The notes under the pieces are model-generated. The model saw nothing but the letters and a program-made list of their open reading frames with translations, did not search any database and had not been told where the DNA came from. Shown piece by piece: positions 1 to 64,000 of a stretch of 64,000 bases of DNA. Position numbers and translations under genes: made by a program. Within the stretch, counting starts at the first letter, position 1, and the number at the start of each line of letters is the position of its first letter. The stretch comes from an uncultured Bacteroidota bacterium (GTDB lineage: Bacteria; Bacteroidota; Bacteroidia; Chitinophagales; Chitinophagaceae): the NCBI GenBank assembly GCA_903851465.1, contig CAINOI010000013.1, positions 1-64,000 of the forward strand, read 5' to 3'.

Positions 1-1056
1 AGATACATCACCTGCCTGAGTTTCAATAATTGGTAATGCGGTTAATGAACCCCCACCTTTTACCAGATGCTTAATGCTTGCAGGTAAATCATTCATCTGT
101 GCAGCAATTTCATCTTTAGCAATAACTTTTGCAGCTCTTTCAAGTAAACGGCTATGCAGGTAAAATACGTCACCAGGATAAGCCTCACGGCCTGGTGGAC
201 GACGTAATAATAAAGATACCTCACGGTAAGCCACCGCTTGCTTTGATAAGTCATCAAACACAATCAATGCTGGTTTACCACAATCACGGAAGAACTCACC
301 AACTGCTGCACCCGCAAATGGAGCATAGAATTGTTGAGGCGCTGGATCAGCAGCTGAAGCAGCAACGATGATGGTATAGGCCATCGCACCATTCTCTTCT
401 AAAGTCTTCATTACACCTGCAATCGTAGATGCTTTTTGACCAATCGCAACATAAATACAATATACTGGTTCACCAGCATCGTAAAATTCTTTTTGATTGA
501 TAATGGTATCTACACAAATTGCAGTCTTACCTGTTTGACGATCACCAATAACCAATTCACGTTGACCACGACCAATTGGGATCATCGCGTCAATCGCTTT
601 GATACCTGTTTGTAATGGTTCTTTTACAGGCTCACGGAAGATCACACCTGGTGCTTTACGCTCCAATGGCATCTCATACAATTCACCTTTAATTGGACCC
701 TTACCATCAATTGGCTCACCCAACATATTGATTACACGACCAACTAAACCATCTCCTACTTTAATAGAAGCGATTTGACCAGTACGCTTTACTTTATCAC
801 CTTCTTTGATGCCCTTGCTCTCACCCATCATTACAACACCCACATTGTCTTCCTCAAGGTTCAATGCAATGGCTTTTGTACCATTTTCAAATTCAACCAA
901 CTCGCCACTACTTACTCCGTTCAAACCATAAATACGGGCGATACCGTCACCAACTTGTAGTACAGTTCCTACTTCTTCTAAATCAGCAGAAGCATTAAAA
1001 TTGCTTAATTGCTGTCTAAGAATTGCAGATATTTCATCGGGTTTAATGTCCACCAT
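1..1056 (-). CDS. atpA: ATP synthase F1 subunit alpha (partial, C-terminus beyond left edge)
   Basis: This is the nucleotide-binding, mostly non-catalytic alpha subunit of the F1 ATP synthase head. The ORF track misses it because the stop lies outside the window. Reading the minus strand from the ATG at 1056 gives [16 protein letters not shown], followed by the beta-barrel domain typical of AtpA ([14 protein letters not shown]) and then the nucleotide-binding domain. About 352 codons are visible of the usual 500 to 525. It is the last visible gene of atpB-E-F-H-A, 33 nt after atpH. The family call is certain from sequence and context. Confidence 0.97.
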
Positions 1057-1089
1057 AAAAACTTATTTAATGTATGATTGTTATGTTAA

Positions 1090-1650
1090 TTATAATTTTG
1101 CTACGAATTCGTTAGATAAAAATTGTTTCTTGATATCTAATAAATCTCTTTTAATACTTGCGTCAACCAAATTGTTATCAAATGACAAAACAAAACCACC
1201 AATCAAATCTTCGTCAGTGTGCGTTGTTAATTCAATGGTAGTGAATTGGGTTTCTGCTTTAATTTTTGCTTCAATGGCTTGTTTCAATGTGTCGCTAATT
1301 GCTACAGCAGTTGTCAAGCTAACTTGATGTATTCCTTTTAATGCATTGTATTGTTCAATGAATGCTGTTGCAATTTCTGGCAATGCGCTTTCTCTACTTT
1401 TTTTAACCAATAAAACAACAAAAGACAAAGACAATGCGCTCACTGCATCTTTAATTACAGCAAGTACAATGGCATTTTTTTGATCCGCTTTAATGATCGG
1501 GCTTCTTAACACATTTACAAAATCATGACTTTGAGTACATACTGCCTGAAAATATTTCATGTCAGCATGCACTGCGTCCAATTGATTTTGTTCAATGGCT
1601 AAATCGAGTAAGCTCTTTGCGTATCTTCCTGCTAAACGTGCGTTGGGCAT
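1090..1650 (-). CDS. atpH: ATP synthase F1 subunit delta
   Basis: This 186-residue protein is the delta (OSCP-like) subunit that ties the F1 head to the peripheral stalk. It has the helical N-domain (NARLAGRYAKSLLDLA) and the conserved C-terminal region DEDLIGGFVLSFDNNLVDASIKRDL, where the glycine-rich IGGF turn and the final helix are diagnostic. Its length is normal. It starts 10 nt after the atpF stop and is followed at 33 nt by atpA, so it is translated from the same operon mRNA. A plus-strand ORF at 1001-1327 is its shadow. Confidence 0.97.
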   Translation of the reverse strand: MPNARLAGRYAKSLLDLAIEQNQLDAVHADMKYFQAVCTQSHDFVNVLRSPIIKADQKNAIVLAVIKDAVSALSLSFVVLLVKKSRESALPEIATAFIEQYNALKGIHQVSLTTAVAISDTLKQAIEAKIKAETQFTTIELTTHTDEDLIGGFVLSFDNNLVDASIKRDLLDIKKQFLSNEFVAKL

Positions 1651-1660
1651 TTCTTACTTT

Positions 1661-2173
1661 TTAATTTAACTTAACTCCTTCAGCAATTTGTTTAATATAG
1701 CTTTCTTGATCTGCTTTATTAGACAATTCTTTTCTTAAAATTTTCTCAGCTACTTCTACAACCAATGTGCCTACTTGATTCTTCACTTCAGTCAATGCAG
1801 CATTTTTTTGTTGTGTAATCGCTAATTGTGCGTCGCTAATAATGCGGTCGTACTCTTGCTTCGCTTTATCTTTTGCTTCAGAAACCATTTTGTCTGCAGT
1901 TTCTTTTGCATCTTTAATCATACCAGCTCTTTCTTCACGTGCCTTTGCCAACAATGCTTCATTTTCATTTTGCATTGCAGCGATTTCAGCTTTCATCTTG
2001 TCTGCACGTAATAACGCTTCTTCGATGCCGCTTTCACGCTCAGCAATTGCTTTAAGCATTGGCTTCCAAGCAAATTTACCTAGCACAATCAAAAGCACTA
2101 AAAACGCAATGGTGTTCCAAAATACCAAACCGATATCTGGTAACACAAGAGGATTTACTTCTAATAAAAACAT
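1661..2173 (-). CDS. atpF: ATP synthase F0 subunit b
   Basis: This 170-residue peripheral-stalk subunit has one N-terminal membrane helix at about residues 17-35 (FWNTIAFLVLLIVLGKFAWKPM). A long charged amphipathic helix follows, rich in Ala, Glu and Lys, which dimerises and reaches up to the delta subunit. A single b-type gene is present, with no b' copy. It is separated from atpE by 93 nt that hold a terminator-like hairpin, unlike the tight spacing further down the operon. Overlapping plus-strand ORFs are shadows. Confidence 0.97.
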   Translation of the reverse strand: MFLLEVNPLVLPDIGLVFWNTIAFLVLLIVLGKFAWKPMLKAIAERESGIEEALLRADKMKAEIAAMQNENEALLAKAREERAGMIKDAKETADKMVSEAKDKAKQEYDRIISDAQLAITQQKNAALTEVKNQVGTLVVEVAEKILRKELSNKADQESYIKQIAEGVKLN

Positions 2174-2205
2174 ACTATTCGTTTATCTTAATGAATGAAT
2201 CTAAT

Positions 2206-2242
2206 AAAAAATAGGCCTTTCGCCCTGTGCTAGGGCCTATTT
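2206..2242 (-). terminator. Hairpin with U-tract between atpE and atpF
   Basis: On the minus strand, AAATAGGCC pairs perfectly with GGCCTATTT (2234-2242 with 2209-2217), giving a 9-bp stem around a 16-nt loop. It is followed directly by a run of U. It lies 24 nt after the atpE stop and inside the operon, so it probably acts as a partial terminator or mRNA 3'-end stabiliser. Confidence 0.7.
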
Positions 2243-2266
2243 AGTTCTTTAAAAATCCTTAACAGA

Positions 2267-2497
<231 letters not shown>

Positions 2498-2524
2498 TTA
2501 TTGAAAAAAGATTTAAAATAATTT

Positions 2525-3673
2525 TTAGTGATGTGCTACATTTTTATGTCCTTCATGGTCATGTGCTTCATGATGGTGTTCTTCTGTTGCCATACCAATA
2601 TACATGGCACTCAACATGGTGAAGATGTAAGCTTGTAAAAAAGCCACCAACAATTCAATCATGCCAATGAAAACAGCAAACGGCACTGCAATTGCAGAAG
2701 CATATACTGTTTTGAATATAAAAATTAAACAAATCAAACTTAATACTAGAATGTGCCCTGCAGTAATGTTCGCAAACAAACGAATCATTAAAGAGATAGG
2801 CTTAGTGAATACACCAATCAATTCAATTGGTGCTAAGAATAATTTCATGCTCCAATGCATGCCTGGCATCCAAAAAATATGCTCCCAGTAACTTTTATTC
2901 GCGCTTAAATTAACCACCACAAATACACATACAGCTAGTGTCATTGTGAAAGCAATATTACCACTTACGTTAGCACCACCTGGGAAGAAAGGAATCAATC
3001 CTAAAAAATTATTCGTTAAAACCAAAAAGAAAATGGTTAATAAAAAAGGCATGTATTTGGCAAACTTCTTTTTACCAATATTTGGAATAGCTACTTCGTC
3101 TCTTACAAATAAAACAATTGGCTCCATGAAGGACTGAACGCCTTTAGGTGCAGTGGTGATGCCTGTTTTTTTGTAGGCTCCAGCAGCAGTAAGCAGCACC
3201 ACTAAAAGAATCAAAACAGAAACAAATAGAGAGGCTACGTTTTTAGTGATCGAAAAATCCCAAAGCGTTTTTGATGCTGCTTGATCAATCGCTTCCGTAG
3301 CATCCACAATCTTCACTTTGCCTTCGATGATTTTATAATCAAAATTTCCCTTGTACATGATGTGCTCATGGTGTTCATTCATGAACTTTGCAGAAGAGAA
3401 AAATTCGAATCCTTTTGGTGTATATAAAATGACTGGTAAAGACAAAGAAGTATGTCCCCATAAATGCCAGCTATGATCATCTTTGATGTGATCTAATATC
3501 GTTTCTGTTACATTAAATGCTTTTGCTTCATGTGCTGCTGGTTCGTGCGCTACTGCTGGATTACTCTGCTCAGTTTGCACCGCTTTTTCATTGGCATATA
3601 CATGGCCAGAAAAAGTCATTGTAACCAAGCTCAAACACAATACCAGTAAAGATTTAATAGTTCTAGATGCCAT
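2525..3673 (-). CDS. atpB: ATP synthase F0 subunit a, long Bacteroidota form
   Basis: This is the stator subunit carrying the proton half-channels. At 382 residues it exceeds the usual 240-290 because of an N-terminal extension: a signal peptide (about 1-27, ending VYANE) and a His/Glu/Ala-rich segment, then about 100 residues before the first core helix. The essential arginine lies in LMIRLFANITAGH. The C-terminus is a His-rich tail with eight His in its last 19 residues. It is the first gene of the atp operon, and a TATCTTTG element lies 20 nt upstream. An extended AtpB is known in this phylum, but the His-rich tail is worth noting. Confidence 0.96.
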   Translation of the reverse strand: MASRTIKSLLVLCLSLVTMTFSGHVYANEKAVQTEQSNPAVAHEPAAHEAKAFNVTETILDHIKDDHSWHLWGHTSLSLPVILYTPKGFEFFSSAKFMNEHHEHIMYKGNFDYKIIEGKVKIVDATEAIDQAASKTLWDFSITKNVASLFVSVLILLVVLLTAAGAYKKTGITTAPKGVQSFMEPIVLFVRDEVAIPNIGKKKFAKYMPFLLTIFFLVLTNNFLGLIPFFPGGANVSGNIAFTMTLAVCVFVVVNLSANKSYWEHIFWMPGMHWSMKLFLAPIELIGVFTKPISLMIRLFANITAGHILVLSLICLIFIFKTVYASAIAVPFAVFIGMIELLVAFLQAYIFTMLSAMYIGMATEEHHHEAHDHEGHKNVAHH

Positions 3674-3693
3674 AGTGATCTCAAAATTTGCGG

Positions 3694-3701
3694 CAAAGAT
3701 A
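3694..3701 (-). promoter_or_regulatory. Promoter -7 element for the atp operon
   Basis: TATCTTTG matches the Bacteroidota -7 consensus TAnnTTTG exactly and ends 20 nt before the atpB ATG. No clear TTTG -33 box is seen at 19-21 nt upstream. Confidence 0.6.
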
Positions 3702-3802
3702 GGGATAATGCTGCTGAAAATTCATAATATTTAGCAGAAATATAGCTTGAAAAAAAATGTTAGTCTTTCTCCTAAGTGATTGAATTTCAAGTATTTAAAA
3801 AA

Positions 3803-5608
3803 TTAAGCGCCCTTTTTAGGATCAAATTGCATTTCGTTCAAGGCCTTATAAAATCCACCCTGCTCCATTAAGTCCTGATGCGTCCCTTTTTCTATGATTC
3901 TTCCCTGCTCCAAAACAAGAATCTGGTCGGCCTTTCTAATGGTAGACAATCGATGTGCAATTACAATGGAAGTTCTACCCTGAATCAATGTCTCGATTGC
4001 TTTTTCAATGAGTTGTTCACTCTCCGTATCTATAGAAGAGGTGGCTTCATCCAAAATTAAAATACTAGGATTGTATAATAGTGCACGAATAAAACTCAAG
4101 AGTTGTCTTTGTCCCAAACTTAAAGTAGCACCTCGTTCCATTACATGGTATTGATACCCGCCCGGAAGTTGCATAATAAAATCATGCATGCCAATCATCT
4201 TTGCCGCTTCCTCTACTTGTTCGGGACGAATTAAAGGATTTCGTAAAGTGATATTGTCATACACTGAACCAGAAAATAAAAATACATCCTGTAAAACGAC
4301 ACCAATGGAGGACCTTAAGCGATCTAAGTCATAATCTTCAATTAAAACCCCGTCTAATAAAATTTGTCCAGATTGATAAGGATAAAGGCGATTCAAGATA
4401 CTAATGATGGAAGTTTTCCCGCTTCCCGTTGGTCCCACCAAGGCCACAGTAGATCCTGCTGCAACTGTGAAATTTAAATCATTTAAAATCCAGTTGGGTG
4501 CTTGATATGCAAATTGCACTTGCTTAAATTCTATCGCACCCTGAATTTGAGTTGGTGCAAATTGACCTTGATTGACAGTGACATCTTCGTTATCTAAAAT
4601 CTTAAAAACACGTTCAGCAGCGACCATGCCCATTTGCAAAACATTGAATTTATCTGCAATCATTCGCAGAGGTCTAAATATCTGATTTAAGAATAAAATG
4701 AAGGCTACCAGCATCCCAGCATCTAAACTTTGTCCTGCAACCCACCAAACGATCAAGCCAATACTTAATGCTAAAACCACCTCTACTACCGGGAAAAATA
4801 CGGAGTAGGCAAAAATGGCTTTGATATTGGCTGTTTTATGGTGTTCGTTAATGCTATCAAATTTTTTCAGTTCTTTCTCTTCTGCAGCAAAAGCTTGTAC
4901 AACTTGCATTCCAGAGATATGTTCTTGAACAAATGCGTTGAGTGCTGCCACCGCATTGCGCACTTGAACAAAACTTTTATTCACACTTTCTTTGAAAAAA
5001 TAAGTAGCCATAATCATAATAGGAAATGGAATTAAACAAACTAAGGTCAACTGCCAATTGATAAAAAACATGGTGGTTAAGGTCACTACAATCGTTAACA
5101 TATCCGCAATGATTGGAATCAGGCCATCGGAAAAAATATCGTTAATACTTTCAATATCATTGATTGTTCTTGTGGTCAATGTACCAATAGGTGTTTTATC
5201 AAATTGACGCATTTCCCAATACATGATTTTCTGGTACACCTTATTTCTTAAATCACGAATCACTTGTTGTCCTAACCAGGACATGCCGTAAGTAAAACAA
5301 AAACGAAACAAAGTTTCAAGGATGATAAATGCCACCTGAAATAAAGAGATGGCAAGGATTAGTTGAAGCACCGAATTAAATGCCTCGTTAGGTAATATCC
5401 AATGCACCCATTGTGGCAGATGCACTTGTTTGCCAATGGCTAAGTTCACCGTAGCTTGAATCAAATAAGGACGAACTGGCGTAAAGAAGGCTAAAAAAAT
5501 GCCCAAAAAGACATTGATCCAAAAAATAAATCTATATGGCCTAACAAATGAAAATACCCTACTTAAAATAGCAGATTTGAATATAGATTTAGGCTGGGTA
5601 GATGACAT
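3803..5608 (-). CDS. ABC exporter, fused membrane and ATPase domains (MsbA-like)
   Basis: This 601-residue half-transporter probably works as a homodimer exporting lipid or a hydrophobic compound. Residues 1-330 form the six-helix type-1 exporter domain. The ATPase has Walker A GPTGSGKTS, an unusual signature LSLGQRQL in place of LSGGQ, Walker B ILILDEATSSID and the switch histidine in IAHRLST. No substrate can be assigned. It is divergent from the RelA/SpoT gene; the ORF-track start of that gene overlaps this CDS and is not real. TAACTTTG lies 7 nt upstream of the ATG, giving a very short leader. Confidence 0.9.
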   Translation of the reverse strand: MSSTQPKSIFKSAILSRVFSFVRPYRFIFWINVFLGIFLAFFTPVRPYLIQATVNLAIGKQVHLPQWVHWILPNEAFNSVLQLILAISLFQVAFIILETLFRFCFTYGMSWLGQQVIRDLRNKVYQKIMYWEMRQFDKTPIGTLTTRTINDIESINDIFSDGLIPIIADMLTIVVTLTTMFFINWQLTLVCLIPFPIMIMATYFFKESVNKSFVQVRNAVAALNAFVQEHISGMQVVQAFAAEEKELKKFDSINEHHKTANIKAIFAYSVFFPVVEVVLALSIGLIVWWVAGQSLDAGMLVAFILFLNQIFRPLRMIADKFNVLQMGMVAAERVFKILDNEDVTVNQGQFAPTQIQGAIEFKQVQFAYQAPNWILNDLNFTVAAGSTVALVGPTGSGKTSIISILNRLYPYQSGQILLDGVLIEDYDLDRLRSSIGVVLQDVFLFSGSVYDNITLRNPLIRPEQVEEAAKMIGMHDFIMQLPGGYQYHVMERGATLSLGQRQLLSFIRALLYNPSILILDEATSSIDTESEQLIEKAIETLIQGRTSIVIAHRLSTIRKADQILVLEQGRIIEKGTHQDLMEQGGFYKALNEMQFDPKKGA

Positions 5609-5615
5609 AGCAAAG

Positions 5616-5623
5616 CAAAGTTA
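5616..5623 (-). promoter_or_regulatory. Promoter -7 element for the ABC exporter
   Basis: TAACTTTG on the minus strand fits TAnnTTTG exactly and lies only 7 nt before the ATG at 5608. Transcription would start at or within a few bases of the start codon. Confidence 0.55.
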
Positions 5624-5651
5624 CACCGCTTTTATGTATTTTCGTGAAAGC

Positions 5652-7913
5652 ATGGAAAGTACCAATCAAGAATTATTGAAAGCAGTTGTGACCCCTTACA
5701 ACTTAACTGACGAACAAGAGAAAAAAGAAATTGTTCGCCACTACCGTGCATTGCTCAGAACATTGAGGACTAAACTTAAAAAAGGCGATCGAGAATTGTT
5801 AAGAACTGCATTCGAAATGGCAGCTGATGCACATAAAACAATGCGTCGAAAAAGTGGCGAGCCTTATATCCTTCACCCCATCGCAGTAGCAATGATTGCA
5901 GCAGATGAAATTGGACTGGGTGTTAGAAGTACCATATGCGCTTTATTACATGATACGGTAGAAGACACTGACATTACGTTGGATGATATCAAAAGAGAAT
6001 TTGGAAATGAGATTGCAAAGATTGTGGATGGATTGACAAAAATTGCCACGGTGATGGATACCAATAGTAGTCAACAAGCCGAGAATTTCAAGAAAATCTT
6101 ACTTACTTTAACCGATGACCCTAGGGTCATATTAATCAAGCTTTCGGATAGGCTGCACAATATGCGCACTATGGACTCGATGAAGCAAGAGAAGCAACTA
6201 AAGATTGCCTCTGAAACCATCTGGGTATATGCTCCACTGGCGCATCGTATGGGCTTATACAATATCAAGACCGAATTAGAAGATTTGGCAATGAAATACA
6301 TGGAGCCTGCTACCTACCATGAAATTGCAAAAAAATTATCAGAAACAAAAAGAGAGCGAACAAAATACATCAATGAGTTTGTTAAACCATTAAAAGAAAA
6401 ATTAAGTCAAACCGATTTACAATTTGATATTTTTGGTCGACCAAAAAGCATTCATTCTATTTGGAATAAAATAAAAAAGAAAGGGGTAAGTTTTGAGGAA
6501 GTGTATGATCTTTTTGCCATCCGTATTATTCTTGATGTCCCATTTGATAAGGAAAAAGAAGCTTGTTGGAAAGTCTATTCCATGGTCACTGACGAATACC
6601 TACCGTCCCCGGAAAGATTAAGGGATTGGTTAAGTAATCCAAAAAGTAATGGTTACGAAGCATTGCATACGACAGTGATGGGACCAGATGGAAAATGGGT
6701 AGAAGTGCAGATCCGAAGTAAAAGAATGAATGAAATTGCCGAGAAAGGTTTGGCTGCCCATTTTAAATACAAGGAAGGAACACAAAGCGAGGATCGATTT
6801 GATCAATGGTTTGTACAAATAAGAGAAGCTTTGAGTAACCAAGAGGAAGAAAGTATTGATTTTTTACAAGACTTTAAAACCTCTTTTTTAGCAGAAGAAA
6901 TTTATGTTTACACTCCAAAAGGCGAAGTGAAAATGTTGCCTGTGAACAGCTCTGCACTTGATTTTGCTTTTTATATCCATACTGCAATTGGATCAAAATG
7001 TATCGGCGCAAAAGTCAACCACAAATTGGTACCCATTAGCCATAAGTTAAGAAGTGGAGACCAGATAGAAATCATCACAAGCAAAAAACAAAAACCTACC
7101 GAAGATTGGTTAAACAATGTGGCGACGGCCAAGGCAAAAAACAGTATCAAAGATGCCTTAAGAGAGGAAAAGAAAATTATTTCAGAAGAAGGAAAATATA
7201 CGGTTCAACGAAAACTAGAAGGGATTGGCGCAGTATACAGCGCGCACAACTTGGATCAATTGATGCACTTTTATAAATTACAAAGCCATTTAGATTTATT
7301 GTATAAAATTGCAACCAAATCGATTGACCTAAAAGAACTGAAAAATTTTCAAGTCATTGGTGATAAAATAGAAGCCCCAAAACCAATTGTGGCTGCGCCA
7401 GACCCGAATGTAGAACCATTTATTTACAAGCCACTTCCTAAAAAAGGAGAATCAGAATTGATCATTTTTGGTGAATCAAGTGATAAGATCAAATACAATC
7501 TAGCAAAATGTTGTAACCCTATCCCTGGTGATGATGTATTTGGATTTGTAAGTACTGGGAAAGGCTTGATTATTCATAGAACAAGCTGCCCCAATGCCAC
7601 ACAACTATTAGCCAATTATGGCCATCGAGTGGTTAAAACCAAGTGGGCTAAAAATAAAGAAATCTCCTTCCTTACAGGACTTAGTATCATTGGATTAGAC
7701 GACGTAGGGGTCGTGAATAAAATCACCACCATTATTAGTGGAGACCTTAAAATCAATATTGCGGCATTGACCATTGAATCAAAGGACGGGATGTTCGAAG
7801 GAACCATTAAGGTCTTTGTGCATGACAAGGATGAATTGGAAGAATTAGTATCCCGTATTCAATCCCTCCATGGCATTCAAAAAGTAACCCGTTTTGATAC
7901 AGAACAGATCTAA
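5652..7913 (+). CDS. Bifunctional (p)ppGpp synthetase/hydrolase (RelA/SpoT long form)
   Basis: This stringent-response enzyme makes and degrades (p)ppGpp. I start it at the ATG at 5652 (MESTNQELL, 753 aa) because the ORF-track start at 5499 lies deep inside the divergent ABC gene. Domain order: HD hydrolase with intact metal ligands (EPYILHPIAVA, LLHDTVEDT); synthetase (FAIRIILD, NPKSNGYEALHTTV, EVQIRS); TGS (IYVYTPKGEVKMLP); a zinc-finger-like CCNPIPGDDVFGF; and a C-terminal ACT domain. The hydrolase motifs look active, so this is a Rel/SpoT type and not a hydrolase-dead RelA. Confidence 0.95.
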   Translation: MESTNQELLKAVVTPYNLTDEQEKKEIVRHYRALLRTLRTKLKKGDRELLRTAFEMAADAHKTMRRKSGEPYILHPIAVAMIAADEIGLGVRSTICALLHDTVEDTDITLDDIKREFGNEIAKIVDGLTKIATVMDTNSSQQAENFKKILLTLTDDPRVILIKLSDRLHNMRTMDSMKQEKQLKIASETIWVYAPLAHRMGLYNIKTELEDLAMKYMEPATYHEIAKKLSETKRERTKYINEFVKPLKEKLSQTDLQFDIFGRPKSIHSIWNKIKKKGVSFEEVYDLFAIRIILDVPFDKEKEACWKVYSMVTDEYLPSPERLRDWLSNPKSNGYEALHTTVMGPDGKWVEVQIRSKRMNEIAEKGLAAHFKYKEGTQSEDRFDQWFVQIREALSNQEEESIDFLQDFKTSFLAEEIYVYTPKGEVKMLPVNSSALDFAFYIHTAIGSKCIGAKVNHKLVPISHKLRSGDQIEIITSKKQKPTEDWLNNVATAKAKNSIKDALREEKKIISEEGKYTVQRKLEGIGAVYSAHNLDQLMHFYKLQSHLDLLYKIATKSIDLKELKNFQVIGDKIEAPKPIVAAPDPNVEPFIYKPLPKKGESELIIFGESSDKIKYNLAKCCNPIPGDDVFGFVSTGKGLIIHRTSCPNATQLLANYGHRVVKTKWAKNKEISFLTGLSIIGLDDVGVVNKITTIISGDLKINIAALTIESKDGMFEGTIKVFVHDKDELEELVSRIQSLHGIQKVTRFDTEQI

Positions 7914-8001
7914 AGTCAAGTAATCAACACCATGGGAAAAATATGTGTGAAAACATTTCTTATTATTCCATGCTTAAATAGGTAATCCCCGTTTCTCGAC
8001 T

Positions 8002-8009
8002 TATTTTTG
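8002..8009 (+). promoter_or_regulatory. Promoter -7 element for purA
   Basis: TATTTTTG matches TAnnTTTG and ends 18 nt before the purA ATG. The -33 region is unclear. Confidence 0.45.
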
Positions 8010-8027
8010 CTACTCAAATTCAAATTT

Positions 8028-9290
8028 ATGGTAGACGTAATTTTAGGACTTCAATGGGGCGATGAAGGTAAGGGGAAGATCGTGGATTATTTTGCACCCA
8101 ACTACGATGTCATTGCTCGATTTCAAGGTGGGCCAAATGCTGGTCATACGCTGTATGTGAATGGCACTAAAATGGTCTTACATCAAATACCGTCAGGTAT
8201 CTTCCATCAAGACAAAATCAATATCATTGGTAATGGGGTTGTATTAGATCCAGTGACATTGAAAAAAGAATGTGACGCAGTGGCAAGTATGGGCATTGAT
8301 GTGAAAAAAAATCTGTTTATATCTGAGCGAACCAATATCATTATCCCTAGCCATAGAGCTTTAGACAAGGCATCTGAATTGGCAAAGGGGGAAGCTAAAA
8401 TTGGATCTACTTTAAAGGGGATTGGACCAGCCTATATGGATAAGACAGGCAGAAACGCATTAAGAGTGGGTGATTTATTAGATAAGAAATTTATCAGCAA
8501 ATACATCGCACTAAGAATGAAGCATCAAAAGATTTTAGATAGCTATAATTTCAATGAAGATATTTCTGAAATGGAAAGCGAATTCTTTGAAGCCATTGAG
8601 TTTCTAAAGACAATGAATATCATCAATTGTGAATACTTTATTAATGACCAAATTAGTAAGGGTAAAAAAGTATTAGCGGAAGGCGCGCAAGGATCCATGT
8701 TGGATATAGACTTTGGTACTTTCCCATTTGTAACTTCAAGTAATACAATTTCTGCTGGAGTTTGTACTGGCTTAGGCGTTTCTCCAAAGCAAATTGGCGA
8801 AGTGTTTGGTATTTCAAAAGCGTATTGTACAAGAGTAGGTAGCGGTCCCTTCCCTACCGAATTACATGATGAAAAAGGAGAAGAATTAAGAAAAATTGGC
8901 AGTGAGTTTGGTGCCACAACAGGCCGTCCAAGAAGATGTGGATGGATTGACCTTGTTGCATTGAAATACACCTGCATGATCAATGGCGTAACGCAAATTA
9001 TCATGACTAAAGCAGATATCCTAGATACATTTAAAGAACTAGAATTAGGGATTGCCTATGAAATGGAAGGCAAGCAGATTGATTATGTGCCATTTCAATT
9101 AGTTGGTACACCTGTAAGCCCTATTTGGAAAAAAATGGCAGGATGGGAAGTTGATACCACCAAAATGAAAAAGGATGTCGAATTGCCGGCTACCATGAAA
9201 ACATATATCGAATTTATTAATGAATATTTAGGTGTGCCTGTGAAGTATGTATCGAACGGTCCGGGTAGAGATCAAATTGTACATTTATAA
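8028..9290 (+). CDS. purA: Adenylosuccinate synthetase
   Basis: PurA joins IMP and aspartate using GTP to make adenylosuccinate, the first step from IMP to AMP. The start is set at ATG 8028 (MVDVILGLQWGDEGKGK, 420 aa). The ORF-track TTG start adds seven residues that overlap the promoter element. Visible motifs are the GTP loop GDEGKGK, the catalytic His in NAGHTL, KGIGPAY, and GTTGRPRRCGW-like GATTGRPRRCGWID. Its length is standard. It stands alone between the RelA/SpoT gene and the acidic protein. Confidence 0.97.
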   Translation: MVDVILGLQWGDEGKGKIVDYFAPNYDVIARFQGGPNAGHTLYVNGTKMVLHQIPSGIFHQDKINIIGNGVVLDPVTLKKECDAVASMGIDVKKNLFISERTNIIIPSHRALDKASELAKGEAKIGSTLKGIGPAYMDKTGRNALRVGDLLDKKFISKYIALRMKHQKILDSYNFNEDISEMESEFFEAIEFLKTMNIINCEYFINDQISKGKKVLAEGAQGSMLDIDFGTFPFVTSSNTISAGVCTGLGVSPKQIGEVFGISKAYCTRVGSGPFPTELHDEKGEELRKIGSEFGATTGRPRRCGWIDLVALKYTCMINGVTQIIMTKADILDTFKELELGIAYEMEGKQIDYVPFQLVGTPVSPIWKKMAGWEVDTTKMKKDVELPATMKTYIEFINEYLGVPVKYVSNGPGRDQIVHL

Positions 9291-9375
9291 TCAAAAAAAA
9301 GCAATAAAAAAAGTCGCATTATTTTTGATAAATAAAATTTTCATTTGAAATTTACATAAATATTTTGATTGAGTT

Positions 9376-9711
9376 ATGGCAGTAAAATCTACAAAAGAGA
9401 AAAAGACAGCGACCCCAAAAAATGGCGTAGTAAAAGCTGAAAAATCAAGCAAGACATCTTCAAAGAAAAACGAGGATGACGATGAGGAAGATTTAGACGA
9501 TGAGGAATCTGATACAGATGATTGGGGTAAGACAGAAGAAGATGAAGATAGCTGGGATCCAGACTTTGCAGAATTTGATTTGCCTAAAACAACAAAGAAA
9601 GCAGGTAAAGCAAAGAAAGGTGAAGACGATGATTTTGGATTAGAAGAAGACTTAAGCTTAGAGGACGATGACTTGTTTGATGAGAAGGATGAATTTGATG
9701 ACGATTTCTAA
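9376..9711 (+). CDS. Small highly acidic low-complexity protein, function unknown
   Basis: This is a 111-residue protein with no recognisable fold. A Lys/Ser/Thr-rich basic start (residues 1-35) is followed by long runs of Asp and Glu broken by a second basic patch (KTTKKAGKAKKG). Trp occurs only in the DDWG and DSWDPDF segments. It has no signal peptide or membrane helix. The coding start is supported by an ATG shortly after an AT-rich promoter-like region. Its stop overlaps the stop of the convergent transglycosylase gene. An intrinsically disordered, nucleic-acid- or protein-binding role is possible but only a guess. Confidence 0.75.
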   Translation: MAVKSTKEKKTATPKNGVVKAEKSSKTSSKKNEDDDEEDLDDEESDTDDWGKTEEDEDSWDPDFAEFDLPKTTKKAGKAKKGEDDDFGLEEDLSLEDDDLFDEKDEFDDDF

Positions 9712-10655
9712 TCGTTGTCCAGATATAAAGATTGTATTGAGGCCTGTAAAATTTGATTTTTATGGGCCTCAAATATGATAGCCTCTTTAGCAGGCAGTAA
9801 AAGTGTATACGATTTTCCAGTTGCCAATTGTTGATCCATATTAGGATTCAATTCCTTTAAATACACTAATGGCATTTTTAGCCAATTTGCAATTGTTTTT
9901 GCATTGAACCTACCTGAAATTAAAAATCTTGCCAAGCCATCTGCTGTAGCGTTATTAGTAGCCCTTTCTGTATTTTTATTTTTATCTTGTTCGGTCATCG
10001 CTACGCCCTCGAAAATGGCATGTGTGGCAATGAATTTTTTTACATGATTCCTGGTCTCCAAAGGAAGTTCATATTGTAAAGCCCAAAAGTCTTTTGTTTT
10101 CTTTTTTTCAATGGCTTTGCTTAATCTTCCTGCACCTCCATTGTAAGCAGCGACCACCAATAACCAATCCCCGAATTTTTGGTATAGTTCTCTTAAAATT
10201 GTCGCAGCTGCTTGTGTACTTTTTTGATAGTCCATTCGCTCATCGTTGGGAAGTAATTTCAAACCTAGTCGAGTTGCTTCTTCTGGCATAATTTGCCAAG
10301 GTCCTGCTGCACCTGCCCAAGAAACAACTTGCGAACTTAAATGGCTCTCAATGACACTTAAATATTTTAACTCAACTGGAATCCCATTGGCCGTTAATAT
10401 TTCATCATATAAATTAAAATAAGGTTTGGCCCAGGTTTTCATCTTTCTTAAGCCTGCACCTTCTTTTTCGATATAAGATTGAACGAAACTGACTGCTTTA
10501 GGATGCATTTCGATAACAAAAGACTTGTCTTTATCTGGCACTTGTTGAACTGTAAATAAGCTGCTAAATCCAATTCTATTTAGCGTTAAACTATCTTGCG
10601 CAGCAATGCTACCAAAACAAAAAAGTACACAATAAATAAATAGTATTGATCTCAT
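9708..10655 (-). CDS. Lytic transglycosylase, SLT/MltD-like
   Basis: This exported murein lyase cleaves the MurNAc-GlcNAc bond with formation of 1,6-anhydro ends. I use the ATG at 10655, which begins a clear signal peptide (MRSILFIYCVLFCFGSIAAQ); the ORF-track GTG adds eight residues. The SLT domain shows the catalytic Glu in VIESHLSS, the GPWQIMP motif and AAYNGGAGRL. The last 60 residues (NWLKMPLVYLKELNP, YTLLLP) look like a degenerate LysM-type binding segment. It is monocistronic, 92 nt downstream of the tatA-like gene. Confidence 0.9.
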   Translation of the reverse strand: MRSILFIYCVLFCFGSIAAQDSLTLNRIGFSSLFTVQQVPDKDKSFVIEMHPKAVSFVQSYIEKEGAGLRKMKTWAKPYFNLYDEILTANGIPVELKYLSVIESHLSSQVVSWAGAAGPWQIMPEEATRLGLKLLPNDERMDYQKSTQAAATILRELYQKFGDWLLVVAAYNGGAGRLSKAIEKKKTKDFWALQYELPLETRNHVKKFIATHAIFEGVAMTEQDKNKNTERATNNATADGLARFLISGRFNAKTIANWLKMPLVYLKELNPNMDQQLATGKSYTLLLPAKEAIIFEAHKNQILQASIQSLYLDND

Positions 10656-10747
10656 AGTAAAGAGGCTATGCGTGCGCACAGAGTATTACTCCGGTCTTTA
10701 ATGGACCATGGTAGATATCGAATTAACAGTGAAAAGCAGATCGATGA

Positions 10748-10936
10748 TTAAGAAGCTTTTTCGTCCTTCTCTTTAATGCCTTCTTCGATTTCTTTTTTCA
10801 CGTTATTTTTAGCGTCGTTGAATTCACGAATACCTTTACCTAATCCGCGCATGAATTCAGGGATTTTTCTTCCTCCAAACATCACTAAAATAACTATACC
10901 AATAATTAATAATTCTTGAAATCCTAAGTTGCCCAT
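10748..10936 (-). CDS. tatA: TatA/Hcf106-family translocase subunit
   Basis: This 62-residue Tat pore component carries folded proteins across the inner membrane. Starting at ATG 10936 (MGNLGFQELLIIGIVILVMFGGRKIPEF), it has the short membrane helix, the FGGRKIP hinge and an amphipathic helix (LGKGIREFNDAKNNV), followed by a charged tail. The ORF-track start adds 14 residues that overlap the rplS terminator region and is unlikely. TatC is not in the window. TatA and TatE cannot be told apart from sequence. Confidence 0.92.
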   Translation of the reverse strand: MGNLGFQELLIIGIVILVMFGGRKIPEFMRGLGKGIREFNDAKNNVKKEIEEGIKEKDEKAS

Positions 10937-10976
10937 AATGTATCGTTTAGAATTATAAAGGTAATGTAAATAGCAC

Positions 10977-11004
10977 AAAAAAAGGTCCTCGAATAGAGGA
11001 CCTT
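10977..11004 (-). terminator. Rho-independent terminator of rplS
   Basis: On the minus strand a perfect 9-bp stem (10996-11004 with 10982-10990, AAGGTCCTC/GAGGACCTT) around a 5-nt loop is followed by a U run. It lies 22 nt after the rplS stop and separates rplS from tatA. Confidence 0.9.
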
Positions 11005-11026
11005 GATATAATTTAAGCGATTAGGC

Positions 11027-11377
11027 TTAGAATCTTTTTTCTTTAATACGAGCACTCTTACCGCTTCTTTCGCGTAAGTAGTACAATTTAGCACGGCGTA
11101 CTTTACCAGACTTGTTTAAAACGATACCATCAATGTTTGGAGATAAGAAAGGGAACAAACGCTCCACACCTACACCATCAGAGATTTTACGAACGGTAAA
11201 AGTTGCTGTTGCTCCAGATCCTTGGGTTTTAATCACATCCCCACGGAAACTTTGGATACGCTCTTTACCACCCTCTACAATCTTGTAGTTTACGGTAATA
11301 TTATCACCAGCCTTAAATGCTGGATAAGATTTCTTTGCTGTTAATTGCTCGTGTACGAAGTTTACTGCTACGCTCAT
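11027..11377 (-). CDS. rplS: 50S ribosomal protein L19
   Basis: L19 sits at the 30S-50S interface. The 116 residues contain the family signature region ([21 protein letters not shown]) and the basic C-terminal part ([20 protein letters not shown]). Its length is normal. Here it is a single-gene unit with a complete promoter (TTTG-N20-TACCTTTG) 22 nt upstream and a strong terminator downstream. It is not linked to trmD, rimM or rpsP as in many other bacteria. Confidence 0.98.
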
Positions 11378-11399
11378 AATTCATTTTTTTTGCGGAGGG

Positions 11400-11431
11400 C
11401 AAAGGTAGGGTTACCCATGCTAATCTCCAAA
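11400..11431 (-). promoter_or_regulatory. Complete Bacteroidota-type promoter of rplS
   Basis: On the minus strand TTTG (11428-11431), a 20-nt spacer and TACCTTTG (11400-11407) match the Bacteroidota consensus TTTG-N19-21-TAnnTTTG exactly. The -7 box ends 22 nt before the rplS ATG. It is the best promoter in the window. Confidence 0.8.
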
Positions 11432-11490
11432 TTATTTGACCCAAATATTAAAATCCATGCTTTTTAGGGCCTGTTCTCCTCTTTATGCGC

Positions 11491-13056
11491 CTATCTAGCA
11501 ATGTTTACAGCTCTCTTTTCACGAATCACCGTGACTTTGATTTGACCCGGATAGGTCATTTCAGTCTGTATTTTTTGAGCAATTTCAAAGCTCAATTGGT
11601 CAGATGATTGGTCTGTAACCTTTTCAGCTTCTACAATCACCCTTAATTCACGTCCAGCTTGGATGGCGTAAGCTTTCTCAACACCTTGATAACCAAGTGC
11701 TAAGTTCTCTAAATCCTTGATACGTTGGATATATTGCTGCATGATTTCGCGTCTAGCACCTGGTCTTGCGCCGCTAATTGCGTCACAAGCCTGGATGATT
11801 GGAGAAATCACATATTGCATTTCCATTTCATCATGGTGCGCACCAATGGCATTCACCACTGCTGGATTTTCACCGTATTTCTCAGCCAATTTAGCCCCTA
11901 ATAATGCGTGACTTAATTCAGTTTCCTCGTCTGGGACTTTACCAATATCGTGTAATAAACCTGCGCGTTTTGCCAATTTAGGATTCAATCCTAATTCAGC
12001 TGCCATGATACCACATAAATTAGCGGTCTCACGTGAGTGCATTAATAAGTTCTGTCCATAAGAAGAACGGAAACGCATCTTACCAATAATACGAATCAAC
12101 TCTTTATGTAAACCATGGATACCTAATTCAATCACAGTACGCTCCCCAATTTCTGCAATTTGCTCTTCTAACTGGCGACGTGTTTTATCGACTACTTCTT
12201 CGATACGTGCTGGGTGAATACGACCATCCGCAACCAATCTTTGTAAACTTAAACGAGCGATCTCTCTTCTTAATGGATCAAACGAAGACAATAAAATTGC
12301 TTCTGGTGTATCATCTACAATCAAGTCAACGCCTGTAGCAGCTTCAATGGCACGAATGTTACGACCTTCTCTACCAATGATCTGACCCTTCATTTCGTCA
12401 GACTCCAAATTGAATACTGTTACCGTATTTTCTATTGCTACTTCCGCAGCAGTTCTTTGAATCGACTGGATGATGATTTTTCTAGCTTCCTTGTTCGCCT
12501 TCTGTTTTGCGTCTTCAATAATGTCTTGCTGTAATGCTAAAGCTTGAGATTGCGCTTCGTTCTTTAAGCTCTCAATCAATTGTTGTTTTGCATCTTCTGC
12601 AGTAAGGTTAGCAATTTTTTCGAGACGACGAATATGTTCTTCTTGGTGTTTCTCTAATTCGCCACGCTTGATATTCACTAAATCAATTTCACGATTTAAT
12701 TTCTCTTTAATCGCTTCGTTGTCGTTGATTTGTTTATCTAATACAACGGCTTTTTGATTGATACTTAACTCGTGTTGTTTAATTCTATTTTCAGCTTCTC
12801 CGATTTTCTTATTCTTCTCTAATAATTCACGATCATGATCGGCCTTCAATTGAACAAACCTTTCTTTTGCTTCTAATTGCTTTTCTTTTTTGATGGTTTC
12901 GGCCCTTAATTCAGCTTCTTTTAAAATATTAGCTGCTTGATTTTCTGCGTCTTCCACCTGCTTTTTGGTATTCTTGGCGAAAGCAAAACGCCCTATCAGT
13001 AAACCTCCTATTCCAGAGGCTCCCCCGATGATCAATAATAATATGGTTTGGTCCAT
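11491..13056 (-). CDS. rny: Ribonuclease Y
   Basis: RNase Y is a membrane-anchored endoribonuclease that starts mRNA decay. The 521 residues show an N-terminal membrane helix ([21 protein letters not shown]), a long coiled coil (about 30-200), the KH domain ([20 protein letters not shown]) and the HD domain ([14 protein letters not shown]). The length and domain order are standard. It lies 108 nt downstream of zapA; that gap holds a promoter-like TATCTTCG, so it may have its own transcription start. Confidence 0.97.
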
Positions 13057-13164
13057 TGTTTAATCTTGTTGTGTTAAAAAAAATCACCCTGCTTCTCCAC
13101 TAAGGTTCGGCTACGAAGATAAACAATTAATGTAAAGATTGGCCCGAATAGGCCCAATAATGTG

Positions 13165-13488
13165 TTATAAGTTGGTATTTACGAGCACTTTATCTATGGA
13201 TGCAGACATGGTCTCAATTTGGGCCTGTATGGCATCTATTTCATAGAGCTTTTGGCCATTCTGTTGCTGCTCAGTGGTAAACCATAATAAAACCATCGAG
13301 ATATAATCCTGGGTGTCACTGCCTGCATATAGACTCTTGTACTCCACCATCTTTTGATTGATCAAGGCAGCTGTTTTGCGCACAGCCTCCTCGTCCTTAG
13401 GGCTAATTTTAACCCTATAATTCCTATCTGCAATCAAAATATTGACAGGGATTAAATTTTCAGCCGTATCGTTCAAATTGTCAGACAT
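13165..13488 (-). CDS. zapA: Cell division protein ZapA
   Basis: This 107-residue protein is a Z-ring-associated factor that bundles FtsZ. The N-domain (IPVNILIADRNYRVKISPKDEEAVRKTAALINQK) is typical of ZapA and is followed by a helix and a coiled-coil-like C-terminus. It begins 3 nt after the small coiled-coil gene and forms an operon with it and pheT. The order pheT - coiled coil - zapA - rny recurs in this phylum as far as I recall. Confidence 0.88.
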   Translation of the reverse strand: MSDNLNDTAENLIPVNILIADRNYRVKISPKDEEAVRKTAALINQKMVEYKSLYAGSDTQDYISMVLLWFTTEQQQNGQKLYEIDAIQAQIETMSASIDKVLVNTNL

Positions 13489-13491
13489 GGG

Positions 13492-13782
13492 TTAGGGATT
13501 CAAATTTTGAATACAGTGGTCAATTTCTTTGATAAAATCGTCAATTTTCTTGTTCAATGCCGCTTTTTCCAAAGGATCCATTTGTTGTGCAGGACGCATC
13601 TGCGCAGTGATCAAGGCAGCTTGCTCTTTTTTGAGTTCGTTTTCAAGTTGACCAATCACAATTAGCTTCTCCTCCAAAGTCCCCTTTAGTTGATGGTTTT
13701 CTTTCTCCAAGGCAAGTTGTCGCTTGAGTAAAGCTTGCAGTTTTTCTTGGAGGCCTAATAAAGCGGTCTGTAAATCAGACAT
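13492..13782 (-). CDS. Small coiled-coil protein, possible division partner of ZapA
   Basis: The 96 residues are almost wholly helical with heptad repeats (LLGLQEKLQALLKRQLALEKENHQLKG). The C-terminal helix KAALNKKIDDFIKEIDHCIQNLNP is more conserved in look. There is no signal or membrane segment. It lies between pheT (27 nt) and zapA (3 nt), so translation is likely coupled to zapA. A ZapB-like role at the Z-ring is an inference from context; sequence alone does not prove it. Confidence 0.75.
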   Translation of the reverse strand: MSDLQTALLGLQEKLQALLKRQLALEKENHQLKGTLEEKLIVIGQLENELKKEQAALITAQMRPAQQMDPLEKAALNKKIDDFIKEIDHCIQNLNP

Positions 13783-13809
13783 GGAACTTTGTTTATGACT
13801 TGAAAGTAA

Positions 13810-16218
13810 TTATTTTCTTATTGCTGCTTGAATATTTTTTTCAAATGCGGCTATTAATTTTTTCATCATCCCGTCAATCTCAGTATCCGTTAAAGTAGCC
13901 GACCCTGCATTGAAGACAAAATTAATCGCGACCGATTTTTTATTCACCCCCAATTTATCGCTTTCAAAAATATCAAATACACGCGTCTCTTTCAAGCCAT
14001 CTAACTGGACAGTTTTGATTGCCTGTTCAATGGCAGCATATGGGACTGACTGGTCTATTACTAAAGCAAGATCTCTTTCGACAGATGGATATTTAGAAAT
14101 CTCTTGGTATTTGACTGTGCTAGATTGAAATGCCTTGAATAAGGTAGCAAGATCAAAATTTAAATACGCAACCGCTTGTTTGATGTCAAATTGAGCTAAT
14201 TTTTTGCCGCCCACTAATTCAATTGTACCAAGGACGGTCTTCCCTGCAATCACTTCGAACTGCCCTTGCCCAATTGGATTCCAATTGATTTTTTTCAACC
14301 CTAATAATTCACAAATAGCCAAGGCAAGTCCTTTTAGAACAAAGAAATCTTGCTCAGCCGCTTTTAGCCTCCAACTATCTTGCACTTGTTTACCTGAAAG
14401 ATAGATGGCTAAAACTTTTTGTTCCTGATATTTTCCTGCAGCCGTCTTGGCATATATTTTGCCCATTTCAAAGAAAGAGATGGACTCGTTTTTTCGATTG
14501 TTATTATAGGCGATGGTCTCTAAGCCTGTTTCCAACATGGTTGGTCGCATTACATCTAAATCTGCGCTTAAGCTATTCAACATTTTAACAGTTGTCTCTA
14601 ACTGTGCTTCGGAATAATATTTGCTATTGGTAATAGAGTTCGTTAAAATTTCTGTGTACCCACGACCTACTAAATAGTTGGCAATTTTATTTTTAAATTG
14701 CTCTTTTGTTTCTAGTAAATCCACCGAAGGACTAATTGTGATCGCCGTTGGAATTTCAATATTATCTAAACCATCTATGCGTAAAATCTCCTCTACTAAA
14801 TCGGCTGCAATGCTTATGTCAGGCTTATTGTAAGGCACTGCTACTTGAATACTTTCAGCATCTTGATGCAATAGTTCAAAACCTAAACTTGTTAAAATTG
14901 CTACAGCTTTATCAGCTGCATATTGCTTACCACTTAATTTTTTTAAATAGGCAAATGTCATAACGACTTTCACTTTCTCTGCAGGACTTGGATACACATC
15001 TACTACCTTGCTACATTTACCACCCGCAATTTCCTGAATCATTGCTGCCGCTTTCTCTAATACTTTAACCGTATTTGCTATATCAACTCCTTTTTCAAAA
15101 CGGGTGGCTGCATCTGTTCTCAAACCGTGGTGCACAGATGTTTTACGAATATGTACATTTTCAAACCATGCACTTTCTAAAAAAATGGAAGTTGTTATTG
15201 GCGTTACTCCACTATGTAACCCGCCAAAAACACCGGCGATACATAAAGGTTTTTCGGTATCACAAATCATTAAATCTTGTGCAGTTAATTTTCTTTCTTT
15301 TTCATCCAATGTGGTGAACAAGCTGTCTTGTGGACATTTTTTCACTACAATCTTTTTCCCTTTTATTGTTGCTGCATCAAAAGCATGCAATGGTTGACCA
15401 GTCGCATGTAAAATGAAATTGGTGATATCTACGATGTTATTGATAGAACGTGCACCAATGGCTTGTAATTTATTTTTTAACCATACAGGAGATGGACCCA
15501 CTTTTACACCTTCAATCAAGATACCACTATACCTTGCACAGGCTTCTGCATTTTCAATCACCACCTCCAATGGAGCAATGGCGGCATCGATGCTTGGCAC
15601 TTGATTCAATGGGCTAATTGGTTCCGCTTTATTGCTATGGTAAGTCAAATAGGCGCATACATCTTTTGCGACACCATAATGACTCATTGCATCCATCCTA
15701 TTTGGTGTTAACCCTATTTCAAAAATCCAATCTTGGTAATCATCATATAATTCTGCAACCGCCGCTCCTACTTGAACTGACGGCTCTAACACCATAATGC
15801 CCGCATGGTCTTCACTTAAACCAATTTCATCTTCTGCGCAAATCATCCCTTCACTTTCTTCTCCTCTAATTTTAGCCAATTTCATAGTGATTGGCTCCCC
15901 AGCTTTTGGATAAATGGTTGTGCCTACTTGGGCCACTACCACTTTTTGTCCTACGGCTACATTGGATGCACCACAAACAATATGCAATGGTCGATCTCCG
16001 CCCACATTCACTTTAGTTAGTTTTAATTTATCTGCATTGGGATGTTGAGCTACTTCAAGCACTTCTCCCACCACTAGGCCTTGTAGTCCACCTTTAAACT
16101 TTTCGAACATTTCTAAGGATTCAACTTCTAAACCTATAGATGTCAATATGGTAGATAAATCTTCTTTGGGAATGGGAGCTGGTAAATATTCACACAGCCA
16201 GCGATAACTAATGGTCAT
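13810..16218 (-). CDS. pheT: Phenylalanyl-tRNA synthetase beta subunit
   Basis: PheT partners with PheS to charge tRNA-Phe. At 802 residues it has the full domain set: an N-terminal tRNA-binding/EMAP-like domain (VVGEVLEVAQHPNADKLKLTKVNVG, VCGASNV), B3/B4 editing region (RSINNIVDITNFILHATGQPLHAFDA), B5, the catalytic-like core (ILTNSITNSKYYSEAQ) and the C-terminal anticodon-binding FDX domain (YPSVERDLALVIDQSVPY). PheS is not nearby, so alpha and beta genes are split. It is divergent from dnaB across a repeat-rich 200-bp gap. Confidence 0.97.
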   Translation of the reverse strand: MTISYRWLCEYLPAPIPKEDLSTILTSIGLEVESLEMFEKFKGGLQGLVVGEVLEVAQHPNADKLKLTKVNVGGDRPLHIVCGASNVAVGQKVVVAQVGTTIYPKAGEPITMKLAKIRGEESEGMICAEDEIGLSEDHAGIMVLEPSVQVGAAVAELYDDYQDWIFEIGLTPNRMDAMSHYGVAKDVCAYLTYHSNKAEPISPLNQVPSIDAAIAPLEVVIENAEACARYSGILIEGVKVGPSPVWLKNKLQAIGARSINNIVDITNFILHATGQPLHAFDAATIKGKKIVVKKCPQDSLFTTLDEKERKLTAQDLMICDTEKPLCIAGVFGGLHSGVTPITTSIFLESAWFENVHIRKTSVHHGLRTDAATRFEKGVDIANTVKVLEKAAAMIQEIAGGKCSKVVDVYPSPAEKVKVVMTFAYLKKLSGKQYAADKAVAILTSLGFELLHQDAESIQVAVPYNKPDISIAADLVEEILRIDGLDNIEIPTAITISPSVDLLETKEQFKNKIANYLVGRGYTEILTNSITNSKYYSEAQLETTVKMLNSLSADLDVMRPTMLETGLETIAYNNNRKNESISFFEMGKIYAKTAAGKYQEQKVLAIYLSGKQVQDSWRLKAAEQDFFVLKGLALAICELLGLKKINWNPIGQGQFEVIAGKTVLGTIELVGGKKLAQFDIKQAVAYLNFDLATLFKAFQSSTVKYQEISKYPSVERDLALVIDQSVPYAAIEQAIKTVQLDGLKETRVFDIFESDKLGVNKKSVAINFVFNAGSATLTDTEIDGMMKKLIAAFEKNIQAAIRK

Positions 16219-16240
16219 GATGCTACTTTAAGGTATGCTT

Positions 16241-16248
16241 CAAAAATA
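16241..16248 (-). promoter_or_regulatory. Promoter -7 element for pheT
   Basis: TATTTTTG on the minus strand fits TAnnTTTG and ends 22 nt before the pheT ATG. It lies about 20 bp from the first of the DnaA-box-like repeats. Confidence 0.45.
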
Positions 16249-16268
16249 CTATTTTATGTTTAAATAAC

Positions 16269-16301
16269 CCGTGAATAACCTATGAATAACCCGTGAATAA
16301 C
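16269..16301 (+). repeat. Three 11-bp tandem direct repeats with DnaA-box-like core
   Basis: The units CCGTGAATAAC, CTATGAATAAC and CCGTGAATAAC follow each other without a gap at exactly 11-bp spacing. Read on the other strand the core is GTTATTCACGG, one base from the DnaA box TTATNCACA. A poorer fourth unit (GTTTAAATAAC) lies directly before them. The 11-bp period puts all copies on one face of the DNA helix, as expected for an array of protein sites. Confidence 0.8.
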
Positions 16302-16336
16302 TGTATTTTTAATGTGCAAATCCCCTTAAAACCGGC

Positions 16337-16345
16337 TGTGAATAA
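16337..16345 (-). promoter_or_regulatory. Perfect DnaA-box match upstream of dnaB
   Basis: TGTGAATAA on the plus strand is TTATTCACA on the minus strand, a full match to the DnaA box TTATNCACA. It falls over the expected -33 region of a TAAATTTC (16360-16367) -7-like element in front of dnaB, so bound DnaA could block or tune dnaB transcription. Confidence 0.55.
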
Positions 16346-16418
16346 GCCTATTGGATAATTAAATTTCGAGATGCCGAATTTTGAAGGGATTTTCGCAGTA
16401 AGAAAAGCAAGTACCATT

Positions 16419-17990
16419 ATGGCCCTACCAAACCTCAATACAAGATCAACAACGAGAAAAAAAACTAGTTCTGTAGATGTGAGTGCCATGATGTATGGAA
16501 AAATTCCACCTCAAGCAAGAGAACTTGAAGAAGCCATTCTTGGTGGCATTCTATTAGAGAAAAGTGCATTTGATACTGTATCAGAAATATTGAAGCCGGA
16601 ATGTTTTTATGTAGAAGCGCATCAAATGATTTTTCAATCGATGCAGAGCTTACAACAAAAAAACATGCCTATTGATATGTTGACTGTTGTAGAAGAATTA
16701 AAAACGCGTGAGTATTTGGATCAGGTTGGAGGGGCTTATTATATTTCTAAACTAACCAATGTCGTTGTTTCTACTGCAAATATTGATGCACATTCCAAGA
16801 TTGTGTTGCAGAAGTTTATTCAAAGAGAATTGATAAGAATAAGTGGTGAAATTATTAGTAACTCCTACGAAGACAGCACAGATGTTTTTGACTTGTTGGA
16901 TGAGAGCGAAACAAAAATGTTCAACATCACCAATAATTACCTTAAGAAAAACTTTGTTGACATTGGTGAAGCTTTAGCAAAATCAATTACACGTATTGAC
17001 GAATTAAGAACCAAAAAAGAAGAAATTTCTGGTGTGCCGAGTGGATTTAATTCATTAGATCGAATCACTTTTGGATGGCAACCAACGGATTTGATTATCT
17101 TGGCTGCACGACCTTCTGTAGGTAAAACTGCTTTTGCATTGAACCTCGCGCGCAATGCTGCATTGCATCCTACAAAGCCTCAAGGGGTAGGCTTTTTTAG
17201 TTTGGAGATGAGCGCCTCTCAGTTAGTGCAACGTATTTTAAGTGCGGAGAGTGAAATTAAAATGGAGAAAATTTCGAGAGGTAAATTAGAAGATTACGAA
17301 TACCAACAATTACATACCAAGGGCATCAATAGACTAGAGTCTGCCCCAATCTATATTGACGATACTGCTGCTTTAAATATTTTTGAATTTAGAGCAAAAG
17401 CAAGAAGACTCGTTCACAAACACGATGTTAAAATTATCATCATTGACTACTTACAATTAATGAGTGGGTCGGGTGATAGAAATTCAAATAGAGAACAAGA
17501 AATTAGTAATATCTCTCGAAGTTTAAAAGCTTTGGCAAAAGAACTGAATGTGCCTATCATCGCCTTGTCTCAGTTGAGTCGTGCGGTGGAAACCAGAAAA
17601 GAAAGTAAGATGCCGCAATTGAGTGATTTACGTGAATCTGGTGCAATTGAGCAGGATGCGGATATGGTGATGTTTATTTACAGACCAGAGTATTATGAAG
17701 TAATGAGCAATGAGATGGGCGAAAGCACTATGGGTGAAACGCATATCAGGATTGCGAAACACAGAAATGGCTCATTGGATTTAATTAAACTGAGAGCCAG
17801 ATTAGATGTACAGAAATTCGAAGAATGGGATGGAGATACTGGTATACCTGGGCTAAGTAATAATTATAAACCCATCTCTGCAAACCTAGGTGGAGGCGAT
17901 ACTCAAGATGGTGGAAGATTTTTTATTCAAGGAAGTAAAATGAATGGCGGAGAATTTGATGATGATTTAAACGAAGATCAACAATTCTAA
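16419..17990 (+). CDS. dnaB: Replicative DNA helicase DnaB
   Basis: DnaB is the hexameric helicase that opens the fork. I prefer the ATG at 16419 (MALPNLNTRSTTRKK, 523 aa); the ORF-track start adds 16 residues with no family support. The N-terminal domain (PPQARELEEAILGGILLEKSAF) is followed by the RecA-like motor with Walker A ARPSVGKTAFALN, Walker B IIIIDYLQLM and the motif SQLSRAVETR. There is no intein. It heads a likely operon with rsmE (9 nt downstream). DnaA-box-like repeats lie upstream. Confidence 0.97.
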   Translation: MALPNLNTRSTTRKKTSSVDVSAMMYGKIPPQARELEEAILGGILLEKSAFDTVSEILKPECFYVEAHQMIFQSMQSLQQKNMPIDMLTVVEELKTREYLDQVGGAYYISKLTNVVVSTANIDAHSKIVLQKFIQRELIRISGEIISNSYEDSTDVFDLLDESETKMFNITNNYLKKNFVDIGEALAKSITRIDELRTKKEEISGVPSGFNSLDRITFGWQPTDLIILAARPSVGKTAFALNLARNAALHPTKPQGVGFFSLEMSASQLVQRILSAESEIKMEKISRGKLEDYEYQQLHTKGINRLESAPIYIDDTAALNIFEFRAKARRLVHKHDVKIIIIDYLQLMSGSGDRNSNREQEISNISRSLKALAKELNVPIIALSQLSRAVETRKESKMPQLSDLRESGAIEQDADMVMFIYRPEYYEVMSNEMGESTMGETHIRIAKHRNGSLDLIKLRARLDVQKFEEWDGDTGIPGLSNNYKPISANLGGGDTQDGGRFFIQGSKMNGGEFDDDLNEDQQF

Positions 17991-17999
17991 ACCGTATCT

Positions 18000-18701
18000 A
18001 TGTCCGTTCCTTATTTTTACGAACCATTGATCGCCACTGGCATGACGAAGTTTACGATGAGCGAAGTTTCTAGCAAACATTGCGTTCAAGTGCTTAGGAT
18101 GGATGTAGGTGAGCAAATTGATATCACAAATGGACATGGCGGATTGTTTCATGCAACCATTCAGGTAGCGCATAAAAAAAATGCAGTTGTGACGATCACA
18201 AAGGCCATTCAAACCGATTGTCCCACACAAAAATTACACTTAGGTATCTCCCTTTTAAAAAATGCAGTGCGTTTGGAATGGCTTTTTGAAAAAGCAACCG
18301 AGATGGGATTGTCTGCTATTACTCCTTTAGTTTGCGAACGTACGATTCACGCTCGTTTTAAAACAGAAAGAATGCAGCAGATCATTCAATCCGCGATGAT
18401 TCAAAGTCAACAAACATGGTTGCCTGTTTTAAATGAACCAATGCCTTTTCAAGAATTTATAACACAATCAACTGCGACTCAAAAACTCATAGCACACTGT
18501 GAGCATCAGCAAAAAACTTCAATCAAATGTATAGAACCAAGTAACGACTTAGTATTGTTAATTGGCCCCGAAGGTGATTTTGCTCCAACAGAAATTGAAG
18601 CTGCTATGGTCAAGGATTTCACGCCCATTGATCTTGGCCCTACCCGACTCAGAACAGAGACTGCCGGTATTTTTGCGCTGAGTGTATTAAAAAATTTCTA
18701 A
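18000..18701 (+). CDS. rsmE: 16S rRNA m3U1498 methyltransferase
   Basis: RsmE methylates N3 of U1498 in 16S rRNA using S-adenosylmethionine. The 233 residues show the PUA-like N-domain (HCVQVLRMDVGEQIDITNG) and the SPOUT knot with the signature LLIGPEGDFAPTEIEAA and LGPTRLRTETAGIFAL. Its length is normal. It lies 9 nt after dnaB and 9 nt before the next gene, so it is operonic. Confidence 0.96.
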   Translation: MSVPYFYEPLIATGMTKFTMSEVSSKHCVQVLRMDVGEQIDITNGHGGLFHATIQVAHKKNAVVTITKAIQTDCPTQKLHLGISLLKNAVRLEWLFEKATEMGLSAITPLVCERTIHARFKTERMQQIIQSAMIQSQQTWLPVLNEPMPFQEFITQSTATQKLIAHCEHQQKTSIKCIEPSNDLVLLIGPEGDFAPTEIEAAMVKDFTPIDLGPTRLRTETAGIFALSVLKNF

Positions 18702-18710
18702 TTTACAGCT

Positions 18711-19904
18711 ATGAAAGTTATTGAAGTCAATACGGCCCAGTTAGACCATTCCTTTTTGGCCATCAATGCCCATGTGAACAAGGGCAACCCAAACTATATT
18801 CGACCTTTAGACAACGAAGTGCTTGCTACTTTTGATCCAGCAAAGAATAAATTGTTCAAAGAAGGCAAAGCAAAAAGATGGATTGTGCAAGATGAAGCAG
18901 GCAAAACCCTTGGCCGTATTGCTGCATTTCATTATGCTAAATATAAAAATAAAGGCACCGATTTCGCCACAGGTTGTGTTGGTTATTTTGACGCTGTGGA
19001 GGATCAAGAAGTGGCCAACTTATTATTTGATACTGCAAAAGCGTGGTTAATTTCTGAAGGCATGGAAGCCATGGACGGACCAGTTAATTTTGGGGATAGA
19101 GATAAATGGTGGGGCCTTATGGTGGATGGCTTTGAAAGAGAACCTATGTATGGTATGTCTTTCAATCCAACTTACTATGAAACTTTATTTGCTAATTATG
19201 GATTTGAAAATTTCTATAACCAATATTATTATAGAAAACCGTTATCAGCCGAGTTGCCAGATAGATTTAAAGAGCGCTACGAAAAATTTAACGCAAAGCA
19301 AGAATATAGTATCCAACATTTAGACAAGAAAAACTTAGATAAATTTGCCAATGACTTTGTGCATATTTACAATTCGGCATGGGCGCAACACGGAGAAGCA
19401 AAAGAAATCACACACAGTCAAATCATGCAACTTTTTAAAACACTTAGTCCTGTCATGGATGAGCGCATGATTCGATTTGCCTATTACAAGGAAGATCCTA
19501 TTGCTATGTTTATTAATATTCCAGATGTCAATCAATACTTTAAATTTTTTGATGGACAACTAGGATGGAAACAGAAAATACATTTAATGTGGATGAAGTT
19601 GATGAAAACGAATACAAGATTAACCGGATTGGCATTTGGTGTGATACCAAAATTTCAATCCTTAGGCATAGACAGCTATTTGATCTACTCTACTTCTTTA
19701 ATGCTGCATCAACTCAAAATATACGAGGAATATGAAATGGGATGGGCCGCAGATTGGAATCCAAAAATGGTCAATATCTATAAAAGCCTTGGCGCCGACC
19801 CAAGCAGACACATGGTTACTTTTAGGCATATTTTTGACACCCAAAAACACCCATTTGAGCGTCATCCTGTAATGGAATATAAGTCCCCAAGTCAAGACAG
19901 GTAA
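18711..19904 (+). CDS. Conserved protein of unknown function, possible GNAT-like acyltransferase
   Basis: I do not recognise a named family for this 397-residue cytosolic protein. There is no signal peptide. Two parts can be seen: an N-terminal region with strand-rich segments (KRWIVQDEAGKTLGRIAAFHYAKY) that resembles the first half of a GNAT acetyltransferase, and a C-terminal half with LTGLAFGVIPKFQSLGIDSYLI, which looks like a GNAT acyl-CoA loop, then EEYEMGWAADWNPKM. Such double-GNAT-like proteins are common hypotheticals in this phylum. It is co-directional with rsmE (9 nt) and dnaX (78 nt). The substrate is unknown. Confidence 0.7.
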   Translation: MKVIEVNTAQLDHSFLAINAHVNKGNPNYIRPLDNEVLATFDPAKNKLFKEGKAKRWIVQDEAGKTLGRIAAFHYAKYKNKGTDFATGCVGYFDAVEDQEVANLLFDTAKAWLISEGMEAMDGPVNFGDRDKWWGLMVDGFEREPMYGMSFNPTYYETLFANYGFENFYNQYYYRKPLSAELPDRFKERYEKFNAKQEYSIQHLDKKNLDKFANDFVHIYNSAWAQHGEAKEITHSQIMQLFKTLSPVMDERMIRFAYYKEDPIAMFINIPDVNQYFKFFDGQLGWKQKIHLMWMKLMKTNTRLTGLAFGVIPKFQSLGIDSYLIYSTSLMLHQLKIYEEYEMGWAADWNPKMVNIYKSLGADPSRHMVTFRHIFDTQKHPFERHPVMEYKSPSQDR

Positions 19905-19982
19905 GGATTTCAGAAATAGGGGATAAGATTTGCCCCCTAGCTCAGAAAATTACCTTTTGATGCAGTATATTGCAGTTCAAGT

Positions 19983-21836
19983 ATGGAGAATTTTATCGTA
20001 TCAGCAAGAAAGTATCGTCCTCAAAACTTTAATACCGTTGTGGGTCAGGCACATATCACAACAACATTAAAGAATGCGATCTTAAACCAACAACTAGCAC
20101 ATGCATTTTTGTTTTGTGGTCCTAGAGGTGTTGGTAAAACGACTTGCGCCCGTATCCTTGCAAAAACAATCAATTGTACCAATATCACAAAGGAAGGCGA
20201 AGCCTGTAACCAATGTGAAAGTTGTGTGTCTTTTGAAAAAGGGGCTAGCTTAAATATCCATGAATTAGATGCAGCGAGTAACAATTCTGTAGACGATATA
20301 AGAACACTTGTGGAACAGGTTCGTTTTGCACCACAGGCTGGCAAATACAAAGTGTATATTGTGGATGAGGTCCACATGTTAAGCCCTAGTGCGTTTAATG
20401 CATTTTTGAAGACATTAGAAGAGCCCCCACCCTATGCCATTTTCATTTTAGCCACCACCGAAAAACATAAAATTCTTCCAACGATTTTAAGTAGATGTCA
20501 AATTTTTGACTTCAAAAGAATTGTACCAGAAGATACGGTGAAGCATTTAGAAGAAATTGTAGCAAAAGAACATATCAAGGCCGAAAGAAATGCATTGCAA
20601 CTGATTGCTCAAAAAAGTGAAGGCTGCATGAGAGATGCATTAAGTATACTTGATAAAATTGTTAGCTTCTCTAACGGTGCATTGACTTACGACAATACTT
20701 TAGAGCATTTAAATATTTTAGACGAGGGTTATTTCTTTAAATTATTAACCCACCTTACAGAACAAGACTTGACAAGCGCCATGTTACTGTATGACGAAAT
20801 CAACCAAAAAGGTTTCGAAGGCGATACTGTATTGTATGGCATGGCAGCATTTATTAGAAATATCCTTGTGTGTAAAGACAAAGCCAGCGCGCATTTGCTT
20901 GAATCTATAGAGGGATGGAGAGACCAATATCTAGCAGCTGCAGAAAAAATTGGAACCCCTTATTTAGTGAGTGCATTGAATATTTTAAATGAGGCCGAGA
21001 TTCAGTTTAAGATGGCCCGCAACAAAAGATTGCATGTAGAATTGGCATTGATTAAACTCAACTTTCTGCAACAAGCAATTGAGTTAAGTATGGAAGATGG
21101 CCAGCTAGTAAAAAAAAAACTAGTTGATAGTCATTACCCTATTCGCACCAAAAAGATCATTCCATTAAGTAATATTGTTGTGAATGCTGAAGCAAAATTA
21201 GTGATTGAAACAGCGTCACCAGCAGCAAATCCAATATCCACTCCAATAGCTACTCCTATTGCACCATCAAAAGCTGCCATTCCTCCTCCAGTTCCAAACA
21301 ATCCAGAAGTTGAAAACGCAGTGAACAGGCCTAATCAAACATCTAATGCGAATAATCCTTCCGTTGCACCTACTATTGGTGGTAAGAAAAGTTTATTAGC
21401 AGTATTGCAACAGAAATACGGAAACGACTACAATATCGAGGAAGTGAAAGAAGCGATTTCGCTCAACATGGAGACATTGCAATTATGTTGGAATGATTAT
21501 GCCCAAAAAATGGAAAAAGACCTGAAACACTCTGTGGCTGGTACTTTTAGAGTTGCGACACTTCAAATAGAAGACCCTACCCATTTTACCATTACAGTGC
21601 CTGCATTGACTGCCCAAAAATTTGTAGAACAAGAGCGAATGAGTTTAATGGAAACCATTTGGGAGCGTTTTCAAAACAGGGCTATTCAATTTAGTATTCT
21701 TGTAGACGCAGGCGAAAAAGAAGATGTGCCATTGCATTTGAAACTCAATAGCAAACAAAAATTTGACCATATTGCAAAGCAATATCCCTTGGTGCAACAG
21801 CTAAAAGAACGTTTGAATCTAGAAGTGAATTTTTAA
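19983..21836 (+). CDS. dnaX: DNA polymerase III subunit gamma/tau
   Basis: DnaX is the clamp-loader ATPase of the replisome. The 617 residues contain Walker A GPRGVGKTTCARILA, the four-Cys zinc module (CTNITKEGEACNQCESC), Walker B VYIVDEVHML and sensor SRCQIFDF. A Pro/Ala-rich linker (about 405-450) precedes a C-terminal tau-like region. I see no obvious slippery A-run plus hairpin for a programmed gamma product at the usual place, although AAAAAAAAC occurs near 21112. It runs convergent with the SUI1 gene, 12 nt apart. Confidence 0.95.
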   Translation: MENFIVSARKYRPQNFNTVVGQAHITTTLKNAILNQQLAHAFLFCGPRGVGKTTCARILAKTINCTNITKEGEACNQCESCVSFEKGASLNIHELDAASNNSVDDIRTLVEQVRFAPQAGKYKVYIVDEVHMLSPSAFNAFLKTLEEPPPYAIFILATTEKHKILPTILSRCQIFDFKRIVPEDTVKHLEEIVAKEHIKAERNALQLIAQKSEGCMRDALSILDKIVSFSNGALTYDNTLEHLNILDEGYFFKLLTHLTEQDLTSAMLLYDEINQKGFEGDTVLYGMAAFIRNILVCKDKASAHLLESIEGWRDQYLAAAEKIGTPYLVSALNILNEAEIQFKMARNKRLHVELALIKLNFLQQAIELSMEDGQLVKKKLVDSHYPIRTKKIIPLSNIVVNAEAKLVIETASPAANPISTPIATPIAPSKAAIPPPVPNNPEVENAVNRPNQTSNANNPSVAPTIGGKKSLLAVLQQKYGNDYNIEEVKEAISLNMETLQLCWNDYAQKMEKDLKHSVAGTFRVATLQIEDPTHFTITVPALTAQKFVEQERMSLMETIWERFQNRAIQFSILVDAGEKEDVPLHLKLNSKQKFDHIAKQYPLVQQLKERLNLEVNF

Positions 21837-21848
21837 CAAAAATTGGAT

Positions 21849-22202
21849 TTACAATTTTGCTTTGGCAAAACCTTTCTGCTTGAGGTATTGAAAAACCTTT
21901 TGACGATGATCCCCTTGTATAATGATTTCCCCCTCTTTGACTGCACCACCAGTGCCACAAAAGTTTTTTAGGGCTTTGCCCAAAGCTTCCAAATCTGCAT
22001 CAGCCCCTTCAAAGCCATACACAATGGTGACTGTTTTGCCCGCTCTATGTTTAGTTTCTAAGATCACTCTAAGCATCTGTTCTGCTGGATCCAAAGTGGA
22101 CTTAATGACTTCCTCACCTGGCTGTATGTAATCTGGGTTGGTGCTATACACCAATGGGATACTTGAAAAACTATTAAAGGTATTTTTGGGCTTCTTACTC
22201 AT
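21849..22202 (-). CDS. SUI1/eIF1-like translation factor (YciH family)
   Basis: The 117 residues end in a SUI1 domain (LRVILETKHRAGKTVTIVYGFEGADADLEALGKALKNFCGTGG, EIIIQGDHRQKVFQYLKQKG), the fold of eukaryotic eIF1 and bacterial YciH. YciH-type proteins bind the 30S subunit and are thought to affect start selection; the function in this phylum is not settled. The N-terminal 45 residues are a variable, Ser/Asn-rich lead. It is possibly cotranscribed with the DUF4783 gene 40 nt upstream. Confidence 0.93.
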   Translation of the reverse strand: MSKKPKNTFNSFSSIPLVYSTNPDYIQPGEEVIKSTLDPAEQMLRVILETKHRAGKTVTIVYGFEGADADLEALGKALKNFCGTGGAVKEGEIIIQGDHRQKVFQYLKQKGFAKAKL

Positions 22203-22242
22203 TTGATTACTCCATCTTCTTTTAACTTGTCTTCAATAACAA

Positions 22243-22632
22243 CTAGTTCACCCGCATGCTCACAATGACAAATCCTTTCTTAGTGGATTGTAGCAATAAG
22301 GTCAAATTGTATTTTTGTTGGCTGGATATTAACTTGCCTGTTAGGTATAAGGTATTGCCTAATTTTCTTTCTGCACTTTTTTCAAAACCAACAATATTTT
22401 TTTGATTAAAAAAAGCTTGTAAGGTTTCATTGGCTTTTTGTGCATTCAATGGCTTGCTAGCCACTTGGTCTAAAATACTAGACTCAACTTGGTTATCCCA
22501 AAATATTTGCAAAGCACTAAAGTTGCCAGTTTGTAAATGTTGTACCAATAATTCAGTTTCATTTTGTGCATTCGCGCCAATGCTGCAGTGCAAAAGGGCT
22601 AATACAACTAGTATTTTGGATATTAACTTCAT
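22243..22632 (-). CDS. Exported DUF4783-family protein
   Basis: This 129-residue protein has a clean signal peptide (MKLISKILVVLALLHCSIGANAQ) and an NTF2-like small alpha/beta body (ELLVQHLQTGNFSALQIFWDNQVESSI, QKANETLQAFFNQKNI) typical of the Bacteroidota-only family DUF4783. No function is known. It contains no Cys in the mature part. It lies divergent from gpmI across 106 bp and upstream of the SUI1 gene. Confidence 0.82.
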   Translation of the reverse strand: MKLISKILVVLALLHCSIGANAQNETELLVQHLQTGNFSALQIFWDNQVESSILDQVASKPLNAQKANETLQAFFNQKNIVGFEKSAERKLGNTLYLTGKLISSQQKYNLTLLLQSTKKGFVIVSMRVN

Positions 22633-22738
22633 TTTTGTCTATTATAGTAGGATAAAGTTTGTAATGTGCCTAGTATTTTGAAACTTTGAGGTATAAAAAT
22701 AAAGAAATTATAAGCAACGGTATAAAAAGTTAAAAAAT

Positions 22739-24262
22739 ATGTCAAAAAAAGTAATATTAGTGATTATGGATGGATGGGGATTGGGCCAAGTTGCAAAGGC
22801 CGATGCAATTCAGCATGCGCATGTGCCTTTTGTATCAAGTCTCTATCAGCAATACCCTAATACTACTTTAGTCACTTGTGGCGAGGAAGTTGGTTTACCA
22901 GATGGACAGATGGGCAATAGCGAGGTAGGTCATTTAAATTTAGGTGCAGGTAGAATCGTTTACCAAGAATTACAAAGAATCAATGTCGCTATTAAAACAG
23001 GTGAATTTGCGAGTCAACCCACATTACTTAAGTCTATTCGTTATGCAAAAGAAAATAATAAGCCCTTGCATTTAATTGGCTTAGTCAGTGATGGTGGTGT
23101 ACACGCACACACGGCACATTTAAAAGCATTATGCGATTTATGTACAACTGAAGGTTTAACGAATGTATTTATTCATGCATTCACCGATGGTCGTGACACG
23201 GATCCAAAGAGTGGTTTAAGCTTCGTAGAATCATTAGAAACACATTTGAAAAAATCGGTTGGTAAAATTGCGACCGTAAGTGGTAGGTATTATGCAATGG
23301 ACAGAGACAAACGATGGGAGCGTGTTCAATTGGCCTACAATGCAATGGTGAAAGGGACTGGAAGCACTGCTAGAAGTGCACTTGAAGCCATCCAAGAAAA
23401 CTATGCTAAAGACATAACGGACGAATTTATATTACCTACTGTGATCACAGAAAAAGGACAACCTATTGCAACCATTCAAGATGGAGATGCTGTAATATGT
23501 TTTAATTTTAGAACAGATCGTTGCAGAGAAATTACAGAAGTCTTGACACAAAAAGATTTTCCTGAATTGGACATGCACGCATTAAACTTGCATTATACTA
23601 CAATGACCAAATATGATGAGACATTTAAAAATGTACACGTGGTATTTGAAAACGATAATTTAATCAATACTTTGGGAGAGGTTTTGGCAAAAAATAATAA
23701 AAAACAAATTCGTATTGCTGAAACAGAAAAGTATCCTCACGTCACTTTCTTTTTTAGTGGCGGACGCGAACAACCATTCGAAGGTGAAACAAGAATCATG
23801 GCGGCATCCCCTAAAGTGGCCACTTATGACTTACAACCTGAAATGAGTGCAGCTGAATTAACAGATAAAATATTGCCTGAAATCAATGCCGGTAATCCTG
23901 ACTTTATTTGCCTGAACTACGCCAATGCAGATATGGTAGGCCATACAGGTGTTTTTAGTGCAGTTGTAAAAGCAGTTGAAACAGTGGATGCCTGTGTACA
24001 AAAAGTGGTCACTGCAGGTTTAGAACATGGCTATACCATTTTTTTAACAGCAGACCATGGCAATGCAGATTATATGATGAATGAAGATGGTAGTCCAAAC
24101 ACTGCCCATTCTTTGAATCTAGTTCCTTTCTTTATCATTGATAAAAATTGGAAGGGGGCCATTCAGCCTGGAAAACTGGGCGACCTTGCTCCTACTATTT
24201 TACAAATGATGGATGTACCAATTCCAAAAGAGATGACAGGAAAGGTTTTAATCCAATCATAA
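22739..24262 (+). CDS. gpmI: 2,3-bisphosphoglycerate-independent phosphoglycerate mutase
   Basis: GpmI interconverts 3- and 2-phosphoglycerate in glycolysis using two metal ions. The 507 residues carry the alkaline-phosphatase-like core: metal Asp11 in VIMDGWG, catalytic Ser61 in MGNSEVGHLNLGAGR, DGRDTDPKSG, SGRYYAMDRD, and the metal motifs LNYANADMVGHTG and TADHGNADYM. Its length is normal. It is followed at 22 nt by engB, and an operon is likely. Confidence 0.97.
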   Translation: MSKKVILVIMDGWGLGQVAKADAIQHAHVPFVSSLYQQYPNTTLVTCGEEVGLPDGQMGNSEVGHLNLGAGRIVYQELQRINVAIKTGEFASQPTLLKSIRYAKENNKPLHLIGLVSDGGVHAHTAHLKALCDLCTTEGLTNVFIHAFTDGRDTDPKSGLSFVESLETHLKKSVGKIATVSGRYYAMDRDKRWERVQLAYNAMVKGTGSTARSALEAIQENYAKDITDEFILPTVITEKGQPIATIQDGDAVICFNFRTDRCREITEVLTQKDFPELDMHALNLHYTTMTKYDETFKNVHVVFENDNLINTLGEVLAKNNKKQIRIAETEKYPHVTFFFSGGREQPFEGETRIMAASPKVATYDLQPEMSAAELTDKILPEINAGNPDFICLNYANADMVGHTGVFSAVVKAVETVDACVQKVVTAGLEHGYTIFLTADHGNADYMMNEDGSPNTAHSLNLVPFFIIDKNWKGAIQPGKLGDLAPTILQMMDVPIPKEMTGKVLIQS

Positions 24263-24284
24263 AAATGCTTCCTTAAATAATAGA

Positions 24285-24929
24285 ATGAAAATACACAAAG
24301 CCACTTACCTTATTTCAAGTCCTAATTACGACCAATGCCTTGTTTTACAAGCACCAGAATACGCATTCATTGGCCGAAGCAATGTAGGCAAGTCTTCTAT
24401 CATCAATGCTATTTGTGGTCAAAAAGGATTAGCTAAAACTTCTTCTGCACCTGGAAAGACACAATTGATCAATCATTTTGAAATCATCAGCAATGAGGTC
24501 GTTAAAGGCCGTCCAGAGAAATGGTATATCGTCGATTTACCTGGATATGGCTATGCTAAAGTATCCCAAAGTAGCCGTCGCAGATGGGAGCAAATGATTG
24601 AAAATTATTTACGCAAAAGACCCAATTTAAATATGGTCTTTGTATTGATAGATTCTAGACATAGCCCACAAAAAATTGATATCGAATTTGTTGAACAATT
24701 GTTTCAATGGCAAATTCCTTATACCCTAATATTCACTAAATCCGATAAAGAAAAACCAGGCGTTGTAAAGCGCAATGTAGAAGCGTTTTTTGAAACATTA
24801 AAAACAATACTCCCCTATTTACCAGAAGGATTTGTGACAAGTGCAGAAAAAAAATTAGGTACCGAAGAAGTGCTTAATTGTATTGCACGATACAACCTAC
24901 TATATAACGAAGACAAAGCATCCCATTAA
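24285..24929 (+). CDS. engB: Ribosome biogenesis GTPase EngB (YsxC/YihA)
   Basis: EngB is a small GTPase needed for 50S assembly. The 214 residues contain G1 GRSNVGKSS, G2/G3 KTSSAPGKTQLINHF and VDLPGYGYAKV, and G4 FTKSDKEK. It sits between gpmI (22 nt) and an ABC exporter that begins 1 nt after its stop, so translational coupling with the exporter is likely. Confidence 0.96.
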   Translation: MKIHKATYLISSPNYDQCLVLQAPEYAFIGRSNVGKSSIINAICGQKGLAKTSSAPGKTQLINHFEIISNEVVKGRPEKWYIVDLPGYGYAKVSQSSRRRWEQMIENYLRKRPNLNMVFVLIDSRHSPQKIDIEFVEQLFQWQIPYTLIFTKSDKEKPGVVKRNVEAFFETLKTILPYLPEGFVTSAEKKLGTEEVLNCIARYNLLYNEDKASH

Positions 24930-24930
24930 T

Positions 24931-26697
24931 ATGAAAATTCTTATCCAATACATCAAGCCATTTAAAGGCTTGGTTTTTTTAGCCTTTTTACTTGCAGCCA
25001 TCAACCAAACATTTTCTTTATTTGACCCTATGATCTTTGGAAAGCTGATTGACGGATTTGCAAAGAATCCTTTCCAAGACCCTTCTGGCAACGTTCGTAC
25101 ACAAACTATGTTCTTACAGGGTGTTGGGAACATGTTATTGCTATTGGTGGGCACAGCTATGGTGAGTAGGATTGCCAAAGCTTTTCAGGACTATATTGTG
25201 AATGTAATCATCCAAAAGTTTGGGGCAGCTTTATTTACAGATGGCTTAAAGCATTCCATGCAATTGCCCTATCAAGCTTTTGAAGATCAAAGAAGCGGAG
25301 AAACTTTATCCATCCTTACAAAAGCACGTGCAGATTGTGAAAAGTTCATTAGCTATGTGATTAATGTGGTATTTGGTATTGTTGTAAGTGTAGTATTCGT
25401 TTCTATTTATGCAACCCGCTTACATTGGTCCATCATCCCAATCTATATTGGAGGTGCAAGTATGATTGCTTATGTGACCAATTTACTAAGTAAGAAAATT
25501 AAGGTGATTCAAAAGACGATTGTGAAAGAAACCACAAGCTTAGCAGGTACGACGACAGAGAGTTTAAGGAATATTGAATTGGTAAAAAGTCTTGGTTTAA
25601 CGACTCAAGAAATTAATAGATTGAATAATAATACTTATAAAATATTAGCACTTGAATTAAAGAAAGTAAAAAACATTCGTTCTTTAAGTTTTATACAAGG
25701 CACCATGGTGAATGCTTTGAGGCAGGTGATTACATTTACTTTAATGTGGTTGATCTTTAAAGAAATTTTGACGGTAGGTCAATTGATTTCATTACAATTT
25801 TACAGCTTCTTTATTTTTGGTCCATTACAAGAAATTGGTAGTATTATTTTGAGCTATAGAGAGACGGAAGCGTCTTTGAATAATTTTGATGCCTTAATGA
25901 AAAAGCCAATTGACACGCCTCCTGCAAATCCAATTGCCATTGGTGAAATTGAGCAATTGGCGTTTAAACAAGTTGGTTTTCAACACCAAACGGCGAATTT
26001 TAAAGCCATTGACCAAATTAGTTTTGAGGCTAAAAAAGGTGAAACCATAGCGTTTGTTGGTCCATCTGGAGCAGGTAAAAGCACCTTGGTCAAATTATTA
26101 GTTGGTTTATACGAACCACAAGAAGGTGAAATTTTAATGAATGGGGTGAATACAGCACAAATAGATATGAGTGCACTTAGAAACCAAATTAGTTTTGTAA
26201 CACAGGACACACAACTTTTTGCTGGAACTATTCAAGAAAATTTAGCCTTCGTTGCACCAGGTGCCACTGAGGATGAAATGCTATTGGCATTAACCAAAGC
26301 AAGTTGTGCTAATATTTTAGACAAAGGTGGCAATGGCTTAGCGACAGTGATAGGTGAAGGTGGTTTGAAATTAAGTGGTGGTGAAAAACAAAGACTCTCT
26401 ATTGCACGCGCATTACTGAGACATCCGCATTTATTGATTTTTGACGAAGCCACTTCTTCACTGGATAGTTTAACCGAAGAGTCTATTACAGATACCATTC
26501 GTGACTTGTCTAAAGAAAGAGAGCAAATTACCATCATGATTGCGCATCGTCTAAGTACCATTATCCATGCAACAAGAATTTATGTATTGGAGAAAGGCAC
26601 CGTGATTGAATCTGGAAATCACCAAAGTTTACTAGACGAGAAGGGATTGTATTATGCCATGTGGAGACAACAAATTGGAGAACGAAAAGGGCATTAA
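24931..26697 (+). CDS. ABC exporter, fused membrane and ATPase domains
   Basis: This 588-residue half-transporter starts at ATG 24931 (MKILIQYIKPFKGLVF), 1 nt after engB; the ORF-track start lies inside engB. Residues 1-320 are the type-1 exporter membrane domain. The ATPase has Walker A GPSGAGKST, signature LSGGEKQR, Walker B LLIFDEATSSLD and AHRLST, all intact. It differs clearly from the exporter at 3803 and is not a recent duplicate. The substrate is unknown; a lipid or peptide is plausible. Confidence 0.9.
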   Translation: MKILIQYIKPFKGLVFLAFLLAAINQTFSLFDPMIFGKLIDGFAKNPFQDPSGNVRTQTMFLQGVGNMLLLLVGTAMVSRIAKAFQDYIVNVIIQKFGAALFTDGLKHSMQLPYQAFEDQRSGETLSILTKARADCEKFISYVINVVFGIVVSVVFVSIYATRLHWSIIPIYIGGASMIAYVTNLLSKKIKVIQKTIVKETTSLAGTTTESLRNIELVKSLGLTTQEINRLNNNTYKILALELKKVKNIRSLSFIQGTMVNALRQVITFTLMWLIFKEILTVGQLISLQFYSFFIFGPLQEIGSIILSYRETEASLNNFDALMKKPIDTPPANPIAIGEIEQLAFKQVGFQHQTANFKAIDQISFEAKKGETIAFVGPSGAGKSTLVKLLVGLYEPQEGEILMNGVNTAQIDMSALRNQISFVTQDTQLFAGTIQENLAFVAPGATEDEMLLALTKASCANILDKGGNGLATVIGEGGLKLSGGEKQRLSIARALLRHPHLLIFDEATSSLDSLTEESITDTIRDLSKEREQITIMIAHRLSTIIHATRIYVLEKGTVIESGNHQSLLDEKGLYYAMWRQQIGERKGH

Positions 26698-26699
26698 TA

Positions 26700-26728
26700 A
26701 AAAATAATATTAATCTTCTATTATTTTT
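26700..26728. terminator. AT-only inverted repeat between convergent genes
   Basis: AAAAATAATA (26700-26709) and TATTATTTTT (26719-26728) pair perfectly around a 9-nt loop, 2 nt after the ABC exporter stop and 6 nt from the stop of the DUF2721 gene. The stem has no G:C pair, so it is a weak terminator at best. Confidence 0.4.
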
Positions 26729-26734
26729 CGAATC

Positions 26735-27184
26735 TTATTTTTCGTCTCTTTCGAATTTCTTTTTTAAATACTCTATGATTGTTGGGTCTTCTAATCCTTC
26801 CATGTCGCTTAATTCCAATTCGATTGCTTTTGTGCTTAATCGGATTTCAAGCAAGGAGACTAAAATAGATACAGTAAAAGTAAGGAGGCTTATAGCAAAT
26901 ATAAATTTTGCAATGGCTTGGTATTGAATGAAAATAAAAAACATCGAAAGCAAGGACAATAACAAGGAAGCGACCCCATAAGTCTGCATTCTTTGAATGA
27001 GTTTAATTCTATACTTAAGGTTCTTAATTTGGCTAAAAATCACCAGTCGATCTTGCTGCTTTTGATATTCATCGTGCAGGGCCCTAACACGGTTAGACAA
27101 TGCCAAAAATCGATTGGTATAGGCCAACATAATCAGACTAATGGCTGGGAATAATAAGGCTGGGATATTCACTGAAAGTTCCAT
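26735..27184 (-). CDS. DUF2721-family membrane protein
   Basis: I start this at ATG 27184 (MELSVNIPALLFPAISLIMLAYTNRF, 149 aa) because the ORF-track start at 27292 lies inside the divergent uvrC. The layout is one N-terminal helix, a basic cytosolic loop (QIKNLKYRIKLIQRMQ), and two further helices, which fits the DUF2721 family of small membrane proteins. No function is known. The C-terminus is charged. Confidence 0.78.
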   Translation of the reverse strand: MELSVNIPALLFPAISLIMLAYTNRFLALSNRVRALHDEYQKQQDRLVIFSQIKNLKYRIKLIQRMQTYGVASLLLSLLSMFFIFIQYQAIAKFIFAISLLTFTVSILVSLLEIRLSTKAIELELSDMEGLEDPTIIEYLKKKFERDEK

Positions 27185-27211
27185 GATATAAAAATAGTAA
27201 AAATAAACCGG

Positions 27212-27219
27212 TATTTTTG
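27212..27219 (+). promoter_or_regulatory. Promoter -7 element for uvrC
   Basis: TATTTTTG fits TAnnTTTG and ends 10 nt before the uvrC ATG. No TTTG box is seen at the -33 position. Confidence 0.45.
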
Positions 27220-27229
27220 CACCTACCGT

Positions 27230-29038
27230 ATGGAGAAAGAGCAGTTTAAGAAAATACAATCTAGCATTCCGCAAGAGCCCGGCATTTATCAATATTTTGA
27301 TGATAAAGGCAAACTATTGTATGTTGGTAAAGCAAAGCATTTGAGGCACCGAGTGAGCTCTTATTTTCTATCCAACCAACACAATTTAAAAACGATTGAA
27401 CTAGTTCAGCGTATAGCCGAGATCAAATTCACTATCGTCAACTCAGAACACGATGCTTTTATTTTAGAGAATGAGCTCATTAAGAACTATCAGCCCAAAT
27501 ACAATATTAATTTAAAAGACGACAAAACATACCCTTATATCGTTATTAAAAATGAAGCTTTCCCTAGGGTGTTTTTAACCAGGCGAAAATTTAAAGACGG
27601 TTCTACCTATATTGGCCCATTCACGCATGTATTTGCTGTTCGTGAATTGATCAACCATATTAAAGAAACCATCCCATTAAGAACTTGTACTTTACCGCTA
27701 ACCCCAAAAAATATTCAACAAGGTAAATTTAAAGTCTGCCTAGAATACCATTTAGGCAATTGTAAGGGACCTTGTCAAAACTTTCAAACAGCCGAAGACT
27801 ATGGCAAATCAATAGATCAGGTAAAGTATTTATTGAAAGGGAATGTAAAACCATTGGTGCAAAATTTAAAAGAGACCATGCAGGCAGAAGCTGCAGCGCT
27901 TGCTTTTGAAAAAGCCAACGCGACTAAGAAAAAAATAGATGAGCTAGAAAGATACCAGACCAAATCAGAAATTCTAACAAAGCAGCAAGAAGCCATGGAT
28001 GTATTTAGTATCGCCATGGAGGAAGATCAAGCTTATGTCAATTACCTTATGCTACAAGAAGGCCGTATTGTTCAAACACATATGTTACCTCTTAGTATTC
28101 CATTAGAAGAAACAAAGGAAACAGTGCTTGCATTTGCTATTCATTATTTTAGGAGTCAACTTGAGTCCGAAGCCAAAGAAATTGTTGTCCATATTGAACC
28201 CGATGAAAAAGAACAAGGTGTTAAATATACTGTTCCAAAGCTGGGTGAGAAATTGCATTTATTAGCCCTCTCACAAAAAAATGTAGACTATGCGTTAAAG
28301 GATTGGAAGCATCGTCAAGCTTTAGTGAAAGTAAGCGAGGTTGCTCCAGTGAATGAAGTATTGATTGAATTAAAGCAATTGCTCTCCTTACCTGTGGTTC
28401 CAAACCATATTGAATGTTTTGACAACTCTAATATTCAGGGTGCTTATCCAGTATCTGCGATGGTCTGTTTTAAAAACGGTATACCTAGTAAATCAGATTA
28501 TCGCAAATTCAATATTAAAACAGTGGTGGGTATCAATGACTTTGCAAGCATGCATGAAACTGTTTTAAGACGCTACAGCTCGGTCTTGCAAAAAAAGCAT
28601 CCGCTTCCACAGCTCATCATCATCGATGGCGGTAAAGGGCAATTAAATGCTGCATTAGATGCATTAAAAGAACTAGGTATTCAAGATAAAGTGACGACAG
28701 TAGGCTTGGCTAAAAATATAGAAGAATTGTTTTTCCCAAGAGATAGTCGTTCTATTTTATTAAACTGGAATAGCGCAGCCCACAACCTGGTTCGAAATAT
28801 CAGGGACGAAGTGCACCGTTTTGGTATCACCTTCCATAGAGCACAAAGATCTAAAGGTGCATTGGAAAATAGTTTGGACCATATCGAAGGCATTGGACCA
28901 AAAACAAAAGAGACCCTATTAACTTACTTTAAATCGGTCAGTAAAATAAAAACTGCCAATCCCAGTACATTAACTGAACTGATTGGGGCAGCAAAAACAA
29001 AAATTCTAATTGCTGCTTTTGAAAAAGAAAAGCCATAA
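27230..29038 (+). CDS. uvrC: Excinuclease ABC subunit C
   Basis: UvrC makes both incisions around a DNA lesion marked by UvrAB. The 602 residues show the GIY-YIG nuclease (GIYQYFDDKGKLLYVGKAKHL), a Cys-rich patch (RTCTL, KVCLEYHLGNCKGPC), a UVR region, the RNase H-like second nuclease (ECFDNSNIQGAYPVSAMV, IIIDGGKGQL) and C-terminal helix-hairpin-helix (IEGIGPKTKETLL). It is complete and of standard length, followed by a strong bidirectional terminator. Confidence 0.97.
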   Translation: MEKEQFKKIQSSIPQEPGIYQYFDDKGKLLYVGKAKHLRHRVSSYFLSNQHNLKTIELVQRIAEIKFTIVNSEHDAFILENELIKNYQPKYNINLKDDKTYPYIVIKNEAFPRVFLTRRKFKDGSTYIGPFTHVFAVRELINHIKETIPLRTCTLPLTPKNIQQGKFKVCLEYHLGNCKGPCQNFQTAEDYGKSIDQVKYLLKGNVKPLVQNLKETMQAEAAALAFEKANATKKKIDELERYQTKSEILTKQQEAMDVFSIAMEEDQAYVNYLMLQEGRIVQTHMLPLSIPLEETKETVLAFAIHYFRSQLESEAKEIVVHIEPDEKEQGVKYTVPKLGEKLHLLALSQKNVDYALKDWKHRQALVKVSEVAPVNEVLIELKQLLSLPVVPNHIECFDNSNIQGAYPVSAMVCFKNGIPSKSDYRKFNIKTVVGINDFASMHETVLRRYSSVLQKKHPLPQLIIIDGGKGQLNAALDALKELGIQDKVTTVGLAKNIEELFFPRDSRSILLNWNSAAHNLVRNIRDEVHRFGITFHRAQRSKGALENSLDHIEGIGPKTKETLLTYFKSVSKIKTANPSTLTELIGAAKTKILIAAFEKEKP

Positions 29039-29070
29039 ATATTGAGTCGTCATTTCAACGGGGCGCTAAT

Positions 29071-29102
29071 AAAAAATGCGACATCTTGATGTCGCATTTT
29101 TT
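29071..29102. terminator. Bidirectional terminator between uvrC and gldN
   Basis: A perfect 15-bp inverted repeat (AAAAAATGCGACATC and its complement) with a 2-nt loop lies 32 nt after uvrC and 18 nt after gldN on the other strand. The A- and T-runs flanking a GC-rich core suit both directions. Confidence 0.9.
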
Positions 29103-29119
29103 ATTTCAATTCTTTTGAA

Positions 29120-30181
29120 CTAGTATACCCAACGGTCTTGTTCAAAGTCAAATATTTTTTGTTTGATTTTATCCCCTTCTTGTAATCTTTTGATTGGGTC
29201 TTTGAATAAAGCATTCAGCATTTTGTCATTGTAGTTATCTAAGGTAGACTTTACAACATATCCATTAAAATAACGACTTTCAAATAGTTCCTCCCATGTA
29301 ATACGGCTAGAGATATTTCTTGGATTATACACTTCCGCTTTTGCAAGACTTGTTCTTAATTCTGGATAGTAAATCCAAAATAATGGACGCTTCACTACCT
29401 TATTGTTTATCTGAATTGCAGCAATTGGAGCAATGCCAATTATTCTGCTATACATTCTACTTGTCTTACTATCAAAGATCCATTGTTCCTTTAATCTAAA
29501 AGTATAAATAGAATCTGGATTAGGGGCTAAATTGGTATTGTATATGATACTTGTATCGTACACATTGGGATCCAATACATTTTGAACCAACTGTGTATCT
29601 AAACTTCCTTTTAATGAAGCATTCACCTCGTCTAAACTCATTGGTGTCGTAAATCGATCATCTACGGTTGAAAAAGGAACGACGCCGTCTTTCTCAATTG
29701 CGCGTAATAATACGGCAAAGAAACGTTGGTCGCCATTTTCGTCATAGGATTGATACATGAATGTTCTGTTGATCTTTTCTCTTGCGTCAATTTCCTCCCA
29801 AACGAATTCACTAAATAAGGCATCTTCCTCTCTTAAGTTTTCGTAAGGCAAAGGCAATCTTTCTTTCACCCCTTTTCTTGAATTGGTTTCAGAAAAGAAT
29901 GCATACCCATTTCTTAAACTTCTTTTATTATTAGCATTGAAACCCCCAACCACTGTAGTATCAATATTTTTAGTAGGCTTTACGTCAGAAATCGTTGGCG
30001 CTGCCACTACTTGATTGTTAGTTACAGGCTTAGTTACAGGTTTTGCGATCACTGTATCTTTAGTCGCTGCAGTAGTTGGAGTTGTTTTCTTTTTTGCACC
30101 ATAAGAAAACTGCGCATTTGCAGAAAAAGTCATTGCCAAAGAGGCAAGAACGATGCAGCTTGTTTTCATTGTTATTTTCAT
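29120..30181 (-). CDS. gldN: Type IX secretion/gliding protein GldN
   Basis: GldN (PorN) pairs with the GldK lipoprotein in the periplasmic ring of the type IX secretion system. The 353 residues begin with a signal peptide (MKTSCIVLASLAMTFSANAQ, from residue 5). A Thr/Pro/Lys-rich linker follows, and then the GldN domain (EEDALFSEFVWEEIDAREKINRTF, WIFDSKTSRMYSRIIGIAP, RPLFWIYYPELR). The start may be either of two Met, four residues apart. It is the last gene of gldK-L-M-N, 55 nt after gldM. Confidence 0.95.
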   Translation of the reverse strand: MKITMKTSCIVLASLAMTFSANAQFSYGAKKKTTPTTAATKDTVIAKPVTKPVTNNQVVAAPTISDVKPTKNIDTTVVGGFNANNKRSLRNGYAFFSETNSRKGVKERLPLPYENLREEDALFSEFVWEEIDAREKINRTFMYQSYDENGDQRFFAVLLRAIEKDGVVPFSTVDDRFTTPMSLDEVNASLKGSLDTQLVQNVLDPNVYDTSIIYNTNLAPNPDSIYTFRLKEQWIFDSKTSRMYSRIIGIAPIAAIQINNKVVKRPLFWIYYPELRTSLAKAEVYNPRNISSRITWEELFESRYFNGYVVKSTLDNYNDKMLNALFKDPIKRLQEGDKIKQKIFDFEQDRWVY

Positions 30182-30236
30182 AAATACCCTTTTATTAATT
30201 TCAAATCTACTTTGTCTTTTACTTTGATAGAATAGC

Positions 30237-31787
30237 CTATTGTAAAATAAAAGTAATTGTTTGATCTAATTTTCTTGATCCACCACCTGGCTCTGACACT
30301 TTAATTTCTCCAATAGTTACTGTAGTCCCTGGTTGACATTTTTTTATCAATGAAGCTGCACCACCTGAAAAAGCTGGGCCATTTACTTCTGCAAAATCAG
30401 GCTCATCAAACCCTTTACCAGTTGCGATTACGATATAAGAAAGCACATTGAATTTGACACCCTCAAAAACAAAGTCTCTTAAATCTGCAATCACCCCGCC
30501 CTGTGCTCTAAATTTAGCAGCAGCCATATTGCCTCCTGCACTTCCTCCCACAATTGCAATTGGATCTGGAATTCTTTTTACAGGGATATTTAATTTTTGT
30601 GTTTGCTTGCCATCATTGACATTCACTACAGCAGTTCCAGTTTGAGTACAAGTCACTATATATTGTCCAGAACCTGCTTTTCTAATATTCGCACCTGCCC
30701 CTTCAACCGTTACATTAATTTTTTCGCCTCCGCCTCCACCAGTGATACTTAATGGGTTTTCTAAACCCTTATAAAATACCCTTGTTTTATCTGTAGACAC
30801 CACTAAACCAGAAGGTGTACCGACTGTATATTGTACTTCTTTTTCAACCACTGCAGTCTCTCCATTTGGCTTTAAAAAAGAAATACGAACACGCTTTCTT
30901 TGAATGCCTGGTGTCGCTCCAGCTACAGATTTATACATTGCAGATCCATCTGCACCCACAGGCACAACTACGCCATCGATAGAGATGGTTGGTTTTGCTG
31001 CACTACTAAATGCACCTACACCTGCAGTGATCACCAATTCTTCGCCAGACATTAAGTACTGTGAATTAGATGCTGCAAATGCATTGAACTGGTCGTATAC
31101 CAATTCCACTTCTCCAATTTCTTTATGACAATACTCTACTACTTGTGCTTCTGTATTGCGGATATCGTTTTGAAACTTAGTTAAAATTGTTATCGCTGCA
31201 ATTGTTGGCGTCATATTGAAATAAGCATAAGCCCAATCATTTTTCGCAGCTAGATTATTAGAAGTTGGAATCGTTAAATCTAAGGATACGGTTGGAATGA
31301 CATCTTTTGCAATGGCAGGATCTATTGCAGCTAAATCTTGTTTGAATTGTTTTAGTTTATTAAAAAGTTCTTGTCCTTTTGATAAACCTGATTTATTATT
31401 TAGAAATAACCTTGTGGTGGCCTCTAAATCATCTTCATTAAATTTTTCTTTACCCTCTTTAATTTCTAACCCAGACTCTTCTTTTAAAGCTAATTTCAAC
31501 GATTCCACATAGGCAAACATTTCGTCTGACATTGTTTTTGCTTTATTGGCTTTAGGCGCCCAAATTGCCGCTTTTTCGGCCGTCTTTGGATCATTTAATT
31601 TTGCCTTTAAAGAGGTATAGATATCCTCATTCTTTTTTTGAATAATCACATTCGCATTCGTCAAACTTTGATCAATAGTTTTGAATGCGTTTAAGATTTC
31701 GCTTGATACATTCAATGCCAAGAGCGCAGTCAACACCAAGTACATGATGTTAATCATTTTCTGCCTTGGTTCTTTAGGTAACGACAT
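30237..31787 (-). CDS. gldM: Type IX secretion/gliding motor protein GldM
   Basis: GldM is the periplasm-spanning rotor partner of GldL. The 516 residues begin with a short cytosolic lead and one membrane helix (KMINIMYLVLTALLALNVS), then stacked periplasmic domains. Arg8, Tyr16 and Glu30 appear to match residues needed for motor function in Flavobacterium GldM, offset by one. The C-terminal domain that meets GldK/N is complete. It lies 54 nt after gldL. Confidence 0.95.
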   Translation of the reverse strand: MSLPKEPRQKMINIMYLVLTALLALNVSSEILNAFKTIDQSLTNANVIIQKKNEDIYTSLKAKLNDPKTAEKAAIWAPKANKAKTMSDEMFAYVESLKLALKEESGLEIKEGKEKFNEDDLEATTRLFLNNKSGLSKGQELFNKLKQFKQDLAAIDPAIAKDVIPTVSLDLTIPTSNNLAAKNDWAYAYFNMTPTIAAITILTKFQNDIRNTEAQVVEYCHKEIGEVELVYDQFNAFAASNSQYLMSGEELVITAGVGAFSSAAKPTISIDGVVVPVGADGSAMYKSVAGATPGIQRKRVRISFLKPNGETAVVEKEVQYTVGTPSGLVVSTDKTRVFYKGLENPLSITGGGGGEKINVTVEGAGANIRKAGSGQYIVTCTQTGTAVVNVNDGKQTQKLNIPVKRIPDPIAIVGGSAGGNMAAAKFRAQGGVIADLRDFVFEGVKFNVLSYIVIATGKGFDEPDFAEVNGPAFSGGAASLIKKCQPGTTVTIGEIKVSEPGGGSRKLDQTITFILQ

Positions 31788-31841
31788 TTACGCTATATTT
31801 TATTAAGTGAATTAAAATTTAAGTCAATAGCAACCTTGCTA

Positions 31842-32378
31842 TTATTTTCCTTGCATTGCATTTATCATCTTGCTATACACTTGATTCAACTGAGTTAAGT
31901 TATCTGCTAACTGAGTCATTTGCTCTTTTGTTCTTGCTGCTTCAGTTACAGTAGAACTCATTGCTGTAGACATGTCCTTTAGACTACCATAAAAATGATT
32001 CATCTCTTCGATTGTCTTACTCATTGATAAAAACTGATTGTTCAAGTTTTTTAATCCCTCAGTGGAGCTATTGATTGTACCTAAATTATTAGACACATCT
32101 TGTACTGTTTTTTGAACACTATTTAACGCATGCACTAATTCAGTTGCATCTACTTTTCCACCACCCATTGCGCCACCGCCATGATCCACTGGCGGAGGAG
32201 GAAGGAAAGCATATATTACAAATATTGCAGCTTCTGTTGTTAAACCCACAATCAACGCCCAATCTGCCCATGATAAATGGATGATTTTTGCCATTGCTCC
32301 AATGATTACCACTGCGGCACCTAAAGAGATAACGACGTTTACGATTTTATTTGTTTTTTCTGAAATTGTCTTTGCCAT
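31842..32378 (-). CDS. gldL: Type IX secretion/gliding motor protein GldL
   Basis: GldL forms the inner-membrane proton-driven stator. The 178 residues have two helices near the N-terminus (about 12-30 and 38-57) and the glutamate Glu49 in LTTEAAIFVIY, at the number reported as essential in Flavobacterium. The cytosolic part (about 60-178) is shorter than in flavobacterial GldL, with a Gly-rich linker (HGGGAMGGG) and helices that look coiled-coil. It lies 49 nt after gldK. Confidence 0.94.
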   Translation of the reverse strand: MAKTISEKTNKIVNVVISLGAAVVIIGAMAKIIHLSWADWALIVGLTTEAAIFVIYAFLPPPPVDHGGGAMGGGKVDATELVHALNSVQKTVQDVSNNLGTINSSTEGLKNLNNQFLSMSKTIEEMNHFYGSLKDMSTAMSSTVTEAARTKEQMTQLADNLTQLNQVYSKMINAMQGK

Positions 32379-32427
32379 TAGAAAGATTTATTAAATTAAT
32401 AGTTTGTTACTTGTTTGAATTCGATTT

Positions 32428-33720
32428 TTAATTCACTCTTGGAGCCATTGAAAGCACACATCTAAATCCGATATAAGATTTTGCAGTGTCTTGGTATTCA
32501 TAATTGCGTGAACTCACTTGGCAATTGTATGCAATGTCTTTCCAAGATCCACCTCTGATGACTTTTCTTTTCATCAATATAGGATCAGTATCTTTTGCAT
32601 TGTATTGCACATCTGGACTAAAATCTCCAATAAAGTTATAGCCGCCCTCATAGTAAACAGAACCTGTCCATTCTGCCACATTACCTGCCATATCAAATAA
32701 CCTGAAATCATTTTCGGTATAGGCTTTCACTTTAGTCGTATAGATATTATCATTCTTCGCATCTCCACCAAAATAATCCCCTCTTCCTGGTTTAAAATTG
32801 GCTAACAAACGGCCTTCTTTTGTTCTAGTATAGGGAGAGCCCCATGGATACATTGCATTTGATTTGGAATTGCCTCTTGCAGCATATTCCCATTCAGCTT
32901 CTGTTGGTAATCGATAAATCCCATCAATTTTTTGATCATTTCTTCCAGGTTTTCCCGCATAATAATCACTATTATTAGTTCTCCAATGTGTGAAAGCCAC
33001 TGCTTGTTTCCAAGTCACACCTACCACGGGATATTCATTGTATGCTGCATGACTAAAATACAATCTAGTCAATGGTTCGTTGTAAGAATAGGAGAAATCG
33101 CGCATCCATACCAATGTATCAGGATACACATTTTGATTGACTGTGATTAAGTAATCGCCAAGGGATTGCTCTAATCCTTTAGAAGCTTTTGCTGCCGCTT
33201 TTAAATCGACAAAAGAATATTTATAAACCAATTTGTTAGGATCTATTTCAATCTTTCCTTGAATGCGATTGTCTGGGCTTAATAAAAGTTCATTCAATTT
33301 TTCTAAAACAGCTCTACTATTTTGATTGATTTTTAATGCTCTAGCCCAATCCACGCGAATTGTATCTTCGTTTTGATTAATACCTCCTCCATAAATCGCC
33401 AAATATTTCAATGAATCTGCTACATACTTAACAAATCTTCGGTACTGTTCGTTGGTCACCTCTGTTCTATCCATCCAAAAACTCTGTACCGATACTAATT
33501 TCTTACGATTGACCATCGATAAGTCCATTTGTTCATCACTTGCACCCATATAAAAAGAGCCACTTGGTATTAATACCGTCTGAGGATCTAGTCGGTTGGA
33601 ATTGATATTGCGTTTGCCTTTTTTTGGAGGTGCAAAGGCAATCACAGCAAGTGATAATATCAAAATGCTCAAGGCTGCAATGGGGAAATTGAGCCTATTA
33701 TTTTTTAAAAATGGTACCAT
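32428..33720 (-). CDS. gldK: Type IX secretion/gliding protein GldK
   Basis: GldK (PorK) forms the outer-membrane-associated ring with GldN. The 430 residues contain a formylglycine-generating-enzyme/sulfatase-modifying fold (IPSGSFYMGASDEQ, WMDRTEVTNEQYRRFV, YRLPTEAEWEYAARG, MAGNVAEWTGS, VIRGGSW). The N-terminus has a membrane helix (FPIAALSILILSLAVIAFAPPKKGKRN), but I see no lipobox cysteine, although GldK is classically a lipoprotein. The gene leads the gldKLMN operon. gldJ and the rest of the T9SS are not in the window. Confidence 0.94.
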   Translation of the reverse strand: MVPFLKNNRLNFPIAALSILILSLAVIAFAPPKKGKRNINSNRLDPQTVLIPSGSFYMGASDEQMDLSMVNRKKLVSVQSFWMDRTEVTNEQYRRFVKYVADSLKYLAIYGGGINQNEDTIRVDWARALKINQNSRAVLEKLNELLLSPDNRIQGKIEIDPNKLVYKYSFVDLKAAAKASKGLEQSLGDYLITVNQNVYPDTLVWMRDFSYSYNEPLTRLYFSHAAYNEYPVVGVTWKQAVAFTHWRTNNSDYYAGKPGRNDQKIDGIYRLPTEAEWEYAARGNSKSNAMYPWGSPYTRTKEGRLLANFKPGRGDYFGGDAKNDNIYTTKVKAYTENDFRLFDMAGNVAEWTGSVYYEGGYNFIGDFSPDVQYNAKDTDPILMKRKVIRGGSWKDIAYNCQVSSRNYEYQDTAKSYIGFRCVLSMAPRVN

Positions 33721-33856
33721 ATAATTTAAAAACGATTTTTTTTACAAAAAATTACATTCAAGGGGTAAAATAAGCAGATTGTTTTAACGCTATTTTTAAA
33801 CCTGAATGAATTGATTTTCATCACTATTTAGAAGATGCAAATTAAGACATTAGTTG

Positions 33857-35875
33857 TTAGATATTTGCTAAAATCAGGTTGATATGAGGCTTGGGCTGGG
33901 AGCAGGTCTTGTTTTTACATATAAAATACTGATTATCAATACATTTTTTGTCTTTTAAGAGTGGGATTCGGTCTTCCTCAACCTGACTCATAATGCGTAT
34001 TGAATGGGGCAAAAAGACAGCGTTTAAAGTAGGCAAGCTTTCATAGACAGTGGGACCTACCCCAACCAATTCTATCATCCCAGTGGACATTTGGAAAAAA
34101 CTTTGGGCCCAACAGCCAAAAGAGTTTGGATATTGAAGTAAAGATGGTCGCATAGAATGGATCATGTTTTCGGCATGCAAAGTCCATTGATCAAGATCAA
34201 AAACATGGCCTAGATAATATAAACTTGAACAAATGAGTGCATTGCCACTTGGCTGAGCACCATCATACTGCTCTTTTTTTCGGATGATAACATCCTTTTG
34301 ATAAACTGCGGTATAATAAAAATAAAGTCCTTCTTCGTCTATGAAATTAACAAGCACATAGTCCATCCACTTTTTTGCTTGAATCAAATAACCGGTATTG
34401 CCTGTGATTTCTTGAAGTTGTATATACGCTTGAATCAAATTGGCATAGTCATCCAAAAATGCAGCCGTTTTTGGGATACCATTTGCACTACTATGATAAA
34501 AATAATGTGCATTAGTGTGGTACAAATTTTGTTCCAACCATTGAATAGATTCAATCGCAGCATCTTTGTATTGGTTGTTCCCTGTGGCGCTGTACATTTT
34601 ACAAAAACCAACAATACACATTGCGTTCCAACTCAATATTATTTTATGGTCTAAAGCTGGACGAATTCGAACTGCACGGACATCAAATAATTTTTTAAGC
34701 GCTTTTTGCCAAGCAGGTTCCCATTCTTTTTCAATGTCACTTTGTGTCCAAAGAATATTGGTATGCTCCCAATTGCCGTTTGGAGTAACTTGATAATAGG
34801 CGACAAAATCATCAAAGATGGTAGGATCGATGACTGCTTTCAATTCGTCGTAGGACCAAGTATAAAACTTGCCTTCAACCCCTTCTGAATCGGCATCTAA
34901 TGCGGCATAGTAGCCCCCTGCTCCATTGTATAACTCTCTCTGTAAAAATTCAAATGTGGCCTGGATTACATTTAAGTAAATTGGCTTTTTTGTAATCTGA
35001 TAGGCTTCGGCTAATACACCCAAAATTAACGCATTGTCGTACAGCATTTTTTCAAAATGTGGCGCCTGCCACATGGCATCCACACTGTATCTCGAAAATC
35101 CACCACCAAGATGGTCATAAATACCTCCTTGTATCATTTTATCAATAGACCTGATAGCATGTACCACGGAAGCCTGATCTTTATTTTGAAAATAATTTCG
35201 AAATAAAACTTGTATAGCAAATGTTTGTGGAAATTTTGGTGCTGCACCAAATCCACCCCATTGTGTATCTGCATTTTGCAACATCTTTTGAGCAAGTAAT
35301 TGGAATGCTTCATTCGTAGCAACAGCTTCGACCTCTTGACTTTGCAATGCTTTGATATTGCTTTGTAAGAGATGCTGTGTTAAATGCGTTGCTTGTTCTA
35401 TTAGTTTATCACGGTTGTTGTCAAAAGCAGCTTGTACCCCTTTTAAAACATCCATCCATGATGCACGATTTTGCATGGCATTTGGCGGGAAATAAGTACC
35501 TCCATAAAAAGGCTGCCCATTGGGTAACAAAAATATATTCAATGGCCAACCACCTGAACCAGTCATCGCCTGCAATGCATCCATGTAAATATGATCAACA
35601 TCGGGCCGTTCTTCTCGGTCTACTTTGATATTGATAAAATGCGTGTTCATGTAATTAGCGACTGCTTCATCCTCAAAACTCTCTCGTTCCATGACATGAC
35701 ACCAATGACATGCAGCATACCCAATACTTAGTAAAATAGGTTTATCTAAAGCGGTAGCTGTTGCGAATAAGTTTTCCGACCAAGGCTTCCATTGCACTGG
35801 ATTGTGTGCGTGTTGTAATAAATAGGGACTTGTTTCTTTACTTAGATCGTTCGTAAACTTTGTATTGGCACTCAT
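33857..35875 (-). CDS. DUF255/YyaL-type thioredoxin-domain protein
   Basis: The start is placed at ATG 35875 ([32 protein letters not shown], 672 aa); the ORF-track TTG start adds three residues. The N-terminal thioredoxin-like domain has the motif [14 protein letters not shown]. The rest is an (alpha/alpha)6 barrel like N-acylglucosamine epimerases ([50 protein letters not shown]). This family is widespread (human SPATA20) with no settled reaction. It ends a likely operon after the HemD-like and DUF4271 genes. Confidence 0.92.
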
Positions 35876-35890
35876 AGCGTGCAAATTAGT

Positions 35891-36694
35891 TTATTTCTTT
35901 TTAGATGTTTGTGCTAAAAACTGATCAAGACCAGCGAACATACTAGACACTTGAGGACTAGGTACTTTAATATGTAAATTCAAGCCAGCATCTTCGATTG
36001 CTTTGCAAGTATTGGAGCCAAACGCTGCTAGTGTAGTCCCATTTTGAATAAAACCCGGTTGATTGTCATACAGGCTCTTTAAACCACTTGGCGTAAACAA
36101 ACAAATGATATCAAAATCATGTTCTTTCAATAGTGGTTTTATATCACTACTTACAGATCGATACATATAAGCTAAGTCAAAAGAACAACCATGGTCTTTT
36201 AACCAATTCACAATTTCATTGTCTTGTTGGTTCTCGCTACATACATAAAGAAATTGTTCATTGGCTTTATGCTTATTCAATACATCAAATAGTTTTTTAT
36301 TGGACCCGTCAGCACCAAAAAATACTTTACGCTTTCTATACATGATAAACTTTTGCAAATACAATGCAACAGATTCAGTAATGCAGAAATATTTAGTGTC
36401 TTGACTAATGTTGATCTTTAATTCATCGCAAGTTCTAAAAAAATGATCAATCGCATTTTTGCTTGTAAAAATAACAGCAGAATAGGCAGGAATTTCAATT
36501 TTAGTTTTTCTAAATTCTTTAGCGCCAATTGGCTCCAATTCAATAAAAGGTTTAAAAAATAAAGTCACTTTGTACTTTCTTTCTAAATCAAAATAAGGTG
36601 ATTTTTCACTTTCAGGCTTCGCTTGTGAAATTAGAATTTTTTTAATGGTCTTAGTCGCAGTTGCCTTTTTTTCTACACTCATTTCTTTTGCCAT
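35891..36694 (-). CDS. Uroporphyrinogen-III synthase-like protein (HemD family)
   Basis: I use ATG 36694 (MAKEMSVEKKATATK, 267 aa), which avoids overlap with the upstream gene. After a basic lead the protein has the two-lobed HemD fold: KKILISQAKPE, SAVIFTSKNAIDHFF, FLYVCSENQQDNEIVNWL, FDIICLFTPSGLKSLY and TLAAFGSNTCKAIEDAGL. HemD closes the tetrapyrrole ring. Catalysis has not been tested for this divergent Bacteroidota form, so I leave the symbol blank. It lies 16 nt after the DUF4271 gene. Confidence 0.83.
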   Translation of the reverse strand: MAKEMSVEKKATATKTIKKILISQAKPESEKSPYFDLERKYKVTLFFKPFIELEPIGAKEFRKTKIEIPAYSAVIFTSKNAIDHFFRTCDELKINISQDTKYFCITESVALYLQKFIMYRKRKVFFGADGSNKKLFDVLNKHKANEQFLYVCSENQQDNEIVNWLKDHGCSFDLAYMYRSVSSDIKPLLKEHDFDIICLFTPSGLKSLYDNQPGFIQNGTTLAAFGSNTCKAIEDAGLNLHIKVPSPQVSSMFAGLDQFLAQTSKKK

Positions 36695-36710
36695 TTTAAA
36701 CTTTCTACAA

Positions 36711-37745
36711 TTAGTAAGTTCCTCCAAAATATTGTACTATCAATTTGTATAGAATCAATAGTGGTATTATTTCGAAAGCACAAAGGTAAAGAAAAAAATG
36801 AAAGGAAGAGACATGTAATTTGTTCCTAACAGATGTTAATGAAAATAGGTACCTATATAGTATCAAAAGGACCATTAATATGCCGGCACCCCCAATTGCA
36901 AATGGATGCAAAAATGGCTTAGCGAATGCCAAGATGCCAATGAAAGGTAAGAATAAGATACCTAGCACTTTGTTGATCATGAATACCACAAAAATATACG
37001 TCTGAACTAGTTCATTGGTATTAAAGATATAGCCTGCAATAGTTAAACAAATGTACTTTCCAACATACAATCCCAAGAAGAACAAACACATATATGAAAA
37101 ACCTTCCCAAAATTGAATAGGTAGTAAATGTCCATTAAAAATGATCAATGTAGCCATTAATGAAAAACTAATAATAAAGCCAATATTCATGATAAAAGAA
37201 GCCATGCTATTTTGCAAAAGCTGTTCTCTATTTTGCATCATCCTTAATGAGGATTGACTAAATTGACTAAACAATTTCGCAATATACTGTGGGGCAATTT
37301 GAATCAGAAATCCATATAAAAATACCAATGCAATAACCACATAAAAAAGTACATCTTTATCTGGCAACGAAAATTTTTGTTCAATCTTATACAATACATC
37401 CTCTGCATTGGATGAGGTTATCTTTTGATTGTATAACTGATATGCGTTCTTTTTTTTCGCGAAGAAATTGAGGTACAATTGTAGGACATTGAAACTACTA
37501 TCTTTTGGATCTCTTGGTATAGATTGTAAATACCAAGCATCGGCTTGAATAAATGTTTTTGGAATAACCGGCTTATACTGCACCCATAACGTGTCTTTGA
37601 CCAAGGTACTATCTTGTAGGGTTGAGGTAGTATCCCTTAAAAGCATTACAGTATCTTTTTGACTTGCTTGCTTCACAACGGTAAAGCTAGACAATACAAA
37701 TAGTCCAATGAAGGCAAATAAAAATTTCTTAAGCTGGGCTAACAT
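36711..37745 (-). CDS. DUF4271 membrane protein
   Basis: The start at ATG 37745 (MLAQLKKFLFAFIGLFVLSSFTVV, 344 aa) gives a good signal peptide and sits 6 nt after a TATTTTTG promoter box; the ORF-track start at 37787 is upstream of that box. A periplasmic stretch (about 30-125) precedes six or so membrane helices (VLFYVVIALVFLYGFLIQI onward). DUF4271 is a Bacteroidota family without known function; it often lies next to the HemD-like gene, as here. Confidence 0.82.
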   Translation of the reverse strand: MLAQLKKFLFAFIGLFVLSSFTVVKQASQKDTVMLLRDTTSTLQDSTLVKDTLWVQYKPVIPKTFIQADAWYLQSIPRDPKDSSFNVLQLYLNFFAKKKNAYQLYNQKITSSNAEDVLYKIEQKFSLPDKDVLFYVVIALVFLYGFLIQIAPQYIAKLFSQFSQSSLRMMQNREQLLQNSMASFIMNIGFIISFSLMATLIIFNGHLLPIQFWEGFSYMCLFFLGLYVGKYICLTIAGYIFNTNELVQTYIFVVFMINKVLGILFLPFIGILAFAKPFLHPFAIGGAGILMVLLILYRYLFSLTSVRNKLHVSSFHFFLYLCAFEIIPLLILYKLIVQYFGGTY

Positions 37746-37751
37746 CTGCTG

Positions 37752-37759
37752 CAAAAATA
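37752..37759 (-). promoter_or_regulatory. Promoter -7 element for the DUF4271-hemD-like-DUF255 operon
   Basis: TATTTTTG on the minus strand fits TAnnTTTG and ends 6 nt before the ATG at 37745, so the mRNA may be leaderless. Confidence 0.5.
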
Positions 37760-37791
37760 AGTATACTAATGCAGAATTAAAGAACAATGCC

Positions 37792-37799
37792 TAGCTTTG
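37792..37799 (+). promoter_or_regulatory. Promoter -7 element for hemW
   Basis: TAGCTTTG fits TAnnTTTG and ends 15 nt before the hemW ATG at 37815. It also sits inside the ORF-track extension of hemW, supporting the later start. Confidence 0.55.
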
Positions 37800-37814
37800 T
37801 TGGTAATTCAAATT

Positions 37815-38957
37815 ATGGCTGGCATCTACTTACATATTCCTTTTTGCAAAAAAGCTTGTCATTATTGCAATTTTCATTTTTCTACACAGACAGTGCATAT
37901 ACAATCATTTGTAGACGCCCTGATTCAAGAAATTGAACTTCAGAAAAGCTATATCAAGGAGCCCATCGAGACCATCTACTTTGGAGGAGGGACCCCCTCC
38001 CTTTTAAATGAAGCACAATTAAAATCAATTCTAGCTGCTATTTACGCCCACTTTAAAGTTGAAGCTACCATAGAATGTACTTTAGAAGCCAATCCAGACG
38101 ACATCCATCCAATCAAATTGGCTGCATGGAAACAAATAGGCGTCAATCGATTAAGTATTGGAATTCAGAGCTTTCAGGCAGCTGCTTTAACTTGGATGAA
38201 TCGAGCACATACAGTAGAGCAATCACATGCCGCGATTCAAATGGCGAAGCAGGCTGGAATCAACAATTTAAGTATAGACTTAATTTATGGTACGCCAACT
38301 TTAACTGACCAAGGATTGATGGAAGATTTAGATTGGATTCAACAATACCAAATCAACCATGTTTCCTGTTATGCATTAACTGTAGAAGATAAGACTGCTT
38401 TAAAAAAATTGATCGAAAAAGCGCAAATCGAGGATGTGGACCCAGAAAAACAAGCCAGACATTTTGAAATCGTTACCTCTAAATTAATGGCCATGGGCAT
38501 GGAACATTATGAAATTTCAAATTTTGCAAAGCCTGGTTTTAGAAGTCAACACAATAGTCATTATTGGTCTGGCAAACATTATCTTGGCCTAGGTCCATCT
38601 GCACATTCATTCAATACCATTTCTAGACAATGGACAATATCAAACAATGCATTGTATATCCAAAGCATTGCGCATGGACAATTGAATTTTGAGATTGAAT
38701 ACCTCACAGAAGCCAATCGTTATAATGAATACATGATGACTAGTCTAAGACGAATGGAAGGCTTTGATTTAGATTTCATACAAGCTACATTTGGCAAAAG
38801 CTACTATGATCATAGCATCGCAATCATACATGAAATGCATGATAAAGCTGTGTTTAAGCAAAATGAAAATCGATACAGTTTAAATGATGGCGCTAAATTT
38901 TTAGCAGACGGTATTGCTTCAGATTTTTTTATACTAGAATCTGCTCCAACTCCTTAA
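37815..38957 (+). CDS. hemW: Heme chaperone HemW (radical SAM)
   Basis: HemW is a radical-SAM protein related to HemN that delivers heme. From ATG 37815 (MAGIYLHIPFCKKACHYC, 380 aa) the iron-sulfur cysteines are Cys11, Cys15 and Cys18, and the next residue is Asn (CNF). HemN-type oxidases have an extra cysteine there, so HemW fits better than coproporphyrinogen oxidase. Other motifs are IETIYFGGGTPSLL, GVNRLSIGIQSF and YEISNFAKPG. The 3' end overlaps gpsA convergently by 29 bp. Confidence 0.93.
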   Translation: MAGIYLHIPFCKKACHYCNFHFSTQTVHIQSFVDALIQEIELQKSYIKEPIETIYFGGGTPSLLNEAQLKSILAAIYAHFKVEATIECTLEANPDDIHPIKLAAWKQIGVNRLSIGIQSFQAAALTWMNRAHTVEQSHAAIQMAKQAGINNLSIDLIYGTPTLTDQGLMEDLDWIQQYQINHVSCYALTVEDKTALKKLIEKAQIEDVDPEKQARHFEIVTSKLMAMGMEHYEISNFAKPGFRSQHNSHYWSGKHYLGLGPSAHSFNTISRQWTISNNALYIQSIAHGQLNFEIEYLTEANRYNEYMMTSLRRMEGFDLDFIQATFGKSYYDHSIAIIHEMHDKAVFKQNENRYSLNDGAKFLADGIASDFFILESAPTP

Positions 38958-39972
38958 AAGTGGTATCTGGCGCCGCTCCTTCCCATAATACCTGGTACAC
39001 CGCATCCATAATTGGCAACTTTACATTCAAAGTTTGATTCATAGTATGGATACACTTACTAGCGTTATAACCTTCGGCCACCATATTGAGTTCTAATTCC
39101 GCAGCTCTAACAGAGTATCCTTTTCCAATCATATTTCCAAAAGTTCTATTTCTACTATGAAGGGAATAGCAAGTCACCAATAAGTCGCCTAAATAAACAG
39201 ATGCATTATGATTGATAGCACAAAAATTATCACTGTTATGATTCGAAGTATGGGCACCACTATATTTTTGAGTCGCAATTTCTTTTAACAATACTTGCAT
39301 TTCATTCGCACAATTCGCAATGTATACACTTAAAAAATTGTCTCCATATTCCAGTCCATGAACAATTCCCGCACCAAGCGCATAAATGTTTTTTGCAACG
39401 CCAGCGTATTGAACCCCTATTACATCGTTATTTACAATGGTATTGATATAGTCTGATTTAAAATAACTTGCAATAGTTGTTGTAGTTGCTTCATCTAAGC
39501 CAGAAAAAGTCAAATAAGACAATTGTTCAGCAGCGACTTCCTCAGCGTGGCTTGGACCTAATAAAGTAAAGTAGGAAGCAAGAGGAAAATTAAATTGCTG
39601 TTCTAACCATTGATTCAATAAAATATTATGAACAGGCAGGACCCCTTTTACCGCCGAAACAACTAATTTATTTTTTAAATCTGCTGCATCTAATGACGCA
39701 AGTGTTGTTTCTATGTGGATAGATGGCACTGCTATGATAATGATATCTGAGGCTTCCACAACAGCTTTAATATCGGTTGAAAAACGAATATGTTGTAATT
39801 CAAAATAGGCATTTCTTAAATAAAACGGATTGTGTTTTCGTTTTATAAAATAATCGATATTGGCTTGTTGTCTAACCCACCATGTAATTGGATGGCCATT
39901 ATCTGTTATAATTTTTGCAATCGCAGTAGCCCAACTTCCGCTACCAATGACGCCAATTCGCTTTTGTTCCAT
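38929..39972 (-). CDS. gpsA: NAD(P)-dependent glycerol-3-phosphate dehydrogenase
   Basis: GpsA reduces dihydroxyacetone phosphate to sn-glycerol-3-phosphate for phospholipids. The 347 residues show the Rossmann motif IGVIGSGSWATAIAKII, the catalytic Lys in AGVAKNIYALGAGI, the region KYSGAHTSNHNSD and AEGYNASKCIHTM. A TATGTTTG box ends 4 nt before the ATG. The last 10 codons overlap the end of hemW on the other strand. Confidence 0.95.
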   Translation of the reverse strand: MEQKRIGVIGSGSWATAIAKIITDNGHPITWWVRQQANIDYFIKRKHNPFYLRNAYFELQHIRFSTDIKAVVEASDIIIIAVPSIHIETTLASLDAADLKNKLVVSAVKGVLPVHNILLNQWLEQQFNFPLASYFTLLGPSHAEEVAAEQLSYLTFSGLDEATTTTIASYFKSDYINTIVNNDVIGVQYAGVAKNIYALGAGIVHGLEYGDNFLSVYIANCANEMQVLLKEIATQKYSGAHTSNHNSDNFCAINHNASVYLGDLLVTCYSLHSRNRTFGNMIGKGYSVRAAELELNMVAEGYNASKCIHTMNQTLNVKLPIMDAVYQVLWEGAAPDTTFKELEQILV

Positions 39973-39976
39973 TGTA

Positions 39977-39984
39977 CAAACATA
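39977..39984 (-). promoter_or_regulatory. Promoter -7 element for gpsA
   Basis: TATGTTTG on the minus strand fits TAnnTTTG and ends 4 nt before the ATG at 39972, which would make the transcript leaderless. Confidence 0.45.
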
Positions 39985-39994
39985 AGAAATTCAT

Positions 39995-40031
39995 AAAAAA
40001 GGGGGCGCATTTTTTATATGCGCCCCCTTTT
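39995..40031 (-). terminator. Terminator of the efflux operon
   Basis: A perfect 14-bp stem (AAAAGGGGGCGCAT with its complement, 40018-40031 and 39997-40010) around a 7-nt loop lies 23 nt after the HlyD-type gene. It is followed on the minus strand by U residues, just upstream of the gpsA promoter. Confidence 0.9.
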
Positions 40032-40054
40032 AGGTCTATTTTAATATTTTCAAC

Positions 40055-41401
40055 TTATTTTTTCTCTTCAAATAACTTTTCTTTTGTAACAACTTTTACC
40101 AAAGAGCCCTCTTTTAAAGTCTTGCTTACTATGCTATAAGGTCCTGTGATGACTTGGTCTCCTACCTTCAATCCAGCTACTTCGATAAAATTTAAATCTT
40201 GAATATCTGTTTTTACTTTGACCATCTTTACCTTATTGTCTTTTTGCAAAATAAAGACCACTTCATTTAATTCTTGCTCTTTAACAGGTTCTTTATCAGT
40301 ATTATTATTTGTAGTACTAGAAACCTTAGTATCTTTTCCTTTACCATCACTGTCTCTTGTAGTGACTGCATTCAATGGTACGGTAACTACATTCACTTTA
40401 GATTTGGTTTGTATGTCAGCACTCGCTGTCATACCTGGTCTGAATGGGAATATGGCATTCTCTTGAATTAAGTCAGCATAACTATCGGTTAATAAACGAA
40501 TATGTACTTTATAATTAGCTACTTCGGCTGCTGAACTAATGCCAGATGCTGCAGTAATTGGATTGGCAATCTTGTATACAATCCCTTTGAATTTTCTATT
40601 GTTATAAGCATCTACTTCTACCAATGCGGTGTCACCTAACTTCACTTTAGTGATATCATTCTCGCCCACATCAACTCTAACTTCGATACTCTTCATATCC
40701 GCCACACGCATCATTTCTGTACCAGCCATTTGCGCTGTTCCAACCACGCGTTCTCCTTTCTTAACATTCATTAAACTAATGATACCATCCATTGGAGATA
40801 CAATCGTAGTTCTAGCTAAGTCCTTTTCTGCTCTAGCCAATTGTGCTTTCACACCTTGAACCTGTGCTTCCCCACTTTTAATAGATTCTTTTGCTGCATT
40901 GTAACTAGATTCTGCAGAACGGAAAGTTTGTTCAACTTGCTCGTATTCTGCTCTTGATACAATTTTGTCTGCAAATAATTTTTTGTAACGCTCATACGCC
41001 GCTTTTGAACTTTCGTATCCATTTTTCAAACCGCTCAAATTCGCTTTTACATTTTCATATTGTGCTTTCACTTGATTCACAGAAGCAGTGACTTGATCTC
41101 TTTGAGAAGAGTATATGTCCGCATAGATTTTTGCTAAAATTTGTCCTTTAGTCACTTTTGCGCCTTCTTCTACAAATAAGCTTACAATCTCTCCAGAGAT
41201 GTCTGGACTTACTTTTACTTCGATTTCTGGATACACTTTACCGCTAGCATTTACCGACTCAGTGATGGTTCTTAATTCCACCTTCTCTACTGTGACTTCG
41301 ATACCTTCGTCTTTTCCAATGACACCTGCTTTTTTAAGTCCTACAAGTGCTACTACTAAGACAACAAAACCTACGATACCCCAAATGATTTTCTTATTCA
41401 T
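40055..41401 (-). CDS. HlyD/MacA-type periplasmic adaptor of an efflux pump
   Basis: This 448-residue membrane-fusion protein links an inner-membrane pump to TolC. It has an N-terminal anchor helix (IIWGIVGFVVLVVALVGL), a split lipoyl domain (KVSPDISGEIVSLFVEEGAKVTKGQILAKI, DLARTTIVSPMDGIISLMNVKKGERVVG), a long hairpin coiled coil (about 100-190), and beta-barrel and membrane-proximal domains. A Ser/Thr/Asn/Lys insert (KGKDTKVSSTTNNNTDKE) interrupts the C-terminal part. No MacB or RND gene follows, so the pump itself is encoded elsewhere. Confidence 0.9.
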   Translation of the reverse strand: MNKKIIWGIVGFVVLVVALVGLKKAGVIGKDEGIEVTVEKVELRTITESVNASGKVYPEIEVKVSPDISGEIVSLFVEEGAKVTKGQILAKIYADIYSSQRDQVTASVNQVKAQYENVKANLSGLKNGYESSKAAYERYKKLFADKIVSRAEYEQVEQTFRSAESSYNAAKESIKSGEAQVQGVKAQLARAEKDLARTTIVSPMDGIISLMNVKKGERVVGTAQMAGTEMMRVADMKSIEVRVDVGENDITKVKLGDTALVEVDAYNNRKFKGIVYKIANPITAASGISSAAEVANYKVHIRLLTDSYADLIQENAIFPFRPGMTASADIQTKSKVNVVTVPLNAVTTRDSDGKGKDTKVSSTTNNNTDKEPVKEQELNEVVFILQKDNKVKMVKVKTDIQDLNFIEVAGLKVGDQVITGPYSIVSKTLKEGSLVKVVTKEKLFEEKK

Positions 41402-41430
41402 TTTTTTTATTTTACGATGCGATTAATAAA

Positions 41431-42891
41431 TTATAGAGAAAGTGCTTCTCCTTTATAAAACTCAAGTAATTTGATTCTAAACACATACTCATATTGAGCA
41501 GCTTTAAAATTTACTTTTGCCTTTAAAAAATTATTTTGATTGTTTAATAATTCTATCGTGCCTAACAAGCCTAACTCATAACGCTTTGTTGCAAAGCTAT
41601 AGGCCTTCTCAGCAGATGTGACTGCCTTTTGATTCGCGTTCAATTTATTAAATGCTACCACCGCATTGGTATACGCTGCATAAATATCTTGCTTTAACTT
41701 TCTCTGTGCATTTTCTTGTTGTAAGCTTGCAGATTGGTAATTTAATTTTGATTGCTGATAAGCAGTTTTAGACTGATTGGCATTGAAAATTGGAATCGAT
41801 AATTGGAATCCAAAATTTTGTCCAAAGTTATTGTCTAATTGCTTCCCCCATCCCTTCCAAATATTGCTAAAATTTCTATTGGCTGTAATGGTATTGTATA
41901 ATGGACTTTGCACGAAATACTTAGCACTGCCTACTGTCACAAATGGACTCGTTGGTGATATATTGCTAAATCCAGCAGACTCAATACCACTGATATATTT
42001 AAATGAATTAGAGAAATTGGAGCTTAATGAATAACCAAAGCTTAAGGTTGGATAAAATCCAGCTTTAGCAACCAATTGATTCTTTTCGGCTGCCTTTAAA
42101 CGAAGGTTTGCCGCTTTAATATTCGGAAGATTTTGTTCTGCAACACCAAACACATAATCAGGTTGCAAGTCTGCAAAATTTTGTAATTTAATTTGATCTA
42201 CTGGTTGAACAAATACATCAAATACTTCTGCAGCATCTAAATTCAACAATGCTTTTAAGCTTAGTTTGCTTTGTTCTACATTAGAAATAGCAGAAATATA
42301 ATTACTACTATCGTTTGCCAATTGGGTTTCTAATTCTAATAAATTAATTTCTGGCAATAAACCAACTTCAACACGCTTTTTTGTAGCAGCCAATTGTTCT
42401 GTTGTTTGTGCAATTTGAATTTTAGCAATTTCTGATTGTTCGATGGTAGATAAGACTTGTAAATAAAATGTAGCTACGTTGACCGAGATATCATTAGATG
42501 CAGTTTGAAGATCGGCGATACTTGCCAACCAGCTGTAATTACTTGCTGCGGCTGTATTGCCTAATCTGTTATTATTATACAACTGCACCCCCCCGTTCAC
42601 ACCAAAATTATTATACAAAAATTGTGTAGTAGTAAAGGCGTTGGTTACAGGGTCAATAGAACGCCCTAAACGCATTCCTAATCCAGAAGACCCACTCATG
42701 GTAGGCAATTGGTTGTACTTTGCTTGGTCTGCCTGAAGCTTGGCCAATCTTGCTTGAATATCTGCTTGTTGTACAGAAATATTATGCTTAATGGCATACT
42801 CCACACAGGTTTTTAAATCCCATTGCTTTGGATTTTGAGCCGTTAAGGACAGTGTCAACCCAAGAAAAATAAACGAAAAAATGTATCTCAT
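41431..42891 (-). CDS. TolC-family outer-membrane efflux channel
   Basis: This 486-residue protein has a signal peptide (MRYIFSFIFLGLTLSLTAQ) and the repeated helical arrangement of TolC trunks (LKTCVEYAIKHNISVQQADIQARLAKLQADQAK; LKQDIYAAYTNAVVAFNKLNANQKAV). It forms the outer-membrane tunnel of a tripartite exporter with the adaptor gene 29 nt downstream. The substrate is unknown. Confidence 0.92.
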   Translation of the reverse strand: MRYIFSFIFLGLTLSLTAQNPKQWDLKTCVEYAIKHNISVQQADIQARLAKLQADQAKYNQLPTMSGSSGLGMRLGRSIDPVTNAFTTTQFLYNNFGVNGGVQLYNNNRLGNTAAASNYSWLASIADLQTASNDISVNVATFYLQVLSTIEQSEIAKIQIAQTTEQLAATKKRVEVGLLPEINLLELETQLANDSSNYISAISNVEQSKLSLKALLNLDAAEVFDVFVQPVDQIKLQNFADLQPDYVFGVAEQNLPNIKAANLRLKAAEKNQLVAKAGFYPTLSFGYSLSSNFSNSFKYISGIESAGFSNISPTSPFVTVGSAKYFVQSPLYNTITANRNFSNIWKGWGKQLDNNFGQNFGFQLSIPIFNANQSKTAYQQSKLNYQSASLQQENAQRKLKQDIYAAYTNAVVAFNKLNANQKAVTSAEKAYSFATKRYELGLLGTIELLNNQNNFLKAKVNFKAAQYEYVFRIKLLEFYKGEALSL

Positions 42892-43022
42892 TGTCTGTAT
42901 TGATAATTATAAATTCCTATTATACAGTACAAAAGTAATGCAAACCTTAGGAGTTGTCTAATTTTTAGACAAACGGGCTACTAATTGGCTGAACAGCTAT
43001 GGGTGGGTATAAATGGCTTCCC

Positions 43023-44360
43023 CTAAATCTGGGATGTTTTTTTATAATAAAATAGGCGATATAATACCAATACGATAGCCACTAATATAACCGCAGTAAG
43101 CGCAGAATAAGGCTTATCAATCACCACTGCGACAGCAACAAAAGCATAAGACAATACAAATATGGCTGCAAAAATGGGCGTCCAACGCTTTAATCCGCCA
43201 GTTACAGCAGCATCACCCTGGGCCTTTCGTCTTAATATGAATAAAGTAGCTGCAGAGGTACTCATCCCCAAGCAATCTAGAAAAATACTAAAACTCAATA
43301 CATCGTCTACCCCCTTGCCAAAAAATGTGATCAAAACCGTAGCAATCGCAAAAACTGTAAGACCAGGTACTAAAGCATCCGTTTTAGCATGCTTTTTTTG
43401 AAAAACCTCGGGCAATACCTTGTCCTCACTCATCGCAAACATCACCCTTGGGTTACTCATTAAAATTACATTCACATATGCAAGTACACTTAATACCATC
43501 GCAAAGTCAAACACTTTGGCGCCGAGCTTACCAAACCATGCTTCAAACAAAAGCGAACCAATGGCATTGGCATTTTTAATATGATCAAAACCAATCACTT
43601 TTACATAAGTATAGTTGATAGCTAAGTATAAAAATAAAACTAGTAAAATGCCAATCACAATACCTCTTTGCATGGTCTTTGCAGAACTTACTTCTGCACC
43701 AAAATTGATGGTTTGTTGATAGCCGCCATAAGTAAAAAATACCGACACTAAACTCACTAATAAAAGTAGCAACCCATTGCTGCCGTTATACACATATACT
43801 TTGCCATCATTGAATCCATGAGGCGCAACATTCACTCCTTTAAACAAAGAAGTGATGAGTAATAAAATCAAACTAATTTTCACAATCATCAACACATTCT
43901 GAGTTCTACTACTTGTTTTTAATCCTAGTAAATTAACAATATAAAATAGGCCCACCGAAAAGGAAGCCACTCCAATATTGAATAAGGTGCCGGAAGGCCT
44001 TCCAAATAATAAATCACTTACATAATCTGCACCTATTAAAGCAACCACTGCTAAAGAAGCAGCATTGCTAATTAAGATCAATACATTAATTGTAAAACCT
44101 ACACCAGGATGGTAACAATGTGCAAACACTTTATAATATCCACCCATCACAGGTAACCTTTGTCCAATTTCTGCGTAAGTTAATGCACCAAATAAAGCAA
44201 TGACTCCACCAATGATCCAAGCACTAAAAAAAATGAGTGGTGTACCCGATTTTGCAGCAATGGTGGCTGGGGTTTTGAAGATACCCATCCCAATCACTAA
44301 GCTCACCACAATCATGGTTAAGCTAAAAAAATTGATGCTTTGTTTTGCTTTTGCGCTCAT
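43023..44360 (-). CDS. APC-family amino-acid permease
   Basis: This 445-residue, roughly twelve-helix transporter has the APC signature near its start (TMIVVSLVIGMGIFKTPATIAAKSGT) with an unwound helix-1 Gly motif and the conserved segment FGALTYAEIGQRLPVMGGYYKV. An L-type exchanger-like specificity (neutral amino acids) is plausible, but the substrate cannot be read from sequence. The gene is single, divergent from the cobalamin riboswitch across about 100 bp. Confidence 0.88.
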   Translation of the reverse strand: MSAKAKQSINFFSLTMIVVSLVIGMGIFKTPATIAAKSGTPLIFFSAWIIGGVIALFGALTYAEIGQRLPVMGGYYKVFAHCYHPGVGFTINVLILISNAASLAVVALIGADYVSDLLFGRPSGTLFNIGVASFSVGLFYIVNLLGLKTSSRTQNVLMIVKISLILLLITSLFKGVNVAPHGFNDGKVYVYNGSNGLLLLLVSLVSVFFTYGGYQQTINFGAEVSSAKTMQRGIVIGILLVLFLYLAINYTYVKVIGFDHIKNANAIGSLLFEAWFGKLGAKVFDFAMVLSVLAYVNVILMSNPRVMFAMSEDKVLPEVFQKKHAKTDALVPGLTVFAIATVLITFFGKGVDDVLSFSIFLDCLGMSTSAATLFILRRKAQGDAAVTGGLKRWTPIFAAIFVLSYAFVAVAVVIDKPYSALTAVILVAIVLVLYRLFYYKKTSQI

Positions 44361-44461
44361 ATAAAAAACTTTAAACTTTACTTAATTATAAATATATCAA
44401 CTTATTGGGAGTTTTCAACAAGGGGTTAATAATTAAATACATCTACTGATTTAAAAGAGAA

Positions 44462-44469
44462 TAAGTTTG
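44462..44469 (+). promoter_or_regulatory. Promoter -7 element for the riboswitch-btuB transcript
   Basis: TAAGTTTG fits TAnnTTTG and lies immediately before the riboswitch, placing the transcription start at about 44475. The rest of the 44361-44461 stretch shows nothing else. Confidence 0.55.
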
Positions 44470-44473
44470 TGCT

Positions 44474-44692
44474 TGATTAGGTTCATGCAAATGATTAAAA
44501 GGGAATCCTGTTTAAACCAGGAGCTATTCCCGTAGCTGTAAGTTCGATGCTAAAGCATTAAGTCAGATCCACTGAAGCAATTTGGGAAGGATGACTTTGA
44601 GAAGAACGAGCCAGAAGACCTGCCTGATTAAAAATAACCAACAGCTTTCGGGTAAAAAGCAAGGATTGTATTAAATTTTGGCTCGCCAAAAT
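44474..44692 (+). promoter_or_regulatory. Cobalamin riboswitch (AdoCbl class) with expression platform
   Basis: Conserved parts appear in the right order: GATTAAAAGGGAATCC, AGCTATTCCCGTAGCTGTAAG, TCAGATCCACTG, TTTGGGAAGG and the B12 box AGCCAGAAGACCTGCC (44609-44624). The aptamer covers about 44474-44632. Downstream, GCTTTCGGGTAAAAAGC can fold, and ATTTTGG-CTCG-CCAAAAT (44675-44692) makes a 7-bp hairpin with a tetraloop shortly before btuB. Binding of cobalamin is expected to switch off the receptor gene; whether by termination or by blocking translation is unclear, since no long U-tract follows the last hairpin. Confidence 0.92.
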
Positions 44693-44739
44693 CTCTTATG
44701 GTTCTCTTATTCCAGGAAGCTCATTGTTCACTCAGTAAA

Positions 44740-46692
44740 ATGAAAAAAAACAAAACAATGAGCAAAAAAATCATCGCGCTCTCGGTGTGCCTTATCGCCA
44801 CCACAAGCCTCGTCTTTGGGCAACAAAAAGACAGTATTCAAAAAAACACCAATGCAAACCAGTTGGAGGAGGTGATTGTGACTGCCAATAAAATTGAGCA
44901 GAAACAAAATGGTACAAGTAAAGTCATCACTGTAATTACTGCTGCTCAGATTCAGCAAAATGCAGGCAGAACCATTGCACAATTACTGAACGAACAAGCA
45001 GGTTTAAGCTTACCAGGTACATTAAGTAATTTAGGTACGGTGCCTAGTATTTATATGCGTGGTGCTGCTTCTGGAAGAACATTGATTTTATTAGACGGTG
45101 CTCCTGTTGGTGACCCATCCATGATTAGCAATGAATTTGATTTGAACTTAGTGCCACTGAATCAAGTGGAACGAATTGAAATTTTAAAGGGTGCACAGAG
45201 TACCCTTTATGGATCGGACGCCATTGGTGGTGTGATCAATATCATTACAAAATCAAAAGGCAGTCCCTTTGTGAGTGGTGCATTGAGTTTTGGTAGTTAT
45301 GGCACCAAGCAAGGAAACTTGCAATTGAATAGTAGTATCAATAAATTAAACTATACCATTGGATTCGAGAACCAAAATGCAGACGGATTTTCATCGGCAA
45401 AGGATATCACCAACAAAGGGAATTTTGACAAAGATGGGTATCAAAACAATAGCTTTTTTGTAAAAGCAAAATACCAAATTGATACACTTTGGAACTTGCA
45501 AATGTCTAGCAGAAAAACTGCTTACAAAGCTGCAATAGATTATGGTGGATTTAAAGATGATAAAGACAATGAGTTTAAAAATGCTACCACCATGAGTGGT
45601 ATAGTCTTGAAATACAAAAAGGCTAAAACCAATTTTCAATTACAATACCAGTATACCACACAGGACAGAACTTATTTCAATGATAGTGCGGACAGAACCT
45701 ATATCATTTTTGAAAACAACCAATATGCAGGTAAAACCCATTTTGCAGATGCCTTTTTATCTACACCAATACATAAAAATGTGCAATGGATTATTGGTAC
45801 AGATTTTAGATATGGGTCTTACAATCAAACCTACGAATCTATCAGCCAATGGGGGCCATACAATGATGTATTTAAAGACACTTTCCAATTACAGAATGCC
45901 CTTTACACATCGGTTTTAGTCAATGACGAAGCAAAAAAATGGTTACTTGAATTAGGCGCTAGATACAATAACCACAATCGTTTTGGCAATAACCAAACCT
46001 TTACATTCAATCCATCTTATGCATTGAATGATCAGGTTAGATTAATTGCAAGTGTATCAACAGGATTCAAGGCACCATCCCTTTATCAGTTGGGTTACAA
46101 TGACCAATTAAAAGCAGAAACATCTTTCAATACTGAATTTGGAATTTCATTTAGAAAAGGACAAGTATTTGCAAGAGCAGTCTACTACAATAGAAATATT
46201 AAAAATGGTATTGACTACAATTATATAGACTATAATTTTTTCAATTTTATCCAACAAAAAGTGAATGGCTTAGAAATTGAGATTCAACATCCCATCAATG
46301 AGCAACATCATTTTTCATTGAACTATACTTTAATGAATGGACAGGAAACCAATCAAAATAGAATCACCACAACAGATACGATTACTTACAATTATTTATT
46401 AAAGCGTCCAAAACACAGTTTAAATGCGCAATGGAATTACACCATCAATAATAAATGGAATGCTAGCTTGACTGGAAGATTTATTAGTAAGCGTTTTGAT
46501 GTAGGCGGATATGCAAGTCCAGATGTCACCTTAAGTTACTACACTTTATTGAATGCTGCCATTCAATACAAATGGAGTAATCGTATGTTGGTGTTTGCGA
46601 ATGGACAAAATCTGTTGAACGACAATTTCAGTGAAGTCAATGGCTACAATGCCATAGGCAGCATGGTTCAATTTGGGATACGTTTTAACTAA
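44740..46692 (+). CDS. btuB: BtuB-type TonB-dependent cobalamin receptor
   Basis: This outer-membrane barrel imports corrinoids. From ATG 44740 (650 aa; an ATG at 44758 is also possible, and 44698 is less likely) there is a signal peptide (MSKKIIALSVCLIATTSLVFGQ), a TonB-box-like LEEVIVTANK, the plug (AGRTIAQLLNEQAG, GAASGRTLILLDGAPVGDPS, VERIEILKGAQSTLYGSDAIGGVINIITK) and a 22-strand-type barrel ending in an aromatic strand (GSMVQFGIRF). The plug resembles BtuB, and the riboswitch upstream settles the substrate class. No btuFCD genes are next to it. Confidence 0.93.
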   Translation: MKKNKTMSKKIIALSVCLIATTSLVFGQQKDSIQKNTNANQLEEVIVTANKIEQKQNGTSKVITVITAAQIQQNAGRTIAQLLNEQAGLSLPGTLSNLGTVPSIYMRGAASGRTLILLDGAPVGDPSMISNEFDLNLVPLNQVERIEILKGAQSTLYGSDAIGGVINIITKSKGSPFVSGALSFGSYGTKQGNLQLNSSINKLNYTIGFENQNADGFSSAKDITNKGNFDKDGYQNNSFFVKAKYQIDTLWNLQMSSRKTAYKAAIDYGGFKDDKDNEFKNATTMSGIVLKYKKAKTNFQLQYQYTTQDRTYFNDSADRTYIIFENNQYAGKTHFADAFLSTPIHKNVQWIIGTDFRYGSYNQTYESISQWGPYNDVFKDTFQLQNALYTSVLVNDEAKKWLLELGARYNNHNRFGNNQTFTFNPSYALNDQVRLIASVSTGFKAPSLYQLGYNDQLKAETSFNTEFGISFRKGQVFARAVYYNRNIKNGIDYNYIDYNFFNFIQQKVNGLEIEIQHPINEQHHFSLNYTLMNGQETNQNRITTTDTITYNYLLKRPKHSLNAQWNYTINNKWNASLTGRFISKRFDVGGYASPDVTLSYYTLLNAAIQYKWSNRMLVFANGQNLLNDNFSEVNGYNAIGSMVQFGIRFN

Positions 46693-46754
46693 ACAAATGT
46701 TGTTAACAATATAACAATTGCAAGAATAGCCCATTTTAATGGATTAGTAAATCT

Positions 46755-46789
46755 AAAAAAGCTTTGTATCTTCATACAAAGCTTTTTTT
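46755..46789 (+). terminator. Terminator of btuB abutting the marC start
   Basis: A perfect 15-bp stem (AAAAAAGCTTTGTAT with its complement, loop CTTC) is followed by a U-tract that runs straight into the ATG of marC at 46790. It lies 62 nt after the btuB stop. Confidence 0.88.
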
Positions 46790-47368
46790 ATGGGAATCAA
46801 ATTAGATGAACTACTTACGATTGTCTTTACATTGTTCGCGGTAATTGATATTGTGGGCTCTATTCCACTTTTAATTGCGATGAAAGAAAAAACAGGGGCC
46901 ATCAAATCATTGAATGTGACATTGATTTCGGGAGGTCTAATGATTTTGTTTTTATTTCTAGGAAAACCTTTTTTGCAATTATTGGGCTTAGATGTGAAAT
47001 CATTTGCAGTAGGTGGATCGATAGTGATATTTCTATTAGGATTGGAAATGGTTTTAGGGCATGAAATTTTTAAAGGCGATAAAAATGCGCAGTCTGGTGC
47101 CGTAGTACCTATCGCATTTCCGATCATTGCAGGAAGTGGCACACTTACAACGATTATGTCACTTAAAGCCAACTTTGAAGAAGCTTATATACTTGGCGGC
47201 ATTTTAGTCAACTTAATCATTGTCTTCATTGTATTAAAATCACTTAATTTTATTGAACGCATGTTGGGCCCAGGAGGACTATTGGCAGTGCGTAAATTCT
47301 TTGGTGTCATCTTACTTGCCATTGCTGTGAAGATCTTCTCTAGTAATATAGGTGCTTTAAAAAGATAA
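46790..47368 (+). CDS. MarC-family membrane protein
   Basis: This 192-residue protein with about six helices matches the MarC/UPF0056 family (VFTLFAVIDIVGSIPLLIAM at the start, then GGSIVIFLLGLEMVLG, PIAFPIIAGSGTLTTIMSL). The role is unknown, and the family's old link to antibiotic resistance has been withdrawn. The first Met fits the family start. There is no room for a ribosome-binding site because the btuB terminator ends at the start codon. A second terminator lies downstream. Confidence 0.92.
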   Translation: MGIKLDELLTIVFTLFAVIDIVGSIPLLIAMKEKTGAIKSLNVTLISGGLMILFLFLGKPFLQLLGLDVKSFAVGGSIVIFLLGLEMVLGHEIFKGDKNAQSGAVVPIAFPIIAGSGTLTTIMSLKANFEEAYILGGILVNLIIVFIVLKSLNFIERMLGPGGLLAVRKFFGVILLAIAVKIFSSNIGALKR

Positions 47369-47394
47369 AATCATAGTTACTTTATACCCTAATT

Positions 47395-47434
47395 AAAAAA
47401 GGGTTAGCCCAAATTGGACTAACCCTTTTTTTTA
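47395..47434. terminator. Bidirectional terminator between marC and the TonB receptor
   Basis: AAAAAAGGGTTAG (47395-47407) pairs with CTAACCCTTTTTT (47419-47431), a 13-bp stem around an 11-nt loop that can itself pair (CCAA/TTGG). A- and T-runs flank both sides. It lies 27 nt after marC and about 20 nt after the receptor stop. Confidence 0.9.
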
Positions 47435-47450
47435 TTTTAAACTATAGGTT

Positions 47451-49658
47451 TTAGAAACTATACCTAGCTTGTACTAGATAATTTCGACCCAAAGCAGAAA
47501 TACCACTCGCAAAATAACGGTAATTTAAGTCTGCGATATTTTCGATTTGGAAACTAAAGTTTAATTTTTTAGTCAACTGATAATTTGTGTTGATATTCCA
47601 AATTTGCCAAGCTGGCATACCATCCTTAGTCGCATAAATCTCGTTGTCTTCTCCATTTAGGTTATAGTCTTTCATGCGCTTCCACCCATTAAATAGGGTA
47701 AACAATTCTGCAGAAAACTTTTTTACATCATGTTTTAATCCCACTCTACCAAAGGTTGGAGGGATATGGTCTAAAGGCATTTCAATTAATCCATTTTGAT
47801 AAGTGCCCTTGGTATAAGTATAGGTTGCAGCCAAAGTTGTATTAGGCGTAAAGTTGACAGATCCATTGACATTGAATCCATACACAACAGCCTTGGCTTT
47901 GTTTTGCGATGCATATACATCACTCATAACACCTTGGTATAGGATTGCACTTGCATTGTTCCATTTAAACTTGTCTACTACCAATGCATTTTTAAACCAG
48001 GTATAAAACAAAGATCCACCAATGCTATAGTTAGACGTTGTTTTAGAAACATTCAATTCTGTATTGTAAGTATACTCTGGTTTTAAATCTTTGTTTGGCG
48101 CCACCACATAGCCTGTTTTAGTATCAAATACTTTTGTCAAATCATCCACATTCGGTGCTCTAAATCCACTGCTTGCTCCAAAAGCGACTCTCAATCCATC
48201 TGCACCATTATAAGCCATACCTAAATTACCAGTGATGGCAGTGTTTTTTTGAATGGCATCTGTGAATGGAAAATGCATCAATGAAGTGTCTTTGAAATTG
48301 GCATTCAATTGTACATTGTTCAAACGCAAACCACTATTCAATACCCAATTACCCGTTAAGAATTGGGTATGTTGCGCATAGATTGCTTGATTGGCCATAT
48401 TGGTAGGCCCATCGCTATATCGAGTGGTAATAGCACTTCGTACATTCGTTGAAATATTATTACGATAGGCTGTTGAACCCACATTATTATAATATGACTC
48501 CACACCTACATGTAACTCGCTAGACTTCCCTTGGTGCAATAAATCCACATTCAAACCAAAAAGGTCTACGGCTTCAAATCTGTAATCCTTATTATTTGAT
48601 TTGAACTTTCGACTAATCCTACTTTCTTCTAAATGTTGGTAATTGACATTCGCAGTCAATTTTTGAAAATAGCCATTCAGATTTGATTTGGTTAATTTAT
48701 AACCAACCATATTACGAACTTGAGGACCATAATACCATTCTGAATATACAGGCAAACCTTTACTGGTTTCGGTTAAACGATCGTATCTGTTGATATCAGA
48801 AGAATTGGAAAATTGTACATTCAATAAATGCTCTGTGTTTTCATTCGGCTTGAATAAAACTTTTTGTAGAAGATCAGTTTGCGAATACCCGCTTAGTTTT
48901 TGGATATTCACTGAAGCACTATTGTCCTTCACCACATCCGTATTGTTTTCACGTGCTACATAAAATAATCTTTTACCAAAATCGGGGTAGGCATTTGATC
49001 TTTGATTACCCTGACGCATATCACCAAAACTACTTTTGGTAAATGAAGTAAGGTAAGCCCATTTGTTATTGGCGATATTGATGTCTATGTGTTGGCGGTT
49101 TTCATTTTGTCCATTGCCATTTCGATACGCTACATTGCCACCTATTTTCCAAGGTGCTTTTTTAGAAGCTACATTAGAAATAAACAATTGAGGTTGTTTG
49201 GTAAATAAATTTACCACGCCACCCAATGCATCACTGCCATACATGGTAGAACTTGGACCATACAAAATCTCAACCCTGTCCAAAATCATATTGTCCACCG
49301 TAATGATGTTTTGTAAATGACCAGCTCTAAAAATGGCACTGTTCATCCGAATACCATCCACCATCAACAAAACCCTACTGGCTTCAAATCCTCTCACAAC
49401 AGGACTTCCGCCACCTGATTGGCTTTTTTGAACAAAAACCTGACCAGAGGCTGTTAAGATATCTGCCGTGTTAGCTTGTTGTTGCAACAATACTTTATCG
49501 GTTAAGGCAACCACCCTTTGTACGATATTTTTAGAGAGTGTTGGAAACTTATTGGCATAGATCACTACGTCTTTTAATTGCTTTGTAGTAGTATCAGATT
49601 GCGCCAAAAGATTCAAACTCATACTAAAAAATACCAGTACGCTTAATGTTAAACGCAT
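47451..49658 (-). CDS. TonB-dependent outer-membrane receptor
   Basis: This 735-residue receptor has a signal peptide (MRLTLSVLVFFSMSLNLLAQ), a TonB-box-like KDVVIYANKFP, a plug with VVRGFEASRVLLMVDGIRMNSAIF and DRVEILYGPSSTMYGSDALGGVVNLFTK, and a barrel ending in an aromatic strand (YLVQARYSF). Plug sequence resembles heme/hemoglobin and siderophore receptors (GSDALGGVVN), but the substrate is open. There is no carboxypeptidase-like N-domain and no SusD partner. An exported protein of unknown function is encoded 73 nt upstream in the same direction. Confidence 0.9.
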   Translation of the reverse strand: MRLTLSVLVFFSMSLNLLAQSDTTTKQLKDVVIYANKFPTLSKNIVQRVVALTDKVLLQQQANTADILTASGQVFVQKSQSGGGSPVVRGFEASRVLLMVDGIRMNSAIFRAGHLQNIITVDNMILDRVEILYGPSSTMYGSDALGGVVNLFTKQPQLFISNVASKKAPWKIGGNVAYRNGNGQNENRQHIDINIANNKWAYLTSFTKSSFGDMRQGNQRSNAYPDFGKRLFYVARENNTDVVKDNSASVNIQKLSGYSQTDLLQKVLFKPNENTEHLLNVQFSNSSDINRYDRLTETSKGLPVYSEWYYGPQVRNMVGYKLTKSNLNGYFQKLTANVNYQHLEESRISRKFKSNNKDYRFEAVDLFGLNVDLLHQGKSSELHVGVESYYNNVGSTAYRNNISTNVRSAITTRYSDGPTNMANQAIYAQHTQFLTGNWVLNSGLRLNNVQLNANFKDTSLMHFPFTDAIQKNTAITGNLGMAYNGADGLRVAFGASSGFRAPNVDDLTKVFDTKTGYVVAPNKDLKPEYTYNTELNVSKTTSNYSIGGSLFYTWFKNALVVDKFKWNNASAILYQGVMSDVYASQNKAKAVVYGFNVNGSVNFTPNTTLAATYTYTKGTYQNGLIEMPLDHIPPTFGRVGLKHDVKKFSAELFTLFNGWKRMKDYNLNGEDNEIYATKDGMPAWQIWNINTNYQLTKKLNFSFQIENIADLNYRYFASGISALGRNYLVQARYSF

Positions 49659-49731
49659 GCTAACTTTTTTAAAAATGAAAATGAATAATCAATCAAACAG
49701 TAAAGCCCATTTGATTGAACTGTCTTATATG

Positions 49732-50295
49732 TTAGACAGTCTCTGGCGGATGCGTAATTTCTCCTGTATAAGGATTCAAAATAGGCGTAGTATAAATAAA
49801 GTAGCCTTTTGTATCTTGTTTAATAGCGCTGTGCTTGTAATCAAATAGTTGATTGCAAGCAAAGACCGAGAAACTAAGATTCAATTTAATCTTAGAGGAT
49901 TCCGAACTAGTTTTAGACTTTGGATCTTTGTTAAATGAATTTACTTTATGCTGATTCGCAACAATAGCCGCTTCTTCTTCATCCGATGCAGCTTTAATCA
50001 CCCAGCCTTTAGATGTTTTTTTGATGGAAACAATATCATAGAACATGCCCTTATAACTAAACTCACGGCCTTTTTCTTCCCAATGATATCCTTCGGGTAA
50101 AATAGATTTATCTTTTACAATGAGTGTGATTTGATCACTGTTGTCATTGTCATCATTTTCTTCAAATTTACCAGCGTCAATACATGCAAAGCGTTCCTGT
50201 TCATGCACTTTTTCCTGAAGCCAATAAAAATAACTTAGACTGCTTGTTGATAATAACAAGGCGGCAAAACAACATATGGCAATAACTTTTTTCAA
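49732..50295 (-). CDS. Exported or membrane-anchored protein of unknown function, paired with the TonB receptor
   Basis: I do not recognise this 187-residue protein. Residues 1-30 form a signal or anchor helix (VIAICCFAALLLSTSSLSYFYWL). The mature part has two single cysteines (RFACIDAG, VFACNQLFDY), an acidic stretch (EENDDNDNSDQ), a Lys/Ser linker and the C-terminal GEITHPPETV. The Cys residues, His and the Pro-Pro end recall small exported proteins that precede metal-related TonB receptors in this phylum, but it does not fit HYC_CC_PP. It is probably cotranscribed with the receptor. Confidence 0.72.
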   Translation of the reverse strand: MKKVIAICCFAALLLSTSSLSYFYWLQEKVHEQERFACIDAGKFEENDDNDNSDQITLIVKDKSILPEGYHWEEKGREFSYKGMFYDIVSIKKTSKGWVIKAASDEEEAAIVANQHKVNSFNKDPKSKTSSESSKIKLNLSFSVFACNQLFDYKHSAIKQDTKGYFIYTTPILNPYTGEITHPPETV

Positions 50296-50366
50296 GAAAC
50301 CTAAGGTACGGAAAAAGCTACGAAAATTTAATTGGTAATTTTATAGGTATTAAATAGTCCTATCTG

Positions 50367-50438
50367 TAGCCAAGCCCAGGATCGAACTGGGATTTAGCGC
50401 TTCGGAAACGCTTGTACTAACCATTGTACGACAAGGCC
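50367..50438 (-). tRNA. tRNA-Arg (anticodon CCG)
   Basis: The minus strand folds as a 72-nt tRNA. The D arm is GTAC/GTAC with loop AATGGTTA, the anticodon stem AGCGT/GCGCT with loop TTCCGAA (anticodon CCG, reading CGG), the variable loop 4 nt, and the T arm CCCAG-TTCGATC-CTGGG. The acceptor GGCCTTG/CTTGGCT is weak: pair 1:72 is G:U and pairs 5:68 and 6:67 are U:U. CCA is not encoded. It lies 31 nt downstream of crtY on the same strand. It is probably real, but the acceptor stem raises doubt. Confidence 0.72.
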
Positions 50439-50469
50439 ATAAACAAAATTATGAAATTGTGCCAATAAC

Positions 50470-51621
50470 TTACCGTCGGAACAATACTTTAATGGCAGCA
50501 GGCAGGAAAATTTGCGTTGGAAGACTAACCATAATGCGGATGTCCTCTATCATGGTAGATGTATTAGATAAGAATTTAAATACAGTGGCTGCATCATTCT
50601 TTTTGAAAATGCGTGCAAAAATTTCATCTCCGGCCATTTTCTTATGTTCAAGAATATACAATAATACAGCATCGTAAAAATGATGTCTTGTGTGGTGCAC
50701 GGCAGCATTTAAAGATTGATTCAACTTTAATTGACTAACAATTTGTTGCGTTTGCTGTTGGATAAATTGAAACGCATAACCGGTACTTGCCTTGACTGCA
50801 TCCCCCATTGTCCCTATTGAAATAACATTTCCTGTTCTTGATGTCATTTTTTTTGTCGTCATTGGAATAGCACCTTGTTCAGTATGTACAATGGAATAGG
50901 CTATCCCTTTATAATGCGCTTCCATATAGGCATTCAACACAAGATCATACTCGGCAGTTTCTAAAATCGTAGGAGAAAATAAAGTATATTCTACCAATGC
51001 TTTTTTATCTGTTAAAGGAAGCAAATACATAAAAGCTGTTGCGTCCATTTGAGGCACATTAAAATCCATTAATCTAGCAACACGCTCATCAAATATTGGG
51101 GCATCAAAAACAGGCGTATTAAATTCCACTACGATGCCTTTAAAATGCTGCCAAAGTGCAGATTGAATCCGGTCTCCATGGATACTTGAAAATACGAAGT
51201 CTGCATTGGCTGCACCGCCATCCCAATTAACCCTTGCACCACCATGAGTTGCATCAATACTTAAGATTTTTGAGGCAACCCATTCCACATTGTCAAAACC
51301 TTTTGCAAAAGCACTAATGTATTGGTAAAAATCAATGCCTTGAATCATCTTATATTCAAAAGGTGCCGTTGGCAATGATCGTTGAAAGTCCCCTTTTAGC
51401 ACTTCAATATTGGACCACTTTTTACAAACAATAGATTCAAAGGGTCCGGCTATATCTTCCCAAAAACACCAGGTACGATCGTTCCCTTTATTAAAATTGG
51501 CATCTACCACCAATATCTTTTTTTTGCTTAAGATAGGATCCTGCAATAAATGGTATAACAAAGAATAGCCGGCGCAACCAGCACCGGCTATTATGTAATC
51601 ATATTTATTTTCGGTTTGCAA
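50470..51621 (-). CDS. crtY: Lycopene beta-cyclase (CrtY type)
   Basis: CrtY closes both ends of lycopene to beta-carotene. The 383 residues begin with a dinucleotide-binding motif (DYIIAGAGCAGYSLLYHLL) and ILVVDANF, then the family motif NDRTWCFWED. FMYLLPLTDKKALVEYTLFSP and GNVISIGTMGDAVKASTGYAF match the FAD-dependent CrtY/CrtL family. It is the last gene of the carotenoid operon, 4 nt after crtZ. tRNA-Arg follows. Confidence 0.94.
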   Translation of the reverse strand: MQTENKYDYIIAGAGCAGYSLLYHLLQDPILSKKKILVVDANFNKGNDRTWCFWEDIAGPFESIVCKKWSNIEVLKGDFQRSLPTAPFEYKMIQGIDFYQYISAFAKGFDNVEWVASKILSIDATHGGARVNWDGGAANADFVFSSIHGDRIQSALWQHFKGIVVEFNTPVFDAPIFDERVARLMDFNVPQMDATAFMYLLPLTDKKALVEYTLFSPTILETAEYDLVLNAYMEAHYKGIAYSIVHTEQGAIPMTTKKMTSRTGNVISIGTMGDAVKASTGYAFQFIQQQTQQIVSQLKLNQSLNAAVHHTRHHFYDAVLLYILEHKKMAGDEIFARIFKKNDAATVFKFLSNTSTMIEDIRIMVSLPTQIFLPAAIKVLFRR

Positions 51622-51625
51622 TGGA

Positions 51626-52096
51626 CTAACCGTTATTTTGAATCATTTCGTCACGTCTTACTTTGTCCCAATATTTTTTGGCTACAATCAACATCCCAAA
51701 ACTTTCACTCTCTTCTTTGCCTAAGTGTTTATGATGCATTTTATGTGCCCAACGAATCGCTTTGATATATCTATTATTAGATTTTGTAAACCATTTGATT
51801 CTTTGGTGTATAATCACTTCGTGTACAATAAAATAAGCAAATCCATACATTGCTACACCTGTTCCAATACCTGATAACCATGGCATGGCATTGAATGTAC
51901 CATAAAAAATACAGGCCATACTAGGAATAGCAAAAATCAAAAAGAAGGCATCGTTTTTTTCAAAAAAATGTCCAGTAGGTTGATGATGATCTTCATGTAG
52001 ATACCATAAAAACCCATGCATGACATATTTATGTGTTAACCAAGTAACACCTTCCATAATGGCAAAAGTCAATAACATAGAAATTAAGAAAATCAT
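51626..52096 (-). CDS. crtZ: Beta-carotene hydroxylase (CrtZ)
   Basis: CrtZ is a di-iron membrane hydroxylase that adds the 3 and 3' hydroxyls to turn beta-carotene into zeaxanthin. The 156 residues have four membrane helices and all the histidine motifs: HKYVMH, HEDHH, HEVIIHQR and HKMHHKH. Its spacing is 4 nt to crtY and 27 nt to crtB. With no ketolase (crtW) in the operon, zeaxanthin is the expected product. Confidence 0.94.
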   Translation of the reverse strand: MIFLISMLLTFAIMEGVTWLTHKYVMHGFLWYLHEDHHQPTGHFFEKNDAFFLIFAIPSMACIFYGTFNAMPWLSGIGTGVAMYGFAYFIVHEVIIHQRIKWFTKSNNRYIKAIRWAHKMHHKHLGKEESESFGMLIVAKKYWDKVRRDEMIQNNG

Positions 52097-52123
52097 AAAG
52101 AAAGGTTTAAGAATACAAAGGTA

Positions 52124-52966
52124 CTATAACAAATTTAAGCTTGCTCTAATTTTTGCTTTGAATACAATAAATAATTTACCATAATCGGGTATCCTAATTC
52201 TAGTGCTTAATAACGCCCCGTGGTTAGTCTGTTTAATCTTATTAAATAAAGCATAATAGTATTTAAACGCAACATATACCCCAAAACGACAATGTAGCGG
52301 CAGGGCTTTAATACCCTCTAAAGCTGCATCAAAATCAGCTTGAATATCCGCTTCTATAATTTGCTTATCCGCCAAACTAAAATTGCTAAAATCACAATTT
52401 GGAAAATACATACGCTCCATACCCACAAAATCAGCTTTGATGTCTCTTAAAAAATTCACTTTCTGGAAAGCAGCACCTAAGCTTTGTGCAGCAGGTTTCA
52501 ATGTTTCATATTGCCCTTCATCCCCATTGCAAAATATTTTAAGACACATTAAGCCAACCACTTCGGCACTTCCAAAAATGTATTGATTGTAACTAGCTTC
52601 GTCATGTGACTGTTGAGAAAGATCCATCTCCATGCTATATAAAAAAGCATCTAACAAACTCCTATCGATTTTGAATTGATTGTAGGTTAATTGAAAACGA
52701 TGTAAGATTGGATTTAAACTGATTCCATTGTCCAATGCAGCGTAAGTATCTGCCTTAAATGCAGCTAGTAATGTTGCTTTGTCGTACTCATGAAAAGTAT
52801 CTACAATTTCATCTGCAAATCGCACAAATCCATAAATATCATAAATAGGTTGATGCAGCGACTTGTCTAATAATCCAATAGCAGAAGAAAAACTAGAACT
52901 ATACAGTAAAGTAGTGTACTTGCTACTTTGTGCGGTGACTTCGTTGTATAATGTTAATGAAGACAT
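52124..52966 (-). CDS. crtB: Phytoene synthase
   Basis: CrtB condenses two geranylgeranyl diphosphates to phytoene. The 280 residues show the first Asp-rich motif in YGFVRFADEIVDTF and the second in FQKVNFLRDIKADF. Its length is typical. It is 6 nt after crtI. The geranylgeranyl diphosphate synthase (crtE) is not in the operon and must be encoded elsewhere. Confidence 0.95.
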   Translation of the reverse strand: MSSLTLYNEVTAQSSKYTTLLYSSSFSSAIGLLDKSLHQPIYDIYGFVRFADEIVDTFHEYDKATLLAAFKADTYAALDNGISLNPILHRFQLTYNQFKIDRSLLDAFLYSMEMDLSQQSHDEASYNQYIFGSAEVVGLMCLKIFCNGDEGQYETLKPAAQSLGAAFQKVNFLRDIKADFVGMERMYFPNCDFSNFSLADKQIIEADIQADFDAALEGIKALPLHCRFGVYVAFKYYYALFNKIKQTNHGALLSTRIRIPDYGKLFIVFKAKIRASLNLL

Positions 52967-52972
52967 ACTGAA

Positions 52973-54475
52973 TTATGCTTTATGTTTTTGATCTACAAGC
53001 TTCGCCACCACTTCCCCACTGATTAAACTTGGTGGCACGCCCGGACCAGGAACTGTTAATTGACCAGTGTAATATAAGTTATTTACTTTTTTACTTTTAC
53101 AACTTGGTTTTAAATTTGCTGTTTGCATCAAGGTATTGGCTAAACCATATGCGTTACCTCTAAAGGAATGATAGTCTTCTTTGAATTCCTTCACTGCAAA
53201 TGAACGCTTATAGACAATGGAACTTCGAATAGATTGACCAATGCGTTCTTCGAATCTTTGAATGATCATCTCGAAATATTGATCTCTAATCTCTTCGGTA
53301 TCCCCTTCTAAACCTGCTGCAATTGGGATCAATAAAAATAAATTCTCACAGCCTTCTGGTGCCACAGTTGGATCTGTTACAGAAGGTGCACTTGCATAGA
53401 ATAATGGTCTAGTAGGCCATTTAGGATCAGTGTATATTTCATGTCCATGCAATCCAAAATCAGTATCAAAAAATAATTGATGGTGCAATACACCCTCTAA
53501 TTTTTTATTTAACCCTACATAATATAATAAGGAACTTGGTGCCATCACCCTGCTATCCCAATAAGCAACTGAATAAGATTGGTATGCTGGTGCTAATAAT
53601 TTGGTTTCAATATGATGGTAATCGCCTGCACCAATCAACACATCCATCGTGTATTGTTGGTTTTCGCCTGTTGCATTTTTTAAAGTATGCACCGCAACTG
53701 CTTTACCAGACTGCACTTCGATCGAAGTTACCTCCTCCCCTAATTTAAATTGCACACCCAAAGAAATAGCTAAATCATACATCCCTTGTACAATACTATA
53801 CATACCAAATTCTGGATACCAGGTACCACCTTTGATATCTGCATAATTCATCAAGCTATATAAAGCGGGTGTTTTTTCTGGTAGTGCTCCTAAAAATAAT
53901 ACTGGAAACTCCATCAAAGATTGAATAGATGGGTGTTTGAAAAATTTAGCAACATGTTTTTTCATCGATTGAAAAACATCTAATTTAAAAACACCTTTCA
54001 CTAAATCCATGTCCAAGAATTCTGTCAATGACAGTCCTGGATTATGCACCAACTTTCCAACACCAACATCGTATTTGAATTTGGCTTCTGCCATAAAAGC
54101 ATCTAATGCTTTGGCTGCGCCTGGTTCTACCGACTCTAATAAATTTTGTAATTCGATGTAATTAGCGGGAATATCCCAACCTTCTTTTTCAAAATAAACC
54201 CTGTAAGAAGGATCCAACCTTTTAAGTGCGTAGTAATCACTTACTTTTCTTCCAAAGGAATTAAAATACCTTTCAAAAATATCTGGCATCCAATACCAAC
54301 TAGGACCCATGTCAAATGTAAATCCTTCTGCTTTAAACTTTCTTGCTCTACCACCAGGAAGATCGTGTTTTTCAATCACTGTAACTTCCCAACCCATTTT
54401 TGCTAAGAAACTTGCGGCAGACAAACCTGCAAAACCCGCTCCAATAACAATTACTTTTTTTGATGTCGATGACAT
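52973..54475 (-). CDS. crtI: Phytoene desaturase
   Basis: CrtI desaturates phytoene to lycopene. The 500 residues start with an FAD motif (KVIVIGAGFAGLSAASFLAKMGWEVTVIEKHDLPGGRARKF), followed by FTFDMGPSWYWMP, and end with the family C-terminal motif (NLYYTGQLTVPGPGVPPSLISGEVVA). It lies 4 nt after the ECF sigma gene, so sigma factor and pigment genes share a transcript. Confidence 0.95.
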   Translation of the reverse strand: MSSTSKKVIVIGAGFAGLSAASFLAKMGWEVTVIEKHDLPGGRARKFKAEGFTFDMGPSWYWMPDIFERYFNSFGRKVSDYYALKRLDPSYRVYFEKEGWDIPANYIELQNLLESVEPGAAKALDAFMAEAKFKYDVGVGKLVHNPGLSLTEFLDMDLVKGVFKLDVFQSMKKHVAKFFKHPSIQSLMEFPVLFLGALPEKTPALYSLMNYADIKGGTWYPEFGMYSIVQGMYDLAISLGVQFKLGEEVTSIEVQSGKAVAVHTLKNATGENQQYTMDVLIGAGDYHHIETKLLAPAYQSYSVAYWDSRVMAPSSLLYYVGLNKKLEGVLHHQLFFDTDFGLHGHEIYTDPKWPTRPLFYASAPSVTDPTVAPEGCENLFLLIPIAAGLEGDTEEIRDQYFEMIIQRFEERIGQSIRSSIVYKRSFAVKEFKEDYHSFRGNAYGLANTLMQTANLKPSCKSKKVNNLYYTGQLTVPGPGVPPSLISGEVVAKLVDQKHKA

Positions 54476-54479
54476 GAAT

Positions 54480-54980
54480 TTAATATCGTTGAATTTTTTG
54501 CTTTAAAATTTTTCTAGCAAAGTGAATTCTACTTTTGATTGTACCAAGAGGCTCATCTAGTGCTTCAGCAATTTCATTGTATTTATAACCTTCGTAGTAT
54601 AAATTAAATGGCGTTCTAAATAACTCTGGCAAATCATGTATGAATTGATTTACTTCCTTCAAATTTAAGTTAGTTATTCCATCATTCACCACCTTATTGA
54701 AAGTTTGATCGATTAAAAAATCGTTCGGGCTATTATCCAACACAGTTGATTGCTTGGCTTTACGACGATAATCATTGATAAAAATATTACGCATGATGGT
54801 ATACAACCAGGCTTTAATATTGGTTCCTACATTGTACTTGTCTTTATTTGAAATCGCTCTGTAAAGTGTGTCTTGGAACAAATCCTTAGCAGACTCATGA
54901 TCCTTGGTAAGATTGATTGCAAATGGTCTTAAAAACTCCGCATTTTCGGTCAATAATAAGCTGAATTCTGCGTTTGACAT
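54480..54980 (-). CDS. ECF-type RNA polymerase sigma factor, first gene of the carotenoid operon
   Basis: The 166 residues contain sigma region 2 (ESAKDLFQDTLYRAISNKDKYNVGTNIKAWLYTIMRNIFINDYRR) and region 4 (LPELFRTPFNLYYEGYKYNEIAEALDEPLGTIKSRIHFARKIL). No anti-sigma factor or membrane partner is adjacent. It begins the operon with crtI 4 nt behind. The 230-bp sequence upstream bears two inverted repeats with TGTTTAA half-sites. This pairing suggests a light/B12-induced sigma factor that feeds further genes, by analogy with CarH/LitR systems that drive sigma factors; this is inference. Confidence 0.9.
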   Translation of the reverse strand: MSNAEFSLLLTENAEFLRPFAINLTKDHESAKDLFQDTLYRAISNKDKYNVGTNIKAWLYTIMRNIFINDYRRKAKQSTVLDNSPNDFLIDQTFNKVVNDGITNLNLKEVNQFIHDLPELFRTPFNLYYEGYKYNEIAEALDEPLGTIKSRIHFARKILKQKIQRY

Positions 54981-54984
54981 ACAA

Positions 54985-55020
54985 TTATGTTTAATGTTTG
55001 AGGAATAAAGTTAAACATAA
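54985..55020. promoter_or_regulatory. Inverted repeat 1 upstream of the sigma/crt operon (putative LitR/CarH operator)
   Basis: TTATGTTTAA (54985-54994) and TTAAACATAA (55011-55020) form a perfect 10-bp inverted repeat with a 16-bp spacer. It contains two TGTTTAA half-sites; a third, imperfect copy (TGTTTGA) lies at 54995. The repeat starts 5 bp upstream of the sigma-gene ATG, so a bound protein would block the start of transcription or early elongation. Confidence 0.6.
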
Positions 55021-55036
55021 TAATTTGAGAAAAGTA

Positions 55037-55078
55037 CATTTTTGTTTAATTATTTTAAATAAATATTAAACAAAAATG
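55037..55078. promoter_or_regulatory. Inverted repeat 2 upstream of the sigma/crt operon (putative LitR/CarH operator)
   Basis: CATTTTTGTTTAAT (55037-55050) and ATTAAACAAAAATG (55065-55078) form a perfect 14-bp inverted repeat with a 14-bp spacer. It carries the same TGTTTAA half-site as repeat 1, centred about 55 bp away. It is not followed by a T-run and lies in a promoter region, so an operator is more likely than a terminator. The remaining 55079-55210 stretch shows nothing I can name. Confidence 0.65.
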
Positions 55079-55210
55079 CCTGAGGTAGATGAAATTTTGG
55101 CTCTAAGATCTATAATGCATTGTTATAGAGTGACTTAGGTGTACAGCACAAACGCTAGCATACACTATATTGAATGTGATATTGAGGAAGGATGTGGAAG
55201 GTTCTTATCC

Positions 55211-56089
55211 TTAAATCTCTTGTAAAAAGGCAATGGTCTCGGACAAGCTTCGCTTCAAATGGATATTTGGAGAGATTTTACCCTTGTACTCTTGGATCAA
55301 TTGACCTGATAAAATGATAGGAATCTGCTGATTGATGGTCGCTAAATTGGTAAAGAATTTATCCAATTTAAAGTTTCTAGCAGGCATTGTAATATGACAG
55401 TATAAATAATCGACTTTTTTGAATTCAGTTAAGTATTTCAAGTCAACCATTGGTACATTGGTACCTAAATAATCTACATAAATACCTTTTTGTTTCAATA
55501 GGAAATGCACATACAATAAACCCAATTCGTGGTATTCGCCCTCTGGAAGGAATAATACGATTCTCTTAGTATAATTTAACAATGGCGTTAGACGTTCAAT
55601 CCCTAAAATGATTTTTTGACGTACAATATTGGTAGCCAAGTGTTCTTGTGCAGGGTTGATATGATTGGTTACCCAAAGAATACCTACACGCTCCAAATAA
55701 GGGAAGATGATTTCGTTGATTGCTTTTTCAATCCCTTTTTGTCCGATGTATAAATCTAATTGGCGTTCAAAAGCAACCATATTTAAGCTCACCATTTCTT
55801 TGATTAAGGCATTCACCACGCGCTCTTTTTGAGCATCTAGTTGGCTTAAGGCCATGATCTTTTCTTCCATTTGCTCAGAAGACATCTTGTCTATATGAGA
55901 AATCTTAAAACCGTATTTATTTAATAAGGAAACGTTTAAAATCACCTTCAATTCATCTGCAGAATAAGACCTGATATTGGTCTCGGTTCTTTGAGGTTGC
56001 AAAAAATTATAGCGCTGCTCCCATATACGAATGGTGTGCGCTTTAATTCCAGAAATTTTCTCTAAATCCTTGATTGTATAAGATGACAT
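55211..56089 (-). CDS. MerR-type regulator with B12-binding domain (LitR/CarH family)
   Basis: In this family adenosylcobalamin holds a DNA-bound tetramer that light breaks apart, releasing carotenoid genes. The 292 residues have the MerR helix-turn-helix (1-70, TIKDLEKISGIKAHTIRIWEQRY), the helical B12-capping domain with the W-x9-EH motif (Trp139, Glu149-His150) and a Rossmann B12 domain with the ExHxxG ligand motif (Glu185, His187, Gly190). The histidine that follows Trp in Thermus CarH is Val140 here. It lies upstream of the sigma/crt operon, on the same strand. Confidence 0.9.
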   Translation of the reverse strand: MSSYTIKDLEKISGIKAHTIRIWEQRYNFLQPQRTETNIRSYSADELKVILNVSLLNKYGFKISHIDKMSSEQMEEKIMALSQLDAQKERVVNALIKEMVSLNMVAFERQLDLYIGQKGIEKAINEIIFPYLERVGILWVTNHINPAQEHLATNIVRQKIILGIERLTPLLNYTKRIVLFLPEGEYHELGLLYVHFLLKQKGIYVDYLGTNVPMVDLKYLTEFKKVDYLYCHITMPARNFKLDKFFTNLATINQQIPIILSGQLIQEYKGKISPNIHLKRSLSETIAFLQEI

Positions 56090-56136
56090 ACTACAAAAAC
56101 AACAATCTTGCGGAATAGTTCAATCTAAATTGAAAT

Positions 56137-56155
56137 AAGTATTTTAAAATTACTT
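56137..56155. repeat. AT-rich near-palindrome upstream of the LitR/CarH gene
   Basis: AAGTATTTTAAAATTACTT is a 19-bp sequence that reads almost the same on both strands (one unmatched position pair). It lies 48 bp upstream of the regulator's ATG in the rfbA-regulator gap. It could be a promoter-region operator, but it does not share the TGTTTAA half-site. Confidence 0.35.
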
Positions 56156-56199
56156 TTGTCTAACTATTAAAGTTTTTTATAACTTTTAAGTAAACAAAA

Positions 56200-57060
56200 C
56201 TACTTTTTCAACCCTCGTAGGTATTCCCCATAGCCACTTTTGGCGTATTTATCGGCTAAAACCAATAATTGTGCTTTGTCAATAAAGCCCATTCTAAAAG
56301 CCACTTCCTCTATGCAGCCTATCTTTTGACTTTGACGCTTCTCAATGACTCTAACAAATTCACAAGCATCCGCCAAGGATTCAAACGTGCCTGTATCCAA
56401 CCAAGCGGTACCTCTATTCATAATACCTACTTGTAATTGCTTTCGTTCTAGGTAAACTTTATTGACATCTGTAATTTCGTATTCGCCTCTTGGTGATGCA
56501 GGTATATTCTTCGCAATTTCAACCACATCGTTATCATAAAAATATAAACCAGGCACTGCGTAATTGGACTTAGGTGCTTTAGGTTTTTCTTCTAATGACA
56601 AGGCATTGTTATTTTCGTCAAACTCCACTACACCATATCTTTCTGGATCATTTACTTCGTAAGCAAATACCGCTGCACCTTCTACATCGTTGAATGATTG
56701 TACTAGTTTACTAAATCCTGCGCCATAAAAAATATTGTCTCCTAGTACCAACGCCACTTTATCTTTTCCAACAAAATCAGCACCTATTACAAAAGCTTGC
56801 GCTAGTCCATTTGGAACTGCTTGTACGGCATAACTAAATTGGCATCCTATTTCTGCACCATCTCCTAGTAATCTTTTAAACTGATCATTGTCTTCGGGTG
56901 TAGTGATTATCAATACTTCCTTGATACCTGCTAACATCAGTACAGACAATGGATAATAGATCATTGGCTTATCGTAGATAGGCATTAATTGCTTACTGAT
57001 ACCTTTGGTAATTGGATACAATCTTGTACCTGATCCACCTGCTAAAATAATTCCCTTCAT
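56200..57060 (-). CDS. rfbA: Glucose-1-phosphate thymidylyltransferase
   Basis: RfbA makes dTDP-glucose from glucose-1-phosphate and dTTP. The 286 residues carry the family motif [52 protein letters not shown] and the sugar-site segment [10 protein letters not shown] with [21 protein letters not shown]. The length matches the RmlA short form. It ends the operon rfbB-rfbC-rfbA, 15 nt after rfbC. Confidence 0.96.
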
Positions 57061-57075
57061 AAGTATTTTTTTATT

Positions 57076-57627
57076 TTATAAAGAAGCCGCGTACTGCGCG
57101 AAGCTGCCTAATGTTTTGTCTTTTTCTGAAAATATCAATTCTGAAGTTGGTAATTGCCAATCAATATTTAAATCTGCATCGTTGTACATAATGCCCACTT
57201 CATTACCCGGCTCGTAAAACTTATCTACTTTATAAAAGAAAGTAGCATACTCACTTAACACCACAAATCCATGTGCAAATCCTGCTGGTACAAAAAATTG
57301 TTTACGGTTATCCGCTGTTAATTCAATGGCATAATGTTGTCCAAAACTTGGAGAGCCTTTTCTTAAATCCACAGCCACATCTAACACAGCACCTTCTAAT
57401 ACTCTAACCAATTTTGCTTGCGCTGCAGCACCTTTTTGCATGTGCAATCCTCTTAACACGCCTTTTGTTGATCTAGATTGATTGTCTTGTACAAACTCAA
57501 TGTCTAATCCTGTTGCGGCCTTAAAGTCCCTACTGTTATAGGTTTCAATAAAATAACCACGCGCATCGCCATGCACTTTTTCGTGTATAATAAAACAATC
57601 TTTCAATGGGGTCTGTTCTATAGTCAT
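57076..57627 (-). CDS. rfbC: dTDP-4-dehydrorhamnose 3,5-epimerase
   Basis: RfbC epimerises dTDP-4-keto-6-deoxyglucose at C3 and C5. The cupin of 183 residues shows the catalytic-His segment (VLRGLHMQKGAAAQAKLVRVLEGAVLDVAVDLRKGSP) and FVPAGFAHGFVVLSE, as in RmlC. Its ATG overlaps the rfbB stop by one base (TAATG), a sign of coupled translation. Confidence 0.95.
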   Translation of the reverse strand: MTIEQTPLKDCFIIHEKVHGDARGYFIETYNSRDFKAATGLDIEFVQDNQSRSTKGVLRGLHMQKGAAAQAKLVRVLEGAVLDVAVDLRKGSPSFGQHYAIELTADNRKQFFVPAGFAHGFVVLSEYATFFYKVDKFYEPGNEVGIMYNDADLNIDWQLPTSELIFSEKDKTLGSFAQYAASL

Positions 57628-58721
57628 TATCTGTTCGTATACATTTCGTTATAGTATTGTTGGTAGGCACCGCTCGTCACATTGGTCAACCACTCCTCGT
57701 TGGTCAAATACCAGTCAATCGTTTCGGCTAAGCCTTGTTCAAAAGTAACAGAAGGACTCCATCCTAATTCCTTGTTTAATTTTGTGGCGTCAATCGCATA
57801 ACGACGATCATGACCTGGACGATCTTTCACATAAGTGATCAAGCTTTCACTCTCTCCTTTTGCTCGACCCAACTTTTCATCCATCTGCGTGCACAATAAT
57901 TTCACTAGATCAATATTCGTCCATTCATTAAATCCTCCAATATTATAAGTGTCTGCGCGTTTGCCTTGGTGGAACACTAAATCAATTGCTCTGGCATGGT
58001 CTTTTACAAATAACCAATCACGCGTGTATAAACCATCTCCATAAACAGGTAATGGTTTTTTAGTGATGATATTATGAATGAATAAAGGAATCAATTTCTC
58101 TGGAAAATGGTTCGGACCATAGTTATTAGAACAGTTAGAAATCACGGTTGGTAAATGATAGGTCTCCCCATATGCTCTTACAAAATGGTCGCTCGCTGCT
58201 TTACTTGCAGAATACGGTGAATTTGGATCATACGGCGTGGTCTCAGTAAACAAACCTTCCTTACCTAAGCTTCCATACACTTCGTCTGTAGAAACATGGT
58301 AAAACAAATGATTTCTTTGACTATCCCAAGATCCATCATGCGCATTTTCATAACTCAAATCATCCTTCCAATATTCCTTCGCGGTATTTAATAAGTTCAC
58401 CGTACCAATCACATTCGTGTACACAAAATCCAATGGTGAAACAATACTTCTATCCACATGCGATTCTGCTGCTAAATGGATGACATCTGTGATAGCATGT
58501 TTTGTGAAAATTTCTTTCAATGCAGCAGCATCTAAAATATCAGCTTTTACAAAATGATAGTTCGCAGCATGCTCGATATCCTTTAAATTCTCTAGGTTGC
58601 CTGCATAGGTCAATGCATCTAAATTAAAAATCTGATATTCAGGGTATTTATTGACAAACAAACGCACCACGTGCGATCCAATAAAGCCTGCTCCTCCCGT
58701 AATTAAAATGTTCTTTTTCAT
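57627..58721 (-). CDS. rfbB: dTDP-glucose 4,6-dehydratase
   Basis: RfbB converts dTDP-glucose to dTDP-4-keto-6-deoxyglucose. The start is ATG 58721 (MKKNILITGGAGFIGSHVV, 364 aa); the ORF-track TTG adds two residues. Motifs are the NAD site GGAGFIGSH, the active-site STDEVYGSL, the YSASKAASDH catalytic Tyr-Lys and NNYGPNHFPEKLIPL. It is first in rfbB-rfbC-rfbA. rfbD is missing here, so the final sugar (rhamnose or another 6-deoxyhexose) is not settled. Confidence 0.96.
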   Translation of the reverse strand: MKKNILITGGAGFIGSHVVRLFVNKYPEYQIFNLDALTYAGNLENLKDIEHAANYHFVKADILDAAALKEIFTKHAITDVIHLAAESHVDRSIVSPLDFVYTNVIGTVNLLNTAKEYWKDDLSYENAHDGSWDSQRNHLFYHVSTDEVYGSLGKEGLFTETTPYDPNSPYSASKAASDHFVRAYGETYHLPTVISNCSNNYGPNHFPEKLIPLFIHNIITKKPLPVYGDGLYTRDWLFVKDHARAIDLVFHQGKRADTYNIGGFNEWTNIDLVKLLCTQMDEKLGRAKGESESLITYVKDRPGHDRRYAIDATKLNKELGWSPSVTFEQGLAETIDWYLTNEEWLTNVTSGAYQQYYNEMYTNR

Positions 58722-58737
58722 GGTCAATTATGAGGCA

Positions 58738-58770
58738 CAAAGATATTAATAACGACATATATATCAGAAA
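58738..58770 (-). promoter_or_regulatory. Bacteroidota-type promoter of rfbBCA
   Basis: On the minus strand TTTC (58767-58770), 21 nt, then TATCTTTG (58738-58745): an exact -7 box and a one-mismatch -33 box at proper spacing. The -7 box ends 16 nt before the rfbB ATG. Confidence 0.65.
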
Positions 58771-58837
58771 GTAATTTGACCTTAAATGGTGCATTAACCC
58801 AAGATTCTTACTACATTTAAATACTAAAGTGGACAAT

Positions 58838-59995
58838 ATGATACAAAAGGAAAGATATTATGCATTGGATGTTTTTAGAGGGGCAACCGTGGCCTTAATG
58901 ATTCTTGTAAACAACCCTGGTTCTTGGGGACATATTTTTAGTCCCTTAGCGCATGCTAGTTGGCATGGCTGCACACCTACAGACTTGGTTTTCCCGTTCT
59001 TTTTATTTGCAGTTGGTAACGCTATGGCTTTTGTGATGCCAAAATTTGAAAAAGGCACCCCGACTGATTTTTGGAAAAAAGTAGTTAAGCGAACGGCTAT
59101 GATTTTCTTAATTGGGTTGTTTTTAAATTGGAGTCCCTTTGTAAAATGGTCTGATGGACATTTAGTGGCAAAGACTTGGGAGAATATTCGCATTTTAGGC
59201 GTCTTACAAAGAATCGCTATCTGTTATTTTTTCGCATCCATCATTGTGTATTATGGTAAATCTAAATTGGCTTTTTATATTGGTGGGCTTATGCTGATTG
59301 CCTATTGGATGTTGTGTTTTTTATTAGGCACCCAAGGGCACCCTTATAGCTTGTCTGGATTTTTTGGCAATGCAATAGATCAAACTATTTTAGGCGTGAA
59401 CCATATCTACAAAGGCGAGGGCGTACCCTTTGATCCAGAAGGATTGATTAGCACCATTCCTGCCATTGTACAAGTGATTTTTGGATTTTTAGTGGGCGAA
59501 TACATTCAAGCAAAAGGCAAGAGTTTTGAAATGCTTGCACAATTATTACTAGCTGGTGTGGTATTGGTTTTAGCAGGATACATTTGGGATTTTAGTTTTC
59601 CTATCAATAAAAAAATATGGACCAGTAGTTATGTCTTGTATACTTCTGGCTTAGCAATCATTACTATTAGTGTACTCATTTATTTATTAGAATTTAAAAA
59701 CAGCAAAGGTAGATGGAGCCATTTCTTTGATGTATTTGGCAAGAACCCTTTATTCATTTTTGTACTCAGTGGATTTTTGCCAAGAGTATTGGCCTTATTA
59801 AGATGGGTCGACCATACAGATGAAAAAGGGGAACCAGTGTATACATCTTCCCTACCTTGGTTTTACCAACATATTTGTAAAGACATTTCAAGTGATTTAA
59901 GAGTAGGCTCTTTTGTATATGCCATCTGCTTTATTGCTTTCTTTGCAGTACTTGCAAACATCTTAGACAAGAAAAAAATATACATTAAAGTATAA
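58838..59995 (+). CDS. DUF5009/HGSNAT-like membrane acyltransferase
   Basis: I start at ATG 58838 (MIQKERYYALDVFRGATVALMILVNNPGSW, 385 aa); an upstream GTG would add three residues. The protein has about ten membrane helices and the family hallmarks LDVFRGATVA, an active-site-like His in HASWHGCTPTDLVFPFFLFAVG, and a C-terminal GKNPLFIFVLSG. Relatives include heparan-alpha-glucosaminide N-acetyltransferase, which acetylates amino sugars across a membrane. Its location next to MurU- and AmgK-like genes is suggestive of amino-sugar work, but the substrate is unproven. Confidence 0.85.
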   Translation: MIQKERYYALDVFRGATVALMILVNNPGSWGHIFSPLAHASWHGCTPTDLVFPFFLFAVGNAMAFVMPKFEKGTPTDFWKKVVKRTAMIFLIGLFLNWSPFVKWSDGHLVAKTWENIRILGVLQRIAICYFFASIIVYYGKSKLAFYIGGLMLIAYWMLCFLLGTQGHPYSLSGFFGNAIDQTILGVNHIYKGEGVPFDPEGLISTIPAIVQVIFGFLVGEYIQAKGKSFEMLAQLLLAGVVLVLAGYIWDFSFPINKKIWTSSYVLYTSGLAIITISVLIYLLEFKNSKGRWSHFFDVFGKNPLFIFVLSGFLPRVLALLRWVDHTDEKGEPVYTSSLPWFYQHICKDISSDLRVGSFVYAICFIAFFAVLANILDKKKIYIKV

Positions 59996-60065
59996 GAGAC
60001 CGATTAGTCTATAGATAAAAAAGGAAGAAAGGAAAAAATAATTAACCCTTAAGCTCCTTCAGCAA

Positions 60066-60809
60066 TTACTTAAAAAGCCCTGTTGCTTTTTCTAAACTTT
60101 CTGGTTTGCCTACATCTAGTAATAAGCCATCACTATGGTCATAAAAATGGATAGCATAATGTTGTGCAATTTGCAAATAAGCATCGATCAGAGAAAACTT
60201 ACCTTGCAGACTCAATGCTTCAAAAAAATTAGCATGTACAATTTGCACGCCACTAAATGCTTTAGGAACAGCCATCGCAGAGTCTTTTAGAGGATTGGCC
60301 CATTTTTCCTCATTGGTTGTATTGTTCCTCCAGCCACACAATGTGCCAGCTGTATTGAAAATTAAATTTCTGCTTGTAGTTCGATTGGTCACTGCTAAAG
60401 TTGCCACCATTTCTCCTTCGGATAAAGCATCAAAAGCTTTATCTGCTTCAAGCATCTTTCCTAAATCTAAATCGGTTAAGATATCTGCATTCATCACCAA
60501 CCATTTTGCCTCGTTCTCAAAATGCGCTTTCGCTCTTAACAATCCACCACCCGTTTCAAGCACTTCATCCGACTCGTCCGAAATAATTACATCAGATCCC
60601 CAGCCTTTATTTTTTTGAATGGTATCAATAATTTGATCTGCAAAATGGTGCACATTCACCACTACTTCGTAGATGCCATAATCTTGTAGGTACTCAATAT
60701 TTCGTTGTAGTAAAGACTTGCCATTCACAATCGCCAATGCCTTAGGATGATTGTCTGTAAAGGGCTTCAGCCTAGTCCCTAATCCTGCAGCTAAAATCAT
60801 TGCCTTCAT
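60066..60809 (-). CDS. MurU-like sugar-1-phosphate nucleotidyltransferase
   Basis: The 247 residues show the NTP-transferase start (MKAMILAAGLGTRLKPFTDNHPKALAIVNGKSLL), VVNVHHFADQI, the sugar-site ETGGGLLRAKAHF and the metal Asp in LVMNADILTDLDLG. This matches MurU, which turns MurNAc-1-phosphate into UDP-MurNAc, and also the mannose-1-phosphate guanylyltransferases. The companion AmgK-like kinase 7 nt upstream favours MurU. Most MurU proteins are of similar length, so this is complete. The gene is convergent with the DUF5009 gene, 70 nt apart. Confidence 0.86.
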   Translation of the reverse strand: MKAMILAAGLGTRLKPFTDNHPKALAIVNGKSLLQRNIEYLQDYGIYEVVVNVHHFADQIIDTIQKNKGWGSDVIISDESDEVLETGGGLLRAKAHFENEAKWLVMNADILTDLDLGKMLEADKAFDALSEGEMVATLAVTNRTTSRNLIFNTAGTLCGWRNNTTNEEKWANPLKDSAMAVPKAFSGVQIVHANFFEALSLQGKFSLIDAYLQIAQHYAIHFYDHSDGLLLDVGKPESLEKATGLFK

Positions 60810-60816
60810 AAGAAAA

Positions 60817-62256
60817 TTATTTAACCCAATTGGTTTGATTGGTATGCGCTAAAACGACCTTCACTTTAAACTTATTTTTTAAATGCCTTGCAGTTTGTTC
60901 TGCAGCAAACACACTTCGGTGTTGACCACCCGTACATCCAAAATTAATTTGCAAGGATTCAAAATCTCTAGATAAATAATTTTCAACTGTAATGTCAATT
61001 AAATCCCAAACACTATTTAAAAAAGTATTCATCTTCGTTTTCTGTTCTAAAAAATCTTTCACTGGCTTATCCAATCCAGAAAGTTTTTTATAATCGTCGA
61101 ATCTACCAGGATTTAAAATACCACGCATATCAAAAATGAATCCACCTCCATTTTCTGATGCGTCCGAAGGCAAGCCTTTTTTATAACTAAAACTATTGAT
61201 GGTAATCACCAATGGTGTTTTTTCAGTGGCTTGCAAAGGCGTAAATCTGTTCAACACTTCTTCGCCCACCATCCAGTTTAAAATACCTGCAAAAACTGGC
61301 GTGTCTTTATCTAAAGTATAGACTTCTAAAAAGTTTTTTAAATTGTTCAACCCCAATGGTATGCTGGTTAAGAAATGCGCTTTACGTTCAAATAAACCCC
61401 TGAATCCATATGCGCCCAATACCTGCAACAATCTTAATAAAACAAAACCATGGTATTGTTTTTTAAATAACGCAACATCAATCGTCTCTCCTAAAACATG
61501 TTCTGCTTCCTTGATGTAGTCATTCAATAAACGGTCTTTCCATTCATTGGATAATTCCGCCTTCGCTTGCCATAATAAGGAGGCCACATCGTATGGCATA
61601 CCGCCCTTCATCCCGCCTTGGAAATCTATAAAAAATACTTCATCGTTTTTAACTACAATATTTCTGCTCTGAAAATCACGGAACATAAAATAATTAAAAT
61701 GACTATCAGATAATTGATCGCTTAATAATTCAAACTCATCAATCAATGCCTGTTTATCATAAGGATATTGTAAAGTATCTAAGAAATAGTATTTGTAATA
61801 AAGCAAGTCCGTTAGTACCGCATGTTTGCCAAATGTTTTTGATGTAAGGCATTTTGAATAATCCAACCCCTCACTGCCTTTGACTTGTAATTGCACCAAT
61901 GCTTTTAAACTCTTTTGAAATAACTGATACACCCTTTCGGTCTTACCTTCTCTTTCTAATACATCTAATAAAGAATCAGCACCAAGATCTTCTTGTAAAT
62001 AAATTTTTTGATCTGCACTTACAGCCAAGACTTTTGGTACAGGTAATCCTTTTGAATGAAAATGCTGCGCAAAATAAATGAAGGTTTCGTTCTCTTTAAT
62101 GTTCAAATTGTAAGTTGCGATATAAGAATGAGCACCTTCTTTAATTCTAAAATAGATTCGATCACCCCCACTTTGCGGGATTTTTTCAATGTGCTCCCAG
62201 TCCTTACCTGCGTAGGATAAAAATATATTTTTGATCGATTCCAATATTGCTTCCAT
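60817..62256 (-). CDS. AmgK-like sugar kinase fused to a RapZ C-terminal domain
   Basis: This 479-residue protein has two domains. Residues 1-330 resemble the aminoglycoside-phosphotransferase-fold kinase AmgK (phosphorylates anomeric MurNAc/GlcNAc): Asp194 and Asn199 in FRDFQSRN, metal Asp211 in IDFQGGMKGGMPYDVASLL. Residues 345-479 match the C-terminal half of RapZ: FIFDMRGILNPG (376-385), GLDKPVKDFL and FGCTGGQHRSVFAAEQTARHL (439-459). The RapZ N-terminal ATPase is absent. In RapZ this half binds glucosamine-6-phosphate and RNA. The MurU-like gene follows by 7 nt. Sensing or allosteric control of recycling is inference. Confidence 0.88.
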   Translation of the reverse strand: MEAILESIKNIFLSYAGKDWEHIEKIPQSGGDRIYFRIKEGAHSYIATYNLNIKENETFIYFAQHFHSKGLPVPKVLAVSADQKIYLQEDLGADSLLDVLEREGKTERVYQLFQKSLKALVQLQVKGSEGLDYSKCLTSKTFGKHAVLTDLLYYKYYFLDTLQYPYDKQALIDEFELLSDQLSDSHFNYFMFRDFQSRNIVVKNDEVFFIDFQGGMKGGMPYDVASLLWQAKAELSNEWKDRLLNDYIKEAEHVLGETIDVALFKKQYHGFVLLRLLQVLGAYGFRGLFERKAHFLTSIPLGLNNLKNFLEVYTLDKDTPVFAGILNWMVGEEVLNRFTPLQATEKTPLVITINSFSYKKGLPSDASENGGGFIFDMRGILNPGRFDDYKKLSGLDKPVKDFLEQKTKMNTFLNSVWDLIDITVENYLSRDFESLQINFGCTGGQHRSVFAAEQTARHLKNKFKVKVVLAHTNQTNWVK

Positions 62257-62355
62257 GAACTTTGAATAGGGGTTTTAACAGCTCTAAAAGTAATTAAATA
62301 AATTTAGCTAACGAAAAAACTAAAAAAAGTGGTAAATTCAATCAAATTAACCCCT

Positions 62356-64000
62356 ATGAATAGACTAAACATGTCATTAAGACTAGTAATGCCAATGCTG
62401 TTACTCTGCTTTTTTTCAATAGCAGCTATTGCACAAACTCAAAAAATCACTGGAACAGTGGTGGATAGTAAAGGGACTCCCTTAGATGGTGTCACTGTAA
62501 AAGTTCAAACAACCAATGCTTTAACGACCTCTAATAAGGCAGGTGAATTTACCATCAATGCCAAAACAGACGACTTGATTGAATTCAGCTTTGTGGGTTT
62601 TGAAACAAGAAAAGTCAAAGCAACCAATGGTTCAATGAAAGTTGTTTTAAACACAGCTACCACAGACCTTCAAGATGTGATCTTGGTGGGAAGTCGTGGT
62701 ACAGGTCGTGCTAAATTAGAGTCGCCTGTTCCGGTAGACGTGATCAAGATTTCTGAAGTCGCTGTAAACACCGCAAGAATGGATTTGACTTCGTCTTTAA
62801 ATTATGCAGCGCCTTCTTTTAACTATAATAAACAATCAGGAGCAGATGGTGCTGACCACGTAGATATAGGTACATTAAGAGGTTTGGGACCTGACCAAAC
62901 ATTGGTATTAATCAATGGTAAACGCAGACATAGCACTGCCCTTGTAGGCTTATTTGGCACTAGAGGTCGTGGTAATTCAGGAGTTGACTTGAACGGATTT
63001 TCTCAAGCTGCTGTAGATAGAATTGAAATTTTAAGAGATGGTGCTTCTGCACAATATGGCTCTGATGCCATTGCTGGCGTCATGAACGTGATTTTAAGAA
63101 AAAATACCAATGAGTGGAATATCACAACTGGCTTGGCTGGGTATTATGATAAAAAATTCAACACCAACCAACACAAGGACAGTAAAGACTATTTATATGG
63201 TAATCCTATAGATGGTGTAACAAGTGCCATTCAAGCCAACCGTGGATTTAACCTAGGTAAAAAAGGCGGATTTATTAATTTGTCTTTTGATGTATTGGAT
63301 CAAGGAAAAACTTTCCGTCAAGCTGCAAGTTCAGACATTGCAGACAAAGATGGTTTACCTACCAATACTTGGAGACAAGGTTTTGGAGATGGCTCTTTGA
63401 CTTCTTATGGTGCCATGATGAACTTAGAATTACCATTGGGTGATAATATTAAATTTTATGCATTTGGCGGAATGAACAATAAAAAATCAGACGCTTATGC
63501 ATATACAAGAAACTGGTCTGCAAGACCAACTCGTTTCCCAGTGAACAACAATGGCTCATTAAAATTTGTTCCTGAAATCATGTTCCAGTCTGGTTCTGGT
63601 GATACTAGCTTTAATCCACGCATTCAAGCACAAATTCAAGACATTTCGATGGTGACTGGTTTTTCTAAAGAAAATAAAAATGGTTGGAACTGGGATTTTA
63701 GCAACAGCTTTGGTTACAACGATTTTCATTACTACGGAGCAGGCACATTCAATGCTTCTGATATTGGCAATGTCACAAAAACAAATTTTGATGACGGTGG
63801 ATTTAATTTCTTACAAAACACCACCAACTTTGATTTATCTAAACAATTTGGGACGGTGAATAACGGCGGTCTAAGAGTAGCATATGGTGCTGAGTTAAGA
63901 TATGAAGCATACAGAATCAATAGAGGTGAAGTTGCTTCTTATAAAGCATTCCCAAATAATTTTGGTTTGCAACAAGCACCAGGCGCACAGGGTTTCCCTG
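62356..64000 (+). CDS. TonB-dependent receptor with carboxypeptidase-like N-domain (partial, runs off right edge)
   Basis: The ORF track misses this because the stop is beyond the window. From ATG 62356 the protein begins MNRLNMSLRLVMPMLLLCFFSIAAIAQ (signal peptide). It continues with a CarboxypepD_reg-like domain (ITGTVVDSKGTPLDGVTVKVQTTN), a plug with DLQDVILVGSRGTGRA, LRGLGPDQTLVLINGKRRHSTALV and VDRIEILRDGASAQYGSDAIAGVMNVILRK, and the start of the barrel. About 548 residues are visible. The sequence resembles large nutrient receptors that lack a SusD partner; the substrate is unknown. Confidence 0.93.
   Translation, partial: MNRLNMSLRLVMPMLLLCFFSIAAIAQTQKITGTVVDSKGTPLDGVTVKVQTTNALTTSNKAGEFTINAKTDDLIEFSFVGFETRKVKATNGSMKVVLNTATTDLQDVILVGSRGTGRAKLESPVPVDVIKISEVAVNTARMDLTSSLNYAAPSFNYNKQSGADGADHVDIGTLRGLGPDQTLVLINGKRRHSTALVGLFGTRGRGNSGVDLNGFSQAAVDRIEILRDGASAQYGSDAIAGVMNVILRKNTNEWNITTGLAGYYDKKFNTNQHKDSKDYLYGNPIDGVTSAIQANRGFNLGKKGGFINLSFDVLDQGKTFRQAASSDIADKDGLPTNTWRQGFGDGSLTSYGAMMNLELPLGDNIKFYAFGGMNNKKSDAYAYTRNWSARPTRFPVNNNGSLKFVPEIMFQSGSGDTSFNPRIQAQIQDISMVTGFSKENKNGWNWDFSNSFGYNDFHYYGAGTFNASDIGNVTKTNFDDGGFNFLQNTTNFDLSKQFGTVNNGGLRVAYGAELRYEAYRINRGEVASYKAFPNNFGLQQAPGAQGFP

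Follow-up and report, generated by a model that had tools for sequence, protein, structure and literature searches.

Organisation of the pheT-dnaB intergenic region

The window, a 64,000-nt stretch of DNA from a Sediminibacterium-like Chitinophagaceae genome, carries a gap of 200 bp between the divergent genes pheT and dnaB (Table 1). The start of dnaB was placed at the ATG at 16419, and not at the in-frame upstream ATG at 16371, because relatives are conserved from the former methionine onward; an automatic annotation starting at the upstream ATG could take the dnaB promoter into the gene.

Table 1. Genes, DnaA boxes and putative promoter elements of the pheT-dnaB region, in window coordinates; offsets are counted from the putative dnaB -7 element.
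Feature	Sequence	Position	Strand	Remarks
pheT, phenylalanyl-tRNA synthetase beta subunit		13810..16218	-	divergent neighbour of dnaB
putative pheT promoter -7 element	TATTTTTG	16241..16248	-	perfect TAnnTTTG match; conserved
DnaA box 1, distal	TTATTCACG	16270..16278	-	1 mismatch; offset -118
DnaA box 2	TTATTCATA	16281..16289	-	1 mismatch; offset -107
DnaA box 3	TTATTCACG	16292..16300	-	1 mismatch; offset -96
degenerate DnaA box	ATTTGCACA	16313..16321	-	2 mismatches; offset -75
promoter-proximal DnaA box	TTATTCACA	16337..16345	-	perfect; offset -51, recurrent across the family
conserved element near -33 of putative dnaB promoter	TAAATTTCG	16358..16366	+	inferred
putative dnaB -7 element	GATTTTCG	16388..16395	+	counterpart of the family's TATATTCG; inferred promoter
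dnaB, replicative DNA helicase		16419..17990	+	Pfam DnaB N and C domains; start from conservation

The initial annotation had described three contiguous 11-bp repeats and a perfect DnaA box in this gap, and both were confirmed by a repeat search and by the coordinates of the single 9-mers. Specifically, three 17-nt copies (16263-16279, 16274-16290 and 16285-16301; identity 100%, 88% and 100%) follow one another in steps of 11 and 11 bp, and the 9-mers that they contain, all on the minus strand and separated by 2 bp, each differ from TTATNCACA at one position, so that a mismatch is present in three of the four window boxes. The weaker fourth unit, proposed to follow after 16301, is not a box at that place; the degenerate one lies at 16313 instead, and is a better match in some relatives. 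The whole window holds three perfect DnaA boxes, and the pheT-dnaB gap is its densest cluster. When the 200-bp gap was shuffled 5000 times with its dinucleotides preserved, no shuffle gave at least four minus-strand boxes within 80 bp and three shuffles gave three. A genome scan for box clusters, which had been suggested, found the 17-mer core nowhere but at this locus when up to 2 mismatches were allowed across the 1.91 Mb of the genome. The tight pair TTATNCACN-N2/3-TTATNCAY was likewise present a single time, in the pheT-dnaB gap.

As regards other signals, a sigma-70 promoter scan and a terminator scan gave no matches; for the former, this is what is expected of Bacteroidota promoters. An RNA element in the gap was rejected, as the one Rfam match, to the animal microRNA mir-1743, was below threshold (30.8 bits, the cut-off being 100) and was treated as chance, and so was an imperfect inverted repeat (16306-16331/16379-16404). 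The -7 consensus of Bacteroidota is TAnnTTTG (PMC8748976). The window's own -7 reads GATTTTCG, and the conserved TATATTCG of the family is close to this consensus; the -7 and -33 elements were assigned to a putative dnaB promoter solely by such similarity.

Conservation of the boxes upstream of dnaB

The 350 bp upstream of dnaB were compared in 70 thinned members of the Chitinophagaceae. On the minus strand, perfect boxes numbered 41 against 0.9 expected, and boxes with at most one mismatch 200 against 23.5, while the plus strand held one perfect box. At least two boxes precede dnaB in 58 of the 70 family members, so that the array, for which a comparison with relatives had been proposed, proved to be conserved; only one box, or no box at all, is present in some relatives (L042, L096). 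Over the rest of the approximately 13 kb around dnaB, box density differed little from background, apart from a slight second increase close to dnaX. In addition, a de novo search of the same 70 regions returned TGTGGAT as the top enriched 7-mer (34 sequences against 1.3 expected), which belongs to TGTGGATAA, the reverse complement of the classical box TTATCCACA. The fifth, middle position of the box, which is the tolerant one, varies between T, A and G in the closest relatives (TTATTCACG, TTATACACG and TTATGCACG), and the core is kept. All together, DnaA boxes are present in the dnaB promoter region beyond chance.

Outside the family the signal is weaker and its strand bias is lost: 20 genomes of other families in the order gave 6 perfect boxes against 0.5 expected, on both strands, and a class-wide sample of 29 genomes gave 10 boxes upstream of dnaB against 0.6. 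On this sequence comparison the boxes at dnaB look older than the Chitinophagaceae, and the phased array on one strand is a trait of that family.

Many relatives also have a recurrent plus-strand TTNTGCACA-like site that borders the array on its upstream side, at an offset of about -171 from the -7 element; it lies at about -260 to -345 upstream of dnaB in L049, L057, L069, L073, L076 and others.

A transcription factor other than DnaA, recognising a TGTGNATAA-like motif, might bind these sites, given that a near-identical site is possible for a different factor and that binding by DnaA is deduced from sequence. We regard this as unlikely: the motif that was learned without any prior is the DnaA box, tolerant fifth position included, and the same box is used at the likely replication origin of the genus, described below.

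Helical phasing and register with the putative dnaB promoter

The spacings between neighbouring boxes of the same strand peak at 11-12, 21, 32 and 41-43 bp. Among 55 strictly thinned sequences, the best period was 10.5 bp, with a statistic of 7.36, where 1000 randomisations reached at most 3.38; the relatives being non-independent, this value does not amount to a formal probability. A first spacing test on the 20 order-level genomes, which contained too few pairs, had shown no period. In the window's closest clade the first three sites fall at 0, 11 and 22, whereas the wider clade to which it belongs has them at 0, 21 and 32; the strict 11-bp tandem is therefore a local form of a helical rule that holds more generally. 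The strict 11-bp period originally proposed thus holds for the window and its closest clade, but not for the family, where the helical period is 10.5 bp.

The boxes were then aligned on the putative promoter in 41 of the 70 sequences, namely those in which a -7-like element was found by pattern. Their offsets from the -7 element peak at -50/51, -62, -73/74, -93/95, -104 and -115/116, and the peaks are also present in 32 strictly thinned sequences. The offsets of the five boxes of the window, counted from 16388 (Table 1), match those of the family. In conclusion, the array and the putative dnaB promoter are in register with each other.

The array and the origin of replication

The window's own genome is a draft of 75 contigs, and GC skew was therefore taken from sampled stretches of two closed relatives, G010 and G017. 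In G010 the cumulative minimum lies at about 950.0 kb, with dnaB at 1414.6 kb and dnaA at 1812.4 kb; in G017 the minimum lies at about 2279-2280 kb, with dnaB at 2636.8 kb and dnaA at 0.5 kb. The region upstream of ppiD maps to 949.5-950.03 kb in the former (L161 4515-5030, G010:C1) and to 2294.1-2294.6 kb in the latter (L172 14098-14577), about 15 kb from the skew minimum of that genome. It contains DnaA boxes, a conserved GTTAATTAAC and a TAATAGTAGTAGT-like DnaA-trio run that is kept across the genus. In the 1.2 Mb sampled from the two genomes, at least four boxes within 150 bp were found upstream of ppiD in both and upstream of dnaB in G010, and nowhere else. The chromosomal origin of the genus is thus likely to precede ppiD, coinciding with the skew minimum or lying close to it. 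In the window's genome this region is cut by a contig break, ppiD being 259 bp from a contig end (G000:C73:1-258). The nadD-ybeY gap of G017, an early candidate, was dropped as it has no DnaA boxes.

With the likely origin so placed, dnaA is about 0.76-0.86 Mb away from it in the closed relatives, which fits the earlier remark that origins of Bacteroidota are often not beside dnaA. The skew minimum, which the initial annotation had proposed to look for near the array, lies instead 340-465 kb from dnaB.

A side observation concerns an identical tight double box, TTATTCACGCATTATCCAC, found in four genomes, G017 (L273, G017:C1:2265917), G011, G003 and G120; the G017 copy is near the origin, between asnS and a SusC-type gene.

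A cluster of boxes at 340-465 kb from the origin could be a site of DnaA titration or nucleotide exchange of the datA/DARS type, which would buffer free DnaA and be located at dnaB incidentally; titration sites remote from oriC have been described for DnaA (PMC12371093). Such a site would need neither a promoter register, nor a single orientation, nor a link to one gene, and all three are observed; moreover, the boxes per site are few. Titration, which had been offered as one function of the array, may occur as a side effect, but it leaves the promoter register unexplained and as the main function it appears improbable.

That the array is a second or alternative origin, or a part of oriC, is very unlikely. 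In its favour, DnaA boxes are clustered next to a replication gene where the gene strands locally diverge, and the initial annotation had considered an origin-linked site; against this, the skew minimum and an origin with DnaA boxes and a DnaA-trio-like run are elsewhere in both closed genomes, the pattern used found no unwinding element of the DnaA-trio type beside the boxes in any of the 70 regions upstream of dnaB, and skew inside the window follows gene strand.

A putative DnaA operator of dnaB

The boxes could in principle serve pheT, the distal one being roughly at the -33 position expected for the putative promoter of pheT. Nevertheless, the 13 loci without pheT in the examined flank have 3.0 boxes per locus against 2.8 in the rest; as this density persists where pheT is elsewhere, the boxes belong to dnaB, with whose -7 element they are in register, and a pheT operator was rejected as highly improbable.

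Our preferred reading, to which we assign a probability of about 0.78, is that the repeats are an operator of dnaB. DnaA would bind a row of boxes of the same orientation, all on the same side of the helix and directly preceding the -33/-7 promoter, and would adjust dnaB transcription, so that the supply of helicase is tied to the amount of the initiator or to its nucleotide state. Control of dnaB by DnaA had already been put forward as a possibility. The link of the boxes to dnaB is borne out by their conservation, by their phasing to the putative promoter and by their persistence at loci without pheT, whereas DnaA as their binder is deduced from the motif. The DnaA encoded by the host is compatible with this role, having N-terminal, ATPase and C-terminal DNA-binding (Bac_DnaA_C) domains, the last intact and with the box-reading motif FGGRDHTTV.

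As to the sign of control, activation, through a contact of DnaA with RNA polymerase, is probably likelier than blocking, as the boxes precede the -33 element and share its helical phase; the centre of the proximal box is about 60 bp before the expected dnaB start site. Class I activators, such as CRP of E. coli, likewise have their sites upstream of the core promoter, in helical steps and on the face of RNA polymerase. The placement at dnaB is similar, although DnaA belongs to another protein family and activation is here a prediction.

Boxes were also seen at two other genes. Conserved boxes precede mraZ, the head of the dcw division cluster, in the window's own genome (L290, G000:C72) and in L275, L276, L279, L281 and others; nearly all members of the genus have one box, in many of them TTATCCACA, about 188 bp upstream and another at about 95 bp. 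AAGTGG repeats nearer to mraZ may be the sites of MraZ itself, so that only the distal boxes suggest DnaA. L041, L045, L048 and L066 have two boxes just before dnaX, one of them perfect (TGTGCATAA) and the other weaker, approximately 3520-3605 bp past the start of dnaB; the window has no DnaA box at the corresponding place. Tentatively, the DnaA of Chitinophagaceae might be a face-of-helix activator with a small regulon, comprising the promoter-locked dnaB array and mraZ, perhaps also dnaX. If this were true, one initiator would set helicase supply and division together.

Relation to known systems and significance

DnaA sites before dnaB are of a known kind. In M. tuberculosis, DnaA binds upstream of dnaB (Rv0057 region), away from oriC, and a dnaA mutant that binds less at this site also under-expresses dnaB (PMC7738170). 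The likeness lies in a DnaA site upstream of the replicative helicase gene and away from oriC; the phylum is another one, and the consulted passages of that source describe no phased, promoter-locked array. Similarly, dnaB expression in C. crescentus is DnaA-dependent, with predicted DnaA boxes upstream (Hottes et al. 2005, as reviewed in PMC8203912), in a further phylum and with no conserved helical phasing described in the consulted passages of the review. In E. coli, DnaA prefers in vivo boxes that are 2-3 bp apart, that is, 11-12 bp from start to start (PMC11317965). The double boxes at purH, polA and mutH/DARS2 reported there resemble in spacing the three window boxes, 2 bp apart, but they have other target genes and are pairs, whereas the arrays described here are rows of at least three boxes of one orientation over 50-100 bp.

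The open-licence literature searched yielded no paper on DnaA boxes at the dnaB gene of Bacteroidota, and the phased, promoter-locked array in this phylum appears to be undescribed there. To our knowledge, replication control in Bacteroidota has been little studied. The dnaB array is real, conserved and an unusually clean comparative case, and it adds Bacteroidota as a third phylum with DnaA sites preceding dnaB, beside those of Mycobacterium and Caulobacter. In addition, the likely origin of the genus is now assigned to the region before ppiD, with dnaA about 0.8 Mb away. The natural set of spacings in the family can be used to test a face-of-helix action by DnaA, and the promoter-locked array, extending across the Chitinophagaceae, would represent a directly testable link between the initiator and the supply of the helicase.
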